Shown here piece by piece: positions 1 to 52,798 of a stretch of 52,798 nucleotides of DNA. The notes beneath the pieces were generated by a model that had not been told where the DNA came from, ran no database searches, and worked only from the letters and a program-made list of their open reading frames with translations. How positions within the stretch are numbered: position 1 is the first letter of the stretch; the number at the start of each line of letters is the position of its first letter. The stretch covers positions 1 to 52,798 of the forward strand of contig VXMU01000094.1 in NCBI GenBank assembly GCA_009840945.1, in the 5' to 3' direction. Position numbers and translations under genes: made by a program. Source of the stretch: Chloroflexota bacterium. GTDB taxonomy: Bacteria; Chloroflexota; Dehalococcoidia; UBA2979.

Positions 1-2
1 CG

Positions 3-251
3 GAGTGGACGATGGCGGCGCACTCGTTCGGCGCGGCGCTGCAGAACCTGCTGCTGGAGGCGAGCGCACGCGGCCTTGGCGCGTACTGGATGGCCGCGCC
101 GCTCTACGCGCAGGACGCGGTCCGCGAGGTGCTCGACCTGCCGGACGGCTGGCGACCGCAGGCCCTCGTCGCGCTCGGGCGGCCGAGCGCGGACTACCAG
201 CCGTTCGACCGGCCGGCGCCGGACGTCGGCGGCAGCCTCATCCGCCGCTGA
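3..251 (+). CDS. Nitroreductase-family protein, C-terminal part (F420/FbiB C-terminal-like), 5' truncated by window edge
   Basis: Frame open from window start; translation HSFGAALQNLLLEASARGLGAYWM...VREVLDLPDGWRPQALVALGRP is typical of the nitroreductase C-terminus. Confidence 0.75.
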   Translation, partial: EWTMAAHSFGAALQNLLLEASARGLGAYWMAAPLYAQDAVREVLDLPDGWRPQALVALGRPSADYQPFDRPAPDVGGSLIRR

Positions 252-325
252 CGCGTCGGCGCATCGCCCGTCGTTGACGCGAGCCGACGCCTGCCGGACG
301 CTGCGGGCGCTCGACGGGAGGCGTC

Positions 326-1309
326 ATGGCGCGGCTCGGGATGGTCCTGCACCACGGCATCGAGGGCGGCACCGCCATGGCGCGGCGCGCCAGGCTTGCG
401 GAGTACCGCGGGTACGACTCGCTGTGGGTGACGGAGCGCTACTTCCAGGAGGAGACCTTCTCGCTCCTCGGCTTCCTCGCCGCCGCGACCGAGCGGATCG
501 AGCTGGGCGTGGGGGTGGTGAACCCGTACACGCGGCACCCCGGCCTGACGGCCATGGCGGCGGCGACCGTCGACCGGCTCTCCGCCGGCCGGGTGCTGCT
601 CGGACTCGGCCGTAGCGATCCGGGCGTGATCGAGGGCACACTCGGCATGCCGTACGAGGACCCTCGCGAGACGCTGAGCGAGGCGGTCGACGTCATCCGC
701 CGCCTGCTCGCGCGCGAGACCGTCGACCAGCCCGACGGCCGTTTCGCGCTGCGCGACGCGAGCCTGGCCGTGCGGCCGCTGCGCCCGACGCCCATCTACC
801 TCGCGGCAATCGGGCCGCGCGCACTGCGGCTCGCCGGCGCGGTCGCCGACGGAGTGCTCCTGAACGCCTACGTCCCGGCCGCGTACATCCCACGCGCTGT
901 GACCGAGGTGCGTGCGGGCGCCGAGGAAGCGGGCCGCGACCCGGACGCGGTCGAGATCGCGTGCATGCTCGTGGTGCGGCTGACCGGCGACCCCGCCCCG
1001 ATACTCCCGCAGCTGCGCGCGCGCCTCGCCGGCATCATGGCCGAGCCGCACGTCGGCGAGCTGATGGCGGACTGGGGCGGGCTGGACCTCGGGGACCTCG
1101 ACGCGCTGCGCGCCGCCGACGCGTCGGGCGACCGGGAGGCGGCGGCTCAGCTCGTCAGCGATGAGGTGGCCGAGGCGTGCGCGCTCGTGGGCGACGCCGG
1201 GCGCATCCGCGAGCGCATCGAGGAGTACCGCGAGGCGGGCGTCGAGCACCCGCTGCTGCTGCCACGCCTGCGGGACTTCGAGGAGGTCGCCGACGCGCTC
1301 GCGCCGTAG
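326..1309 (+). CDS. LLM-class flavin/F420-dependent oxidoreductase
   Basis: Luciferase-like pattern: EYRGYDSLWVTERYFQEETFSLLGFLAAATERIELGVGVVNPYTRHP...GRVLLGLGRSDP. Confidence 0.9.
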   Translation: MARLGMVLHHGIEGGTAMARRARLAEYRGYDSLWVTERYFQEETFSLLGFLAAATERIELGVGVVNPYTRHPGLTAMAAATVDRLSAGRVLLGLGRSDPGVIEGTLGMPYEDPRETLSEAVDVIRRLLARETVDQPDGRFALRDASLAVRPLRPTPIYLAAIGPRALRLAGAVADGVLLNAYVPAAYIPRAVTEVRAGAEEAGRDPDAVEIACMLVVRLTGDPAPILPQLRARLAGIMAEPHVGELMADWGGLDLGDLDALRAADASGDREAAAQLVSDEVAEACALVGDAGRIRERIEEYREAGVEHPLLLPRLRDFEEVADALAP

Positions 1310-1312
1310 CGC

Positions 1313-1732
1313 TCAGTCGGCCCAGGGGTTGATGAGATCGACCCCCGTACCCTCGAACCCTCCCCGGTCGCGCGTCGCTACAGACGCGCCCTGAGAACGG
1401 GCGATGGCTGCTATCTGAGCGTCAGCGTGCCCAATCGGCCTTCCCGCAGCTCGTCGCTCCGCACCGATCGTTGCGTAGGCCTTGGCTGCAATGGTGTCGA
1501 ACGAGAGGACGCGCCCTTCAAGATCACCCTCCACGAATCCCTCGAGGGCAATCGCGAGGGTGTCGCGCCTACGTCCAGCCGGCATGATCGCGATTCCGTA
1601 TCGCAACTCGGCCTCGGTCACAGCCGAGAGGTACACGTCGGACGACGACTGCGCGAAGAACCACTCCCGGACCTCTGGTGCGGAATTCTCCCGCATCAGT
1701 TCCGAGACGACATTCGTGTCGAGAACGATCAC
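1313..1732 (-). CDS. vapC: PIN-domain toxin, VapC/FitB family
   Basis: GTG start at 1732; VIVLDTNVVSELMR...YLSAVTEAELRYGI...IGHADAQIAAIARSQGASVATRDRGGFEGTGVDLINPW; the track ORF extends too far upstream. Confidence 0.9.
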   Translation of the reverse strand: MIVLDTNVVSELMRENSAPEVREWFFAQSSSDVYLSAVTEAELRYGIAIMPAGRRRDTLAIALEGFVEGDLEGRVLSFDTIAAKAYATIGAERRAAGRPIGHADAQIAAIARSQGASVATRDRGGFEGTGVDLINPWAD

Positions 1733-1742
1733 GGGCGGGATC

Positions 1743-2054
1743 TCAATCGAACTGGGGCGGGTCGCGCATCGGTTCGCGCGGCGGGATCTGCAACTCGTCC
1801 GGTTCGACGAACCCAATCGCCGCGAACCTGGCGCGAATCGCGCGGTACAGCTCCTCGCCGGTCTGGGGACCTTCACCCGCTGCAGCCCTGGCACGAGCCC
1901 TGCGGACGACATCCTCGCCCGTCTCGGGCCGGGCCACTGCAGCGCTCAGGATGTCTCGCGCCTCCTGTTCCATCGAGTTGCCGTGCTCGGCCGCGCGAAC
2001 GCGCAGGCGCTGCTTCACCCCGTCGTCGAGGTTGCGGATGGTGATGCTGGCCAC
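1743..2054 (-). CDS. vapB: FitA/VapB-like ribbon-helix-helix antitoxin
   Basis: VASITIRNLDDGVKQRLRVRAAEHGNSMEQEARDIL is a FitA-like RHH; GTG at 2054 preceded by AGGGGG; 10 nt upstream of the toxin start. Confidence 0.88.
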   Translation of the reverse strand: MASITIRNLDDGVKQRLRVRAAEHGNSMEQEARDILSAAVARPETGEDVVRRARARAAAGEGPQTGEELYRAIRARFAAIGFVEPDELQIPPREPMRDPPQFD

Positions 2055-2081
2055 GCGGCACCCCCTAGGCTGTCCCACGTA

Positions 2082-2107
2082 TGATTGCATTGCAATCACT
2101 GCATGCA
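2082..2107. promoter_or_regulatory. Inverted repeat TGATTGCA-T-TGCAATCA plus palindrome TGCATGCA, putative autoregulatory operator of the TA module
   Basis: Perfect 8-1-8 inverted repeat at 2082-2098 and perfect 8-mer palindrome at 2100-2107, directly upstream of the antitoxin start in an AT-rich patch. Confidence 0.65.
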
Positions 2108-2141
2108 TTCTAACAGGGCGCGAGGGCGTGGACGAGGAGCG

Positions 2142-2798
2142 CTACCCCAGTTCCGCCACGCCGACGGGACAGCTCAGGCCGGTGCCGCCGAGGCCGCAGT
2201 AGCCGTTCGGCACCTTCGCCAGGTACTGCTGGTGGTAGTCCTCGGCGTAGTAGAACTCCGGCACGTCGATGATCTCCGTGGTGATGGGGCCGTAGCGGTG
2301 GGCGCTCAGCACCTCCTGGAAGATGTCGCGCGAGCGCTCGGCCGCCTCGAACTGCTCCGGCGAGTAGCAGTAGATGCCAGAACGGTACTGCGTGCCGACG
2401 TCGTTGCCCTGGCGCATGCCCTGCGTCGGGTCGTGGTTCTCCCAGAACAGCTTCAGGATCTCGTCGTAGCTGATGACCGAGGGGTCGAAGACGGCGAGCA
2501 CGACCTCGTTGTGGCCGGTGCGGCCGCTGCAGACCTCCTCGTACGTGGGGTTGGGGGTGTAGCCGGCCGCGTAGCCGACGGCGGTGGTGTAGACGCCCGG
2601 CGCCTGCCAGAAGACGCGTTCCGCGCCCCAGAAGCAGCCCATGCCGAACAGGGCCATCTCCAGCCCCTCCGGGAACGGTGGCTCGAGGGGGTTGCCGTTG
2701 ACGAAGTGCATCTCCGGCACCGGGATCGGCGTCTCGCGGCCGCGCAGCGCCTCCTCGGGCGAGGGCATCTCGATCTGCTTCTGGTAGAACCACACCAT
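2142..2798 (-). CDS. msrA: Peptide-methionine (S)-S-oxide reductase MsrA
   Basis: [31 protein letters not shown]...[13 protein letters not shown]...[22 protein letters not shown] signature. Confidence 0.97.
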
Positions 2799-2921
2799 GA
2801 CGGTCTCCGATCACTCGGTGGGAGCGGGCGCGGATACGCGCGATTGCACGATCCATGGTACGCCCTCGGGGCCCTCCGCTGTTGTCCGCGAGATCGGCGT
2901 AAACTACGCTGTCCGGGCTGC

Positions 2922-2997
2922 GCCGAGGTAGCTCAGTTGGTAGAGCACACGACTGAAAATCGTGGTGTCGGCAGTTCGACTCTGCCCCTCGGCACCA
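2922..2997 (+). tRNA. tRNA-Phe (GAA), CCA encoded
   Basis: Full cloverleaf: GCCGAGG/CCTCGGC acceptor, GCTC/GAGC D-arm, CACGA-CTGAAAA-TCGTG anticodon arm, GGCAG-TTCGACT-CTGCC T-arm, ACCA end. Confidence 0.97.
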
Positions 2998-3019
2998 ACC
3001 ATTCCGACAGGATGCCGAC

Positions 3020-3856
3020 ATGCCGGTGATCGTCGTGGCAGGGGAGCCGGGGGCGGGCGCGACGACGGTCGCCGTCGGCCTCGCGCACCGTATCGCGCAC
3101 TCCGGCCGCAGCGTGCGCCTCGCCCGCCTGGGCGACGACGGCCGCGCGGCCGCCGACGCCGCTACCTTCGGCCTGCTCGACTTCGCCGAGGCCGTCGACG
3201 GGGCGGACATCGCCTCGGGCAGCGACGCGGTGACCGTCGTCGAGGTGCCCGCCGGTGCCGACGCGGGCACGCTCGCCGCGCAACAGGGCGCTCGACTCGT
3301 CACCGTGGGCCGAGGGGACTCCGAGGCGCCGGGAGGTGCCGTCCTGCACCTCATGACGCACGCCGACGGTGCGGGCCCGCTGCGCATCCCCGAGGACCGC
3401 ACGCTGGCTGCGCCCATGGTGGGTGAGCTCGTCGAGGCGAGCCGCGCACAGGTCGTGGTCCGCTCGATCGAGGGTGACGCGGCCATCTGCCGGCACATCG
3501 TCGTCGGACCGATCGCCCCCGTCGTCGGGGACGACTACTTCGGCCGCTATCCGGACAGCGCCGTCGTGACCCGCGCCGAGAAGGTCGACGTGGCCCTCGC
3601 GGCGATGCGCGTCGACCCCGTGTGCCTGATCCTGAGCGGCGGCTCAGAGCCGAGCCCGTACCTGCTCGACCGCGTCGCCGCCTCGCGCAGCACGACGCTG
3701 CTTGTCGCGCCCGAGGGCACGGTCGAGACCGTGCGGGACATCGAGGGCAGCTTCGGGCGCTCGCCGTTCGGCCACGAGGCGAAGGTCGAGCGCATCGGCG
3801 AGCTGATGGCCGCGGCCGTCGACGACGACGCGCTCGCGACGCTCCTCGGCGGGTAG
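3020..3856 (+). CDS. P-loop/DRTGG-domain protein (BioD/phosphotransacetylase N-terminal-like)
   Basis: N-terminal [24 protein letters not shown]-loop; C-terminal region resembles a DRTGG domain ([38 protein letters not shown]). Confidence 0.65.
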
Positions 3857-3868
3857 CGCCGACTCCAG

Positions 3869-6094
3869 CTACTCAGGCTCCAGGGGCGCGATCGAGAGCA
3901 GCAGCTTCTTCACGCCCTGCCCCTCGAACGCCACGGTGACGCGCTGGTCGCCGCGCTCGACCTCGCACGAGACCACGACGCCGACGCCGAACGTGGCGTG
4001 GCGCACGCGGTCGCCCGGGCTGTAGCGGGGCTCCTCGTCCTCGGCGGGGCCGTCGTCGCCCCAGCCCTCGGCCTGGCGGGCGGCGTAGGCGGCGCGGCGC
4101 TCGCGGGCCGTCTCGGCGGGGCGCGTCCCCCGCGTCGTGCGGGCGCGGGCCGTCTCCTCGAGCGGCAGGTCATCGAGGAAGCGCGACGCGATGGCGCCGG
4201 CGTAGCGGCCCTGCCGCATGCGGCGTCGCGCGTGGGTGAGGTAGAGGCGCTCGCGTGCCCGCGTCATGCCGACGTAGCAGACACGGCGCTCCTCTTCTAT
4301 CTGCGACGGGTCGTCCATCGAGAGCGAGTGGGGGAGCAGCCCCTCCTCCATGCCCGGCATGAATACCACGGGGAACTCGAGGCCCTTCGCGGCGTGGAGC
4401 GTGGTCAACGTCACCGCGTCGGGGGCGTCGGCGGCCGGGTCGTCGACGTCGGCGACGAGCGCCACCTCCTCGAGGAACGAGGTCAGCGAGGCGGAGGGGT
4501 CGAGGTCCTGGTACTGCGAGGCGACGTTGATGAGCTCCTGCACGTTCTCCCAGCGCACCTCGGCGTGGTCCTCGTCGTTGCGTTCGAGGTACTGCTGGTA
4601 GCGCGTCTCGGCGAGCACGGTCTCCAGCAGTGTGGCGACGGACTGCTCCTCGGCGGCGGCGGTGAGCCGGTCGACGAGCGCGACGAAGTCGCGCAGCGCG
4701 AGGCGGATGTCGCCGCGGAGCTGCGGCAGCGCCAGGTCGTCGTCGCCCCGCGCGATGCGGGCCGCGACGGCCAGCAGCGGCAGCTCGAGCTGCTCCGCGG
4801 CCTCACGCAGCCGCTCCAGCGTGCGGTCGCCGATGCCGCGGCCGGGGACGTTGACGATGCGGCGGAAGGCGACGGCGTCGGCGTGGTTGCGGATCAGCCG
4901 CAGGTACGCCAGCAGGTCGCGCACCTCGCGGCGGTCGTAGAAGCGCGTGCCGCCGACGATGCGGTAGCGGATGCCCTGCTGGATGCACGCCTCCTCGAAG
5001 GCGCGCGACTGCGCATTGGTGCGGTACATCACCGCGAAGTCGGCGAACTGGCGGCGCTGATCGCTCATCAGCCGCCCGATCTCGAGCGCGACGAAGTGTC
5101 CCTCCTCGTCGGCGTCGAAGAGCTCCTCGACGACCACGGGTTCGCCGTCGGGGTTGTTGGTCCACAGCGAGCGCTCGCGTCGGTCCTTCGCGCCGGAGAT
5201 GACCGCGTGCGCCGAGCGGAGGATGCGGCCGGTGGAGCGGTAGTTCTGCTCCAGCAGGATCACCTGCGCGTCCGGGAAGTCGCGCTCGAAGTGCAGCAGG
5301 TTGCGCAGGTCGGCCGCGCGCCACGAGTAGATCGACTGGTCGGGGTCGCCGACGGCGGTGATGTTGCCGTGTACCTCGGCGAGCAGGCCCGCGAGCCGGT
5401 ACTGGGTGAGGTTCGTGTCCTGGAACTCGTCGATGAGGATGTGCCGGTAGCGGTCGCCGTGGCGCTCGCGGACGTCGGGGTGCTCCTCGAAGAGCCGCAG
5501 CGCCTCCCCCAGCAGGTCGTCGAAGTCGAGCGCGTCGTACTCGCGCAGCATCACCTGGTAGCGCTCGAAGACGCGCCCCACGATCTCCTCGAAGTACGAG
5601 CCGGCGTCGCGCAGCGTTGCCGAGGCGTCACGACGCTCGTTCTTCGCCCGTGAGATGGCGGACAACACGGCGCGCGGCGTCCAGCGCTTCGGGTCGATGT
5701 GCAGCGTCTCCATCGCCTCGCGCACCACGGCGAGCTGGTCGTCGGTGGCGTAGATCGCGTAGTCCGAGGGGACCCCGATGGTCTCGCCGTCGCGACGCAG
5801 CACGCGCGCGCAGAACGAGTGGAAGGTGCCCATCGCCACGTCGAGCCCCTCGGTGCCGAGGAGGTCCTCGACGCGCTCGCGCATCTCGTTGGCGGCCTTG
5901 TTGGTGAAGGTCACGGCCAGCACGCGCCACGGCGCGACGTCACGCTCGCGCACGACGTAGGCGATGCGGTGCGCGATCACGCGGGTCTTGCCCGAGCCGG
6001 GCCCGGCGAGGATCAGCAGCGCCCCGCCTGGCACCTCGACGGCGCGCCGCTGCGCGTCGTTCAGCCCTTGCAGCACGTCATGCGTCGTGGTCAT
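3869..6094 (-). CDS. pcrA: ATP-dependent DNA helicase PcrA/UvrD
   Basis: LNDAQRRAVEVPGGALLILAGPGSGKTRVIAHRIAYV, LIDEFQDTNLTQYRL, VGDPDQSIYSWRAAD, LHAAKGLEFPVVF motifs. Confidence 0.97.
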   Translation of the reverse strand: MTTTHDVLQGLNDAQRRAVEVPGGALLILAGPGSGKTRVIAHRIAYVVRERDVAPWRVLAVTFTNKAANEMRERVEDLLGTEGLDVAMGTFHSFCARVLRRDGETIGVPSDYAIYATDDQLAVVREAMETLHIDPKRWTPRAVLSAISRAKNERRDASATLRDAGSYFEEIVGRVFERYQVMLREYDALDFDDLLGEALRLFEEHPDVRERHGDRYRHILIDEFQDTNLTQYRLAGLLAEVHGNITAVGDPDQSIYSWRAADLRNLLHFERDFPDAQVILLEQNYRSTGRILRSAHAVISGAKDRRERSLWTNNPDGEPVVVEELFDADEEGHFVALEIGRLMSDQRRQFADFAVMYRTNAQSRAFEEACIQQGIRYRIVGGTRFYDRREVRDLLAYLRLIRNHADAVAFRRIVNVPGRGIGDRTLERLREAAEQLELPLLAVAARIARGDDDLALPQLRGDIRLALRDFVALVDRLTAAAEEQSVATLLETVLAETRYQQYLERNDEDHAEVRWENVQELINVASQYQDLDPSASLTSFLEEVALVADVDDPAADAPDAVTLTTLHAAKGLEFPVVFMPGMEEGLLPHSLSMDDPSQIEEERRVCYVGMTRARERLYLTHARRRMRQGRYAGAIASRFLDDLPLEETARARTTRGTRPAETARERRAAYAARQAEGWGDDGPAEDEEPRYSPGDRVRHATFGVGVVVSCEVERGDQRVTVAFEGQGVKKLLLSIAPLEPE

Positions 6095-6201
6095 CGGCGT
6101 CCGGAGGTGCGGGGGAGGACGGCGGGACGGCTTCGGCGACCGTCCCGATGGCTCATGGTACGCTCACTTGCGGGCTCCCCCAAGCGGACTGCGAGGCGTA
6201 C

Positions 6202-6825
6202 GTGGAGCTACCCTTCGGCTGGCCCGGCGGCGACTGGCAGACGACCGCGAAGCTCGTCGGCTTCATCATCGGCTCGTACCTCTTCCTGATCTGGATCGCC
6301 TCGGTCCTGTGGGCGTACCGCGACATCCGCAGCCGCACGCGCGACATCGCCTCGCAGACGATCGGCATGTCGATCATCATCCTGCTGCCGCTCGTCGGCG
6401 TGCCCGCGTACCTCATCGCACGGCCTCGCGAGACGCTGCGCGAGGCGTATGACCGCCAGCTGGAGCAGGAAGCGATCCTGTCCGACCTCCACGCCGTACC
6501 GACGTGCCCGGAGTGCCAACGCCCCGTCGACCAGGACTGGGCGCTCTGCGCCTTCTGTAGCTACCACCTGAAGGAGCCGTGCGTGGAGTGCGGGCGCTTG
6601 CTGCAGAACGCCTGGCGTCACTGTCCGTACTGCTCGGCCACGCGCCCGCGGGCGCGCGTGGCGTCGGACGCCCGCACGCGTGAGCAGCCCGAACCCCCGG
6701 ACGAGCCCCTGGACGGAGCGCACGTCGAGGATGTCGCGGAGCCCGCGGCACGACCACCGGCTGCCGAGACCGTGCCCATCTCCGGGCGTCCCGGCCGGGG
6801 TCCGTCCCGGCGGCGCTCCGGCTAG
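6202..6825 (+). CDS. Membrane protein with double zinc-ribbon domain
   Basis: Start GTG 6202 chosen (track: 6148); N-terminal hydrophobic segments LVGFIIGSYLFLIWIASVLWAY and IGMSIIILLPLVGVPAYLIA, then CPEC..CAFC and CVEC..CPYC ribbons. Confidence 0.7.
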   Translation: MELPFGWPGGDWQTTAKLVGFIIGSYLFLIWIASVLWAYRDIRSRTRDIASQTIGMSIIILLPLVGVPAYLIARPRETLREAYDRQLEQEAILSDLHAVPTCPECQRPVDQDWALCAFCSYHLKEPCVECGRLLQNAWRHCPYCSATRPRARVASDARTREQPEPPDEPLDGAHVEDVAEPAARPPAAETVPISGRPGRGPSRRRSG

Positions 6826-6869
6826 CCGGGCCTGCTGCCGAGCGCATCGAGTCACGCACGCCATAGCAA

Positions 6870-6893
6870 GAGGCGGCCCGCCGGGGCCGCCTC
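6870..6893. terminator. Perfect 10-bp stem-loop between convergent genes, possible bidirectional terminator
   Basis: GAGGCGGCCC-GCCG-GGGCCGCCTC lying between the zinc-ribbon gene (+) and the small-protein pair (-). Confidence 0.6.
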
Positions 6894-6915
6894 GTTGGTT
6901 GCCGGTGGCTGGTGG

Positions 6916-7092
6916 TCAGCGCCGGAGCATCCGGCGCAGTCGCCGCGTGAGCCTGCGCATGAGGAACACCGCGTTGAGCATGTCGTACATGAACGTACGA
7001 CGTTGCCCGCGGAGTTCGTGACGCTCGCGGGCGCGCCGTGCGCCGGCGTTGGCGTGCAACTCCGACATCGATCCGCCGGGTCCGAAGGCCAT
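6916..7092 (-). CDS. 58-aa uncharacterised small protein, paralogue 2
   Basis: Translated by hand: MAFGPGGSMSELHANAGARRARERHELRGQRRTFMYDMLNAVFLMRRLTRRLRRMLRR*; RBS GGGAGG upstream; about 52% ungapped identity to the 7122-7298 product; absent from the ORF track. Confidence 0.75.
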   Translation of the reverse strand: MAFGPGGSMSELHANAGARRARERHELRGQRRTFMYDMLNAVFLMRRLTRRLRRMLRR

Positions 7093-7121
7093 GGCGACCT
7101 CCCTTGCTGCGATCCCGCCCC

Positions 7122-7298
7122 TCAGCGCCTGAACAGCCGCGCCACGCGCCCCGCCAGCCGTCGCACCAGGAAGACGGCGTTGAGCAGGTCGTGCCCGAAC
7201 GTGCGGCCCTCGCCGTGCATCCGCTCGCGCTCGCCCACGCGCCGGACTTCCTCGTCCGCGTGCTGCTGCGACATGGGGCCGAAGGGCCCGAGCGTCAT
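7122..7298 (-). CDS. 58-aa uncharacterised small protein, paralogue 1
   Basis: Translated by hand: MTLGPFGPMSQQHADEEVRRVGERERMHGEGRTFGHDLLNAVFLVRRLAGRVARLFRR*; GGGAG upstream; tandem paralogue of 6916-7092. Confidence 0.75.
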   Translation of the reverse strand: MTLGPFGPMSQQHADEEVRRVGERERMHGEGRTFGHDLLNAVFLVRRLAGRVARLFRR

Positions 7299-7329
7299 GG
7301 CGTTGCGCTCCCGTCCGCTCTCATGCGAG

Positions 7330-7914
7330 CTAGGAGAGCCCTTCCTCGATCAGCGCACGCATCTCGGAAGCCGAGGCGTGGCGCCAGCCGGGGGCGAGCT
7401 TCCAGGTCTCCTCGTTGTAGCGTGCGCGGGCCTCGTCGAACTCCGGCGTGTTCCGCTCCACGCCGCTGAGGATGTGCCGCAGGCCATCCATCTCCTCGTT
7501 CGCGACCACGGGGCGCTCGATCCAGTGGCCGAGGTAGTTGTGGTCGCCGTCGTAGAAGACGATGGTCGGGATCGACTCGAACTCACCCTGGTTGAGGAAC
7601 TCGGACATGATGTCCTTGTTCTTGTCGCGGAAGAAGATCCGCAGCTCCATGCCGGTCTGCTCGGCGATCTTGGCGATCACCGGGATGCCGCGCCACACGT
7701 CCGGGCACCAGTCCTCGCCGAGGCACAGCGCCTTCACGCCGCGCTCCTCGACCATCGTCTTGATCGCCGCGATGTCGGCGGAGTCGGGGTCGAACTCCTC
7801 GTAGTGGCGGCGGAACTCGGCCTGCCGCACCTCGATCTGGCCCATCCACTCCTCGAACGTGGGGATCCCCTCGGCGAAGCGCTCGGGCGTGACTACGGAC
7901 GTCTCACTGGCCAT
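7330..7914 (-). CDS. Thioredoxin-family protein with single-Cys WCPD motif
   Basis: MASETSVVTPERF...KALCLGEDWCPDVWRGIPVIAKIAEQTGMELRIFFRDKN...SIPTIVFYDGDHNYLGHWIERP; ATG at 7914. Confidence 0.8.
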   Translation of the reverse strand: MASETSVVTPERFAEGIPTFEEWMGQIEVRQAEFRRHYEEFDPDSADIAAIKTMVEERGVKALCLGEDWCPDVWRGIPVIAKIAEQTGMELRIFFRDKNKDIMSEFLNQGEFESIPTIVFYDGDHNYLGHWIERPVVANEEMDGLRHILSGVERNTPEFDEARARYNEETWKLAPGWRHASASEMRALIEEGLS

Positions 7915-8008
7915 CGATGGTGTCCTTCCCGGTCGAAGCCGCGCCCTGCGCGGCGTGTACCTGCTGACTGCGGGAGAGTGTACCACCCCCCGGTATCCCC
8001 AATTCGTC

Positions 8009-9025
8009 CTACGCGTTGCCGCGCGAGGCGTCCGAGGTCGCCTCGTCGACGAATCGCGCCGCCTGCTCGCGCAGCGCGCTCTCCGCGTCCAGGTCCTCGG
8101 CGCGCGCGTAGGCGGCCGCGGCCCACAGCAGCGCGCCCAGCCGTTCGCCGCGCCCGGCGGCCGGCGCGTCCACGAGCGCCTCGACGGCATCGCTCAGCGC
8201 GGGCAGGGCGGCGTCGGACGTCGGAGCGTCGGCGAGGCCCGCCCGCGCGGCGCGGCCGATCAAGGACTGAGCGCGCTGGAGTGCGGGCAGCGCGAGGGGC
8301 AGCGAGGCGAACGGCGAGTCGTCCTCGCCACTCTTGCCGGCCTCGGCGCGCTCGGCGGCCTTGATGGCGTCCCAGCGCTCCCACTGCTCCTCGGCGGTCG
8401 AGCCGTGGTCGGCGTCACCGAAGACGTGCGGGTGGCGGCGCACCATCTTGCGGGCGATCGTCTCGGCCACGTCGTCGAGTGTGAACGCACCGCTCGTCTG
8501 GGCGACCACGGCGTGGAAGAAGACCTGGAGCAGGATGTCGCCCAGTTCCTCGCGCAACCCCTCCAGGTCGCCCCGGTCGATCGCCTCGATGGCCTCGTAG
8601 GTCTCCTCGATGAGGTATCCGCGCAGCGACTCGTGGGTCTGGTCGTAGTCCCACGGGCAGCCGTCGGGGCTGTAGAGCCGCTCCATGATGGCGCGCAGCC
8701 CGGCCAGGGAGCGGGCGTCCTGCTCGGGCGCGAGCGGCGCGACGAGCCACGCCTCGCCCCCGTCGAGCGCGGCGAGGGCGCCCACCGTCGTTTCGGTGAC
8801 CGCGCCGCCATGAAGCGACATAACCGCATGCCCGGGCGGATAGCGCTCGGCGACGACGCTCGACGCCCCCTCGCGCTGCGCGGCGAGCACGAGCAGCGGG
8901 CGCTGCGCATCGATGTGCGGGTGGTCGGGGTCGAAGGCCTGGACCTGGCTGGGGCGCAGCCCGAACGCCGCGATGACGGCGTCGAGGGATGGGGTGGCGC
9001 CGTCCGGGGACGTCACGGTGCGCAC
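8009..9025 (-). CDS. mazG: MazG nucleotide pyrophosphohydrolase with partial TP-methylase N-terminus
   Basis: RLYSPDGCPWDYDQTHESLRGYLIEETYEAIEAIDRGDLEGLREELGDILLQVFFHAVVAQ is MazG; second MazG-like segment at C-terminus. Confidence 0.93.
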   Translation of the reverse strand: MRTVTSPDGATPSLDAVIAAFGLRPSQVQAFDPDHPHIDAQRPLLVLAAQREGASSVVAERYPPGHAVMSLHGGAVTETTVGALAALDGGEAWLVAPLAPEQDARSLAGLRAIMERLYSPDGCPWDYDQTHESLRGYLIEETYEAIEAIDRGDLEGLREELGDILLQVFFHAVVAQTSGAFTLDDVAETIARKMVRRHPHVFGDADHGSTAEEQWERWDAIKAAERAEAGKSGEDDSPFASLPLALPALQRAQSLIGRAARAGLADAPTSDAALPALSDAVEALVDAPAAGRGERLGALLWAAAAYARAEDLDAESALREQAARFVDEATSDASRGNA

Positions 9026-9055
9026 CTGCTCGTGGGGGCTCGCGCCATGCCCGGC

Positions 9056-9063
9056 AGTATACT
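9056..9063. promoter_or_regulatory. Palindromic -10 element AGTATACT in divergent mazG / membrane-protein promoter
   Basis: TATACT ends 6 nt before the GTG at 9070 on +; the same palindrome reads TATACT on - upstream of mazG. Confidence 0.5.
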
Positions 9064-9069
9064 CGCGGG

Positions 9070-9822
9070 GTGCTGATACTCCGCAGCCTCGCGACCGCGC
9101 TCTTCATCGTCGCGGTGCCCGTGTTCCTCGTGCTCAGCTTCGTCCGCATCGCGGCGGTCGAGCCGCGCGTGCACGAGTACGGCTTCAGCCGCTACGACGC
9201 CGAGCAGCGCACGGGCATCGACCGCGCCGAGATCGACCGCGCCGCGCGCGAGATCATCCGCTACTTCCGCAACGACGATGAGCTGCTCGCCATCGCCGTC
9301 ACCGTCGACGGCGAGGAGCGCGAGCTGTTCAACGAGCGCGAAGTGCTGCACATGAAGGACGTGAAGGACCTGATCCGCCTCGCGTTCGGGGTGCACGAGC
9401 TTGCGTTCCTGTACCTCGTGGCGTTCGTCGTGGGCGTGCTCGCCTGGAACCGGGTGCGGCCGATGGAGGAGCTGGCCCGCGACGTGCGTGTCGCCGGGAT
9501 CGCTACCGTCGTGCTGCTTGTCGTGGCCGCGTCGGCTGTGGTGGTGGGCTTCGATGCGTTGTTCCGGCAGTTCCACGTGCTGTCGTTCGCGAACGACTTC
9601 TGGCAGCTCGACCCGAAGCGGGATCACCTGGTGCAGATGTACCCGCAGGGGTTCTGGTTCGACGTCACACTCGCCGTCGGGCTCCTCGCGGCCGCGTGCG
9701 GCGGCCTGCTGTGGCTGGCCGCGTTCGGCTACGAGCGATACGTGCGGCGCGAGGCGCCGGAGCCGCCTCCGACCGATGCGCCCGTCGTGGATGGTGATGC
9801 GGCGACGGAGCCTGGCGGTTAG
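9070..9822 (+). CDS. TIGR01906/DUF1461-like integral membrane protein
   Basis: Several TM segments and HVLSFANDFWQLDPKRDHLVQMYPQGFWFD motif; GTG start just after TATACT. Confidence 0.8.
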   Translation: MLILRSLATALFIVAVPVFLVLSFVRIAAVEPRVHEYGFSRYDAEQRTGIDRAEIDRAAREIIRYFRNDDELLAIAVTVDGEERELFNEREVLHMKDVKDLIRLAFGVHELAFLYLVAFVVGVLAWNRVRPMEELARDVRVAGIATVVLLVVAASAVVVGFDALFRQFHVLSFANDFWQLDPKRDHLVQMYPQGFWFDVTLAVGLLAAACGGLLWLAAFGYERYVRREAPEPPPTDAPVVDGDAATEPGG

Positions 9823-9859
9823 CTGGATCTGCGGGGCGCGATCCGCCATCGAACAGCTG

Positions 9860-10004
9860 TCAGACCCTCACCCGCCGGAATCTGATCCCCTCGCCCCCCC
9901 TGTGGGGGGAGAGGGTGAGGGTGAGGGGGGTCTGCGGAGCGCGTCGAGTGATCGAGAAGCCAGCCGGACCCCTCACCCCAGCCCTCTCCCAGGGGAGAGG
10001 GGTC
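9860..10004. repeat. Intergenic palindromic repeat pair (CCCTCACCC / GGGTGAGGG and CCCTCTCCC / GGGAGAGGG hairpins)
   Basis: CAGACCCTCACCC...GGGTGAGGGGGGTCTG followed by GGACCCCTCACCCCAGCCCTCTCCCAGGGGAGAGGGGTCC, in the gap between convergent genes. Confidence 0.75.
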
Positions 10005-10058
10005 CGCATCGGCGCGAAGTGAGGCCGGACTCGTCAGTGAGTGGGTTGGCGAAGCGGC

Positions 10059-10328
10059 CTACGGGTCGTGGAACCACTCCTCGACGGTCATCTGGTCCGG
10101 GTCGGGCTGCTTCTGGATGCGGGCGTACTCGGCGGCCACGCCGGGGTCGTCGGCGCCGCGGTCGGCGCGCTGCGCGCCGGTGGGGATCGCGAAGCGCGAG
10201 GGGAGCCGGCGCTCGGTCTCCATCGAGCCGCACTCGGGGCACGCCCGGACCTCGTCCATCGTGGACATCGACCGGAGCTGGTCGTACTCGGACCCGCAGG
10301 CGTGGCAACGGTACTCGTAGATGGGCAT
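10059..10328 (-). CDS. FmdB-family zinc-ribbon protein
   Basis: MPIYEYRCHACGSEYDQLRSM...CPECGS. Confidence 0.9.
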   Translation of the reverse strand: MPIYEYRCHACGSEYDQLRSMSTMDEVRACPECGSMETERRLPSRFAIPTGAQRADRGADDPGVAAEYARIQKQPDPDQMTVEEWFHDP

Positions 10329-10353
10329 TGGTCGGCCTCCGTGCCGCCCGCGT

Positions 10354-10602
10354 CTAGAAGTCGTCGAACTCGAAGTCGTCGTCCAGCCCGCCCTCGGGGT
10401 CGAACGTGTCGTCGAGCGGCGGGCCGACGTCGCCGGTGTTGTAGCTGCCGACGTACGCGAAGCTCATGTTGAGCTTGCGCTCGGTCGACTTGGAGCCGCA
10501 GGTCGGGCAGGGGCGCGCCTCGTCCATGGCGGCGATGGAGCGGCGCTCCTCGTACTCCGCGTCGCAGGCTTCCTCGAGGCAGCGGTACTCGTAGATCGGC
10601 AC
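10354..10602 (-). CDS. FmdB-family zinc-ribbon protein, tandem paralogue with acidic tail
   Basis: [43 protein letters not shown]...DDDFEFDDF. Confidence 0.88.
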
Positions 10603-10646
10603 GTTGGCTCCCTTTCCGGTCCCCGTCGGGGACGAGTCTACCCGAG

Positions 10647-12147
<1,501 letters not shown>

Positions 12148-12164
<17 letters not shown>

Positions 12165-14235
12165 CTGGCTCCTCCATCACTTCCGGCGCGTCCCGTGAGG
12201 GCGCGCCGACGTGCGCCTGCTCGTGTGTCGTGTCGTGGGTCTGGGTGATAGACCCATTATCGCCGTTCTCGAGTCCGGCCGCGACCTCGCCGCCGTTCCT
12301 GAACACCTGCACCAGCTCGCGCTGGCGCTCCGCCATGCCGGCGAGGCTCTCGGCCAGATCGGGCTGCTCGTCGCCCTCGCCGTTGCGGCGGCCCTCGGCG
12401 CGCTCGTGCGCGGCGGCCGAGGCAGCAGCGCGGAGGCGCTCCTGCCGGCGGCGCACGCGCAGGTTCCACGCCGTGCTGCGCACCGCCTCGGCGAGCTGCA
12501 GCCCCGTCATGCTCCCGTACGCCTCGGACAGCCCCGAGCCCTCGATGGCCGCGCGATGCGCGTGCAGGTCCTCGTCGTGCTCGAACGCCTCGTCGTCGAG
12601 GCCGCCGGTCTGCGCCCACGCCTCGAAGAGCTGGCGATTCAGGCCGTGCTCGAACGTGTCGGCGTCCAGCTCGAGGCCCGCCTCGCGGCACTCGGGGCGG
12701 AGCAGCAGCAGCCGCAGCAACTGCACTTCTCCTGGGTGTACGTCGGTGAGCGCGGGATCGGATTGCGCGGCGCTCGAGGTCCGACGTGCCGCCTGCGCGA
12801 CCTCGCGCGCGGACGGCACCGGCGTGGGGCGGGCGGGCCCGTCGTCGGGCTCGGGCGGCGGCGGCTCGCCGCCGGCGCTGCGCGCGCGCCGCTGCGACGG
12901 CGCTCGCCAGGCGAGCAGCTCGAGCACCGTGCGCTCGTCGACGCGGCCGAGGCGCGCGAGGCGCTGGACGTACTCCGCCCGCACGATCGGGTCCGCCATC
13001 ACGGCCACCGTCGGCACGATCGCCTCGACGGCCTGTGAGCGCGCCCGGGCGTCGTCCAGGTTGGTGCGCTCGGCGATCGCCTCGAAGAGGTGGTCGGCAA
13101 CGGGCTTCGCCTCGTCGATGAGCGCGCGCAGCCGCGCGGGGTCGGAGCGCACCAGGGAGTCCGGGTCCTCCCCCTCGGGCAGCGCGGCGATGCGGATGTC
13201 GGCCTGCAGCACGTTCTGGTACGAGACGAGGCCGCGCCAGTCGATCGTCGCGACCGTATCCTGGTCGGCCGCGCCCGAGGCGACCTCGACGGCGCGGATG
13301 GTCGCCTCGGAGCCGGCGTTGTCGGCGTCGAGCGCGAGCACGACGTTCGGAGTGAAGCGCTTGATGAGCTGCATCTGCGCCTCGGTGATGGCCGTACCCA
13401 TCGAGGCCGCGACGTTCTCGATGCCCGCCTGGTGGCAGGCGATCACGTCCATGTAGCCCTCGACGACGATCAGCCGGTCCTCGCGGCGGGCCTCGATGCC
13501 GCCTCGGTCGAGGCCGTACATGGTCCCGCTCTTATCGAAGAGCGGTGTGCGCGGCGTGTTGAGGTACTTCGGCTCCTGGTCGGCGCCGAGGGCGCGCCCG
13601 CCGAAGCCGACCATGCGTCCGCGTACGTCGCGGGTGGGGAAGATGAAGCGGCCCCGGAAGCGGTCGTAGAGGCCGCGCTGCCCCTCGATGGCGAGTCCGG
13701 CCGCGACGAGTTCGCGGTCCTGGAAGCCCCGCGCGGTGAGGTGGTCCGTCAGCGCGCTCCACTCGTCCGGGGCGTAGCCGAGCTGCCACTCGCGCTGCGT
13801 GGCGGTGTCGAGGCCGCGGCGCTCGGCGTATGCGCGCGCCTCGGCGCCCTGAGGCCCGGCGAGCTGTGCCTGGTAGAACAGCGTCGCCGCGTCGTTGGCG
13901 GCCAGCAGGCGCTCGTGCTCCTCGCGACGCTCGACCTCGCGGCGCGTGGGCGGGCGCAGCTCGACGCCGGCGCGCTCGGCGCAGCGGCCGAGCGCCTCGC
14001 GGAAGTCGAGCCCCTCGATGCGGCGCACGAACTCGATCACGTCGCCGCCGGTCGAGCAGGCGCCGAAGCAGTGCCAGCTGCCGCGCGAGGGGTCGACGAT
14101 GAAGGAGGGCGTGCGCTCGTTGTGGAAGGGACAGTTGGCCTTCCACGTGCGCCCGCTGCGCTTGAGGTTGGGGACGTAGCTCCCGACGGTCTCGACGATG
14201 TCGAGTCGCGCCTTGACGTCTTCGATGGTGCTCAT
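12148..14235 (-). CDS. dnaG: DNA primase DnaG
   Basis: CHC2 zinc finger [54 protein letters not shown]; overlaps rpoD start. Confidence 0.97.
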
Positions 14236-14283
14236 GCTCTGTCTGTTAAGACACCAACCCGGCCGGATCGTTACGGGTGCGCG

Positions 14284-14688
14284 TCACTCGGTGGCGAATC
14301 TCGCGCGAATGCGCTCCGCCGCCGCCTCCTCGCGCCCGGCCGTGACGGCGATCGCCGCCAGCGCCGCGTCGCCGGGCTCGTCCGAGCCCTCGATGGCGTC
14401 GAGGACGCGCAGCGTCTCGAAGCGCGCGCCCGCGAGGTCATGCACCGCCTGCGGGGCGAGCGACGCGGTCGACTCGCGCCCCGGGAGCACGGCGGCTTCG
14501 CCGCCCACCTCGGCCACCGTCGCGCGCTCCTCGGCGGCGAGAGCTGCGAGGGTCTCGACAACGCTCTGCCCGTCGCCGAGGTCGGAGGCGAAGTCCTGCT
14601 CGGTGAGCCGCGCGATGGCGTCGAGCATCGCGGCGCGCGAAGCCTCGAGGCGATCGCGGAGGGCGGCGGTGTCGGGAGTCATGGTCAT
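14284..14688 (-). CDS. Hypothetical protein, DinB-like fold possible
   Basis: 134-aa ORF with 4-nt overlap to the upstream gene; LRDRLEASRAAMLDAIARLTEQDF...VETLAALAAEE. Confidence 0.55.
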   Translation of the reverse strand: MTMTPDTAALRDRLEASRAAMLDAIARLTEQDFASDLGDGQSVVETLAALAAEERATVAEVGGEAAVLPGRESTASLAPQAVHDLAGARFETLRVLDAIEGSDEPGDAALAAIAVTAGREEAAAERIRARFATE

Positions 14689-15779
14689 CGCGGGTACGTG
14701 TTGTTGGCGCTGTCCGCGTCACTGATCGCGTCGGTGGAGACGGTCACGGAGAGCGAGTCGGCCTCGATGCCCGTGAGCTCCCTCAGGTCATAGCGGCTCA
14801 CACCGCCTGCCGCCACCTCGAGCGTGAAGTCCGCGCTGAACAGCGTCCCCCTGTCCGCCCCGGCGTCGCGCACGGTGAGCGTCACCTCCCCCAGCAGCGG
14901 GATCGGGCTGTTGTTGCGTACCTCGACGACCACGTGACCCTCGTCGGGGTCGACGCCGACACCGGAGACCTCGATGTCGTTGAAGGTGTCGGGCGCGATC
15001 TCGCTTTCGAAGGTGTTGTTGTCCGTGCGCCCCTCGAGGAGCCCCCACGCGCGGAGCGTGACCGCGACGCGCGAGCGCCGCTGCACGTACTGCCCGTCGA
15101 CGACGCGTTCGAGCTCGTCACCCGGCCGCAGCGCCTTGCCGGTGTCGACCCGTACGAAGCGGCCGCCGTTGACGCTCACCTCGATCACGCCGTCCGCGTC
15201 GGCGTCGCCGCTACCCTCGTTGGCGACGACCACGACGAGATGGTTCTCGCGCGCGAACACCTCGCGCACGACGAGGTCCGGCGGGTCGCCCGGCGGCGTC
15301 GCGGTGGCCTCGGCGCCCGGGCGCGCCGTGGGCGTCTCGACGAGCAGCCGGTACGCGCGCGCGTCGACGACGGGAAGCGCCTCGATGTCGCCGACGCCCG
15401 CGACCGCCTCGGCGGGCACCCAGCCCGTGACTATCGAGGGCGACTCGACGCCATCGCCCCCGAGCTCGGTGACGGCGAGCCACGCGCCGTCCGCCGATCG
15501 CCCCTCGATGCGCAGGAGTGCACCTGCCGCGAGCGTGCCGAGCAGCCGTCCGCCGCTCCCCGGCGCGTCCAGCGTGTCGGCGCTCCGCGCCGCCCGGGGG
15601 TTCGCGGCCTCTGGGGTCGCCGGTGTCGCCGACTCGGTGGGCTCGACCGGCGCGGTCGGCGCAACGACCTCGTCGCCGTCGAGGAACAGGATCGCGGCGC
15701 CCGCGGTGAGCGCGGCTGCCAGCGCGAAGGCGACGAGGACGACCAGGAGTCGGACCAGGCACGATCGGACGGCCCGCAT
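14685..15779 (-). CDS. Secreted/anchored protein with SH3-like and CARDB-like segments
   Basis: N-terminal TM CLVRLLVVLVAFALAAALTAGAAILFL; PDLVVREVFARENHLVVVVANEGSGDADADGVIEVSVNGG is CARDB-like. Confidence 0.65.
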   Translation of the reverse strand: MRAVRSCLVRLLVVLVAFALAAALTAGAAILFLDGDEVVAPTAPVEPTESATPATPEAANPRAARSADTLDAPGSGGRLLGTLAAGALLRIEGRSADGAWLAVTELGGDGVESPSIVTGWVPAEAVAGVGDIEALPVVDARAYRLLVETPTARPGAEATATPPGDPPDLVVREVFARENHLVVVVANEGSGDADADGVIEVSVNGGRFVRVDTGKALRPGDELERVVDGQYVQRRSRVAVTLRAWGLLEGRTDNNTFESEIAPDTFNDIEVSGVGVDPDEGHVVVEVRNNSPIPLLGEVTLTVRDAGADRGTLFSADFTLEVAAGGVSRYDLRELTGIEADSLSVTVSTDAISDADSANNTYPR

Positions 15780-15811
15780 CTACAGCCCCGCCGGTCTCGC
15801 CCCCGCCGCGG

Positions 15812-16861
15812 TCACTCCCCGGCCAGCCCGAGGTCGGCGGCGCGGCGCAGCGCGTACCCGTCTGTCATGCCCGAGACGTAGTCGGCAGCGCGCCGCCACG
15901 GTGGGTCGTCGGGCAGGGAGAAGCCCTCGATCTGCTCGGGGTGGCGCTCGTAGTGCGTGAACAGCGCCTCGATCACGCGCTGCCCGTGCTCGGCCGCCGC
16001 CATTACGGGCGGCGCGAGGTAGACGCGGTCGAAGAGGAAGGCGCGCAGCTCGTCGGTGGCGTGCAGCACAGCGCCGCTGAGCTCTATCCGCCCCTCGGCG
16101 GTGCGTGGCCGGCTCGCGGCCTCCTGCGACGTTTCGACGCAGTCGGTGACGAGCCGGTCGATGCGCTGCGAGTGGGTCGCGCCCAGCGTCGCGTGTACGG
16201 CGTCCGGGAGGTCTGCTTCGTGGAGCAGCCCCGCGCGCACGGCGTCCTCGATGTCGTGGTTGAGGTACGCGATCGAGTCCGCGAGCTTCACGACCTGGCC
16301 TTCGAGCGTCGAGGCGACGCCCCAACCCTCGGCCGCGACCGAGGCCAGCTCCTTGGAGTGCTTGACGATGCCCTCGCGCGTCTCGGGCATGAGGTTGAGC
16401 CCCCGCCCGTCGCGTTCGAGGACCTCGACGATGCGCAGCGACTGCACGTTGTGGCGGAAGCCGTCCGGCAGCAGCCGCGCGAGTTGCTCCTCGCCGGCGT
16501 GCCCGAACGGCGTGTGCCCGAGGTCGTGGCCGAGCGCGATCGCCTCGGTCAGATCCTCGTCGAGGCCGAGCGCGCGGGCGATGGTGCGGGCGATCTGCTG
16601 CACCTCAATGGTGTGGGTCATGCGCATCACGACGTGGTCGGAGTCGGGCGCGACGAAGACCTGGGTCTTGTGCTTGAGCCGCCGGAACGCGCGGGTGTGG
16701 ATGATGCGGTCGCGGTCGACTTGCCAGGCGAGCCGCAGCGGGTCGGGAGGCTCGGGCCGCTCGCGCCCCGGCGAGTCGCCCTCGCGCGCCGCGCCCGGCG
16801 CGAGCAGCGCCTCGCGCGCTTCGAGGGCGGCGCGGACGCGGGCGGTGGTGGGAGAGACCAT
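15812..16861 (-). CDS. dgt: Deoxyguanosinetriphosphate triphosphohydrolase-like protein (HD domain)
   Basis: DRDRIIHTRAFRRLKHKTQVFVAPDSDHVVMRMTHTIEVQQIARTIARALGLDEDLTEAIALGHDLGHTPFGHAGE; alternative start 16897. Confidence 0.95.
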   Translation of the reverse strand: MVSPTTARVRAALEAREALLAPGAAREGDSPGRERPEPPDPLRLAWQVDRDRIIHTRAFRRLKHKTQVFVAPDSDHVVMRMTHTIEVQQIARTIARALGLDEDLTEAIALGHDLGHTPFGHAGEEQLARLLPDGFRHNVQSLRIVEVLERDGRGLNLMPETREGIVKHSKELASVAAEGWGVASTLEGQVVKLADSIAYLNHDIEDAVRAGLLHEADLPDAVHATLGATHSQRIDRLVTDCVETSQEAASRPRTAEGRIELSGAVLHATDELRAFLFDRVYLAPPVMAAAEHGQRVIEALFTHYERHPEQIEGFSLPDDPPWRRAADYVSGMTDGYALRRAADLGLAGE

Positions 16862-16946
16862 GTACCGAGTGTCCGCCGGGCCGGGGGAGTGCGGCAAGCG
16901 CCGCCCTCGTTTGCCGCTGCGTCCACCGCCGCTCTAGCATCGCCGC

Positions 16947-17984
16947 GTGAACGAGGACGCCGACCCGCAGGAGCCCGAGGCGGAACCGCCCCCGACTGCT
17001 GGGGACGCGGAGCGCGACACGCCGCCCTCCGAGCGCGCCGCGCCGCCCTCCGAGCCCGAGCCGGACCGCGCGCCGCTGTGGACGGTGTTCCTGCTGCCGA
17101 TCTCCGTCCTGGTCAGCGCGGCGGTGATCGTCGCGGCCATCCTCGCCGCCGACGCGCGCTCCGCCCCCGCCGACTCCGTGACGCCCGCACTCACCGACCT
17201 CACGACCGCCGTCGGCTCACTGTCGGCCGAAGTGCTCGCGCTCTCCGAGGAGGTCGAGTCGCTCTCGGCTGAGGTCGAGCTGCTGGCGATGGAGGTGGAG
17301 CTGTCCGCCGCCCTCGACCAGACGCAGGTTGACCCCTCGGGCCCGCGCACGCTGCGCCAGGCGCTCGACGGCTACGCCGCCTCGCTGGACCTCGACGCCG
17401 CGCGCTTCGACGAGTGCCTCGCGGACGACGCCACGTTCGACGCCATCCGCGCGCAGCTCCAGCGTGGCATCGACCTCGGCGTGAACGGGACGCCGACGTT
17501 CTTCGTGAACAACAAGATGATCTCGGGCGCCCAGCCCGCCGCGCTCTTCGCGGTCCTGATCGACGCGGAGCTCGCAGGCAGTCCAACCCGGATCGAGGAC
17601 TACCCCGACGAGTACCGGGAGGTGTTCCGTCAGCTCGCCGACCGCGATCCACCGGGGTTCGCCATCCTCCTCGAACACCCCGACGGCAGCGGCGCGCCCA
17701 TCGAGGGCAGCCCGGACGCCCCGGTGATGATCGTGGAGTTCAGCGACTTTCAGTGCCCGTTCTGCCAGCGCTGGTACGTCGACACGCTCCCCGAGATCCG
17801 CGCCCTGGTGGGCGATGACGTCGCCATCACGTTCCTGCACTTCCCGCTCACCCGGATCCACGCCAACGCGGCGATGGCCCACGCGGCCGCCGAGTGTGCG
17901 GGGAGCCAGGGCAAGTTCTGGGAGATGCACGACCTGCTCTTCGAGCGACAGGGCGAGTGGTCGAGCCTCCCCGACGTGAACTGA
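16947..17984 (+). CDS. Membrane-anchored DsbA-family protein with apparently circularly permuted thioredoxin domain
   Basis: N-terminal TM, heptad-like coiled coil, then LRQALDGYAASLDLDAARFDECL...GVNGTPTFFVNNKMISGAQ (normally C-terminal) preceding SPDAPVMIVEFSDFQCPFCQRW...ECAGSQGKFWEMHDLLFERQGEW (normally N-terminal). Confidence 0.88.
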   Translation: MNEDADPQEPEAEPPPTAGDAERDTPPSERAAPPSEPEPDRAPLWTVFLLPISVLVSAAVIVAAILAADARSAPADSVTPALTDLTTAVGSLSAEVLALSEEVESLSAEVELLAMEVELSAALDQTQVDPSGPRTLRQALDGYAASLDLDAARFDECLADDATFDAIRAQLQRGIDLGVNGTPTFFVNNKMISGAQPAALFAVLIDAELAGSPTRIEDYPDEYREVFRQLADRDPPGFAILLEHPDGSGAPIEGSPDAPVMIVEFSDFQCPFCQRWYVDTLPEIRALVGDDVAITFLHFPLTRIHANAAMAHAAAECAGSQGKFWEMHDLLFERQGEWSSLPDVN

Positions 17985-18015
17985 GGCGCTCGCCCGACGC
18001 CTGAGCCCGGCGGAC

Positions 18016-18033
18016 TGATGTAGACTTACATCA
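18016..18033. promoter_or_regulatory. Inverted repeat TGATGTA-GACT-TACATCA over the -10/start of the TA operon
   Basis: Perfect 7-4-7 inverted repeat containing TAGACT 6 nt before the ATG at 18033. Confidence 0.65.
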
Positions 18034-18284
18034 TGAGCCATCGCACGCAGATCACCCTGACCGACCAGCAGTACGCGCGGCTACGCGAGGAGTCCCGGCG
18101 CTCGGGCCTCGGCCTCGCCGAGCTCGTCCGGCGGGCGCTGGACCGCAGCTATGGACCGTCTGCCGGCCCCGAGGTGCGCAGAGCCCTCGACGCGAGCTTC
18201 GCGTCGTGGGATGACCGTGACTTCGACGGCGAACGCTACGTCGAGGGGTTGCGTCGCGGCATGCCGCGACGGCTGGCGGAGTGA
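18033..18284 (+). CDS. vapB: RHH (CopG-type) antitoxin
   Basis: MSHRTQITLTDQQYARLREESRRSGLGLAELVRRALDRSY; overlaps the downstream PIN toxin. Confidence 0.85.
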   Translation: MSHRTQITLTDQQYARLREESRRSGLGLAELVRRALDRSYGPSAGPEVRRALDASFASWDDRDFDGERYVEGLRRGMPRRLAE

Positions 18285-18664
18285 TGGCGATCGTCGTCGA
18301 CACCTCGGTGCTGATCGACCATCTCCGGGGCGACGAGGCGGCCCGCGACGCGCTGCGCGATGCCGCGACCACCGGCGAACGCCTCGCCGCTTCCGTGCTC
18401 ACGCGGGTCGAGGTGCTGGCCGGCATGCGCCCGCACGAGGAGGTCGCCACGCGCCGCCTCCTCGACAGCCTCGACTGGGTCGAGGTCGACCACGACCTCG
18501 CCGAGCGGGCCGGCGTCCTGGCGAACCGGTACCTCCGCTCGCATCCCGGCATCGATCCGGTCGACTACGTGATCGCGGCGACGGTCGAGCACCTCGACGC
18601 GCGGCTCTGGACGCGCAACGTGCGGCACTTCCCCATGTTCGCGGACCTCGAGGCTCCGTACTGA
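18284..18664 (+). CDS. vapC: PIN-domain toxin VapC
   Basis: MAIVVDTSVLIDHLRG...LAASVLTRVEVLAGMRP...DPVDYVIAATVEHLDARLWTRNVRHFPMF; start 18281 (GTG) or 18284 (ATG). Confidence 0.9.
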   Translation: MAIVVDTSVLIDHLRGDEAARDALRDAATTGERLAASVLTRVEVLAGMRPHEEVATRRLLDSLDWVEVDHDLAERAGVLANRYLRSHPGIDPVDYVIAATVEHLDARLWTRNVRHFPMFADLEAPY

Positions 18665-18724
18665 GGAGCCGCCGGGCCCGGCTGCCGGTGTAGCGACGCG
18701 ATTCGGGTCGGTACGCGGCTGCCG

Positions 18725-18730
18725 TATAAT
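18725..18730 (+). promoter_or_regulatory. Consensus -10 TATAAT upstream of ppdK
   Basis: Exact TATAAT in GC-rich intergenic DNA about 105 nt before the ppdK ATG; -35 is weak. Confidence 0.45.
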
Positions 18731-18834
18731 CCCCGCAGCGCGCGCTCCGGCCCATCGCCAGTGCGGCCTCGACCGCCCTCTCCCCGGGGTTCTGCGGACG
18801 AACTCGCGCGCGGCGAGCGGCGGGAGACGCACCG

Positions 18835-21561
<2,727 letters not shown>

Positions 21562-21588
21562 CCCGGCTCGCCCCTGCGGAGGTGACCC

Positions 21589-24500
21589 ATCACCGGTCCG
21601 AGGGGATCACGTCCGCAGTACTGCGCGGCCTGTGGCGCGATCCGGCCCGCCGAGGCGGAACGGTGCCCGAACTGCGGCGCACGCTGGGAACCCGCCGGCC
21701 TCGCCGATGACCCGGAGTCGATAGCGACGCTGCTCAACGCCATCGAGACATGGCGCCTCGATGGCCTCATCGACAACGCCTCGGCGCGGCGGCTGCGGGA
21801 ACACTACGACGAGCGCCGCGCGGCGCTGACCGCGCCGGCGCTCACGCCGCCTGCGGGCGGCGAGCCTCCGCCGGCCGCTGCCCCGCCCGCTGCCGCCGCA
21901 CCCGTTCCGCCCGCGCGGCGCGCCGAGCAGCCGAGGGCGGACGCGCGCCCGTCCGGGGTGAGCGTCGGCGAGTGGGCCGCGCGGCGGCAGGCCGATGTGC
22001 TGCTGTACCTCGGGGCGTTCCTGCTCGTGATCTCGGCGCTGATCTTCGTGTCCAGCCAGGACGAGGCGCTGGCCGGCGGGTGGCGCGTCGCGATCCTCGC
22101 CGTCTACACGGTCGCCTTCATGGTCGCCGGGTGGGTGCTGCGGCGGTGGCCGAGGGTGCGCGAGGCGGGACCGGCGTTCCTCGCCATCGGCGCGCTGATG
22201 ACGCCGCTCAACTTCGTCCTGCTCCACGACGAGGTGCTGAGCGAGCGCGAGGTCTCGGGCGCGCTCGTCTGGTTCCTCGCGTCGCTCTACAGCGCCGCGT
22301 TCTACGCACTGCTGTTCCGAGGAGGCGCCGGGAGGCTCTACGCCATCCCGACCGGGGCCGCGGTGCTGAGCGCGTGGGGCTCGCTGGCGGTCACCGCCGG
22401 CATACCGGTCGAGTGGGGCGGCGCGTGGTGGATGGTGTTCGCGTTCGTCGGCGTCGACGCGCTCCTCGCGGTGCGGCGATGGAGCGACGCCGCAACCATC
22501 GTCGTCACCGTCATCGCCGCCCTCGCGACGCTCTTCGCGGTGCTCGTCGGCCAGTTCGCGGACATGCATGCGTGGCAGCTGCCGGTGACGCTGGCGCTGC
22601 TGACGGCGGTCGTCGGGATGGTGGGGGCGTCGCAGCGCGAACCGATGGCCGTCCTCGGCGCTGCGGTGCTCGCGACGGCCGCCGCTATCGCGGGGTTGTG
22701 GGCGGGCGGCGCCGAGGCCGGGTGGTACAGCTTCCCGCCGCTCGTGACGGGTGCGCTGCTGCTCGCCTCGCGGCGAGGCTGGCTCGTATCGAGCCCGCAG
22801 CTGGCGTTCGGAGCGCTGTTGCTGGCCGCCGCCGCCGGCCTCTGGCCCCTGCTGCTGGTCAACTCGCACCTCGACGGCGACAGCTGGGTCGCCGCGGGCG
22901 CCTTCCTCGGCTCCGCGATCCTCCTCGCCGCCAGCACCTGGCTGAATACCGCGGACGGCATCTCGACGTGGATCGGGGTCGGCGGTGAGCCGGAGGACGA
23001 CCCGGGCGCGACCCCGGACGGGGAGCGCGCCCTGTTCGGCTGGCTCGCCCTCGGGGCCGCGCTCATCGCGATCGGGTTCGCGCAGCGGGGACTAGACCTG
23101 AGCCCGCCGGACACCGGCTGGGCGCCCGCCGTGGTCGGCGTGGGCGTCTCGGTCGTGATGGTGATCACCGCGCGTGAGCGCCCTCGCCTCGTGTGGGCGA
23201 TGCTGCCCGCCATCCTCGTCGCCGCCGCGGCGTCGCTGCACCCGCTCGAGGAGTTCGTGGGGCACGACGCGGCCCTGCTCGCGGTGGCCGCGGCGCACAC
23301 CCTCGGCGCGTTCGTCGTGCTGCGCCGCTGGAGCCTCGCGGTCGTCGGGGTCGCGCTCGCGATGCTCGCGGCGGGCGTGCTGTGGGAGGTGCAGGACTGG
23401 GCGTGGTGGGTCCTCGCCGCGGGCTATGCGGCGACGGGCGCGGTGCTGTTCGGCCTGCTCGCGCCGCTGCGGCGCTACGACCGGGTGGTCTCCGCCCCCG
23501 ACGCGGAGACGCCCGTCGCCGTGCAGGTGCTCTCGTGGGTTCCGGCGCTGTGCGCCATCGGCGTGACGTACGTATCGCTCATCCCGCTCACCCGGGACCC
23601 CGAGGTCGACGCGGCTGCCACGGTGGAGTACCGCGCGCTGTTCCTGCTGGTACTCGCGCTCGGCGCGCTCATCGCCGTCGAGGCGCGCCGCTTGGGGCGA
23701 TGGGAGCCCGTGGTGGCCGCCTACGCGATCGCGCTCGGTGTGATGGCCGCCCTCTGGCCGGTCTCGGGCTGGCCGGGGTGGGTCCTCGCCGTCACCTACT
23801 CGGCGATTGGCGTCGCGGTCTTCGGCGTGCTCACGAGGTGGCGACGCCCCGGCCTCGACGGCGCCGACATCGCGATCCAGATCATCGCGTGGGGCGGCCT
23901 CGTGCTGGGCCCCGTGGCGGCGCTGCTCGTGCTCGGTGTGCGCGTCGACGAGCTCCGGGTTGACGCCCCCACGCTCGTCGAGTTCCGCGCGCTCACGCTG
24001 CTGCTGCTACCCATCGCGGCGGCCGTCTCGTTCGAGGGCTACCGGCTGGGCGTGCGCTGGGCGCACCTCCCCGCCTCGGCGATCGTCGTGGTCGCGCTGG
24101 AGCTTGCGATTGCGACCCTCGAGCCCGGCAACGTGCAGGCCTACACGCTCCCCGCCGCCGTCTACATCGCCGCGGTCGGGCTGACGATGCGCAGCCGGGA
24201 CCGGCTCAACGACGACATCGGGTGGCACGAGGTGCTCCAGGTCACGGCCGCGGGGCTGCTTGTGATCCCGCAGGCCGAGCAGGGGTTCGAGCCCGGCGGC
24301 GCCCGGTGGGGCCTTGTGCTGCTGATCGAGGGTCTCGTGCTCCTCGGCGTCGCGATGGCGCTCAACACGCGCTGGCTCGCCGTCTCCGCGGTCGTGACGC
24401 TGTCCGGGGTCGCGCTGCGCTTCCTGTGGGTCAACCGCAACACGGACGTCGTGCCGTACTGGGTGATGCTGGCGGTCGCGGGCTTCGTCCTGCTGGCCGT

Positions 24501-24681
24501 CGGGCTGACCGTGCTACTCCAGCGTGAGTGGTGGGACCGCGCGCGGGCCGGCCTGCTGCGTCGCTGGCGACAGGGCACGGCCTTCGACGCGGACGAGGGC
24601 ATGCCGGCGGGCGCGCTGGTCACACCCCTCGCGCCCGTGCTCGTCATCATCGCGATCACCACGGGCACCGTGGGAGATTGA
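21589..24681 (+). CDS. Large multi-TM membrane protein with N-terminal zinc ribbon (SCO7613-like), apparent AUC start
   Basis: Frame is open from 21586; YCAACGAIRPAEAERCPNCGARW then many TM helices; SD GGAGGTGA at 21578-21585 with no ATG/GTG/TTG before the ribbon. The track start at 21958 misses the ribbon. Confidence 0.7.
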   Translation: MTGPRGSRPQYCAACGAIRPAEAERCPNCGARWEPAGLADDPESIATLLNAIETWRLDGLIDNASARRLREHYDERRAALTAPALTPPAGGEPPPAAAPPAAAAPVPPARRAEQPRADARPSGVSVGEWAARRQADVLLYLGAFLLVISALIFVSSQDEALAGGWRVAILAVYTVAFMVAGWVLRRWPRVREAGPAFLAIGALMTPLNFVLLHDEVLSEREVSGALVWFLASLYSAAFYALLFRGGAGRLYAIPTGAAVLSAWGSLAVTAGIPVEWGGAWWMVFAFVGVDALLAVRRWSDAATIVVTVIAALATLFAVLVGQFADMHAWQLPVTLALLTAVVGMVGASQREPMAVLGAAVLATAAAIAGLWAGGAEAGWYSFPPLVTGALLLASRRGWLVSSPQLAFGALLLAAAAGLWPLLLVNSHLDGDSWVAAGAFLGSAILLAASTWLNTADGISTWIGVGGEPEDDPGATPDGERALFGWLALGAALIAIGFAQRGLDLSPPDTGWAPAVVGVGVSVVMVITARERPRLVWAMLPAILVAAAASLHPLEEFVGHDAALLAVAAAHTLGAFVVLRRWSLAVVGVALAMLAAGVLWEVQDWAWWVLAAGYAATGAVLFGLLAPLRRYDRVVSAPDAETPVAVQVLSWVPALCAIGVTYVSLIPLTRDPEVDAAATVEYRALFLLVLALGALIAVEARRLGRWEPVVAAYAIALGVMAALWPVSGWPGWVLAVTYSAIGVAVFGVLTRWRRPGLDGADIAIQIIAWGGLVLGPVAALLVLGVRVDELRVDAPTLVEFRALTLLLLPIAAAVSFEGYRLGVRWAHLPASAIVVVALELAIATLEPGNVQAYTLPAAVYIAAVGLTMRSRDRLNDDIGWHEVLQVTAAGLLVIPQAEQGFEPGGARWGLVLLIEGLVLLGVAMALNTRWLAVSAVVTLSGVALRFLWVNRNTDVVPYWVMLAVAGFVLLAVGLTVLLQREWWDRARAGLLRRWRQGTAFDADEGMPAGALVTPLAPVLVIIAITTGTVGD

Positions 24682-24694
24682 GGGGAGCGCGTCG

Positions 24695-24865
24695 CTAGAA
24701 CGCCACCCATGCCAGGATCGCCGTGCACCCGGCCGTCGCGAGGCCGACGGCCGTCACGGCGCCGCTCTCCAGCGTGACCGCGCCGACGTACAGCAGCGGG
24801 AAGCTCGCGGCGATGCCCGCGAGAGCGACGTGTTGCAGCCGGCCACGAGTCTCGTCGGACAGCAT
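24695..24865 (-). CDS. 56-aa small membrane protein coupled to the permease gene
   Basis: MLSDETRGRLQHVALAGIAASFPLLYVGAVTLESGAVTAVGLATAGCTAILAWVAF; ATG 2 nt after the lctP stop, GAGGTGA SD inside the lctP end. Confidence 0.65.
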   Translation of the reverse strand: MLSDETRGRLQHVALAGIAASFPLLYVGAVTLESGAVTAVGLATAGCTAILAWVAF

Positions 24866-24867
24866 GA

Positions 24868-26463
24868 TCACCTCGATAGCCCGGTGAGCAGCTCTATCAC
24901 GATCCACGCTTCGATCCCGGCGAGCAGCACGAGCAGCAGGATGTACGGGATCACGATACGGAAGATGTCGCGCTCGCTGTCCGACAGCCCCACGACCGCC
25001 GCGCCGACCAGCACTTTCGCGGGCGCCATCGCGCTGCCGACCGACGCCCCGACCGACTGGATGCTCGAGATCGTGACGGGGCCGATGTCCAGCGCCCTCG
25101 CCGTCTCGAGTTGCAGGAGCCCGAACATCACGTTCGAGTTGGTGTTGCTACCGCTCATGAACGCGCCGAGCATCCCGATGAACGGCGAGACCAGCGGGAA
25201 CACCGGCCCGGACGCGTCCGCCAGGCCGCGCGCCAGCAGCACCGTCATCCCCGTGTCGGCCATCACCACGGCCATCATCGCCATCGAGGCCACCCCGATG
25301 CTGGTCGCGAGGCACTGCGAGTAGGTCAGCCGCAGCGCCTCGGCCGCCACGCCGCGCCGCCAGCGCGAGGTCGCCACGTAGAGCGCGACGCTGACGAGCA
25401 GCGAGATGACGATCAGCGGCGCCGGGTGGTTGAGCAGCCGGATCGGCGCGAAGTCGTCCGCCGCGGCCACCACGAAGCCCTCGCCGGTCACGAAGCCGGG
25501 GTAGTCGAGCGCCCAGCGCAGCCCCGCCGAGGCCTCCTTGATCGGCCCGATCTGCGCGATCACGCTCAGCGAGATCAGCAGCGTGTAGGGCAGGAACGCG
25601 AGCCAGAACGGCAGCGGGTCGGCGCTCTCGCCGTCCTCGGGCGCCTCGGGCGCCGGGCCTCGGGGCTCCCTCACCAGCAGGGGCGTGCGCGCCAGCAGCG
25701 CCATCGTCACCATGCCGAGGATCGCCGGCACGCTCGACGCGATCTGCGGTGCGTCGGCCTCGGCGAGGAGGTACATCCCCGCGGCCATCACCGCGCCCGC
25801 CACGACCACCAGCGGCAGGCTGCGTCGTACGGCGCCGAAGCCGCCGTAGATGTGCGCCACCAGCATGCCGCTCACGACGATGACCGGCGCGAAGAGTAGC
25901 GCCATGTGCGGCGCGATCACGTCGCCCTCGATGCCCGTGACCAGCTGGATCGTGTAGTACGAGGAGCCCATCGAGCCGAAGGTCACGGCCCAGCCGTGGC
26001 CGACCAGCGCCATGCCCGCGGCGCGCGCCGGCGAGAAGCCGAGCATGATCAGCAGCGGCGCGGCGACGGCGATCGGCACGCCGAAGCCCGTCACGCCCTG
26101 CACGAAGCTCGAGAACCCCCACCCGATGAGCAGCGCCTGAGCCAGCCGGTCCTCGGACAGCCGCGCCATCGCGCGCCCGATGCCGTCGATGCCGTCGAGG
26201 TGGTCGACGAGGTTGAACATGTAGACGGACGTCCAGACGATGCTGAGCACGAAGACGGAGAGGCTCAGCCCCTTGGCGCTGGCGATCGCGACGTGGTCGC
26301 TGGCCGCGCCGAAGACGAGGAACGCGAGCGCGAGCGCCAGCACCCAGGCGGTGGAGCCCGCGCGCGGCGCGCTCCACCCGACGAAGAAGATCGCGACCAT
26401 CAGCACGACGACCGGCGCGGCCGCGAGCACCCAGTTCGCGAGCGTCAGCTCCGGTCCCGTCAT
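24868..26463 (-). CDS. L-lactate permease (LctP) family transporter
   Basis: LIGWGFSSFVQGVTGFGVPIAVAAPLLIMLGFSPARAAGMALVGHGWAVTFGSMG...GMLGAFMSGSNTNSNVMFG. Confidence 0.9.
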   Translation of the reverse strand: MTGPELTLANWVLAAAPVVVLMVAIFFVGWSAPRAGSTAWVLALALAFLVFGAASDHVAIASAKGLSLSVFVLSIVWTSVYMFNLVDHLDGIDGIGRAMARLSEDRLAQALLIGWGFSSFVQGVTGFGVPIAVAAPLLIMLGFSPARAAGMALVGHGWAVTFGSMGSSYYTIQLVTGIEGDVIAPHMALLFAPVIVVSGMLVAHIYGGFGAVRRSLPLVVVAGAVMAAGMYLLAEADAPQIASSVPAILGMVTMALLARTPLLVREPRGPAPEAPEDGESADPLPFWLAFLPYTLLISLSVIAQIGPIKEASAGLRWALDYPGFVTGEGFVVAAADDFAPIRLLNHPAPLIVISLLVSVALYVATSRWRRGVAAEALRLTYSQCLATSIGVASMAMMAVVMADTGMTVLLARGLADASGPVFPLVSPFIGMLGAFMSGSNTNSNVMFGLLQLETARALDIGPVTISSIQSVGASVGSAMAPAKVLVGAAVVGLSDSERDIFRIVIPYILLLVLLAGIEAWIVIELLTGLSR

Positions 26464-26579
26464 GGGTCACGCCCCCCAGCGCTCGTCACGATGCACGCCC
26501 CGGCAGATGCGAGGAAGCGCCGGGCGCCACGCTGATCACATGATCGTACGCAGGCGTAGCGGGTGGAGGCGGCTTGTTG

Positions 26580-27380
26580 TTAGGTCGTGCCTTGTTGGAT
26601 CGCAGTTGCGATTCTGTACAGCACGTCGTCGAGCTCGTGTACTCGCGCCTGGTTAGGCAGGTTGACGAGCTCATAGGAGGTGCCGTCGACGGCCTCTTGC
26701 CAGCAGAGTACACCAGCTCCATCGAGATACGAATTCGTGAGCGATTGTGCCTCCTGAACGATGTCCTCGACTGTCTCCGAAGGCCCCAAGCGAGCTGCCC
26801 ACAACAAATATACGCTTGGTGACTCATTGGTCCGCCACTGGTCCCAATGATCGATCCGGGTCTCCATTCCGCGACGGTAGAGCTTGAGGTCAGTCGCCGC
26901 GAACTTCAGCTCTTTCCGACGGTTCGACCAATCATTGAGAGCCCCGCGCGCGTTGTGCGACCCATACGGCGGCCCACCCGTTACTTTCGTCTCCACACAA
27001 ATCAGGGGGTCGACCTTCCGGTCGGGCCAAGCCACATCAATCTGATGCGTCTGGGAGAATCCCTGTATTCGATTCCTCGGCGCTATGACTTGAGTCGTCT
27101 GATTCTCAAGTAACAATGCGACGATCTGTGCGAACCAGTTGCCCTTACCGCGGTAGATGCCAGCTAGCCGCGGGCGTGGCCGCGCCTTGGGATTCCCCAT
27201 CCGGGCGGGCGGTGTGCTCTCTCTACGGTAGGCGTCTAGTGTCCAGAGAAGGTCAAGCCACTCTTCTTGGATATCCGAGAACCAAAGAAGTGCATCAGAT
27301 TGGACTCGTTCGATGAGCGCATCCCACTTGTCGCCTGGATGGCCCACGCGCTCCTCGATGTCGCGAGCTCGACTCGCCAT
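26580..27380 (-). CDS. Putative type II restriction endonuclease, PD-(D/E)XK-like
   Basis: QTHQIDVAWPDRKVDPLICVETKVTG (D...ExK); directly downstream of a DNA methyltransferase; lower GC than flanks. Confidence 0.75.
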   Translation of the reverse strand: MASRARDIEERVGHPGDKWDALIERVQSDALLWFSDIQEEWLDLLWTLDAYRRESTPPARMGNPKARPRPRLAGIYRGKGNWFAQIVALLLENQTTQVIAPRNRIQGFSQTHQIDVAWPDRKVDPLICVETKVTGGPPYGSHNARGALNDWSNRRKELKFAATDLKLYRRGMETRIDHWDQWRTNESPSVYLLWAARLGPSETVEDIVQEAQSLTNSYLDGAGVLCWQEAVDGTSYELVNLPNQARVHELDDVLYRIATAIQQGTT

Positions 27381-27398
27381 TTTTGCCCCCGGGGCTCA

Positions 27399-29081
27399 TC
27401 AATCCCTGCCTATTCGGCGTCTCCGGAGCGAACGTGATGCCTCATGGAGTTCTGCAACGTCGTTGTGGCTGAGGCCCATCGTCCGATGAAGGAGTGCGTC
27501 ATCAACTCTCTTGGCAACATTCGTCCAAAGGCCCTTGCGGAGCTGCCTGTCGATCGATTGACGCTCCGGTTTCAGTATATTCCATGCGTGGGACATGTCG
27601 CGGGCGGATGCGACAGGCAATTCGGCCGCCTCGCGAGGCTCCATCTTCAGGACACCCCCGCCATAAGACCTTCCGAATACCTCCGCACCGAGCATCGTGA
27701 CAGAGTTGAGGGCAAGAACCGGGAGCGCCGACTTGGCGATCCTTGGCACGTCCTCTCGGAGTCGCACCCCGTGCATTGAATTCAAATGTCTCGCGCCAGC
27801 ATGGTTCGCAATCAGTCGTGGGTAGCGATGGCTCATGTACGTGAAGAACAGGTCGGGCGCAGCAACCAACGGCGGCCTCCACCAAGGAGTTCTGACTTGA
27901 CACTTGTAAGCGTCGGGAACGCCAAGCGCCTCTCCGTGATCCAGATACCGTTGCAAGTGATCGTTGACTTCGTCCGTGGCGGGATGCAGCAACCAAACCG
28001 ATTCGCCAGAGTCTCGTAGCCGCTCCCAGTCGCGTGCTCTGAACGAGAGGCCTTGCAGGTGCCGCGTTCCCGGTGGGCTTATCTCCACTACGTGGCTGTC
28101 CGAAAGCCCGTACTCAGCCCTCGTTGCCTCCGACATCGCAAAAAAGTGATTCGCTCCGGTTACAGCCCCCAACTCTGGGGAGCCGTAGGCGTCCAAACTC
28201 GTGAAGTGCTCGTCAACGACTGAGCGGAATAACTGCCGCTGATGAGCCGGGAGAAGCAGATCCGTCCATTTGCCGGCATCCGCTGGGATGACGTTGACAC
28301 GATCAGAGCGCCGAATGCTGACCAGGTCGGCGGCGTCTTGAACGTAAGAGAGGGAGAACGCACCGCACCCGCCCGTGCCTTGAGCAAGCACCAGCACCAC
28401 ATTTTCTAGAGCGCCCTCAAACTGAAGACGCTCGAACATAACAAGATGTACGGTCCCGAATCTCTGCCGGAGCCAACGTCGGACGGGTTCTGCGTAGTGA
28501 ACCGAAAGGAGTTCCGCTGGCAACACCATTGCCAAGCGCCCCTCAGGCTTGAGGAAGGAGCATGCATGCACGACTAAGGCTGCCCACGAGGATGCTAGCC
28601 CGGAGAGCCTTACTCCTTGAGCAAGGGCGGCCTCGGCAGCGCGATGACGGGCTGCTCCCGTGTGCAGTTGATAACGAATGAATGGAGGGTTGCCCACAAC
28701 CGCGTCGAACTGCGGGAGTGCGCCAGGGAATTCGCCAGGCCCCTGTACTGTGAAGAAGTCCTGATTCAGCAAGTGAGCGTCGAGGCCCTCGGATTTGAGA
28801 GCACGAGCAGCCCTGACAAGTGACTGCGAGTGGACGTCAACGCCGAACACTTGCTCGGCGAGGTCTTTGGTCGGCACTCCTAACTCTCGGAGCGTTGCAC
28901 CGGCCGACTGTAGGAAGACTGCCTCGCCACACGTCGGGTCGAGGATCCTTGCGCTCGGGTCACCGTCGATGGCCCACGCCGCGAGGAACTCCGCGATCGG
29001 CTTGGGTGTGAAGAAGGCACCACGCGCCTTCTGGTCTCCCGATTCCTCGACCAGCACGAGCGACGCTTGGCTTGCCACCAC
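27399..29081 (-). CDS. Class I N6-adenine DNA methyltransferase (TaqI/Eco57I-like)
   Basis: KARGAFFTPKPIAEFLAAWAI...ILDPTCGEAVFL...FDAVVGNPPFIRYQ (NPPF) and C-terminal TRD-like region. Confidence 0.92.
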   Translation of the reverse strand: MVASQASLVLVEESGDQKARGAFFTPKPIAEFLAAWAIDGDPSARILDPTCGEAVFLQSAGATLRELGVPTKDLAEQVFGVDVHSQSLVRAARALKSEGLDAHLLNQDFFTVQGPGEFPGALPQFDAVVGNPPFIRYQLHTGAARHRAAEAALAQGVRLSGLASSWAALVVHACSFLKPEGRLAMVLPAELLSVHYAEPVRRWLRQRFGTVHLVMFERLQFEGALENVVLVLAQGTGGCGAFSLSYVQDAADLVSIRRSDRVNVIPADAGKWTDLLLPAHQRQLFRSVVDEHFTSLDAYGSPELGAVTGANHFFAMSEATRAEYGLSDSHVVEISPPGTRHLQGLSFRARDWERLRDSGESVWLLHPATDEVNDHLQRYLDHGEALGVPDAYKCQVRTPWWRPPLVAAPDLFFTYMSHRYPRLIANHAGARHLNSMHGVRLREDVPRIAKSALPVLALNSVTMLGAEVFGRSYGGGVLKMEPREAAELPVASARDMSHAWNILKPERQSIDRQLRKGLWTNVAKRVDDALLHRTMGLSHNDVAELHEASRSLRRRRIGRD

Positions 29082-29101
29082 TACGCACCTACTCGGGGGA
29101 G

Positions 29102-29126
29102 AACCTATGTTCCGCTATCGTAGGTT
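29102..29126. promoter_or_regulatory. Imperfect inverted repeat AACCTATG-N9-CGTAGGTT upstream of the methyltransferase
   Basis: 8-bp half-sites with one mismatch, 20 nt upstream of the MTase start. Confidence 0.45.
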
Positions 29127-29152
29127 GTTGCCACCATGGCCGCAAGGGTCCA

Positions 29153-31006
<1,854 letters not shown>

Positions 31007-31093
31007 GCGCGCAGTCCTCGCGTCCGGCCCCGCCGACAGCTAGCGTAGCGCGGCTGCCCGAGCGATGGCTAGCGCCAGGTGGCGGCCCCGCGG

Positions 31094-31813
31094 CTACTCG
31101 GGGTGGTCGTCGTCGCGGTGGCGGGCGACGACGAGCTCGCCCTCGGAGCCTGCGCCGTAGGCGCCCCGGTACTCCTCCGGCATGAGTTCCGCGATGCGGC
31201 GCATGATCAGATCCGTGGCCACCTCGGCGCGCTCGGCCGTCGGCCGGCCCTCGTCGAGGTCGAAGGGCTCGCCGAAGACGACGCGGATCGAGAGGCTGCG
31301 CGTGAGCAGCGCGCGCAGGATCGACCGAGGCCCCTTGATGGGGGAGGTGCCCGTGATGGCGCACGGCACGATCGGGGCGCCGCCGAGCAGCGCCATGACG
31401 GCCGAGCCGGGCAGGCCCGGCGTGAGCCGGCCGTCCGGCGACCGCGTGCCCTCGGGGTGCACGAGCACGGCGCGGCCCGCCCGGAGGTGGTTGCGGCCTG
31501 CCCGCAGCGCGCCGAGGTCGCCCGAGTGCCGCCGCACGGGGAACGCGCCGTAGAGCCACACCGTCCAACCGATGAGCGGCGTCTCGAACAGCTCGCGCTT
31601 GGCGATGGGGTGCAGCCGCCGGGGCGCGGCGGCGCACACCAGGATCGGGTCGACGAGGGCTGCGTGGTTGGCGACGATCACGACCCCGCCATCGAGGGGG
31701 ACGCGGTCGGCGTGCTCGATCCTGAGGCTGCCGCCGAGTCGCAGTGCGATGGGCAGCGCGATGCGGCTGAAGCCGTAGAAGAGCCTTCCCCAGAGCAGCC
31801 AGAGCCGCCTCAC
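31094..31813 (-). CDS. plsC: 1-acyl-sn-glycerol-3-phosphate acyltransferase
   Basis: IVANHAALVDPILV (NHxxxxD) and VHPEGTRSPDG; GTG start overlapping the cmk stop. Confidence 0.92.
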   Translation of the reverse strand: MRRLWLLWGRLFYGFSRIALPIALRLGGSLRIEHADRVPLDGGVVIVANHAALVDPILVCAAAPRRLHPIAKRELFETPLIGWTVWLYGAFPVRRHSGDLGALRAGRNHLRAGRAVLVHPEGTRSPDGRLTPGLPGSAVMALLGGAPIVPCAITGTSPIKGPRSILRALLTRSLSIRVVFGEPFDLDEGRPTAERAEVATDLIMRRIAELMPEEYRGAYGAGSEGELVVARHRDDDHPE

Positions 31814-32532
31814 GGGGCGTTCGCCCGTTCGTACGCCTCGACGGCCCGGGCCACGACGCCGTCCACGTCGAGGTCGTCGGTGACGATTACGACCGCGTCG
31901 TCGGCCGCCTGCTCGGGGCGGATCGCGCGGTGGCCGGTCGAGTCGAGCTGGTCGCGGCGGTCGGTCTCCGCGCTCACGCTGCCGAGGTCGCTCGCGCGGC
32001 CCGCGGCCCGCTCCTCGGCGAGGCGGCGCGCGGCGCGCACCTCGAGCGATGCGTGCAGGAAGAGCTTGGTGCGGGCCTCCGTGAGGACGCGCGTGCCGAT
32101 GTCGCGCCCCGCCATCACGATCGGGGTCCGCTCGGCGAAGGCGCGCTGACGCCGCACCAGCTCGTCGCGCACCGCCGGGACGCGCGAGATCAGCGAGACG
32201 GTCGCCTCGATCTCCGGCTCGCGCAGCCGGTCGCTCACGTCGCTGCCGGCGATGACGACGCGGGGCGTCTCCGGGTCGGGCCACCGCACGTCGAGGTCCA
32301 GCCCGCGCACGAGCGCCGCGACGGCCGCCTCGTCGTCCGGGTCGACGGGCGACTCGAGGACCGCCAGCGTGCAGGCCCGGTACATCAGGCCGGTGTCGAG
32401 GAAGCCGTAGTCGAGGCGGCGCGCCAGCGCGCGGCCGACGGCGCTCTTGCCGGAGGCGGTGGGACCGTCGATGGCGACGCTGCGCCCGATCGAGCCCGCG
32501 GGTGTGTCGGGATCCGATGCGTCGGCCGGCAT
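31810..32532 (-). CDS. cmk: Cytidylate kinase
   Basis: SVAIDGPTASGKSAVGRALARRLDYGFLDTGLMYRA...IVMAGRDIGTRVLTEARTKLFLHAS; alternative start 32577. Confidence 0.95.
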   Translation of the reverse strand: MPADASDPDTPAGSIGRSVAIDGPTASGKSAVGRALARRLDYGFLDTGLMYRACTLAVLESPVDPDDEAAVAALVRGLDLDVRWPDPETPRVVIAGSDVSDRLREPEIEATVSLISRVPAVRDELVRRQRAFAERTPIVMAGRDIGTRVLTEARTKLFLHASLEVRAARRLAEERAAGRASDLGSVSAETDRRDQLDSTGHRAIRPEQAADDAVVIVTDDLDVDGVVARAVEAYERANAP

Positions 32533-32603
32533 TGCGCGCTCCACCGCCGCACCGCCCCTCAGTGGCCTCGCGATCATAGGAACGGCTCCTCGGCGGCGTC
32601 CAC

Positions 32604-33356
32604 TTACGGGCCGTCGAGCCCGCACTGCGCCCGCAGCCCGGCGAGTTCGCCGCCGGTGAGCGCACGCGCCGCGCCTGGCTCCAGGGTGCCCAGCTCGAGC
32701 GGACCGAGGCGCGTGCGGACCAGGCGACGCACCGGGTGCCCGACGGCGGCCAGCATGCGCCGCACCTGACGCTTGCGCCCCTCGTGCAGCACCAGCCGCA
32801 CCCACCAGCAGTCGCCGTCGGGGCGCAGCCGCTCCGCCTCGGCCGGGCTCGTCGGGCCGTCGTCGAGGTCGATGCCGGCGCGCAGCCGCGCGAGCGCCTC
32901 GTCGCCGGGGCGGCCGTCGACCAGCGCCTCGTAGGTCTTCGCCACCTCGAAGCGCGGGTGCGCGACGCGGTGCGCCAGCTCGCCGTCCGTGGTGAGCAGC
33001 AGCAGCCCCTCGCTGTCGCGGTCGAGGCGGCCGACGTGGCGGAGGCCGGCCGGAACGTCGCCCAGCAGGTCGAAGACCGTGGGTCGCCCTCGATGGTCCG
33101 AGGCGGCGACGATGACGTCGGGCGGCTTGTGCAGCATCAGCGTGAGCGCGGCCTGCTCGTCGTCGAGCGGCGTGCCGTCGACGGTGATGCGCGCGGAGGG
33201 GGCGGCGCGCTGGCCAATGGTCGCGGGGTGGCCGTCGACGCGGACGCGGCCGGCGCGGATCAGCTCCTCGGCCTTGCGGCGGCTGCCGTAGCCGCGTCGC
33301 GCGAGGATCTTCTGGAGGCGTTCGCCAGGGTCGCCGGAGTCGGTATCGGTGGGCAC
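32604..33356 (-). CDS. RsuA/RluB-family pseudouridine synthase
   Basis: ERLQKILARRGYGSRRKAEELIRAGRVRVDG (S4 domain); HVGRLDRDSEGLLLLTTDGELAHRV. Confidence 0.95.
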   Translation of the reverse strand: MPTDTDSGDPGERLQKILARRGYGSRRKAEELIRAGRVRVDGHPATIGQRAAPSARITVDGTPLDDEQAALTLMLHKPPDVIVAASDHRGRPTVFDLLGDVPAGLRHVGRLDRDSEGLLLLTTDGELAHRVAHPRFEVAKTYEALVDGRPGDEALARLRAGIDLDDGPTSPAEAERLRPDGDCWWVRLVLHEGRKRQVRRMLAAVGHPVRRLVRTRLGPLELGTLEPGAARALTGGELAGLRAQCGLDGP

Positions 33357-33367
33357 GCGTTGCCCGC

Positions 33368-33700
33368 CTAGCGGCGGCGCATCCGCTCGATGACGATCCA
33401 CTCGGTGATGTCGACGCGCGTGGCCGGACCGGTGCGGCCCATGCGGCCGACGAACCGCTCGATGACGCCGCCGAGGCTCGCCCGCAGCGCCTGCTCCGCC
33501 GCCAGTGCGACGACGGCCACGGCCACCGAGCGCGCGACCACCGGCAGCGCCGACTCGGCGGCGGCGACCAGCGCGCGCGACCCGACGACGGTGAGGGCGC
33601 GGGTGCGCACCGCCCACGGCAGCGGCAGCCGCTGCTCGATGCGTGCGAGCGCGCGCTCACGGGGCACGGGGCCGCCGGGTCGTGGCGTGGAGTCCGGCAC
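33368..33700 (-). CDS. Hypothetical protein
   Basis: 110-aa ORF in operon context, hydrophobic central segment; no recognisable family. Confidence 0.55.
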   Translation of the reverse strand: MPDSTPRPGGPVPRERALARIEQRLPLPWAVRTRALTVVGSRALVAAAESALPVVARSVAVAVVALAAEQALRASLGGVIERFVGRMGRTGPATRVDITEWIVIERMRRR

Positions 33701-33770
33701 GCGGTCCTCGTCTCGGGGAGTGCCGACAGCCTAACGGGTACGGGCGGGGCGCGGCCAGTCGCGCCCGCGT

Positions 33771-34589
33771 TCAGCGGGCGGCGAGCTGCGCCTCGACGCG
33801 ATCGGTCACGTCGGCCGGGGGTGCGGGGCGGCCTGTGGCGTCGACGACGCGCGCGCCCGCGACGCGGAGCGCGCCGCTGGCGAACTCGGCGATCGCCGCG
33901 GCGAGCAAGGGCGCCTCGCGCTCGACGCCGCGCGCGCGGATCGCCGCGAACAGCGGTGTGGCGTCCAGGGTTGCGTCGTCGAGGTCGCCGGGGGGGCCGG
34001 GAAGCGCCTCGCGGAGCGCTTCGAGCGCAGGGTCGCGCAGCGGGTAGCGGCAGTAGGCGACCGCCGGGCCCTCGTCCACCTCGGGGATGGCGAGGTGGAC
34101 CATCACCCCGCTCTCGTCGGCGCCCTCGCGGATGAGCTCGCGGATCACGGCCTGCCAGACGCCCGCCGGGCCGTCAGGCAAGGCGGGGTGGAGGTTGAGC
34201 AGCGCGTGCCGCGTTACCAGCTCGCGCTCCACGATCAGCATGTAGCCGGCGAGCACGCCGAGGTCGAACGAGTGCTCCTCGATCGCCTCGGCGACGCGGC
34301 GGTCGTACGCGAGCCGCCACTCGGGCAGCGGCGCGTCGGGACGCGAGCGCTCGCCGCCGACGGACCGCCGGAACGCGACCGACGAGCAGCTCACGAGCGG
34401 GATGCCCGCGCCCTCGACGAGGTCGAAGAACGAGTCGGTCGCCTCGGACTCGCCGCGCTCGCGGTTCGAGAAGACGAACGCGAACTCGGCGTCGAGGTCG
34501 CCCTCGCGGACGGCGCGCTCAACGTACTCGAACATCCCGCGCGAGCCGGGGCCGCGCGCTGTCGTGAACCAGCCGATGCGGAGTGTCAC
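33771..34589 (-). CDS. Formyltransferase-family (PurN-like) protein with C-terminal extension
   Basis: LRIGWFTTARGPGSRGMFEYV...DLGVLAGYMLIVERELVTRHALLNLHPALPDGPAGVWQAVI. Confidence 0.8.
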   Translation of the reverse strand: MTLRIGWFTTARGPGSRGMFEYVERAVREGDLDAEFAFVFSNRERGESEATDSFFDLVEGAGIPLVSCSSVAFRRSVGGERSRPDAPLPEWRLAYDRRVAEAIEEHSFDLGVLAGYMLIVERELVTRHALLNLHPALPDGPAGVWQAVIRELIREGADESGVMVHLAIPEVDEGPAVAYCRYPLRDPALEALREALPGPPGDLDDATLDATPLFAAIRARGVEREAPLLAAAIAEFASGALRVAGARVVDATGRPAPPADVTDRVEAQLAAR

Positions 34590-34834
34590 AGCAGCGAGCT
34601 TTGCGTCGCCTCGTCGTAGGCCTCGCGCAGCCGCTCGACGCGCTGCGAGGCGTCGGCGAGCATCCGCTGGCAGCGCTCGGCGATGCGCATCCCCTCGGCG
34701 TAGAGCTCGACGGAGCGTTCGAGGGGCAGGTCGCCGGCCTCGAGTTGCGCCGTGATCGCCTCCAGCCTCGCGAAGAGCGCCTCGAACGAGTCGTCGCCGT
34801 CGCCTGCGGCTGCTTCGGGCGTGGCGTCTGGCAT
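34586..34834 (-). CDS. xseB: Exodeoxyribonuclease VII small subunit
   Basis: SFEALFARLEAITAQLEAGDLPLERSVELYAEGMRIAERCQRML; adjacent to xseA. Confidence 0.93.
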   Translation of the reverse strand: MPDATPEAAAGDGDDSFEALFARLEAITAQLEAGDLPLERSVELYAEGMRIAERCQRMLADASQRVERLREAYDEATQSSLL

Positions 34835-34854
34835 CGAGGCTCCTCGTTGCGTTC

Positions 34855-36039
34855 TTAGCCGGTGATGCGCGCGGAGCGCGTGCCGTCGCGCAGCCGCAAC
34901 TGTACCGCGTCGTCCGGCCGCAGCGCCGCCGCTGATGTCACCACCGAGCCGTCCTCGCGCGTCACGACCGCGTAGCCGCGGTCGAGCGTGGCGAGGGGCG
35001 AGAGCGCGGCAAGGCGGCCGCCGAGGGCGCCCGTGCGCTCGCCCGCGCGCGCGATGGCGAGCTCGAGCGCGCGCCCGCCCGCGGCGGCGCGCTCCTCGAT
35101 GCGGCGCGACGCTGCCGCCAGGTCCGGGAGCCCTGCCGCAAGCGCCGTGGCGGAGCGCTCGGTGCGGGTGGTCGCGGCGTCGAGGCGGCGGCTCATCGCC
35201 GTGTCGGCGTGGCGGGCGAGGACGCCGACGCGCTGCGAGACCTCGGCGCGGTCGGGCGCGACGAGCTCGGCCGCGGCCGACGGCGTGGGCGCGCGCACGT
35301 CGGCGACGAGGTCGGCGAGCGTGGTGTCGGTCTCGTGGCCGACGGCGGAGATGACGGGGACGGGCGAGGCGTAGATGGCGCGGCTCACCGGCTCCTCGTT
35401 GAACGGCCACAGGTCCTCGGCCGCTCCGCCCCCGCGCGCGAGGATGATCGCGTCGAGGTGCTCCTCGCCGAGTCGCCGCAGCGCGTCGGCGATGAGCCCC
35501 GAGGCGCCCTCGCCCTGCACGCGCGCGGGGGCGACGACCAGGCGCGCGAGGGGCCAGCGACGGCCAAGCACATCGGTCACGTCGTGGAGCACCGCGCCGG
35601 TCGGCGAGGTCACGAGGCCGACGCGCTGCGGGAAGGCGGGCAGCGGCCGCTTGCGTTCGGGCGCGAGCAGCCCCTCCTCCTCGAACTTCGCGCGCAGGCG
35701 CTCGAACTCCGCCGCCAGCGCGCCGACACCCTCCGGCTGCACGAAGTCGACGATGAACGAGAGGTCGCCGCGCTGCTCGTAGAGTGAGAGCGAGCCGTAG
35801 ACGACCACCGAGATGCCCTCGGCGATGCGCTGCCCCTGGCCGACATTGCGGCTGCGGAACAGCACGCAGCGCAGCGCGGCGCCGCCGTCGCCGAGCGTGA
35901 AGTAGACGTGGCCCGAGGAGGCGCGGGTGAGGTTCGAGACCTCGCCCGAGATCCAGATGTCGGAGAGGTGGCGGTTGGCCTCGATCAGCTCCCGCAGGTA
36001 GCGGGTGACCTGGCGGACCGGGTAGACCTCGGGCGGCAT
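34855..36039 (-). CDS. xseA: Exodeoxyribonuclease VII large subunit
   Basis: VYPVRQVTRYLRELIEANRHLSDIWISGEVSNLTRASSGHVYFTLGDGGAALRCVLFR; GVGHETDTTLADLVADVRAPTPSAAAE. Confidence 0.97.
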   Translation of the reverse strand: MPPEVYPVRQVTRYLRELIEANRHLSDIWISGEVSNLTRASSGHVYFTLGDGGAALRCVLFRSRNVGQGQRIAEGISVVVYGSLSLYEQRGDLSFIVDFVQPEGVGALAAEFERLRAKFEEEGLLAPERKRPLPAFPQRVGLVTSPTGAVLHDVTDVLGRRWPLARLVVAPARVQGEGASGLIADALRRLGEEHLDAIILARGGGAAEDLWPFNEEPVSRAIYASPVPVISAVGHETDTTLADLVADVRAPTPSAAAELVAPDRAEVSQRVGVLARHADTAMSRRLDAATTRTERSATALAAGLPDLAAASRRIEERAAAGGRALELAIARAGERTGALGGRLAALSPLATLDRGYAVVTREDGSVVTSAAALRPDDAVQLRLRDGTRSARITG

Positions 36040-36062
36040 CGTGCTCGCCTCCGGCGGCCGAC

Positions 36063-36626
36063 CTAGCGGGTCGAGGTCCGCTCGATGTACGTCCCGGTCG
36101 AGGTCGAAACCTTGATGGTGTCGCCGGGGTTGATGAACAGCGGCACGTCGACGACGAGGCCCGTCTCGAGCGTCGCGGGCTTCGTCGCGCCGGTGGCGGT
36201 GTCGCCCTTCACGCCGGGGTCGGACTGCACGATCTCGAGGTTCACCGCGGCGGCAAGCTCGATGCCGAGCGCCTCCTCGCCGTAGAGCTGGACCTGCACC
36301 AGGTCGCCCTCCTTGAGATACGGCAGGGCACCCTCGATGGCGTCGTGCGGGACCGCGATCTGGTCGTAGGTCTCGGTGTTCATGAACGTGTAGCTGTCGC
36401 CGTCGGCGTAGAGGTACTGCATCTCGCGGCGCTCGACGCGGGCAGCGGTCAGCTTCTCGCCGGCGTTGAAGGTGCGCTCGATGATGTGGCCGCCGCGCAG
36501 GTCGCGCATCTTGACGCGGTAGACGGCGGACTTCTTCGTCTTGACGTGGTGGACGTCGACGACCTGGTAGAGCGAGCCGTCGACTTCCACCGACACGCCG
36601 CGCTTGATGTCTCCGGTACCGATCAC
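36063..36626 (-). CDS. efp: Elongation factor P
   Basis: DIKRGVSVEVDGSLYQVVDVHHVKTKKSAVYRVKMRDLRGGHIIERTF; C-terminal TGLVVDVPLFINPGDTIKVSTSTGTYIER. Confidence 0.97.
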   Translation of the reverse strand: MIGTGDIKRGVSVEVDGSLYQVVDVHHVKTKKSAVYRVKMRDLRGGHIIERTFNAGEKLTAARVERREMQYLYADGDSYTFMNTETYDQIAVPHDAIEGALPYLKEGDLVQVQLYGEEALGIELAAAVNLEIVQSDPGVKGDTATGATKPATLETGLVVDVPLFINPGDTIKVSTSTGTYIERTSTR

Positions 36627-37741
36627 GAGCCACCCCCGACTTCCAGGTCCAGCTTCGCGGCGCGCGAGATTACGCGCAGCCTGCCGTCCTCCATCACGCA
36701 CTGATCCTCGATGCGCACGCCCCCCCACCCCGGAATGTAGACCCCCGGCTCGACGGTGACGACCTGCCCGTCGGCGAGCAGGTCCTCCGAGTCCGCCGAC
36801 AGCCGCGGCGCCTCGTGAATGTCGAGGCCGACGCCGTGGCCGAGCCCGTGCGTGAAGCGGTCGCCGTAGCCGGCCTCGGCCAGCACCGTAGCAGCGATCG
36901 CGTGCGCCTGTCCGCCCGTCATCCCCGCCTCGATGCGCTCCTCGGCCATCTCCTGCGCCGCGAGGACGGCGTCGTAAACGCGCGGGAACGCCTCGTCCGG
37001 CTCACCCACGCACACCGTGCGCGTGAGGTCGGACCGATACCCGCCGACGATGACGCCGAGGTCCATCACCACGGGCTGTCCCGCCGCGATGGCGGCGTCG
37101 CTCGGGCGGTGGTGCGCCATCGCGCCGTTGGGACCGGCGGCGATGATCGTCTCGAACGCCATGCCGTCCGCGCCGTGCTCGTAGGCGTGACGCTGTGCCT
37201 CCCACGCCACCTCGCGCTCGGTCACACCGTCCCGCAGGCACGAGGCGGCGTGCGCCCAGACCTCGTCGCCGAGGTACACGGCCACGGTCAACGCCTCGAC
37301 CTCGGCGGCGTCCTTGATCGCGCGCAGCGGCTCGACGGCGCCTGGAGCCGGGACCAGCCGCGGGCGGTCGCCCGCCGGGAGCCCCTCGATCGCCCCGACC
37401 CACTCCATGTGCTCGGCGACTGTCAGGCCGCCGGGCTCGAATCCGAGCCGCGCGCCCCCGAGGCCGTCAAGGAGCGGGGCGACGAAGCTCGCGACGCTGC
37501 GCAGCGGCGCGGGGACCAACTCGAACTCCGGCGACTGGCGCTGCGCCTGCTCGTGGTAGCGGCCGTCGGTCGCGATGCGCGCGCGCCGCGCGTCGACGAC
37601 GAGCACGCCCGCCGACCCGGTGAACCCGGAGAGCCAGCGCCGGTTCGACGGCGCGCTCACGAGCAGCGCGTCCACGTCGAGCGCGTCGAGGCGTTCGCGG
37701 AGCCGCGCGAGGCGTGCGCCGGTGCCGGTCGCCTCGGTCAC
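36623..37741 (-). CDS. Xaa-Pro aminopeptidase / M24 family peptidase
   Basis: MDLGVIVGGYRSDLTRTVCVG, FTHGLGHGVGLDIHEAPRLS, VTVEPGVYIPGWGGVRIED; GTG start 37741. Confidence 0.96.
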   Translation of the reverse strand: MTEATGTGARLARLRERLDALDVDALLVSAPSNRRWLSGFTGSAGVLVVDARRARIATDGRYHEQAQRQSPEFELVPAPLRSVASFVAPLLDGLGGARLGFEPGGLTVAEHMEWVGAIEGLPAGDRPRLVPAPGAVEPLRAIKDAAEVEALTVAVYLGDEVWAHAASCLRDGVTEREVAWEAQRHAYEHGADGMAFETIIAAGPNGAMAHHRPSDAAIAAGQPVVMDLGVIVGGYRSDLTRTVCVGEPDEAFPRVYDAVLAAQEMAEERIEAGMTGGQAHAIAATVLAEAGYGDRFTHGLGHGVGLDIHEAPRLSADSEDLLADGQVVTVEPGVYIPGWGGVRIEDQCVMEDGRLRVISRAAKLDLEVGGGS

Positions 37742-37746
37742 GGGCG

Positions 37747-38184
37747 CTACTCCAGCTCGCTCAGCCGGCTGTGCAGGAGGTCGAGCGCGGCGAGGTAGCC
37801 GCGGTACCCGAAGCCGCTCACCTGGCCCCACACCACGGGGGAAATGAGCGAGGTGTGGCGGACCGCCTCGCGCGCGTGGACGTTGCTGAGGTGCACCTCG
37901 ACCGTCGGGACCTGGATCGCGGCGATCGCGTCGGCGATGGCGAGCGAGGTGTGGGTGTACGCGGCGGCGTTGATGACCACGCCGTCCCAGTCGCGGTGCG
38001 CGTGCAGGGCGTCGACGAGGGCGCCCTCGGAGTTCGACTGCACGCACGCGATCTCGATGCCGAGTTCCTCGGCGCGGCCCTCGCAGAGCAGCTCGATGTC
38101 GCGCAGGGTCTCGCGGCCGTAGATCTCCGGCTCGCGCTGCCCGAGGAGGTTCAGGTTCGGCCCGTTCAGGATCAGGATGCGCAT
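37747..38184 (-). CDS. aroQ: Type II 3-dehydroquinate dehydratase
   Basis: MRILILNGPNLNLLGQREPEIYG...INAAAYTHTSLAIADAI...EVHLSNVHAREAVRHTSLISPV. Confidence 0.97.
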   Translation of the reverse strand: MRILILNGPNLNLLGQREPEIYGRETLRDIELLCEGRAEELGIEIACVQSNSEGALVDALHAHRDWDGVVINAAAYTHTSLAIADAIAAIQVPTVEVHLSNVHAREAVRHTSLISPVVWGQVSGFGYRGYLAALDLLHSRLSELE

Positions 38185-38209
38185 GGGGCTCCCCGGTAAC
38201 GCCGTGCGT

Positions 38210-39217
38210 TCAGTCCGCCTCGCGCTCGCGCTCCACCTCTCGCGAGCGTTCGAGCGCCGTCGAGACGAGCGCGTGCTGCCGCGCGCTCGTGACCGCCGTG
38301 TAGATCTGCGTCGTGTCGGCGGAGGCGTGCCCGAGCAGCTGCTGCACGATGCGCAAGTCTGCCTCGCGTTCCAGCATATGCGTCGCGAAGCTGTGACGCA
38401 GCCGGTGGGGGTGGACGCGCTGGCGGATGGCGGCAGCCACCCCCGCGTCACGCACGATGCGCTGCACCGACCGCGTCGAGAGCCGCCCGCCGGAGCGGTT
38501 GAGGAACAGCGCCTCCGCGGCGCCGCGCGCCATCAGCGGCCGGCCTTCGTCGAGCCACGCCCGGAGCGCGTCGCGCGCCGGTAGCCCGAACAGCGCAACG
38601 CGCGGGCGGTCGCCCTTGCCCATCACCGAGACCTGCCGGTTGGTGAGGTCGAGGTCGCCGCTGTCGAGCGATGCGACCTCGCTGACGCGCAGCCCCGCGC
38701 CGTAGAGCAGCTCGAGGAGCGCCGTGTCCCGCAGCGCCCGCGCGCGGTCGGCGTCCGAGTCGGCCTCGTCGCCCTCGGGGGCGCGCATGAGCGCCTCGGT
38801 CTCGTCCTCGGTGAGGAAGTGCGGGAGGCGCTTGGGGGCCTTCGGGTAGCGCAGGCGCAGGATCGAGTCGCCGGGCCTGGCCGCCGGCAGGCGGCCGTCG
38901 TTGTCCAGCCAGCCGTAGAACGTGCGGATCGTCGACGCGATGCGCTTCACCGAAGCCGGGGCGCGCTCCTGTTCGATGCGCAGCACGCCGAGGTACTCCC
39001 GCGCCAGCTCGCGCCCGGCCTCGTCGAACGCCACGTCGCGGCCGGCGAGGAAGTGGAGGAAGCCTTCGAGGTCGTTGCGGTAGTTGCGCACCGTGTGCGC
39101 GGAGCGCCGCCGCACCGCCTCGAGGTAGTGCAGGTAGTCGCCGAGCGCCCGCGTTGCGCGCTCGTCCAACTCGGTCCGTGAGTCCGTGTGTGCCCGGGAC
39201 ATGGGCGTTCCACCCAT
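38210..39217 (-). CDS. Tyrosine recombinase XerC/XerD
   Basis: LLYGAGLRVSEVASLDSGDLDL...HPHRLRHSFATHMLEREADLRIVQQLLGHASADTTQIYTAVT (R-HxxR-H-Y). Confidence 0.95.
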   Translation of the reverse strand: MGGTPMSRAHTDSRTELDERATRALGDYLHYLEAVRRRSAHTVRNYRNDLEGFLHFLAGRDVAFDEAGRELAREYLGVLRIEQERAPASVKRIASTIRTFYGWLDNDGRLPAARPGDSILRLRYPKAPKRLPHFLTEDETEALMRAPEGDEADSDADRARALRDTALLELLYGAGLRVSEVASLDSGDLDLTNRQVSVMGKGDRPRVALFGLPARDALRAWLDEGRPLMARGAAEALFLNRSGGRLSTRSVQRIVRDAGVAAAIRQRVHPHRLRHSFATHMLEREADLRIVQQLLGHASADTTQIYTAVTSARQHALVSTALERSREVEREREAD

Positions 39218-39265
39218 CCCCCCGCCGGGGTCGAGCGTAGCACGCGGGCGGACGATGGGCGCGCG

Positions 39266-42055
39266 TCAGGCCGAGCGGCGTCGGCTCCCGCGTCCGCGCG
39301 TCGAGCGCGACCGGCCGCCCGATCCACCGCGCGACCGGCCGCGGGCGGGCTTTGGCGCGCGCGGGTCCTTGCCCTGCTCGCGCAGCTTCGCCTCGCGTGC
39401 GGCGATCAGGTCCACCGCCTCGTCGAGCGTCACGGTCGAGGGGTCGCGGCCGCGCGGCAGCGAGGCGTTCACGGTGCCGTCCGTCACGTACGGCCCCCAG
39501 CGCCCGTTCCGCACCTCGATCGGCGCGGCGCTGTCGGGGTGTTTGCCGAGCGTCGCGAGGGCGGCCTGCGCGGCGCGCCCGCGCCGCTTCGGCGCGTTGA
39601 GCAGCGCGACCGCCTCGTCGAGGTCGACGCCGCGCATGTGCTCGTGGTCGTTGAGGCTGCGCGTTTCCTTGCCCGCCTTCACGTACGGGCCGTACGGGCC
39701 GTCTTGGACCACGATCTCGTCGCCGGACTCCGGGTGCGCGCCGAGCACGCGCGGATACGAGAGCAACTCGGTCGCCTGCTCGGGCGTGAGCGCCTCGATG
39801 GTCATGCCGGGCCAGAGGCTGGCGCGCTTCGGCTTGCCCTTGTCGTCGTCGTTCTCGCCGACCTGCACGTACGGGCCGTTGGGGCCGGACTTCACGTATA
39901 CCGGCCGCCCGCTCGCCTCGTCCTGCATCACGACTCGGTCACCGAGGGCCGCCTCGGCCAGCATCGCGAGCGCGTGGTCGAGCGTCAGCTCGTCGGGCGG
40001 CAGGTCGTCGGGGAGCGAGGCGCGCGTGCCGTCGTCGCCGCGCTGCACGTAGGCGCCGTAACGCCCGACGCGCGCCACCACCGTGTTCCCCTCGGCGTCC
40101 TCGCCGAGCGGGATCGAGGAGATCGCGCGTGCGTCGGTCTCCTCCAGCGCCGACTCGATGAGCTGCACGAGCCCGCCGTCGCCCGGGTCGATCGAGGGCA
40201 TCTCGTCGTTGCCGAAGTAGAAGCGTCGCAGCCACGGCTGCGCCTCCATGTCGCCCTCGGCGACGCGGTCGAGATCACCCTCCATGCGCGCGGTGAAGTC
40301 GAAGTCGACGTGGTTGGGGAAGTGCTGCTCCAGCAGGTTCACGACGGCGAACGCGGTCAGCGTCGGAGTCAGCGCGGTGCCGTTCTTCCAGACGTAGTCG
40401 CGCTCCTGCACCTTCTGGAGGATCGTCGCGTAGGTCGAGGGGCGGCCGATGCCGCGCTGCTCCAACTCGCGCACCAGGCTCGCCTCGGTGTAGCGGGCGG
40501 GCGGCCGGGTCTCGTGGCCCTCGGCCTCGGCGGAGACGCCGCGCAGCACCTGGCCCTCGCGTAGCGGCGGCAGGATGCGCTCCTGGTCCTCGAGCTCGGC
40601 GTCGGGGTCGTCGGAGCCCTCGACGTAGGCGCGGAGGAAGCCGGGGAACGTGATCACCTTGCCGGAGACGGAGAAGGCGGCCTTGCCCTCCGCGCCCGCG
40701 TCGGCCTCCAGGCGCGCGTTGGTGCGCAGCCCCTGCGCGTCCTTCATCTGCGAGGCGACCGTGCGCTTCCAGATCAGGTCGTAGAGCCTGTGCTCGTCCG
40801 TGTTCAGCTCGCGGCGCAGGCTGTCCGGCGTGCGGAAGATGTCACCGGCTGGCCGGATCGCCTCGTGCGCCTCCTGCGCGCCCTTCGCACGGGCCCGGTA
40901 GAAGCGAGGCTTGTCCGGGACGTACTCGGGGCCGTAGAGGTCGCTGGCCTGGCGGCGCGCGGCGTTCAGCGCCTGGTGGGACAGGTTCGTCGAGTCCGTC
41001 CGCATGTAGGTGATGTAGCCGTTCTGGTAGAGGTTCTGCGCCACGCCCATCGTGCGCTGCGCGGTGAAGCGCAGCTTGCGCGCCGCCTCCTGCTGCAGGC
41101 TTGAGGTGATGAACGGCGCGGGTGGCCGCTGCGTGTAGGGCCGCTCGTTGACCTCGGCGACTCGGTAGTCGGCCTCGGCCACGGCGCCCGCGACGGCCGT
41201 CGCGCGCTCCTCGCCGAGCTGCACGACGTTGCCGCGCGCGGAGAGCTGCCCCGTCGCGGCGTCGAAGTCCCGCCCGGTGGCGACGCGGGCGCCGTCGAGC
41301 TCGACGAGGCGTGCGGCGAACGGCTCCGGCGGAGCGGCGTCCTCGGTGCTGCGGACCAGCGAGCGCACGTCCCAGAACGAGGAGCTGACGAAGCGCATGC
41401 GCTCGCGCTCGCGCTCGACGATCAGCCGGATGGCGACGGACTGGACGCGCCCGGCGGAGAGCCGGGGACGGACCTTCTTCCACAGCACGGGGGAGACCTC
41501 GTAGCCGTAGAGGTAGTCGAGGACGCGGCGCGCCTCCTGCGCGGAGACGAGGTCGTCGTCGATCTCGCGCGGGTGTTCGAGGGCTTCCTGGATGGCCTGC
41601 TCGGTGATCTCGTGGAAGACCATGCGGCGCACGGGGACGCGCGGCTTCAGCACCTCCTTGAGGTGCCAGGCGATCGCCTCACCCTCGCGGTCCTCGTCCG
41701 TCGCGAGGTAGATCTCGCTGGCGTCGCGCGAGAGCTTGCGGAGCTTGGTGACCTGCTGCCGCTTGTCGGCCGGGATGATGTAGAGCGGCTCGAAGTCGCT
41801 CTCCACTCCGGCGGCGAGGCGGAACCACGGCTGGTTGCGCTCCTTGGCCAGCGCCTTCACGTCGGCGGGCGCCTGCGCCGCGCGCTCCGGCAGGTCGCGG
41901 ATGTGGCCGATCGAGGACTCGACGACCCACTCCGAGCCGGTGTCGGCGCGGTTCAGGAAGCGCTCGATGGTGCGTGCCTTCGCCGGCGACTCGACGATGA
42001 CGAGGCGCGATCCCTCGCCGTTGCGAGTGCGCCCGGTGGCTGCATCAGTGGTCAA
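39266..42055 (-). CDS. topA: DNA topoisomerase I
   Basis: LVIVESPAKARTIERFLNR, LATDEDREGEAIAWHLKEVL, YITYMRTDSTNLS; four C-terminal GRYGAYV/GPYGPYV-type repeats. Confidence 0.98.
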   Translation of the reverse strand: MTTDAATGRTRNGEGSRLVIVESPAKARTIERFLNRADTGSEWVVESSIGHIRDLPERAAQAPADVKALAKERNQPWFRLAAGVESDFEPLYIIPADKRQQVTKLRKLSRDASEIYLATDEDREGEAIAWHLKEVLKPRVPVRRMVFHEITEQAIQEALEHPREIDDDLVSAQEARRVLDYLYGYEVSPVLWKKVRPRLSAGRVQSVAIRLIVERERERMRFVSSSFWDVRSLVRSTEDAAPPEPFAARLVELDGARVATGRDFDAATGQLSARGNVVQLGEERATAVAGAVAEADYRVAEVNERPYTQRPPAPFITSSLQQEAARKLRFTAQRTMGVAQNLYQNGYITYMRTDSTNLSHQALNAARRQASDLYGPEYVPDKPRFYRARAKGAQEAHEAIRPAGDIFRTPDSLRRELNTDEHRLYDLIWKRTVASQMKDAQGLRTNARLEADAGAEGKAAFSVSGKVITFPGFLRAYVEGSDDPDAELEDQERILPPLREGQVLRGVSAEAEGHETRPPARYTEASLVRELEQRGIGRPSTYATILQKVQERDYVWKNGTALTPTLTAFAVVNLLEQHFPNHVDFDFTARMEGDLDRVAEGDMEAQPWLRRFYFGNDEMPSIDPGDGGLVQLIESALEETDARAISSIPLGEDAEGNTVVARVGRYGAYVQRGDDGTRASLPDDLPPDELTLDHALAMLAEAALGDRVVMQDEASGRPVYVKSGPNGPYVQVGENDDDKGKPKRASLWPGMTIEALTPEQATELLSYPRVLGAHPESGDEIVVQDGPYGPYVKAGKETRSLNDHEHMRGVDLDEAVALLNAPKRRGRAAQAALATLGKHPDSAAPIEVRNGRWGPYVTDGTVNASLPRGRDPSTVTLDEAVDLIAAREAKLREQGKDPRAPKPARGRSRGGSGGRSRSTRGRGSRRRSA

Positions 42056-43227
42056 CGCAGTTCGCTCTCCTCGGCCGGTTCGGCGGCCGGTTCCGCCCCC
42101 GCATCGGGGTCATATGGCGCGGGCAACTCGCGGACTCGCACGTAGTGCATGCCGCCGACGTCGCGCACCAGACCCTTCAATTCCAGCAAGGCGAGCGTAG
42201 CCGACACCTCGGCTGCCGCCAAACCCGCCCCCCGCGCGACCTCGTCGATGTGCCTCGGTTCGCGGGTCAGGGCATCCATCAGCGACTGCTCCCCGGGGGT
42301 GGTCGCGGGGGCCGCCCGGCCGAAGTCCATCTGCGCCCCGATCATCGTCAGGTTGAGCGCTTCGAGGACGTCCTCGACGCCCGTGACCGGCGTCGCGCCG
42401 TCGCGTAGCAGCGACAGCGGCCCGCGCGACTGCGGCGAGAAGATCGAGCCGGGGACGGCGAAGACCTCGCGGTTCTGCTCGCCGGCGAGGCGCGCGGTGA
42501 TCATCGCGCCGCTCTTCACGTCGCCCTCCACGATGAGCGTGCCGAGCGACAGTCCCGACATAATCCGATTGCGTCGAGGGAAGAACTCGGCGCGCGGCTT
42601 CGTGCCGAGCGGGTAGTCGGTGATCAGCGCGCCGCGCTCGGCCACCTCGGCGGCGAGGCCGCGGTTCTCGGGCGGGTAGATGGTGTCGAGCCCGTTCGCG
42701 AGCACCGCGACCGTGCGCCCGCCCGCATCGAGGGCGGCGCGGTGCGCGATGGTGTCGACGCCGCGCGCGAGGCCGGACACCACGGTCACGCCGTGTACGG
42801 CGAGGCCACGTGCAAGCTCATCGGCGGCCTGCCGGCCGTAGGCGGTGGCGCGCCGCGTGCCGACGACGGAGACGGACCAGTCGTCCTGCGGCTCCCAGGA
42901 GCCGCGGATGTAGATGACGGGCGGTGCGTCGTCGATCTCACGGAGCCGCGCCGGGTAGGCGGGATGCGGGCGGTGCAGGGCGCGCACCCCGGCCTCCGTC
43001 AGGCGCTCGTACTCCGCGCGCACGTCGATGTCCGGGCGGCGCCGCATAACCTCCTCGGCGGTGCGGGCGTCGAGCCCGGCGGCCACCAGCTCCTCGGTCC
43101 CGGCGAGCCAGGCCTCCTCCATGGAGTCGAAGGCGGCTTCGAGGAGCGCGAAGCGCGCGGCGCCGAGGCGGCTGATGCGATGCAGGCCGACCCAGTACGG
43201 AAGATCATTTGTTCGTACGTCGTCCAC
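42052..43227 (-). CDS. dprA: DNA processing protein DprA
   Basis: SVVGTRRATAYGRQAADELARGLAVHGVTVVSGLARGVDTIAHRAALDAGGRTVAVLANGLDTIYPPENR; GTG 43227 preferred (TACGCT 7 nt upstream). Confidence 0.95.
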   Translation of the reverse strand: MDDVRTNDLPYWVGLHRISRLGAARFALLEAAFDSMEEAWLAGTEELVAAGLDARTAEEVMRRRPDIDVRAEYERLTEAGVRALHRPHPAYPARLREIDDAPPVIYIRGSWEPQDDWSVSVVGTRRATAYGRQAADELARGLAVHGVTVVSGLARGVDTIAHRAALDAGGRTVAVLANGLDTIYPPENRGLAAEVAERGALITDYPLGTKPRAEFFPRRNRIMSGLSLGTLIVEGDVKSGAMITARLAGEQNREVFAVPGSIFSPQSRGPLSLLRDGATPVTGVEDVLEALNLTMIGAQMDFGRAAPATTPGEQSLMDALTREPRHIDEVARGAGLAAAEVSATLALLELKGLVRDVGGMHYVRVRELPAPYDPDAGAEPAAEPAEESELR

Positions 43228-43293
43228 GGGCACAAGCGTAGCAGGCGCAGGCAAGAAGGCAAGTGGGGGCGGCCGGACATGGCCGTGGGAGTA

Positions 43294-44577
43294 TCAGACC
43301 GCGGCGGCCTCGCTGGCCGCGTTGACGGTCGATATCCGCACGCGGCGGATGCGGCGGCCCTGCACGGACAGCACCTGCAGCGCCAGCCCGTGTTCGTCGC
43401 TTTCGACCTGGTCGCCCGGGGTGGCGAGCCGCCCGAGGAGCGAGAAGACGAGGCCGCCGACCGTGTCGAAGTCCTCGTTCTCGATCTCCGTGCCGAACAT
43501 CTCGTTGAGGTCGTCGATCGCCAGCCTCGCGTCGACGATGGCCTCGTCGGCGGAGACCCGCTCGACCTCGACTTCGTCGGTGTCGTACTCGTCGACGATC
43601 TCGCCGACGATCTCCTCGAGCACGTCCTCGACGGTGACGAGGCCTGCGGTGCCGCCGTACTCGTCGACGACGATGGCGACGTGGGTCTGGTCGCGGCGCA
43701 GGTCCGCGAGGAGCTGGTCGGCGCGCTTCGTCTCGGGCACGAAGTAGGGCGGACGCGCGATGTCCTCCAGGCTGGGCGTCGCCGCGCCGGTCTGCAGGTA
43801 GGCGAGCAAGTCCTTCGCGTAGATCACGCCGACGATGCGGTCGATGGACTCCTCGTAGAGGGGGATGCGGCTGAAGCCGGAGCTGATGATCAGCTTCATC
43901 ACGTCGCCGATCGAGGCCCCCACGGAGACGGCGACGATGTCGATGCGCGGCGACATCACCTCGCGCACGGTCTGGTCCGACATGTCGAGGATGCCGCGCA
44001 TCATGCGCCGCTCCTCGGAGAGCGACTCCTGCGCTTCCGGGTCGGCGGGGGCCTCGAGGACGCCGAGCAGCTCGCTGGCCGGGTCCTCGTCGGCGATCTC
44101 CGGGCTCCGGCCGACGAGCCGGAGGAGGCCCCGCGAGGGCGCGCTGAGGAGCCACGCGAGGGGTTCGAGGGCGAGGTGCAGGACGGCGATGATGCTCGCA
44201 AGGCGCAGCCCGGTCGTCTCCGGGCTGACGAGCGCGATCGCGCGCGCGTTCTCGCGCAGCACGCCGGCCACGATCAGCACGGCGAGGCCGGCCAGCACTG
44301 CCGCGGCAACACCGACCTCGCGGCCGTTGAGGAACAGCACCGTGAGGCCGAGCGTCAGCGCGACGGTCGCGAACGTGGCCGCCGCGCTGAGCGCGCGCAG
44401 CAGGCGCTGCCGCTGGCGGATGTAGCTGTCGAGGAGTCCGGCGACGCCGTTGCCCGCGTGGGCGCGCGTGCGCCTGCGGCTGATGGCCGTCACGCCCGCC
44501 TCGGCCGCCGAGACGAGCAGGAGCATGCCGCCGGCGGCGACGGCAATGACGAGGCCGATGATTGCGTCGGTACTCAA
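43294..44577 (-). CDS. CBS-pair/CorC_HlyC membrane protein (hemolysin C/CorC-like)
   Basis: VREVMSPRIDIVAVSV, GFSRIPLYEESIDRIVGVIYAKDLL, VVDEYGGTAGLVTVEDVLEEIVGEI; TTG start 44577. Confidence 0.93.
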   Translation of the reverse strand: MSTDAIIGLVIAVAAGGMLLLVSAAEAGVTAISRRRTRAHAGNGVAGLLDSYIRQRQRLLRALSAAATFATVALTLGLTVLFLNGREVGVAAAVLAGLAVLIVAGVLRENARAIALVSPETTGLRLASIIAVLHLALEPLAWLLSAPSRGLLRLVGRSPEIADEDPASELLGVLEAPADPEAQESLSEERRMMRGILDMSDQTVREVMSPRIDIVAVSVGASIGDVMKLIISSGFSRIPLYEESIDRIVGVIYAKDLLAYLQTGAATPSLEDIARPPYFVPETKRADQLLADLRRDQTHVAIVVDEYGGTAGLVTVEDVLEEIVGEIVDEYDTDEVEVERVSADEAIVDARLAIDDLNEMFGTEIENEDFDTVGGLVFSLLGRLATPGDQVESDEHGLALQVLSVQGRRIRRVRISTVNAASEAAAV

Positions 44578-44600
44578 ACCTGCAGGACCGCCGGGCGGCC

Positions 44601-46013
44601 CTATGGCTCCTCTCGCTGTCGCAGTTCGTTGCTCTCGCCCTCGGCCTCGCGGATGCGGGCCGGGGCGCCGATGACCTGTGCGCCGTCCGGGACGTCGTGC
44701 GTCACAACGGCGCCGGCGGCGGTGCGGGCGCCCGCGCCGACGCGGACCGGCGCGATCATCATCGTGTCGCTGCCGATGAACGCGCCGTCGCCGATCTCGG
44801 TGCGGTGCTTCGACGTGCCGTCGTAGTTGGCGGTGATCGCGCCCGCGCCGATGTTCACGTCCTCGCCCACGTCGGCGTCGCCCGTGTACGAGAAGTGCCC
44901 GATCTGCGTGCGTGCGCCAATGCGCGACGCCTTCACCTCGGCGTACGTCCCGAGGTGCACGTCCGCCTCGATCACCGAGCCGGGCCGCACGCGGCAGTAC
45001 GCGCCGATGTCCACGCCGTCGGCGACCGTCGAGCCCTCGAGGGTCGAGCCGCCGATGGTGCAGCGGTCGCCGACGCGCATGTCGCGCAGCACGGCGTTCG
45101 GGCCGATCTCGCACTCGCGGCCGACGACGGTGTCGCCCATGAGGTGCGTGCCGGGCAGCAGCGTGGTGTCCTCGCCGACCTCTACACCGGCGTCGACATA
45201 AATCGTCTCGGGGCCCACGAGCGTGACGCCGTTCGCCATCAGCGAAGCGCGGATTCGGTCGCGCATGGCCGTGTCGGCCGCTGCGAGCTCGGCGCGCGTG
45301 TTGACCTGCTGCGCCTCGGTCTCGTCGCCGAGGCGCTGCGCGTGGACGCGGCACCCCGAGTCGACGGCGCTACGGACGGCGTCGGTGAGGTAGACCTCGC
45401 CGTTCGGTGCGGGCGGCAGCGCCGCGAGGGTGCCCCAGAGCCAGGCGGCCTCGGCGGTGTAGACGCCCGCGTTGACCTCGCCAATGGCGCGCGTCTGCTC
45501 GTCGGTGTCGGACTCCTCGACGATGCCCGCCACCCGCTCGCCCCCCGCGTCGCGGACGACGCGCCCGTAGCCGGTGGGGTCGTCGACCTCGACGGTCAGG
45601 AAGGAGAGCGCGGCCCGCTCGGCGCAGTGCGCTTCGGCGAGCGCGGCGAGGGTGTCCGCTTTCAGCAGCGGCAGGTCGCCGTTCACGATGAGCACGCGCT
45701 CGGCGTCGCCTGCGGCGTCACGAGCGGCGAGCACGGCGTGGCCCGTGCCGAGCGGCGCATCCTGCACAGCGACGGTGGCGTGTGGGCTGGCTGCCCCGGC
45801 TACCCCGTTGTCGGCGTTGGCCGCGACGACCACGCGGCGGTCGAAGCCCGCCGCGGCGAGGGCGTCGAGGACCAGGTGGAGCATCGGGCGGCCGGCGACG
45901 GGGTGGAGCACCTTCGGGGTGCGGGAGCGCATGCGCGTCCCGCGCCCGGCGGCGAGCACGATCGCGGTCCAGCCGTCGGCGGACCGGTCGGGCGTGGACT
46001 CATTGGCGCGCAC
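44601..46013 (-). CDS. glmU: Bifunctional UDP-GlcNAc pyrophosphorylase / GlcN-1-P acetyltransferase
   Basis: WTAIVLAAGRGTRMRSRTPKVLHPVAGRPML...left-handed beta-helix C-terminus; GTG start 46013 preferred over the track start. Confidence 0.96.
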   Translation of the reverse strand: MRANESTPDRSADGWTAIVLAAGRGTRMRSRTPKVLHPVAGRPMLHLVLDALAAAGFDRRVVVAANADNGVAGAASPHATVAVQDAPLGTGHAVLAARDAAGDAERVLIVNGDLPLLKADTLAALAEAHCAERAALSFLTVEVDDPTGYGRVVRDAGGERVAGIVEESDTDEQTRAIGEVNAGVYTAEAAWLWGTLAALPPAPNGEVYLTDAVRSAVDSGCRVHAQRLGDETEAQQVNTRAELAAADTAMRDRIRASLMANGVTLVGPETIYVDAGVEVGEDTTLLPGTHLMGDTVVGRECEIGPNAVLRDMRVGDRCTIGGSTLEGSTVADGVDIGAYCRVRPGSVIEADVHLGTYAEVKASRIGARTQIGHFSYTGDADVGEDVNIGAGAITANYDGTSKHRTEIGDGAFIGSDTMMIAPVRVGAGARTAAGAVVTHDVPDGAQVIGAPARIREAEGESNELRQREEP

Positions 46014-46163
46014 GTTCGTCGTGTGCGCCGGCCTGTGCCGGCTGGGCGAAGGAGGGTGGTCGCTTTCCGCGGACGGCTGAGCGTCGGATGTGTCGATCGT
46101 GGTGCTCCACGGCGCGGCCCGCCGGGCATCAGCCCAGGCGGCGCGTGTGCAGAGACTCGAAAA

Positions 46164-46193
46164 TTGACCCCCTGCCAAGCCTCATTCTACACT
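46164..46193 (+). promoter_or_regulatory. Putative sigma70-type promoter for alaS (TTGACC-N18-TACACT)
   Basis: TTGACC at 46164 and TACACT at 46188, in the intergenic gap. Confidence 0.55.
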
Positions 46194-46265
46194 CGCCCTC
46201 GGCCCTGTCTCCACTGGAAGACCCCTCGATCCACAGCGGCCAGACTCCGCAGCAAGGGCATCAGG

Positions 46266-48935
46266 TTGACCGTCGAAGAACTGCGCGCGGCGTTCCTCCA
46301 GTACTTCGAGGAGCGTCGGCACCGCCGCATCCCGTCCTCCTCGTTGATCCCGTACGGGGACCCGTCGCTGCTCTTCACGTCCGCCGGGATGGTGCAGTTC
46401 AAGCCGTACTTCCTCGGCCTGGAGCAGCCCCCGGCGAACCGCCTGACCTCCGTCCAGAAGTGCTTCCGCGCCACGGACATCGAGGAGGTCGGGGACGACT
46501 CGCACCTCACGTTCTTCGAGATGCTCGGCAACTTCTCGCTCGGCGACTACTTCAAGGCAGACGCCATCGACTCGGCGTGGGACTTCCTGACCGGGGTGCT
46601 CGGCATCGACCCGGACCGCCTGTGGATCACCGTCTATACCGATGACGACGAGGCGCACGACCTGTGGCTGGAGCAGGGCGTCCCGGCGGAGCGCATCCTG
46701 CGCTACGGCTCCGAGCAGGGGAACTTCTGGTACTCCGGCGAGACAGGCCCCTGCGGGCCGTGTTCCGAGCTGCACTACTACTTCGGCGACGACGCCGACG
46801 CCGAGCCGAAGCTGCCCGACGGGCAGGTGGACCTCGACTCCGGGAACTTCCTCGAGATCTGGAACCTCGTCTTCATGGCGTTCGACCTCAAGCCGGACGG
46901 CACGATGGAGCCGTTGCCCGCGCAGAACATCGACACCGGCGCGGGCCTCGAGCGCGTCGCGTGGGTGCTCCAGGACGCGGGCTCGGCCTACGAGACCGAC
47001 CAGCTCCGCGGCATCCTCGCCGCCGCCGAGGAGGCGACCGGCCGCTCCTACGACCCCGATGACGCACCCGACGAGGCGCGCGCGCTGCGCGTCATCACCG
47101 AGCACACCCGCGCCGCCGCGTTCCTGATCGAGGACGGCGTGCTCCCGGGCAACGAGGGGCGCGGCTACGTGCTGCGCCGCGTGCTGCGGCGCGCCGTCTA
47201 CTTCGGCCACATGCTGGGCGTGCGCGACGCGTTCCTCGGCGGCGTGGTCGACGCGGCGATCGCGGCGTCGAGGACGGCGCACCCCGCGCTCGAGGAGCAC
47301 CACGACTTCATCGCCGGGGTGATCGCGGAAGAGGAGCGGCGCTTCCAGGGCACGCTCGCGCGCGGCCTCGAGCTGCTGGAGCAAGTCATCGACCGCGAGG
47401 CGGCGAGCCGCCGCGTGCCCGGCCGCGACATGTTCGTCCTCTACGACACCCACGGCCTCCCGCCCGAGCTCACGGTCGAGGTCGCCGCGGCCCGTGGCTA
47501 CGAGGTCGACCAGGCGGGCTTCGACGCCGAGATGGAGGCGCAGCGCGAGCGCTCCAAGGGCGAGGGCACCTTCGGGGTCTACGGCGATGAGGATGCGGGC
47601 CGCTACGCCGAGCTGGGCATCTCCAGCGAGTTCGTCGGCTACGACGCCCTCGTGGCCGAGTCCGTCGTCGCCGCGATCGTGGCGGACGAGGCGGCCGTCG
47701 AGCGGCTCGAGGCGGGACAGGGCGGCGAGGTGGTGCTGCCGCGCACCGCGTTCTACGCGGAGAGCGGCGGGCAGGTGGGCGACCGCGGGGAGATCGTGAC
47801 GCCCTCGGGGCGCTTCGTGGTCGAGGACACGCAGGAGCTGGGCGGCGCGATCGTGCATCGAGGCGAGGTCGCAGATGGCGCGATCGCCGTGGGGGAGGCC
47901 GCCGAGGCGCGGGTCGACGCCGCGTGGCGCGCCGGGTGCCGTCGCAACCACACGGGGACGCACCTGCTCCACGCGGCGCTGCGCCAGGTGCTGGGCGAGC
48001 ACGTGCGGCAGGCCGGCTCGCTCGTCGCGCCGGACCGCCTGCGCTTCGACTACTCGCACCCGCAGGCGCCCTCGGCGGACGAGCTGCGCGAGGCGCAGCG
48101 CATCGTCAACGCCAAGGTGCGCGAGGACATCGCGCAGGAGACGTTCATCCTCCCGTACGAGGAGGCCATCGACCGCGGCGCGATCGCGTTCTTCGAGGAC
48201 CGCTACTCCGCCGACGTGCGCATGGTCGAGTACTGCGAGGCGCGTGCGCAGGACCACGAGCACACCGCGGCATGCTTCAGCCGCGAGCTGTGCGGCGGGA
48301 CGCACCTGCACTCGACGGGGGCGCTCGGCAACTTCGTGATCGTCGCCGACTCCAGTATCGGTGCCGGGCTGCGCCGCATCGAGGCGCTGAGCGGGCCGGA
48401 GGCCGAACAGTACATCGAGGAGCGCCTGGACCTCGTGACCGAGCTGTCGCAGCGCTTCAAGGCCCCGCCGGAGGAGCTTGCGGGACGCATCGACGCGCTC
48501 GAGGAGCAGCTGGCCGAGGAGCGCCGCCGGGCGCGGCAGCAGTCCGCGAGCCGCTCGCTCGGGGCGGCGGACGACCTCGCCGGGCAGGCTGAGGAGATCG
48601 CCGGGGTGAGCGTGGTGGTGGCGCGCGTGGAGGCGGAGTCGCAGGACGCCCTGCGCGGCATGGGCGACCGCCTGCGCGAGCGCCTGGACAGCGCGTTCGT
48701 CATGCTCGGCGCCGTCCTCAACGACCGCCCGGTGCTGCTCGCCCTCGCCACCGACGACGTGGCCGAGCGCGGCCTGCGGGCCGACGAGGTGGTGCAGGCG
48801 GCCGGCGCCGTCGTCGGCGGCGGCGGGGGCGGCCGCCCCGTGATGGCACAGGCCGGGGGCCCCGATGCGTCGAAGCTCGACGAAGCGCTGGACGTGGCGC
48901 GGCAGGCGGCGCGCGACAGCCTCGGCGAGGCGTAG
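46266..48935 (+). CDS. alaS: Alanine--tRNA ligase
   Basis: LRAAFLQYFEERRHRRIPSSSLIPYGDPSLLFTSAGMVQFKPYFLG; HTGTHLLHAALRQVLG; CGGTHLHSTG; TTG start inferred, track ORF too long. Confidence 0.97.
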   Translation: MTVEELRAAFLQYFEERRHRRIPSSSLIPYGDPSLLFTSAGMVQFKPYFLGLEQPPANRLTSVQKCFRATDIEEVGDDSHLTFFEMLGNFSLGDYFKADAIDSAWDFLTGVLGIDPDRLWITVYTDDDEAHDLWLEQGVPAERILRYGSEQGNFWYSGETGPCGPCSELHYYFGDDADAEPKLPDGQVDLDSGNFLEIWNLVFMAFDLKPDGTMEPLPAQNIDTGAGLERVAWVLQDAGSAYETDQLRGILAAAEEATGRSYDPDDAPDEARALRVITEHTRAAAFLIEDGVLPGNEGRGYVLRRVLRRAVYFGHMLGVRDAFLGGVVDAAIAASRTAHPALEEHHDFIAGVIAEEERRFQGTLARGLELLEQVIDREAASRRVPGRDMFVLYDTHGLPPELTVEVAAARGYEVDQAGFDAEMEAQRERSKGEGTFGVYGDEDAGRYAELGISSEFVGYDALVAESVVAAIVADEAAVERLEAGQGGEVVLPRTAFYAESGGQVGDRGEIVTPSGRFVVEDTQELGGAIVHRGEVADGAIAVGEAAEARVDAAWRAGCRRNHTGTHLLHAALRQVLGEHVRQAGSLVAPDRLRFDYSHPQAPSADELREAQRIVNAKVREDIAQETFILPYEEAIDRGAIAFFEDRYSADVRMVEYCEARAQDHEHTAACFSRELCGGTHLHSTGALGNFVIVADSSIGAGLRRIEALSGPEAEQYIEERLDLVTELSQRFKAPPEELAGRIDALEEQLAEERRRARQQSASRSLGAADDLAGQAEEIAGVSVVVARVEAESQDALRGMGDRLRERLDSAFVMLGAVLNDRPVLLALATDDVAERGLRADEVVQAAGAVVGGGGGGRPVMAQAGGPDASKLDEALDVARQAARDSLGEA

Positions 48936-48941
48936 CCGCCC

Positions 48942-50696
48942 GTGACCTCGCGCGAGCCGGACGACAGCGCGCGCGAAGCCGAACCCCCGGGCGCCCGCCC
49001 CGACGTGACCGGCGGGGACTCGCTGCTCGGCCGCTGGACGGCGTGGGTGCGCGGCATCCCGGGTCGGGTGCGCGACGAGTCGCGGCAGTTCGTCGCCGAC
49101 TGGCGCGCATCACGGCGCGGAGACCCGACGGCCCCACCCCGGATACGGCGGCGCAGGCGGCCTCGAGGCGTCCCGCGCAGCGTGCCGTACCGGGCGGGCG
49201 CCGCGACGGTCGTCGCACGCCGGGAGGACGACGCCAGCTCGATCATCGGCCGCATCGACACCGCGAGCGAGGTCGAGGTGCTGCTGGTGGTGCCGCGCCG
49301 CGCGCGCGGGCTGCGCGAGGCGATGGCGTGGCCGCGCATCGCGGCCTTCGCGCGGCAGCGCGGGATCTCCGTCCACGTGCTCGCGAGCCGGCGCGACGTG
49401 CGGCAGCACGCGCTGAACGCGGGGCTGCGGGCCGCGCGCACCTCGACCGGCCTCCGGGAGATGCCCACGCTGCGCATACCACTCGGGCCGCGCGAGCTGA
49501 CGCTGCGGCCCCCGTCGCTGACGCCGCTGCTACGGCTCGCGGCCTTCGCCGCGATCCCGGTGCTCGCGTTCGGCGCCTTCGCGTACTACGTGCCCTCGGC
49601 GGACATCTTCATCGCGCCGCCGGGCGAGCCGCTCACCACGTCCGTGCGCGTCCACATCAGCCCCGTCGGCGAGACCAGCATCGCCGAGGGCGTGGTGGGG
49701 GCGACCTCGGTGAGCGAGACGATCGTGGCGGTCGCCTCGACGGTCACGACCGGGACGACGAGCGTCGGCGACGTGCCGGCGACGGTCGAGCTGGAGTTCA
49801 CGAACACCGGGACCGCCGACGTGCGGCTGCCCGTCGGCACGGCCGTCGAGGACCCGGACGAGCTCACGTTCACCACCGACGAGGCGGTCACGGTCCCCGC
49901 TGGTGAGACCGCGTACGTCGGCGCCACGGCGATCCAGGCGGGGACTGTCGGCAACGTGGAGGCCGAGACACTGCGCTTCATGATCGGCTTCCCGGCCACG
50001 CTGGCCGTCACCAACCCGGTCGCCGCCCGGGGCGGCGAGGACATCGAGGTGCCTGCCGCGGCCGCGGACGACGCGGTGCGCGTGGGCGACATCGCCGAGG
50101 ACGTGCTGCGCCGGGCGGGGACGCGCGCGCTGGAGCGGATCGTCGAGGATGGCACGGTGTTCCCGGAGACCGTGACCGTCGCCATCCTGAGCCAGGAGCC
50201 CCTCGTCGAGCCCGGCGAGCCGGCCGAGGCGTTCCTGATGGAGTACACCGCGATCGTCTCCGCGGTGGTGCTACCCGACGATGCCGCCGAACGCGCCGCC
50301 GAGCAGATCCTCGTGAACGTGCTGCCGGACGGCATGGCGCTGATCCCTGGGAGCGCGGAGGTCGTCGCCGACGCCCCGACGTTCGACGGCAGCCGGCTGG
50401 TTGCGACGCTCACCGCGACGGGTCTCGCCACGGAGCTGTTCGACCCCACCACGCTGCGAGGCGTCCTGACGGGAGTGGCGCCGGCCACCGCGGCGACGCG
50501 GCTGCGCGAGCAACTCGACCTCGACGTGGAGCCGCTGATCCGCGTCCACCCCGGGTGGCTCCCGGCCATCCGGATGCCGCAGCGCGAGGACCGCATCTCC
50601 GTCGTGTTCCTCAGCGAGGAGGACCTCGCCGCCGAGATCGCGGGACTCCCGGACGACGAGGAAGACACCGGGGACGAGGACGTCGAGGATGAGTGA
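48942..50696 (+). CDS. Membrane protein with baseplate J/gp47-like extracytoplasmic domain
   Basis: Basic segment RIRRRRRPRG, TM LLRLAAFAAIPVLAFGAFAYYVPSA, then TFTTDEAVTVPAGETAYVGATAIQAGTVGNVEAETL, a baseplate-J-like motif. Confidence 0.7.
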   Translation: MTSREPDDSAREAEPPGARPDVTGGDSLLGRWTAWVRGIPGRVRDESRQFVADWRASRRGDPTAPPRIRRRRRPRGVPRSVPYRAGAATVVARREDDASSIIGRIDTASEVEVLLVVPRRARGLREAMAWPRIAAFARQRGISVHVLASRRDVRQHALNAGLRAARTSTGLREMPTLRIPLGPRELTLRPPSLTPLLRLAAFAAIPVLAFGAFAYYVPSADIFIAPPGEPLTTSVRVHISPVGETSIAEGVVGATSVSETIVAVASTVTTGTTSVGDVPATVELEFTNTGTADVRLPVGTAVEDPDELTFTTDEAVTVPAGETAYVGATAIQAGTVGNVEAETLRFMIGFPATLAVTNPVAARGGEDIEVPAAAADDAVRVGDIAEDVLRRAGTRALERIVEDGTVFPETVTVAILSQEPLVEPGEPAEAFLMEYTAIVSAVVLPDDAAERAAEQILVNVLPDGMALIPGSAEVVADAPTFDGSRLVATLTATGLATELFDPTTLRGVLTGVAPATAATRLREQLDLDVEPLIRVHPGWLPAIRMPQREDRISVVFLSEEDLAAEIAGLPDDEEDTGDEDVEDE

Positions 50697-51120
50697 GCAC
50701 CACGACGAGGCGATGCGCTGGCTCGGCGTGGACCCGGGCAGCGTCCGCGTGGGCCTCGCCGCGTGCGACCCCGAGGAGCGCGTCGCGGTGCCGATCGAGG
50801 TCGTCCCGGCGACGGCGGCGTTCCCGGCGATCCGGGCGATCGTGCGCCGCGAGCAGATCGGCGGGATCGTGATCGGCCTACCGCGCACCCTCGAAGGCGT
50901 CGAGGGCGCGGCGGCGCGCGCCGCCCGCAAGCTCGGCGACCGCCTCGCGCGGCTCGACCTGCCGATCGAGTACGAGGACGAGCGCCTGACGTCCGTGGCC
51001 GCCGAGCGGGGAGCGCCGCGCGGTGAGTCCGCCGACGACCTCGCGGCGGCGCTGTTGCTCCAACAGTTCATCGACCGCCGGCGCGTCCGGCGCGCGCGGA
51101 GCGGCGAGGAGGAACGATGA
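50689..51120 (+). CDS. ruvX: Holliday junction resolvase RuvX/YqgF
   Basis: RWLGVDPGSVRVGLAACDPEERVAVPIEVV...GGIVIGLPRTLEGVEG...YEDERLTSVAAER. Confidence 0.95.
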   Translation: MSEHHDEAMRWLGVDPGSVRVGLAACDPEERVAVPIEVVPATAAFPAIRAIVRREQIGGIVIGLPRTLEGVEGAAARAARKLGDRLARLDLPIEYEDERLTSVAAERGAPRGESADDLAAALLLQQFIDRRRVRRARSGEEER

Positions 51121-52217
51121 CGCGGTTCCTGGACCCGATCCTCCTCGTCTACGCGATGCTCGCGGCATGGGCGCTCTTCGTCGTCTCTGTTGCCTCTGAG
51201 AACCTCGACGGCACGCAGGCCGTGATCGCGGTCGATGCGAGCGAGGGCGGCGGCGCGGCCGTCGCCATCAGCCCGGCAGCCGCGGAGGCCGGCGAGACCG
51301 TCGCCGTCGAGGTCCTCCCCGGGTCGGGCGCGGACGCGATCGCGACGCAGCTCTTCGCGCGCGGCGTGCTCGCCGAGACGGGTCGATTCCATACGCTGCT
51401 CGGCTACACGGGCGTCGGCGCGCAGCTGCGCTCCGGGCGCTACGAGTTCGCGCTCAACACACCGGCGCCCGAGGTCATCCGCAAGATGCGCCTTGGCCTC
51501 ACGCGCGAGGTGGTGCTGGTGATCCCCGAGGGCCTGCGTGTCGAGGAGGTCGGCGAGATCGTCATCGACCTCGGGCTCGCGACCGCCGAGGAGTGGGATG
51601 AAGCCCTGGCGCTGCCGCGCCTGGAGCCGATGCTGCGCGCCCGGCCCGTGGGCGCGGACCTGACCGGCTACCTCTACCCCGCGACGTACCCCCTCGAGGA
51701 GGACACGACCGCCGAGACCCTCGTCGAGGCGATGGTCGACGCGTTCATCGAGGCCGTGAGCCCCGCCATCCGTTCCCAGATCGAGGCGCGCGGCATGACG
51801 CTGCACGAGGTGGTCACGCTCGCCTCGATCATCGAGCGGGAGGCGCTGCTGCCCGAGGAGCGCCCGCTGATCGCCTCGGTGTTCCTGAACCGGCTCGACT
51901 CCGGCATCGCGCTCTATGCCGACCCCACGGTGCAGTTCGCCATCACCGAGGGAGCCGACGAGGAGCCCGAGGACGGCTGGTGGAAGGTCGAGCTCACGAT
52001 CGACGACCTCGCATACGACTCGCCGTACAACACATACCTCGTACCGGGGCTGCCGCCGGGGCCGATCGCGAACCCCGGACTCGGGGCGATCCTGGCCGTG
52101 CTGCGGCCCGCGGAGACCGACTTCTTCTACTTCGTCGCCAAGGGCGACGGATCGCACGCCTTCGCCGAGACGCTCGCCGAGCACGAGGCGAACGTCGAGC
52201 GCTACGCACGGCCGTGA
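51117..52217 (+). CDS. mltG: Endolytic transglycosylase MltG
   Basis: VVLVIPEGLRVEEVGEI...LTGYLYPATYPLEEDTTAETLVEAMVDAF...VVTLASIIEREALLPEERPLIASVFLNRL...YNTYLVPGLPPGPIANPG. Confidence 0.97.
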   Translation: MTRFLDPILLVYAMLAAWALFVVSVASENLDGTQAVIAVDASEGGGAAVAISPAAAEAGETVAVEVLPGSGADAIATQLFARGVLAETGRFHTLLGYTGVGAQLRSGRYEFALNTPAPEVIRKMRLGLTREVVLVIPEGLRVEEVGEIVIDLGLATAEEWDEALALPRLEPMLRARPVGADLTGYLYPATYPLEEDTTAETLVEAMVDAFIEAVSPAIRSQIEARGMTLHEVVTLASIIEREALLPEERPLIASVFLNRLDSGIALYADPTVQFAITEGADEEPEDGWWKVELTIDDLAYDSPYNTYLVPGLPPGPIANPGLGAILAVLRPAETDFFYFVAKGDGSHAFAETLAEHEANVERYARP

Positions 52218-52233
52218 GCCGCCCGGACGTCCC

Positions 52234-52798
52234 GTGACCTCGACCATCGCGCTGCTTGGCCATCCCGTCGCGCACTCGATCTCGCCGCCGATGCAGCAGG
52301 CGGCCCTCGACGCGCTCGGCGTCGACGCCCGCTACGAGGCGTGGGACGTCGCACCCGGCGAGGTGGCGGCGGCCGTCGAGCGCCTGCGCGGCGAGGGGGT
52401 GCTCGGCGCGAACGTGACCGTGCCGCACAAGGTCGAGCTGCTGCGGCGCGCCGACGAGGTCGACGCGCTTGCGCGGCAGGTCGGCGCCGTCAACACCATC
52501 GTCCCGCGCGACGGGCGGCTGCACGGCGCGAACACGGACGTCGCCGGCGTGCTGCGCACGCTCGCCGATGCCGGCGTCGATGTCGCCGGCGCGGAGGTGG
52601 TCCTCATCGGCGCGGGCGGAGCGGCCCGGGCGGTGGTCGTCGCGATGCGCGCCGAGGGCGCCGCGCGGCTCACGATCGCGAACCGCACCCCCGCCAACGC
52701 CGGCACCCCGCTGGGCCACCGGCGCGGCACGATGTCCGGGGGGGTGCCGCCCCCGGCCGCGGCGGCGCCGCGGCTGCGCGGGGGGTGGGAGCGCGCGC
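52234..52798 (+). CDS. aroE: Shikimate dehydrogenase, 3' truncated at window end
   Basis: IALLGHPVAHSISPPMQQAALDALGVDARYEAWDV...GANVTVPHKVELL...GAVNTIV...GANTDVAGV...VLIGAGGAARAVV. Confidence 0.93.
   Translation, partial: MTSTIALLGHPVAHSISPPMQQAALDALGVDARYEAWDVAPGEVAAAVERLRGEGVLGANVTVPHKVELLRRADEVDALARQVGAVNTIVPRDGRLHGANTDVAGVLRTLADAGVDVAGAEVVLIGAGGAARAVVVAMRAEGAARLTIANRTPANAGTPLGHRRGTMSGGVPPPAAAAPRLRGGWERA

Follow-up and report, generated by a model that had tools for sequence, protein, structure and literature searches.

Salmonella YjiS, a 54-residue protein of the DUF1127 family, associates with the inner membrane, and the residues DIGL have been named as conserved in that family (PMC11707872). 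On a broader scale, a global smORF catalogue holds 96.7 million small-protein families with at least three members, over half of which are genus-specific (PMC11364881). The 52,798-nucleotide stretch of Chloroflexota DNA analysed here (contig VXMU01000094.1; hereafter the window) encodes on its minus strand two adjacent 58-residue proteins, orf1 and orf2, which invite comparison with both. Like DUF1127/YjiS (PF06568), they are of about 50 residues, arginine-rich and devoid of a catalytic motif; unlike it, they lack the DIGL residues in all four proteins of the pair, two from each of the two species that carry it. Membership in DUF1127 was considered and rejected, PF06568 having no match at the locus and none above cut-off anywhere in these genomes, and the resemblance is of kind only. 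With the catalogue's genus-specific families the pair shares a length below 100 codons, the lack of a Pfam domain and confinement to one genus, and it differs from them in being a tandem paralogous pair whose locus history is resolved. Orphan small proteins of comparable type are common. The pair is genuine and its sequences are new, but as a genus-specific small-protein family it belongs to a very common and ordinary category. It leaves the understanding of known systems unchanged and adds to Chloroflexota genomes an unannotated small-protein family under selection.

Both reading frames are on the minus strand, start with ATG and comprise 58 codons, orf1 at 7122–7298 and orf2 at 6916–7092 with 29 nt between them, as a sequence-only reading of the window had placed them. 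Their products align without gaps at 30 of 58 identical residues, exactly the figure claimed in that reading, and the best identity reached by residue shuffles in 20,000 trials was 16. Neither had appeared in the open reading frame track, an absence that fits a cut-off of 60 residues, which both fall below and which is also the default of the ORF tool used here; cut-offs of this size hide real genes. Openness by itself is weak currency here: the first 16 kb of the window contain 101 open reading frames of at least 50 residues, open frames being cheap because the genome is G+C-rich. At the DNA level the two copies are identical at 118 of 177 positions, and their similarity in the antisense codon register (29/59) almost equals that in the sense register (31/59). 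Comparison of orf1 with orf2 alone thus leaves the coding frame undecided, and it is the comparison between species, described below, that settles it.

Profile or protein searches of the order, a rank that in this case coincides with the family, located the pair in two of 44 genomes. The second carrier, Chloroflexi SB0666_bin_12 (G035; VXTU01000140.1), belongs to the same genus and has both genes in the same order and at the same place. The two remaining congeneric species examined gave no sign of the pair, and no other convincing DNA or protein copy, nor any convincing further diverged copy, was found among the genus members examined. Searches of the same type found no relative elsewhere in samples of 393 genomes of the class and 399 of the phylum, samples that overlap with the genomes of the order, and tblastn against phage and plasmid records found no relative of either protein. 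Homologues in related Chloroflexota, which had been anticipated, were found in one congener and in no further genome searched; the distribution found spans a pair of congeneric species and does not extend to Chloroflexota in general. Weak matches in other genomes (E 0.003–0.1) were mostly partial and lay inside longer frames, and from the match table they were taken as arginine-rich chance. As the sequence-only reading had stated, the proteins fall into no recognised family: scans of Pfam, NCBIfam, PHROGs and PADLOC gave no match for either one, in Pfam none at E <= 1. A sequence search of the PDB returned matches at E 0.032 and 1.3, both weak and chance-like, and searching it by fold gave none for the predicted helix, as is expected of a single helix. 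With fewer than 100 residues, purifying selection on orf2 and no relatives found outside a narrow clade in the genomes sampled, the family would be classed among lineage-specific (orphan) small proteins.

The setting of the pair is far more widespread than the pair itself. Directly upstream of orf1 lies the gene for a thioredoxin-like protein (Pfam Thioredoxin_9; 7330–7914, minus), in which EDWCPDVW occupies the expected active site and the second Cys of the usual CxxC is absent. Farther upstream on the same strand is a MazG nucleotide pyrophosphohydrolase (8009–9025), and beside MazG, here and across most of the family, stands a Lit-family protein (PF07314, lipoprotein intramolecular transacylase; 9055–9822, plus). 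The convergent neighbour downstream (6148–6825, plus) combines a PLDc_N-like N-terminus with a double zinc ribbon. The gene order DnaG, RpoD, FmdB-like, Lit, MazG, thioredoxin, PLDc_N/zinc ribbon, PcrA/UvrD is kept in most of the family, the sole exception seen being another member of the genus (G036; L066 9511–10823), in which the thioredoxin gene lies inverted with respect to MazG and PcrA and the pair is absent. A further member, G037, in which thioredoxin was matched only distantly, stood outside the site comparison.

A GC hairpin starts 23–41 nt past the thioredoxin stop codon in 16 relatives, in most of them built on GGCCGCCC...GGGCGGCC, and at 80 nt in one more. In the two carriers the pair separates the thioredoxin stop from a hairpin of this same type, and a permissive profile search up to 900 nt past thioredoxin at 27 other family loci revealed no hidden diverged copy. 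The conserved block and the closely following hairpin of the 16 relatives mark the pair as lineage-specific small genes in the tail of an old operon. On the simplest reading, a common ancestor of both carriers would have gained the pair, by origin in place or by insertion, within the narrow gap that separates thioredoxin from its hairpin; loss is disfavoured because many loss events would be needed across all other lineages. The sequence may have been born de novo or transferred from an unsampled source. With its conserved flanks and pair-free site in relatives, the locus offers a test case for small genes that arise or arrive in an existing transcription unit and then duplicate.

The signals that the sequence-only reading had noted around the pair are present. 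A Shine–Dalgarno-like GGGAG (7312–7308, minus) is located 9 nt 5′ of the orf1 ATG and is found in G035 too, and AAGGGAGGT (7105–7097, minus) lies about 5 nt 5′ of orf2, its G035 counterpart being GAAGGAGGT. Downstream of orf2, a GC hairpin of 10 bp with a 4-nt loop occupies 6893–6870 on the minus strand (GAGGCGGCCC-cggc-GGGCCGCCTC). It has no long U-run, and a promoter/terminator scan flagged no classical intrinsic terminator at this position because a T-run is absent. "Hairpin" is a safe description; as a terminator, possibly bidirectional, it is putative. In G035 the interval from orf2 to the hairpin contains AACCAACGAC, a unit of roughly 10–11 nt, repeated several times in tandem (L035:8383–8427), as against a single related copy in the window.

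The orthologues in G035 are 78% identical to orf1 (G035:C36:49340-49513) and 93% identical to orf2 (G035:C36:49546-49719). Of the 19 codons that differ in orf2, 15 carry silent changes when read in the sense frame, against 1 to 7 silent in the other five frames; for orf1 the corresponding numbers are 9 of 22 and 1–8. For both genes, the summed BLOSUM score of the replacements is above zero in the sense frame only. Calculated by the method of Nei and Gojobori for this one species pair, dN/dS is 0.08 for orf2, in the range of the adjoining thioredoxin (0.12), and 0.37 for orf1, of which the N-terminal half gives 0.13 and the C-terminal half 0.57. When equal numbers of substitutions were placed at random, as few replacements were obtained in none of 2,000 trials for orf2 and in 2% of trials for orf1. 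GC3, at 0.84–0.97, likewise speaks for coding. Taken together, the dN/dS, silent-codon and random-placement results show beyond reasonable doubt that orf2 is a constrained gene, and that orf1 is a gene whose C-terminal half is under loose constraint. The dN/dS well below 1 that a coding pair should show is thus seen plainly in orf2 and with qualification in orf1.

It follows that the pair is almost certainly composed of two genuine genes. A non-coding DNA repeat or structured RNA, open by chance, would account for the DNA identity of the copies, for their nearly equal antisense register and for the many open frames at high G+C, but it would not leave substitutions between species that are silent or conservative in the sense frame alone, a pattern that for orf2 is already contradictory to it. 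Moreover, Rfam has no match, and elsewhere in the genome the DNA of the pair finds only short GC-rich matches attributable to chance. We regard such a repeat as highly improbable, and the original description of the two frames as a paralogous coding pair holds. Synonymous divergence is higher between paralogues (dS 0.84–0.95) than between orthologues (0.34–0.40), which places the duplication before the split of the two species. This bears on whether the genes are young, born de novo in the recent past and then duplicated, and serve hardly any selected function or none. Presence in just two species and the fast-evolving C-terminal half of orf1 are what such genes would show, but purifying selection on orf2 is clear and neither copy has lost its open frame since the duplication, which preceded speciation, making this an improbable account.

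AlphaFold2 models of either copy, built from four sequences and with a pTM of 0.35, consist of one helix (residues 8–57 or 9–57), with a mean pLDDT of 80–94 over residues 31–58. Residues 34–58 are more amphipathic than shuffles in all four proteins (P 0.014–0.042), tests that are not independent given that the proteins are related, and the basic amphipathic C-terminal helix that had been proposed is thereby upheld. Positions 34, 38, 41, 45, 48, 52 and 55, with a spacing of 3–4, are hydrophobic in all four proteins despite residue changes and are flanked by invariant arginines. The proteins carry a net charge of +4 to +11; their basic residues are arginine, 11–15 in 58 residues and several of them invariant, with no lysine. 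A conserved N-terminus, GPxGxMSxxHA, is followed by a charged middle region.

From their position, orf1 and orf2 would be co-transcribed with MazG and thioredoxin, and each would be translated from its own Shine–Dalgarno site. Each product may form a single helix whose C-terminal half (34–57) lies on the cytoplasmic membrane face or another anionic surface, presenting the N-terminus and the charged middle to a partner; the conserved core role would then fall to orf2, with orf1 as a partner copy that is diverging. Peripheral binding of the membrane (or other anionic) surface by the amphipathic basic helix is our first choice, held at somewhat less than even confidence and essentially a guess from composition and from the four-sequence models. 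Against it stands the observation that the C-terminal half of orf1, the supposed active helix, is the part most changed between species. A hydrophobic face with heptad-like spacing would be just as likely in a coiled coil, and so much arginine just as likely in an RNA or DNA binder; pairing of the two products as a coiled coil, or binding of nucleic acid through the arginines, fits these features nearly as well as a membrane helix does.

Were the proteins small RNA- or DNA-binding proteins, with the helix contacting nucleic acid (for example the ribosome or mRNA) and not lipid, the abundance of arginine, at several positions invariant, and the lack of lysine would be readily understood. The wide hydrophobic run LNAVFLxRRL is nevertheless unusual for a pure nucleic-acid-binding peptide and neither protein matched a nucleic-acid-binding family, and we consider this rather unlikely. 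Dimerization of the orf1 and orf2 products through residues 34–55, as an adaptor or regulator of thioredoxin or MazG, would draw together the seven conserved hydrophobic positions, the upkeep of two equal-length copies side by side in both species and their location directly behind thioredoxin and MazG. Most family members, however, have thioredoxin and MazG but not the pair, so any adaptor role must be dispensable, and this alternative too is an unlikely one. Small cationic amphipathic helices in tandem are also a feature of two-peptide leaderless bacteriocins, but secretion as such peptides is most improbable: no family match supports it, the location is a housekeeping one, and in both carriers the neighbours are thioredoxin, MazG, Lit, PLDc_N/zinc ribbon and PcrA, with no adjacent transporter or immunity gene. 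A bolder picture is of a family of recent origin in one clade of Chloroflexota, housed in the tail of an ancient operon and duplicated, in which orf2 would have become the core helix protein and orf1 its fast-evolving partner, the two working jointly either on the thioredoxin/MazG unit or at the membrane; we put this combination forward as doubtful.

Two further gene pairs lie in the window. On the minus strand at 10059–10602, two tandem FmdB-type zinc-ribbon proteins (PF09723; 89 and 82 residues) adjoin RpoD and make up another tandem pair of small proteins; both are present in G035 and are matched only weakly in other relatives. At 1313–2108, also on the minus strand, a FitA-like ribbon-helix-helix antitoxin (PF22513) is followed by a PIN-domain protein (PF01850), a toxin–antitoxin pair of the FitAB/VapBC type that adjoins a methionine sulfoxide reductase gene.
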